Positions 1 to 8,688 of a stretch of DNA of 8,688 bases are shown piece after piece (the first letter of the stretch is position 1; every line of letters starts with the position of its first letter). The DNA comes from Clostridium sp. UBA6758 (GTDB taxonomy: Bacteria > Bacillota > Clostridia > Clostridiales > Clostridiaceae): positions 3,821 through 12,508 of the forward strand of contig DKGY01000066.1 in NCBI GenBank assembly GCA_002453475.1. Direction: 5' to 3'. Under the pieces are notes generated by a model, which had not been told where the DNA came from, ran no database searches, and saw only the letters and a program-made list of their open reading frames with translations. The translations under genes and the position numbers were made by a program.

Positions 1-81
1 TATTTTTTGAAGATGCCTTATTACATTATTAATTGTAAATTTGTATTGTGTAGTTACTGTGAAGTCTAAGTGTTTTTAGCA

Positions 82-113
82 TGAAAAAACAGAAGCTTAA
101 TTGCTTCTGTTAA
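82..113 (-). terminator. Rho-independent terminator of the OmpR-type two-component operon
   Basis: On the minus strand a perfect 9-bp stem (AACAGAAGC against GCTTCTGTT, positions 88-96 and 103-111) closes a six-base AATTAA loop and runs into a T tract (complement of A84-A89). The stop codon of the histidine kinase (97-99) lies in the loop, so the terminator starts inside the coding sequence. No comparable T run follows on the plus strand, so it should act on leftward transcription only. Bases 1-81 to its left hold no gene I can support. Confidence 0.85.
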
Positions 114-1566
114 AAATAATTTTAAAACAAACTCCTGACTCGGTATTGCTCATTCTATATTCTATTCCATGAGCATCAAATATCGTCTTTACAATATATA
201 ACCCTAAACCAGTACCTCCAGTGCTTCTGTTTCGAGATTTTTCTATACGATAAAAAGGATTAAAGAGCTTTTCGAATTCAGTTTCATCTATATGTACCCC
301 TGTATTTTCAACAGTTAGTACTATCTGATCTTTTTCTTCCCACAAGTTTATAAAGACCTTCTCATTTCTCGCTGAATGGGTAATTGAGTTATTAATAACA
401 TTAGATATTGCTTTTTTAATTAGTTTTTCATCAACCTGAACATAAACTTCTTCAGATATATTTAGAATTAAATTTATATCCTTTTCACTTGCAAGACAAC
501 TGAGATTTTTAAGACAATTATTAACTAGATAAGATAGATTTATTTCTGTGTATTGTGGCCTAAAATCATGAGATTCTAGTTTTGATACTTCAAGTATTTC
601 CTTTACCATTGACTCCATATCTTGTAAAACTATTAAAGATCTATTCATATATTTATCTCTATCCGTATAAACGCCTATATTGCCAAGCATACCTTCAAGT
701 TGACCTTTTATTATTGTAATTGGAGTTTTTAATTCATGTGAAATTGTAGCAGTAAATTCTCTTCTTTTCCTTTCAATTTCCCGTTCTCTTTCAATGTCAT
801 TCAAAAGTTTCAAATTAGTATTTTTAAGTTCATTCATAGTATGCTGCAAATTAGAGGCTAATTCATTTAAGCTTAAGGCGATTTCTCCTATTTCATCATC
901 ACTCTTTACCTCACAGCTTTTTTCAAAATCTAAAGCTGCCAGATGTTTAGCTGCATTATTTATTTGAAGTAAGGGCTTAGTAATTATTTTTGAATATATA
1001 AATGCTCCTACCACTGATATAATAATCACTACAAGGCCAATTAAGGGGAGTAAATTAAAAATAACCTTTGAAGCTTCGTCTATTGGCTGCAGCGGTACTA
1101 TAACATCCATAGTATATCTTTCATTATCATTTAAAAAAGTTATCTGCCTTGAAATCATATAGGTAGAAGAATGTTTATTATTACCCGAAATTGAAACGCT
1201 ACCTGTTTGGAATGTATTCATGAATTGAGACGTATTATCTATATTACCTTGATCTAATATAGGCATTTCTATTAAATTAAATGGTAAGTATATAAGCCTT
1301 CCTATACTATCATATATAGTCAAGCTAACAGTATATTTAGCATTAAACTCATCAAAGTATTTTTTAGCGTCATTAATTAAAAGCTTTGAAACAGTATCTT
1401 CTAGTTTATTCAATCCTGTTTCAATATTACTTTTTTTATATTTATAATAATAGCTTGGTAGCAAGAAATATAGTATTAAATATATACAGATTGTTGAAGT
1501 AATTAGCAATATTGATGTGATTTTGAAAATTTTAAAAGTAATACTTTTTCTTATATTATTTTTCAA
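97..1566 (-). CDS. Membrane sensor histidine kinase (HAMP, HisKA, HATPase_c), VanS-B-like class
   Basis: This is an inner-membrane sensor kinase that would phosphorylate the regulator encoded just upstream. Numbered from the TTG at 1566 (489 aa), it has a first membrane helix at about 16-37 and an extracellular sensor domain at about 38-167. A second helix (about 168-192) leads to a HAMP linker (about 193-245). The HisKA box ISHELKTPIT carries the phospho-accepting His277. The ATPase domain shows an N-box near Asn389-Asn393, an ENTG motif (420-423), an F-box FNPFYRI (from 434) and the G2 box GGTGLGL (450-456). All catalytic elements are present, so it should be active. The open frame extends to a TTG at 1605, but nothing there looks like a ribosome binding site. 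The TTG at 1566 is preceded by GAGGTG 12 bases upstream and gives a normal short basic N-terminus. The style of the C-terminal half resembles VanS-B type kinases; the ligand is unknown. Confidence 0.9.
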   Translation of the reverse strand: MKNNIRKSITFKIFKITSILLITSTICIYLILYFLLPSYYYKYKKSNIETGLNKLEDTVSKLLINDAKKYFDEFNAKYTVSLTIYDSIGRLIYLPFNLIEMPILDQGNIDNTSQFMNTFQTGSVSISGNNKHSSTYMISRQITFLNDNERYTMDVIVPLQPIDEASKVIFNLLPLIGLVVIIISVVGAFIYSKIITKPLLQINNAAKHLAALDFEKSCEVKSDDEIGEIALSLNELASNLQHTMNELKNTNLKLLNDIEREREIERKRREFTATISHELKTPITIIKGQLEGMLGNIGVYTDRDKYMNRSLIVLQDMESMVKEILEVSKLESHDFRPQYTEINLSYLVNNCLKNLSCLASEKDINLILNISEEVYVQVDEKLIKKAISNVINNSITHSARNEKVFINLWEEKDQIVLTVENTGVHIDETEFEKLFNPFYRIEKSRNRSTGGTGLGLYIVKTIFDAHGIEYRMSNTESGVCFKIIFNRSN

Positions 1567-2218
1567 GTTTATAGCCAACACCTCTAATCGTTTTAATATA
1601 ATCAACCTTTAACTTGTATCTTAAATTTTTAATGTGAGTGTCAATAACCCTAGAATCTGCATAAAAATCATAACCCCATAACTGATTCAATAACACTTCT
1701 CTAGTTAAAATCCTACCTTTATTTTTAATAAATATTTTGAGGAGTTCAAACTCCTTAGCTGTAAGTTCGATGTCTTTTTCACTGACCCTCACCTTAAAGC
1801 AGTTAACATCAATAAGGATATCTTCAAAACTCAGCCTTGCTTCCTCATCTATAGCTTTTGTTCGTCTAAATACTGCTTCAACTCTCTTAATTAGAAGATT
1901 AACTGAAAAAGGCTTCGTTATGTAGTCGTCTACTTCTAGTTCAAAACCCTTTATCTGGTCTTGTTCCTCTTCTAAAGCAGTTAACATTATTATTGGGACT
2001 TTAGATGTCTTTCTAATAATTTCGCATACAACAAAGCCATCAATCTTTGGAAGCATTATATCAAGAAGTACCAAATCAAATTTATCTGAATTAAATTTTT
2101 CAATACCTTTTAATCCATCCTCAGCCACTTCAACAATATATCCATTTGCAAGCAAAAACTCACGTATTATTTCCTGTATGTCTAAATCATCTTCAATTAC
2201 AAGTATCTTTTCATTCAT
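1556..2218 (-). CDS. OmpR/PhoB-family response regulator
   Basis: A 220-residue DNA-binding response regulator, the usual length for the family. The receiver domain (about 3-117) has the acidic pair Asp10/Asp11, the phosphorylation site Asp53 in LLDIMLPKIDG, the switch Thr80 and the conserved Lys102 in ITKPFS. The winged-helix output domain (about 129-218) has the ELTAKEFELL segment, the recognition helix RVIDTHIKNLRYKL (190-203) and the terminal RGVGYKLE wing. The ATG at 2218 has a good ribosome binding site (AAGGTG, about 5 bases upstream). It is the first gene of a leftward operon, and its 3' end overlaps the kinase start by 11 bases, so the two are probably coupled in translation. It is likely activated by that kinase. 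Targets cannot be read from the window. Members of this class often regulate envelope or antibiotic responses (family knowledge, not seen here). Confidence 0.95.
   Translation of the reverse strand: MNEKILVIEDDLDIQEIIREFLLANGYIVEVAEDGLKGIEKFNSDKFDLVLLDIMLPKIDGFVVCEIIRKTSKVPIIMLTALEEEQDQIKGFELEVDDYITKPFSVNLLIKRVEAVFRRTKAIDEEARLSFEDILIDVNCFKVRVSEKDIELTAKEFELLKIFIKNKGRILTREVLLNQLWGYDFYADSRVIDTHIKNLRYKLKVDYIKTIRGVGYKLEK
1576..1581 (-). promoter_or_regulatory. Ribosome binding site of the sensor kinase, inside the regulator gene
   Basis: GAGGTG (minus strand) lies within the codons for the conserved Arg-Gly-Val-Gly near the regulator C-terminus. It sits 12 bases before the TTG at 1566. It is the only purine-rich match near the candidate starts and decides the start of the kinase. 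The spacing is slightly long, so TTG 1566 is favoured but not certain. Confidence 0.55.
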
Positions 2219-2556
2219 GCTTTCACCTTCTTATATCAATTATTATAAAGTATGATTGTGTTTTTTATGTGAAGTTAAAAATTTTGAAAGTATATCCACT
2301 AATATTACGATTGACTTGTATCATAAATACAATTACCTATAACTCTTTTATATTTTTTGTAACTTACATTATAAGAAGGCATTTAAATAAAGAAAATAAA
2401 TGTGAGCATTACTCAATTTCAGATCGTGAAATTTTAAGCATTATTTTTTTTGCGGAATAGACGTTTCAATTCAAGATATCCTAAAAATGCCCTAGTAATT
2501 TTCTGTGATTTAGGCTTAAATAAATATATAGAGAAAATATATATTAGGAGAGTGTT
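2219..2556. other. Divergent intergenic region between the two two-component systems
   Basis: These 338 bases separate two divergent sensor/regulator operons and must hold both promoters. Visible elements are the leftward TATAAT (2247-2242), a 6-bp inverted repeat TTGTAT/ATACAA (2316-2332) and TGACTTGTATCA (2312-2323), which resembles the dyad upstream of the ABC genes. There is also an inverted repeat CCTAAA/TTTAGG (2480-2485 and 2509-2514). No convincing rightward sigma-A promoter could be picked out. A rightward open stretch to 2460 lacks a ribosome binding site and continues from antisense of the regulator, so I do not call it a gene. Confidence 0.5.
2242..2247 (-). promoter_or_regulatory. 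Possible -10 element for the leftward operon
   Basis: A perfect TATAAT reads leftward 24 bases before the regulator start. The best -35 candidate, TTCACA at 2273-2268, is 20 bases away, which is too far for a standard sigma-A promoter. At a 17-base spacing only ACATAA is found. Either the promoter is activator-dependent or this is chance in AT-rich DNA. Confidence 0.35.
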
Positions 2557-3708
2557 ATGGTAAAGAGTAAAGAATTATTGTTAATGAGATACATATCATT
2601 TTGTATATTAACCTTTCAGTTATTTGTAGAAGTTGGAAATAAGAGTATAGTGAGTTTAGTTTTCCTTCTATTATTTATTATAAATAATCATTTGAGAACA
2701 TTTTATTTAGAAAAAGAGAGAAATGTTATTTTATCAATAATAATAGAGTTAGCAGTTATACCATTGGCACAATTAAATTTTGGAGGAACTATTATTTTTT
2801 ACTTAATAGGGGTATCCATAGATTTGTTTGCTTTTAAAAATAATATAGTTAAGTATGGAATAGGTCTTATAATTTTATTTATTGGGATTTATCCGAAGTT
2901 TAGTGGACCCATTGAAGATGGTATTATTAATTTTGTTTTGCTTGGATTATTTTTTATTCTTTTAAGCTATATATCTAGACTTTATAGTACTAAGGTAGAA
3001 GCTCAGCAGCTTTATGATAAGCTTAGGGTTTCAGATGAAAAGCTTATAGAAGCTAATAAAGAACTTGAAGGATATGTAGAATCTATTGAGGAATTAACCT
3101 TATTAAAGGAAAGAAATAGAATATCAAGGGAGATTCATGATAGCGTTGGACATACTTTATCTACTGCTCTGATTCAGTTATCTGCCATGGAAGCTATTGC
3201 GGAGAAAGAAAATAGTTCTATGAAGGATATGGTGGGAAATTTAAGAGCTTTTATTAGTGAAAGTTTTCAAGATGTAAAGAGAGCTGTAAGGGAGTTAAAA
3301 CCAGATGAATATGATAATTATCAAGGAATTTTAAGGCTTCAGGAGGTATGTAAAAACTTTGAAAGAATGTCTGGAGTTGAGGTTAAAGTCATTATATCAA
3401 AGAGTGATTGGAATTTATCAACTAAGCAGATTAATCATTTATATAGAATGACCCAAGAGGTTTTATCAAATTCTTTAAAGCATGGTAAGGCAACTATGGT
3501 TAAGGTTATTATGAATTTTGCAGAGGATGAGTTTGTAATATCCTTTAATGACAATGGTGTGGGAACAGATAAAATTGTGGAAAGTGGACTTGGACTTAGG
3601 AGTATAAGAGAAAGAGCAGAGGAAATAGATGGTTTAGTGGATATGAAATCTAGTGGGGGTAATGGATTCTTTGTTAAAGTTATAGTACCAAGGGAAATGG
3701 AGGTGTAG
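2557..3708 (+). CDS. Membrane histidine kinase of the HisKA_3 (NarX/DesK/LnrJ) class
   Basis: A 383-residue sensor kinase. The N-terminal third is almost all membrane, with about six hydrophobic helices (about 7-26, 29-44, 57-74, 77-93, 97-114, 122-141) and only short loops. It therefore probably senses its signal in or at the membrane. A basic, coiled-coil-like linker (about 143-185) leads to the HisKA_3 dimerisation helix with RISREIHDSVGHTL and phospho-acceptor His194. The ATPase domain has the N-box around Glu301-Asn305, the DNGVG motif (332-336) and GLGLRSIRERA (344-354). The ATG at 2557 follows AGGAG with a 6-base gap. It is the first gene of a rightward set with its cognate regulator, ATPase and two permeases. 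This order matches LnrJ (YfiJ) of B. subtilis, which detects linearmycin-type polyenes. The assignment rests on family and order, so the ligand here may differ. Confidence 0.93.
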   Translation: MVKSKELLLMRYISFCILTFQLFVEVGNKSIVSLVFLLLFIINNHLRTFYLEKERNVILSIIIELAVIPLAQLNFGGTIIFYLIGVSIDLFAFKNNIVKYGIGLIILFIGIYPKFSGPIEDGIINFVLLGLFFILLSYISRLYSTKVEAQQLYDKLRVSDEKLIEANKELEGYVESIEELTLLKERNRISREIHDSVGHTLSTALIQLSAMEAIAEKENSSMKDMVGNLRAFISESFQDVKRAVRELKPDEYDNYQGILRLQEVCKNFERMSGVEVKVIISKSDWNLSTKQINHLYRMTQEVLSNSLKHGKATMVKVIMNFAEDEFVISFNDNGVGTDKIVESGLGLRSIRERAEEIDGLVDMKSSGGNGFFVKVIVPREMEV

Positions 3709-3710
3709 GC

Positions 3711-4349
3711 ATGGAGAAGATTAAACTTTTAATTGTAGATGATGAGAAGTTAATAAGAGAAGGCTTGAAAGTGATGCTTTCAGTTTTTGATGATATTGAA
3801 GTTGTTGGAATAGCTGAAAATGGATATAAGGCTTTGGAAGTTTGCAAAACCTCTGATGTGGATGTTGTTCTTATGGATATAAGAATGAAAGTTTGTGATG
3901 GTGTTATGGGGACAAGACTTATTAAGGAGCAGTTTACAAAGATAAAGGTCATAATTCTTACCACATTCAAGGACAAGGAGTATATCCAAGAAGCTATGAG
4001 GTATGGGGCTTTTGGCTATATGCTTAAGGATAGTTCCCATGATGTAATCTATGAAGGGATAAAGACGGCTTATAAAGGTAATATGGTAGTCCATCCTGAT
4101 GTGGCTTTAGAAATGATGGGAAGTAATGGAGCGATTAAAAGTGATATAGATAGGTATGGACTTTTAGAGAAAGAGATTAAGATAATAGAAGCAATAGCTA
4201 AAGGATTGACCAATAAGGAAATTTCTGAAGAATTGTTTTTATCAGAAGGAACAATTAAAAATAACATTACTAATATACTATCAAAGTTGAAGCTTAGAGA
4301 TAGAACACAGATTGCAATTTTTGCTTTTAAAAATGGAATAGTGACTTAA
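3711..4349 (+). CDS. NarL/LuxR-family response regulator (LnrK-like)
   Basis: A 212-residue response regulator paired with the preceding kinase. The receiver domain (about 4-120) has Asp10/Asp11, phospho-acceptor Asp56 in LMDIRM, Thr84 and Lys106. The LuxR-type four-helix output domain (about 148-209) contains the segment LTNKEISEELFLSEGTIKNN. The proline normally found four residues after the phospho-Asp is Lys60 here (DIRMKVCDG), an unusual change in the loop that follows the active site. The start ATG lies two bases after the kinase stop, and its ribosome binding site GGAGGTG is formed by the last kinase codons, so the pair is tightly coupled. By analogy with LnrK it should activate the exporter genes 86 bases downstream. 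The dyads overlapping and following its stop codon are the natural candidates for its binding sites. Confidence 0.93.
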   Translation: MEKIKLLIVDDEKLIREGLKVMLSVFDDIEVVGIAENGYKALEVCKTSDVDVVLMDIRMKVCDGVMGTRLIKEQFTKIKVIILTTFKDKEYIQEAMRYGAFGYMLKDSSHDVIYEGIKTAYKGNMVVHPDVALEMMGSNGAIKSDIDRYGLLEKEIKIIEAIAKGLTNKEISEELFLSEGTIKNNITNILSKLKLRDRTQIAIFAFKNGIVT

Positions 4350-4376
4350 GTCATTTATATAGTGACCTCAAGTTAT
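4340..4376 (+). promoter_or_regulatory. Two tandem dyads, candidate response-regulator operator
   Basis: Site 1 is the perfect 12-bp palindrome TGACTTAAGTCA (4342-4353), inside AGTGACTTAAGTCAT; the regulator stop codon lies within it. Site 2 is AGTGACCTCAAGTTAT (4361-4376), the same layout with one extra central base and one changed half-site base. The two copies begin 21 bp apart, about two helical turns, so they lie on the same DNA face. They end just upstream of the poor -35 of the promoter at 4379-4407. This is where a LuxR-type activator would be expected to bind; which protein binds is inferred. Confidence 0.55.
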
Positions 4377-4378
4377 GG

Positions 4379-4407
4379 TTATCCCCCTGGTAATATCTTA
4401 TTATAAT
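4379..4407 (+). promoter_or_regulatory. Likely activator-dependent promoter of the ABC exporter operon
   Basis: A perfect TATAAT (4402-4407) lies 17 bases after TTATCC (4379-4384), which matches the -35 consensus poorly. A good -10 with a weak -35 and dyads immediately upstream is the usual pattern of a positively controlled promoter. Transcription would begin near 4413-4415, giving a leader of only about 21 bases before the ATPase start. Confidence 0.5.
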
Positions 4408-4427
4408 AGTAAGATAAGTCTAGGGGG
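4383..4427 (+). promoter_or_regulatory. Hairpin masking the ribosome binding site of the ABC ATPase
   Basis: CCCCC (4383-4387) faces GGGGG (4423-4427), extended by T4388-A4422, G4389-T4421 and G4390-C4420 into an 8-bp lower stem. After a 3x3 internal loop, TATCTTA (4394-4400) pairs with TAAGATA (4410-4416), extended by three more pairs to a 3-base loop. The lower right arm is the ribosome binding site AGGGGG, 7 bases before ATG 4435, so it would be closed in any transcript containing the whole element. Only TAATTTTA follows the stem, so it is a poor terminator. The apex contains the TATAAT of the promoter. A transcript started near 4414 loses the left arm and leaves the site open. Confidence 0.65.
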
Positions 4428-4434
4428 TAATTTT

Positions 4435-5370
4435 ATGAGCATTATAAAAGTAAAAAATATAAGCAAAAGATTTAATGATAAGTTAGTTTTAGATAATATT
4501 AGCTATGAAGTAAAAGAGGGCGAGATATTTGGATTTATCGGACCTAACGGAGCAGGTAAATCAACTTTAATAAATATTATGACAAGCCTTTTAACTCCAG
4601 ACAATGGGACTATCGAAATATGTGGATATGATATTTTAAAGGAGCCAATTAAGGCAAAGGAATGTATGGGATATGTTCCACAGGAGTTAGCACTAATGGA
4701 GGATCTTAATGCTTATGATAATTTAGAGTTCTTTGGAGCTTTATATGGACTAAAAGGTAAACTTTTGAAGGAAAGAATAGCAGAGGCACTTAAGGTAACT
4801 GGTTTAGCGGAAACTAGAAAGCAAAAGGTTAAAAAATTTTCAGGGGGAATGAAGAGAAGATTAAATATTGCAGTATCAATTTTACATCATCCAAAAGTTT
4901 TAATACTAGATGAACCTACCGTTGGCGTAGATCCACAATCAAGAAATCATATATTTTCTTTTATAAAAAATATATGTAAGGAGTGGGGTACTACAGTAAT
5001 TTATACTTCTCATTATATGGAGGAAATTGAAGAGCTTTGTAAGAGAGTATTTATAATAGATTTAGGGAAAGAAGTATCCTATGGAGATAGAGAAGAGATT
5101 AAAGCTTCAGTTTTCTCAAACAATAAGGTAATTATTGAAACACAAGATATAAGTGGAGAAACAATAATGAAGTTAAAGGATGTAGAAGGAATTGATAAGG
5201 TATCAGACAAGGATAATATACTTACTCTAACTATTGATTCAAAGTTTAAGCTAGCTAGTGTACTTTCTTTATTAGAGAAAGAAATCATTAATATAAAGAA
5301 GATTAGCTATGAAGAAGCAAAGCTTGAAGATGTATTTCTATCATTAACAGGAAAAACTTTAAGAGATTAG
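4435..5370 (+). CDS. ABC transporter ATP-binding protein (LnrL-like)
   Basis: A 311-residue cytoplasmic ATPase that would power the two permeases encoded next. It shows the Walker A motif GPNGAGKST (36-44), Q-loop Gln83 in YVPQ, signature FSGGM (135-139) and Walker B LILDEP (156-161) with catalytic Glu160. The D-loop (GVDPQSR) and H-loop His193 follow. The C-terminal extension (about 228-311), ending in LEDVFLSLTGK, is typical of ATPases serving ABC-2 drug or lipid exporters. The frame is open from an ATG at 4375, but the ATG at 4435 has the ribosome binding site AGGGGG and begins with the usual beta strand MSIIKVKNISKRF. The 4375 start would also run through the hairpin and promoter. The stop is 12 bases before the first permease. 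Order and length fit LnrL (YfiL) of the linearmycin exporter; the substrate here is unproven. Confidence 0.95.
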   Translation: MSIIKVKNISKRFNDKLVLDNISYEVKEGEIFGFIGPNGAGKSTLINIMTSLLTPDNGTIEICGYDILKEPIKAKECMGYVPQELALMEDLNAYDNLEFFGALYGLKGKLLKERIAEALKVTGLAETRKQKVKKFSGGMKRRLNIAVSILHHPKVLILDEPTVGVDPQSRNHIFSFIKNICKEWGTTVIYTSHYMEEIEELCKRVFIIDLGKEVSYGDREEIKASVFSNNKVIIETQDISGETIMKLKDVEGIDKVSDKDNILTLTIDSKFKLASVLSLLEKEIINIKKISYEEAKLEDVFLSLTGKTLRD

Positions 5371-5382
5371 GGGGAAGCTAAT

Positions 5383-6477
5383 ATGAAGGCATTATATTAT
5401 GTAAAAACTACCCTTAAGGGTATGTTTGCAAATGGAGTAGTTACCATACCATATTTTATCTTATTTCCTATTTTACTTGCTTGTTTTATGGCATTTGTTG
5501 GAAGCGTGAATGATGAAAACCCTCTAAAGCTTAAGGCATTAAATGTTCAAATTATTGATAAAGACAATACTGAGACATCAAAAAGATTGGTGGAGTTACT
5601 AGAAAGTGATGATTTGAAAGAGGTTGTAAGTATAGTAGATAAAAAGCCAGATGTGGAATTAGTAATAAAAGAAGGATATGAGGAAAATATTTTATCTTTA
5701 AATAAGGGAGATATAATTATTAATAAAAAAGTAGAAGGCATGAGAATGTCTACTGATACTTTAAAGGTAATTTTAGATAGATACCATCAGAGCTTATATG
5801 TATCTATAGCTGGTGGAAATGTGGAGAGTTTAAATAAAATTATGGAGTCATCTGTAATTGAAGATATCACAATAGATACCTTAAAGACTAATAATCTCTA
5901 TGAAAAAATATCAGCATCTATGATTGGATTTGTAGTTACCATGCTTATATTTACTATGATTCAAAGTGGATATGCAGATATTAGTATAAATTTAGATAAA
6001 AGAATTAATGCAACTCCTATAACAAAATTACAATGCCTTTTTTATGATACTATAGCTTTGATAGTATATGTGTTTATAATAATTAGTGCATATGTAATTT
6101 TCTTTAGAGTAGCTGGATTAAGTTTTAAAGGAAATATTTTAGATTTAATACTGTTAATCTTAATGGGAACTATGTTGGTAGTATCCATGTCTAAAAGTAT
6201 ATCCACTATATTTGGTCCTAAGTATGGAAAAATAATAGGATCCATAATATTTACATTGCCATTAATAAGTGGGGAAATATTTACGGGTTCAGGAAATAAA
6301 ATTGCATTACTAACGCCAACACATTATTTAAATAATGCATTTAATTTATACAATCTAAATGGAAATTTAGAAGGCTGTGGTAAATGGGTATTAATAATAT
6401 TTACAATGTCAATTATTATGTACTCTGCAGCAGTAATTAAAGCAGTAATTCAGGGGAGGAAAAAGGTATGCGCTTAA
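5383..6477 (+). CDS. ABC-2 type permease, first subunit (LnrM-like)
   Basis: A 364-residue integral membrane protein with the ABC-2 layout. A short cytoplasmic start is followed by helix 1 (about 19-40) and then a large outside domain (about 42-177). Five more hydrophobic segments follow (about 178-197, 220-242, 251-269, 281-299, 334-353). A basic tail closes the protein. The ribosome binding site TAGGGGGAAG overlaps the ATPase stop codon and lies 8 bases before the ATG, so translation is probably coupled. It likely forms the export channel as a heterodimer with the next gene product, energised by the preceding ATPase. The HYLNNAFNLYN segment before the last helix is of the kind often seen in ABC-2 permeases. 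Assignment to LnrM (YfiM) is by position and architecture. Confidence 0.9.
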   Translation: MKALYYVKTTLKGMFANGVVTIPYFILFPILLACFMAFVGSVNDENPLKLKALNVQIIDKDNTETSKRLVELLESDDLKEVVSIVDKKPDVELVIKEGYEENILSLNKGDIIINKKVEGMRMSTDTLKVILDRYHQSLYVSIAGGNVESLNKIMESSVIEDITIDTLKTNNLYEKISASMIGFVVTMLIFTMIQSGYADISINLDKRINATPITKLQCLFYDTIALIVYVFIIISAYVIFFRVAGLSFKGNILDLILLILMGTMLVVSMSKSISTIFGPKYGKIIGSIIFTLPLISGEIFTGSGNKIALLTPTHYLNNAFNLYNLNGNLEGCGKWVLIIFTMSIIMYSAAVIKAVIQGRKKVCA

Positions 6478-7535
6478 TAAGATTAGTATTAATTAATATG
6501 AAAAGACAATTAAAAAGTCCATTTATGTTACTAATGACCTTGATATTTCCTGTTGTTATGATTTTAGTTATAAATGGTGGAGGTTTAGGTAATGAATCAG
6601 AAAGCATAGGAATTATAGATAAAAGTAATTCAAATCACTCTACTGAGGTTATTGAGAGGTTGAGTGAAGAATACTCCATAAGCACACTAGAGGGTCAGAT
6701 AGAAGAGAACTTTAATTTGCTTAGAGAAAATAAATTAGGAGCAATTTATGTTATAGATGATAATTTTCAAGATTTATTAGATAATGGAGAGCTTCCTAAA
6801 ATTAAGTGTTATAGAACTGAGGCTGCTAGTGGCTCAATAATGGCAGAAGATATTATAACAAGCTATGTATCCGGAGTTGTTGAGGAAGAAGTAAGTGAGG
6901 GACTAAGCACAAATTCTACCACTGCAGTTATTGTAGATGAAGAAGTAGACAGTAAAGAGGACTATAAGATGACTGTATTAATGCTATGTTATTTTATGAT
7001 GATAGGTGGTTCTGTTATTGCTGGAGAAATAATTAAACTTAGAGAGCAAAAGGTATTAAAAAGAACCATAGCAACTAGTAATTCAGATATAACTATTTTA
7101 GGTAGTTTATTTATTTCATCCTTTATAATTCAAGGAGTTTTAAGTTGCTCAGCTTTTATAATTTTAACTATCTTATTAAAGCTTCCTAACAACAATATTC
7201 CTCAAGGAATACTGATTATATTCCTAAGTAGTTTAGTTACAACATCTATTATTGTGGCAGTAACAAGATGGATTAAAAATGTAACCTTAGCAAGTCTATC
7301 TACAGTTGTTTTTGGAATAGCTGCTTTTGGTTTGGGGATTTTTGGATCAGAGTTAGATACATTTGAGAATGTTCCAGAAATAATAACTAGAATTAGCGTA
7401 ATATCACCATTTACATGGTTATTAAAAATAATAGATACAGGCAAAATTATTATTCCTATTTTGATTATATCTCTGATGTCTATTATGTTCTTTACAGCAG
7501 GAAGCTTCAGGTTGAGGGAGTTTGTTAAGGAATAA
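6468..7535 (+). CDS. ABC-2 type permease, second subunit (LnrN-like)
   Basis: A 355-residue membrane protein with the same plan as its neighbour. Helix 1 is at about 18-37 and an extracytoplasmic domain at about 40-165. Five more hydrophobic segments lie at about 168-187, 209-236, 243-265, 274-294 and 325-345. The LKRTIATSNSD loop after helix 2 and the ISPFTWLLKIID segment before helix 6 fit ABC-2 exporters. The ATG overlaps the previous gene by 10 bases and is preceded by GGGGAGGA, which means tight coupling and probably a fixed 1:1 ratio with the first permease. It is the last gene of the exporter set. No clear rho-independent terminator follows it, so some read-through towards the acetyltransferase is possible. 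Its exact substrate cannot be read from sequence. Confidence 0.9.
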   Translation: MRLIRLVLINMKRQLKSPFMLLMTLIFPVVMILVINGGGLGNESESIGIIDKSNSNHSTEVIERLSEEYSISTLEGQIEENFNLLRENKLGAIYVIDDNFQDLLDNGELPKIKCYRTEAASGSIMAEDIITSYVSGVVEEEVSEGLSTNSTTAVIVDEEVDSKEDYKMTVLMLCYFMMIGGSVIAGEIIKLREQKVLKRTIATSNSDITILGSLFISSFIIQGVLSCSAFIILTILLKLPNNNIPQGILIIFLSSLVTTSIIVAVTRWIKNVTLASLSTVVFGIAAFGLGIFGSELDTFENVPEIITRISVISPFTWLLKIIDTGKIIIPILIISLMSIMFFTAGSFRLREFVKE

Positions 7536-7555
7536 TGTGGATTTAATAGACTTGA

Positions 7556-7642
7556 TTTTATATTATAAAGGAAGTAACACCGATTAAGGATTTAGTTAAA
7601 GAGGTGTTGAAGTGCAAAGTAGGCTCTATGTATGATGTATAA
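7556..7642 (+). pseudogene. Possible remnant of a coding sequence
   Basis: Between an in-frame TGA (7553-7555) and the TAA at 7640-7642 there are 28 codons without stop. The peptide has a protein-like, amphipathic composition including IKDLVKEVLK. There is no ATG, GTG or TTG start with a ribosome binding site at its left end, and it is too short to assign to a family. It may be the tail of a decayed gene, or chance. Confidence 0.2.
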
Positions 7643-7679
7643 TCATCGTAGTAGTTATAAAAACTATAACATAAATAAT

Positions 7680-7708
7680 TTGACTTTTTATCATAATATT
7701 GCTAGTAT
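7680..7708 (+). promoter_or_regulatory. Sigma-A-type promoter for the acetyltransferase
   Basis: TTGACT (7680-7685) and TAGTAT (7703-7708) are separated by exactly 17 bases, each close to consensus. Transcription should begin near 7715 and give an untranslated leader of about 190 bases before the acetyltransferase start. An alternative TATAAT (7719-7724) has no good -35 partner. Confidence 0.6.
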
Positions 7709-7768
7709 TGTAATTAGGTATAATTTAACAAATTGAAACCATGAAATGATATGATCGGAGTGATTATT

Positions 7769-7807
7769 ATGAAATATCCTTCTTTAAAAGTATTTTTATT
7801 TTCATAG
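7769..7807 (+). CDS. Short upstream ORF, candidate leader peptide
   Basis: A 12-codon frame encodes MKYPSLKVFLFS. Its ATG follows GGAG (7757-7760) with an 8-base gap, so it looks translatable. It lies in the predicted leader of the acetyltransferase. Its stop codon TAG (7805-7807) sits in the left arm of hairpin A. Its Pro4-Ser5 codons CCTTCT (7778-7783) can pair with the acetyltransferase ribosome binding site AGGAGG (7890-7895), with one G-U pair. This arrangement resembles drug-responsive leader peptides, but regulation is inferred, and a frame this short could occur by chance. Confidence 0.4.
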   Translation: MKYPSLKVFLFS

Positions 7808-7871
7808 CAAAGACTGCTATGAATAAATTGAATTATTAGCATATTAAATTGATTTTTATGTAGTCTTTGCT
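7801..7871 (+). promoter_or_regulatory. Two mutually exclusive hairpins in the acetyltransferase leader
   Basis: Hairpin A is a perfect 9-bp stem, TTCATAGCA (7801-7809) with TGCTATGAA (7815-7823), loop AAGAC. Hairpin B pairs AGCAAAGACT (7806-7815) with AGTCTTTGCT (7862-7871), extended by G-U and C-G pairs to 12 bp (7806-7817 with 7860-7871). The two share bases 7806-7817 and cannot form together. Neither is followed by a T run. Such switching stems are typical of attenuation leaders. An alternative reading of hairpin B is a very short terminal-inverted-repeat insertion. Confidence 0.5.
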
Positions 7872-7905
7872 TAAGTAACTATATTAATTAGGAGGCGAAG
7901 ATAAT

Positions 7906-8370
7906 ATGAAATTAGAATTTAGGGTACCTACAAAAAGTGATGTAGATGATATTTTAACTTGGAAATATGACGGAATATATTCATTCTATGATAATGATAT
8001 ACAAAAGGAAAAAATAGAGTGGATAAAAAGCTTTGTTGATTCGGATGATAATTTTTCAATTTATAATGATAACAACAAGCTAGTAGGGAATTGTTCATTC
8101 TATTATATTGAAGAATTTTTCTGCGTAGGTTTGCAAATGCAACCAGAGCTTACAGGAAAAGGTTTTGGTATAGAGTTTGCAAAAGCAATAATTGATTTTG
8201 GAAGAGAAAAATATAAATTTAATTATATTGATTTAACAGTTGCAAATTTCAATAATAGAGCTATTAAAGTGTATGAGAAATTAGGATTTAAAGTTATTGA
8301 AGAATTTGTTAATACAATAAGAGGAAATGATTATGATTTTTTAGCTATGAGATTAGTATTTAATGAATAG
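7906..8370 (+). CDS. GNAT-family N-acetyltransferase
   Basis: A 154-residue soluble protein, normal length for a single GNAT domain, that should transfer acetyl from acetyl-CoA to an amine. The N-terminus (FRVPTKSDVDDILTWKYDG) fits the first strand and helix of RimI/RimJ-like members. Motif A is visible at about 75-101, with the acetyl-CoA pyrophosphate loop ELTGKGFG (81-88). Motif B follows at about 108-131, with LTVANFNNRAIKVYEKLGFKV including Asn114, Asn117 and Tyr123. The ATG at 7906 has a consensus AGGAGG 10 bases upstream. It is monocistronic, with its own promoter, a long structured leader and a terminator. The substrate cannot be deduced. A protein, a small amine or an antibiotic are all possible, and the leader would fit an inducible resistance or detoxification role. 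That idea is inference only. Confidence 0.92.
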   Translation: MKLEFRVPTKSDVDDILTWKYDGIYSFYDNDIQKEKIEWIKSFVDSDDNFSIYNDNNKLVGNCSFYYIEEFFCVGLQMQPELTGKGFGIEFAKAIIDFGREKYKFNYIDLTVANFNNRAIKVYEKLGFKVIEEFVNTIRGNDYDFLAMRLVFNE

Positions 8371-8460
8371 AAATATATTTTTTATGGCTATTGGATAAAT
8401 TAAAAATAGTATATAAATGATTAGGGTAAGATAAGTTATATAAATAATTAAATTTAAGAT

Positions 8461-8505
8461 AAAAGGTGCTAATCATCTGAGGATGGAGCATCTTTTTCTT
8501 TGTTT
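8461..8505 (+). terminator. Rho-independent terminator after the acetyltransferase
   Basis: AGGTGCT (8464-8470) pairs with AGCATCT (8487-8493), with one G-U pair and flanking A-T pairs. An inner stem CATC/GATG (8474-8477 with 8482-8485) closes a TGAG loop. The hairpin is followed by TTTTTCTTTGTTTTT. It lies about 90 bases after the acetyltransferase stop and ends that transcript. Confidence 0.85.
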
Positions 8506-8537
8506 TTAGACTGTGTGTTAAGATGAATAAATTTAAT

Positions 8538-8566
8538 TTGATATTTGAATAGTAAGTAAAGATATA
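8538..8566 (+). promoter_or_regulatory. Weak candidate promoter for the right-end gene
   Basis: TTGATA (8538-8543) is followed after 17 bases by GATATA (8561-8566), or after 19 by TATAAG. It lies after a terminator and before a possible rightward gene, which is the right place, but the -10 match is poor. Confidence 0.3.
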
Positions 8567-8635
8567 AGTATCTAAAGAGAAATAGAGGGGAATAATAAAT
8601 TATTAAAAGTATAGACTAAAAAGAGTTTAGTTATT

Positions 8636-8688
8636 ATGGAAATATATAACAAAATCTCTGAAACCCTTGAGGCCACAACAACTAGTTA
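8636..8688 (+). CDS. Possible start of a gene cut by the window end
   Basis: From the ATG at 8636 the frame stays open to the edge and would encode a protein beginning MEIYNKISETLEATTTS. Codons in this stretch (ACC, GAG, GCC) are richer in G+C than the surrounding intergenic DNA, which favours real coding. The upstream AAGAG (8621-8625) is only a weak ribosome binding site, and an in-frame stop at 8612-8614 bounds the start. No family can be named from 17 residues. Confidence 0.4.
   Translation, partial: MEIYNKISETLEATTTS

Follow-up and report, generated by a model that had tools for sequence, protein, structure and literature searches.

A hairpin between the sensor and exporter genes of clostridial lnr-type loci as a predicted terminator of read-through RNA that holds the likely exporter promoter and its ribosome binding site

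In an lnr-type locus of Clostridium sp. UBA6758, the hairpin located between the two-component genes and the ABC exporter genes holds the likely promoter of the exporter together with its ribosome binding site and is predicted to be a terminator that only RNA coming from upstream could form. We give this reading, which comes from comparative sequence analysis, a probability of roughly 0.7. The window, i.e., the whole stretch of 8,688 nucleotides that was analyzed, has the gene order of the LnrJK-LnrLMN type (HisKA_3 kinase, NarL-type regulator, ATPase and two ABC-2 permeases). The features discussed below are as follows.

2557..3708, + strand: sensor histidine kinase gene (HisKA_3 / HATPase_c)
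3711..4349, + strand: NarL/LuxR-type response regulator gene, with its stop codon (4347-4349) within box 1
4341..4354, + strand: box 1, GTGACTTAAGTCAT (palindrome TGACTTAAGTCA), presumed regulator site, conserved 5' of the exporter promoter
4362..4376, + strand: box 2, GTGACCTCAAGTTAT, a degenerate second copy, 21 bp 3' of box 1
4383..4427, + strand: hairpin that covers the ribosome binding site and is predicted to end read-through RNA as an intrinsic terminator
4399..4404, + strand: conserved -10 element TATTAT, in the upper stem and loop of the hairpin
4402..4407, + strand: TATAAT, present, not the conserved hexamer
4411..4411, + strand: predicted transcription start A, 7 nt after the -10 element
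4422..4427, + strand: AGGGGG, ribosome binding site for the ATPase gene, located in the 3' arm and entirely inside the lower stem
4428..4434, + strand: T-rich spacer TAATTTT in the position of the U-tract, weak in the window, with up to 7 consecutive T in relatives
4435..5370, + strand: ABC exporter ATPase gene, DrrA-like (slightly under the curated NCBIfam cut-off), ATG at 4435-4437
5383..6477, + strand: ABC-2 type permease 1
6468..7535, + strand: ABC-2 type permease 2

The mechanism that we propose is as follows. RNA coming from the kinase and regulator genes carries both arms, and so it would fold and be terminated at the T-tract just 5' of the start codon; those molecules that escaped termination would still have a buried ribosome binding site. 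RNA begun at about A4411, as suggested by the conserved position of the -10 element and of the start, lacks the 5' arm and would therefore be neither terminated nor closed. The phosphorylated regulator would likely bind both upstream boxes and thereby switch on the inner promoter. As a result, the sensor could be made constantly without leak of the exporter, and the exporter would likely answer only to its own switch. Termination likely forms the first layer of this control, with the closing of the binding site as the second. The sequence-only reading had proposed a two-layer switch dependent on the start site; its start-site logic stands, while the termination signature, the operator-like boxes and the loci with separate terminators were missing from it. 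If the proposal is true, a potentially costly exporter is insulated from a constitutive sensor with almost no extra DNA, the same bases being shared between the functions, and the labels that the site might otherwise receive, a plain terminator or an ATPase gene in one operon with the regulator, are each half right.

The hairpin itself is real. The 45-base structure burying AGGGGG, which had been noticed from the letters of the window, was confirmed: the segment 4379-4437 has a folding energy of -23.5 kcal/mol (z -4.69), none of 200 dinucleotide shuffles being as good, with a lower stem of 8 bp (4383-4390 with 4420-4427) that takes in AGGGGG as a whole, and an upper stem of 10 bp (4394-4403 with 4407-4416) closed by the loop 4404-4406. 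Related loci were collected via permease homology, so that the sample was not chosen by the hairpin. The collection proceeded through 14 loci from genome contigs, genus and family searches, and 20 further stretches; a permease match at E 1e-15 or better was present in 50 of the 206 genomes of the family. The 51 loci with a located ATPase start represent 49 of the matching family genomes, the window and L007. Outside the 51 are the C. senegalense locus L012, in which the N-terminus of the ATPase was unmatched, and L043 and L046, which come from that genome as well; L012 has the hairpin and was retained in alignments A2 and A4. L015, L018, and L024 were excluded because the ATPase match was absent, and L016 was counted separately; L005 is the contig of L047, L039 the genome of L064, and the unnamed loci within L017-L043 are repeat genomes. 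Among plasmid records, four gave matches, all of them short, and viral contigs yielded no relative.

The hairpin, 44-59 bases long, is present in 34 of the 51 lnr-type loci and in over 30 clostridial genomes. The energies of the best hairpin at the ribosome binding site are two-peaked, 34 loci having -15.5 or lower and 16 having -6.2 or higher, with L054 (-9.3) between them; the cut at -15 was chosen post hoc, once this distribution was in view. Removal of L038 and L064, which are identical to L037 across the element, leaves 32 distinct hairpin loci. The control set consisted of 907 genes; they lie on 80 stretches of 20 kb each, for which 20 genomes were sampled, three of these contributing 60 stretches.

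Comparison of the arms between species argues that the pairing itself is what has been kept. The duplex of each locus's own arms has a mean energy of -14.2 kcal/mol, against -10.8 kcal/mol (sd 0.37) when the arms are swapped between species, and none of 10,000 permutations was as good; the same holds for 19 representatives with less than 80% ATPase identity (-13.6 vs. -10.3, again 0 of 10,000). The binding site occurs in the 32 loci as GGGGG (19), GGAGG (10), or GGGAG (3), and the left arm changes to match, its partner to the third base giving C-G in 20 loci, T-A in 10, T-G in two and a mismatch in none. RNAalifold, applied to a plain MAFFT alignment (35 rows), found 10 pairs, eight of them with changes on both sides. 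A model-fitted alignment (34 rows), which is biased towards structure, has 90.9% of its cells paired, compared with 81.9% when shuffled and at most 67.4% when slid. The compensatory changes that the sequence-only reading proposed to look for in related clostridia are thus seen, and, to judge from these alignments, the arms are conserved as RNA pairing.

The hairpin is followed by the kind of spacer that an intrinsic terminator would need. Between the binding site and the start codon, the 32 hairpin loci have 77% T and the 16 hairpin-less loci 48%, as compared to 35% in the 136 control genes whose binding site is strong (p 9e-16 for hairpin loci vs. controls). A rule demanding a stem of -8 or lower, five T in eight positions, three T in the first four, and the end of the stem near the start codon is passed by 32 of the 34 hairpin loci and by 7 of the 907 control genes; the latter shows that the signature is not unique to lnr-type loci. 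In its first version the rule had separated 30/32 distinct hairpin loci from 0/17 loci without a strong hairpin. Since both the T-tract and the rule set these loci apart, the hairpin probably acts as a terminator, with the ribosome binding site as its 3' arm and the downstream promoter inside it. The window passes the rule with a weak tract: the TAATTTT after the stem is common to it and its two closest relatives, and because of this weakness the window strain may depend more on the burial of the binding site. An apparent relic of the element is found in L003, in which an insert of 1.7 kb (2325-4053) carries an antiporter gene (2509-3933). There, the copy beside the regulator retains the stem and the T-tract, the start codon being absent, and a full copy precedes the ATPase gene.

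The two RNA forms are predicted to differ strongly in the accessibility of the binding site. In read-through RNA, the mean probability for the site to be unpaired is 0.01, with an opening cost of 14.2 kcal/mol; in RNA from the predicted start these values are 0.63 and 1.5 kcal/mol, although the site is predicted to be more than 0.5 open in only 25 of the 32 loci. The modeling is in line with the sequence-only proposal of a site closed in the former and open in the latter.

The position of the promoter was derived from an alignment of 47 promoters anchored on box 2; 32 of them belong to the distinct hairpin loci, and the 15 others include that of L054. The TNAC core of box 2 is near-invariant across them, the spacing between boxes 1 and 2 is 21-23 bp, and in 27 of the 34 hairpin loci, including the window, box 1 overlaps the final codons and the stop of the regulator gene; the regulator itself is inferred to bind both boxes. 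At a distance of 36 nt from box 2 lies the motif TANNAT, its fixed positions being T in 45, A in 44, A in 46, and T in 45 of the 47 promoters, with all four present in 44 (30/32 hairpin loci and 14/15 others). As the hairpin-less loci share the spacing between the boxes and the -10 element, the conservation of the promoter is independent of the fold. That the -10 element lies within the hairpin, as had been suggested, holds in position for 32 of 32 distinct hairpin loci; its exact placement had to be corrected. The perfect TATAAT at 4402-4407, taken earlier for the -10 element, is indeed present, but the conserved element is three bases upstream of it, and the last T of TATAAT is kept in only 14 of the 47 promoters. 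Likewise, the predicted start, placed earlier at about 4414, moves to A4411, a position at which 43 of the 47 promoters have A. In all 32 loci, the strand complementary to the binding site stops 10-13 nt 5' of the -10 position, and this position and the predicted start are such that RNA begun there would lack the 5' arm. A consensus promoter scan of the window gave 55 matches against 53.6 expected, so that the TATAAT hexamer alone is not evidence. In the same scan a sigma-70 -35 match was not found at the exporter promoter, for which reason the scan reports no promoter at the hairpin and the promoter is predicted from conservation alone. The absence of a -35 match is what is expected of a promoter dependent on an activator.

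Loci that keep the binding site and lose the pairing of the left arm without compensation had been named beforehand as evidence against the switch. Such an objection applies in part: 16 of the 51 loci lack the hairpin, and among the 13 assessed, in which the regulator stop and box 1 are both in view, six have a separate terminator, two a weaker candidate and five neither. In the six (L002, L068, L070, L072, L075, and L076), the terminator lies between the regulator stop and box 1, with 0 of 60 shuffles equal to it; the weaker candidates are L073 (5 of 60 shuffles equal) and L074 (1 of 10). Neither a hairpin nor a terminator between the regulator stop and box 1 was found in L056, L065, L067, L069, and L071; two of these, L056 and L065, do have a hairpin formed by box 1 itself, with T after it. 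Four loci in which the regulator stop or box 1 is out of view were left out of this assessment, namely the hairpin-less L047, L052, and L066, and L054 with its weak hairpin. On the ATPase tree, the six belong to two lineages, C. ihumii (L002) and one clade. C. ihumii falls into a group of ten rows (support 100/99) with eight hairpin loci; its left arm is missing and its terminator is located 5' of box 1. The hairpin label needs eight changes on the tree, which means that gain and loss of the hairpin recur. A terminator-like upstream signal is also present in two hairpin loci, L003 and L053, and so the hairpin and the separate terminator are not strictly exclusive. The association (6/13 hairpin-less vs. 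2/34 hairpin loci; Fisher p 0.003) ignores kinship, and its independence is overstated, as the separate-terminator loci represent only two lineages. The hairpin loci and the separate-terminator loci form a natural contrast set for the insulation against read-through. As a separate observation, the promoter and the ATPase gene of L069 are separated by an inserted open reading frame of 35 codons (found by eye).

Several other explanations of the hairpin should be considered. It could act on translation only: as with gene e of phage T4, read-through RNA would have its binding site buried, with no termination of transcription. The covariation and the predicted openness would fit such an action equally well, and the tract in the window is weak. 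Nevertheless, we regard it as unlikely, since it leaves unexplained the T runs in the spacer (at least four T in 31 of 32 hairpin loci vs. 14 of 136 controls) and the presence of an ordinary terminator as a substitute in two lineages; the apparent relic in L003, a stem and a T-tract without a start codon, also speaks against it, albeit as one case. A regulated attenuator, in which RNA started upstream carries a terminator that a ligand, a ribosome or a protein opens, is another possibility, attenuators of this kind being common in Firmicutes. However, the gap between the regulator stop and the hairpin is only 33 nt and in the window carries no leader open reading frame, Rfam gave no match to the window up to E 1, and the region upstream is already explained by the boxes; all this makes an attenuator very improbable.

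As to the DNA level, the dyad might be an operator, i.e., a site of the regulator or of a repressor, whose RNA fold is incidental. The upper stem is near-palindromic, and dyads are dense in the promoter region. Yet the left arm tracks the variant of the binding site (GGGGG, GGAGG, or GGGAG) and is absent in loci in which both boxes and the -10 element are retained, while the boxes of the regulator type sit upstream, 36 nt from the -10 element; we see very little room for an operator at the hairpin. Finally, A+T-rich clostridial spacers fold often, and the consensus of the -10 element is by itself at chance level in the window, but a chance origin is hardly conceivable in view of the shuffling results (0/200), of the occurrence of hairpins at -15 or lower in 8 of 907 control genes vs. 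34 of 51 loci, and of the arm-swap test (0/10,000), which refutes it.

The reading preferred here, a terminator of read-through RNA with the exporter promoter and binding site inside, has partial parallels in known systems. In IS10 and IS50, RNA entering from outside forms a fold that covers the transposase ribosome binding site, whereas RNA from the element's own promoter does not; these are mobile elements without two-component control, whereas the clostridial element stands at a two-component locus. In riboswitch terminators with the Shine-Dalgarno sequence in the 3' arm, one arm doubles as terminator strand and ribosome binding site; there, the ligand decides, while in the clostridial element the start site would decide. 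The closing of a binding site depending on the start of the RNA is already established in phage T4: according to the accessible text of the sources, a hairpin of the early read-through RNA of the late genes e, soc, 49, and that of the homing endonuclease I-TevI covers the ribosome binding site, and the late promoter starts RNA past the 5' arm, so that late RNA is translated (PMC2988022, PMC3014915). By the sequence tests made, the clostridial element appears to resemble this type, as its start site, too, would decide on the closing of the binding site. The difference is that the phage genes have phage late promoters, with a terminator role unstated in the accessible text, while the clostridial element serves cellular genes, has a seemingly regulator-driven promoter and a U-tract. 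New relative to phage T4 are the T-tract, owing to which the same hairpin should also terminate, a promoter of the regulator type, and the broad conservation in a cellular setting.

The lnrJK-lnrLMN locus of B. subtilis is alike in its arrangement: as far as the accessible text goes, the genes of a two-component pair precede those of an ABC exporter, which have an inducible promoter of their own; lnrK and lnrL are insulated from one another, and a Rho-independent terminator is drawn between them (PMC7472640). This is an ordinary terminator, with no hairpin over the binding site described in the accessible text (PMC7472640), as opposed to the nested hairpin of the clostridia. In the literature covered by our search, mostly journals without subscription and some sources only in part, we found no account of a terminator that overlies a ribosome binding site and has a promoter nested within it.

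When a model of the element was run against the 206 genomes, 38 of them had matches with a per-genome E of 1e-3 or better, 40 in all. Six of these are not lnr promoters already counted; with two exceptions, the six have a weak E of between 1e-4 and 1e-3 per genome, a level at which about 0.2 chance matches are expected across the 206 genomes. L131 (3047-3118, + strand, E 9e-4) lies between a MutS2-like gene and a gene of the 2-thiouracil desulfurase family; its hairpin over the binding site (-25.5, z -6.8) is followed by a short T-tract. L130 (2873-2953, - strand, E 6e-4) lies between genes of a pyridoxal-dependent decarboxylase and an M18 peptidase; its hairpin over the binding site (-27.1, z -5.1) has no T-tract. 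Both have TATAAT or TACAAT in the region of the hairpin loop. Since a similar build occurs at these unrelated gene pairs, one element of about 45-60 bases that is promoter, terminator, and binding site at once, the birthplace of the RNA deciding on termination, may be a general compact insulator between neighboring operons. To the reading of the element as all three at once, with this possible wider role, we would give even odds.

The search also brought up several minor observations. L132 (the L016 site; 2859-2935, - strand) in C. nigeriense (G010) has the box pair and the -10 element ahead of an ABC ATPase-permease pair; sensor genes are absent upstream of it, and its ribosome binding site is not covered by a hairpin (z 0.4). 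It is likely a second target of the regulator. In L129, a hairpin of the element kind over the binding site was not found. L127 is a relic of the boxes and hairpin ahead of a five-codon remnant. In L128 (2530-2606), the kinase-regulator pair stands at the end of a contig, its exporter half apparently being L047 at another contig end of the same genome; the hairpin is split as if by an insertion element, the sensor genes being parted from the exporter. A similar layout, TATAAT within a strong hairpin over the binding site, was seen in two of the 907 control genes, in L087 near 15926 (+ strand) and in L157 near 5622 (- strand). The gene of L157 codes for a member of the sodium/hydrogen exchanger family that shares 68% identity with the product of the gene inserted in L003. 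Elsewhere in the window, at 7769-7872, an open reading frame of 12 codons with a GGAG-like site upstream of it and then a long-range stem of 12 bp precede a GNAT acetyltransferase gene (7906-8370); this arrangement resembles a leader-peptide attenuator, its fold having a z of -2.1, with 8 of 200 shuffles as good.
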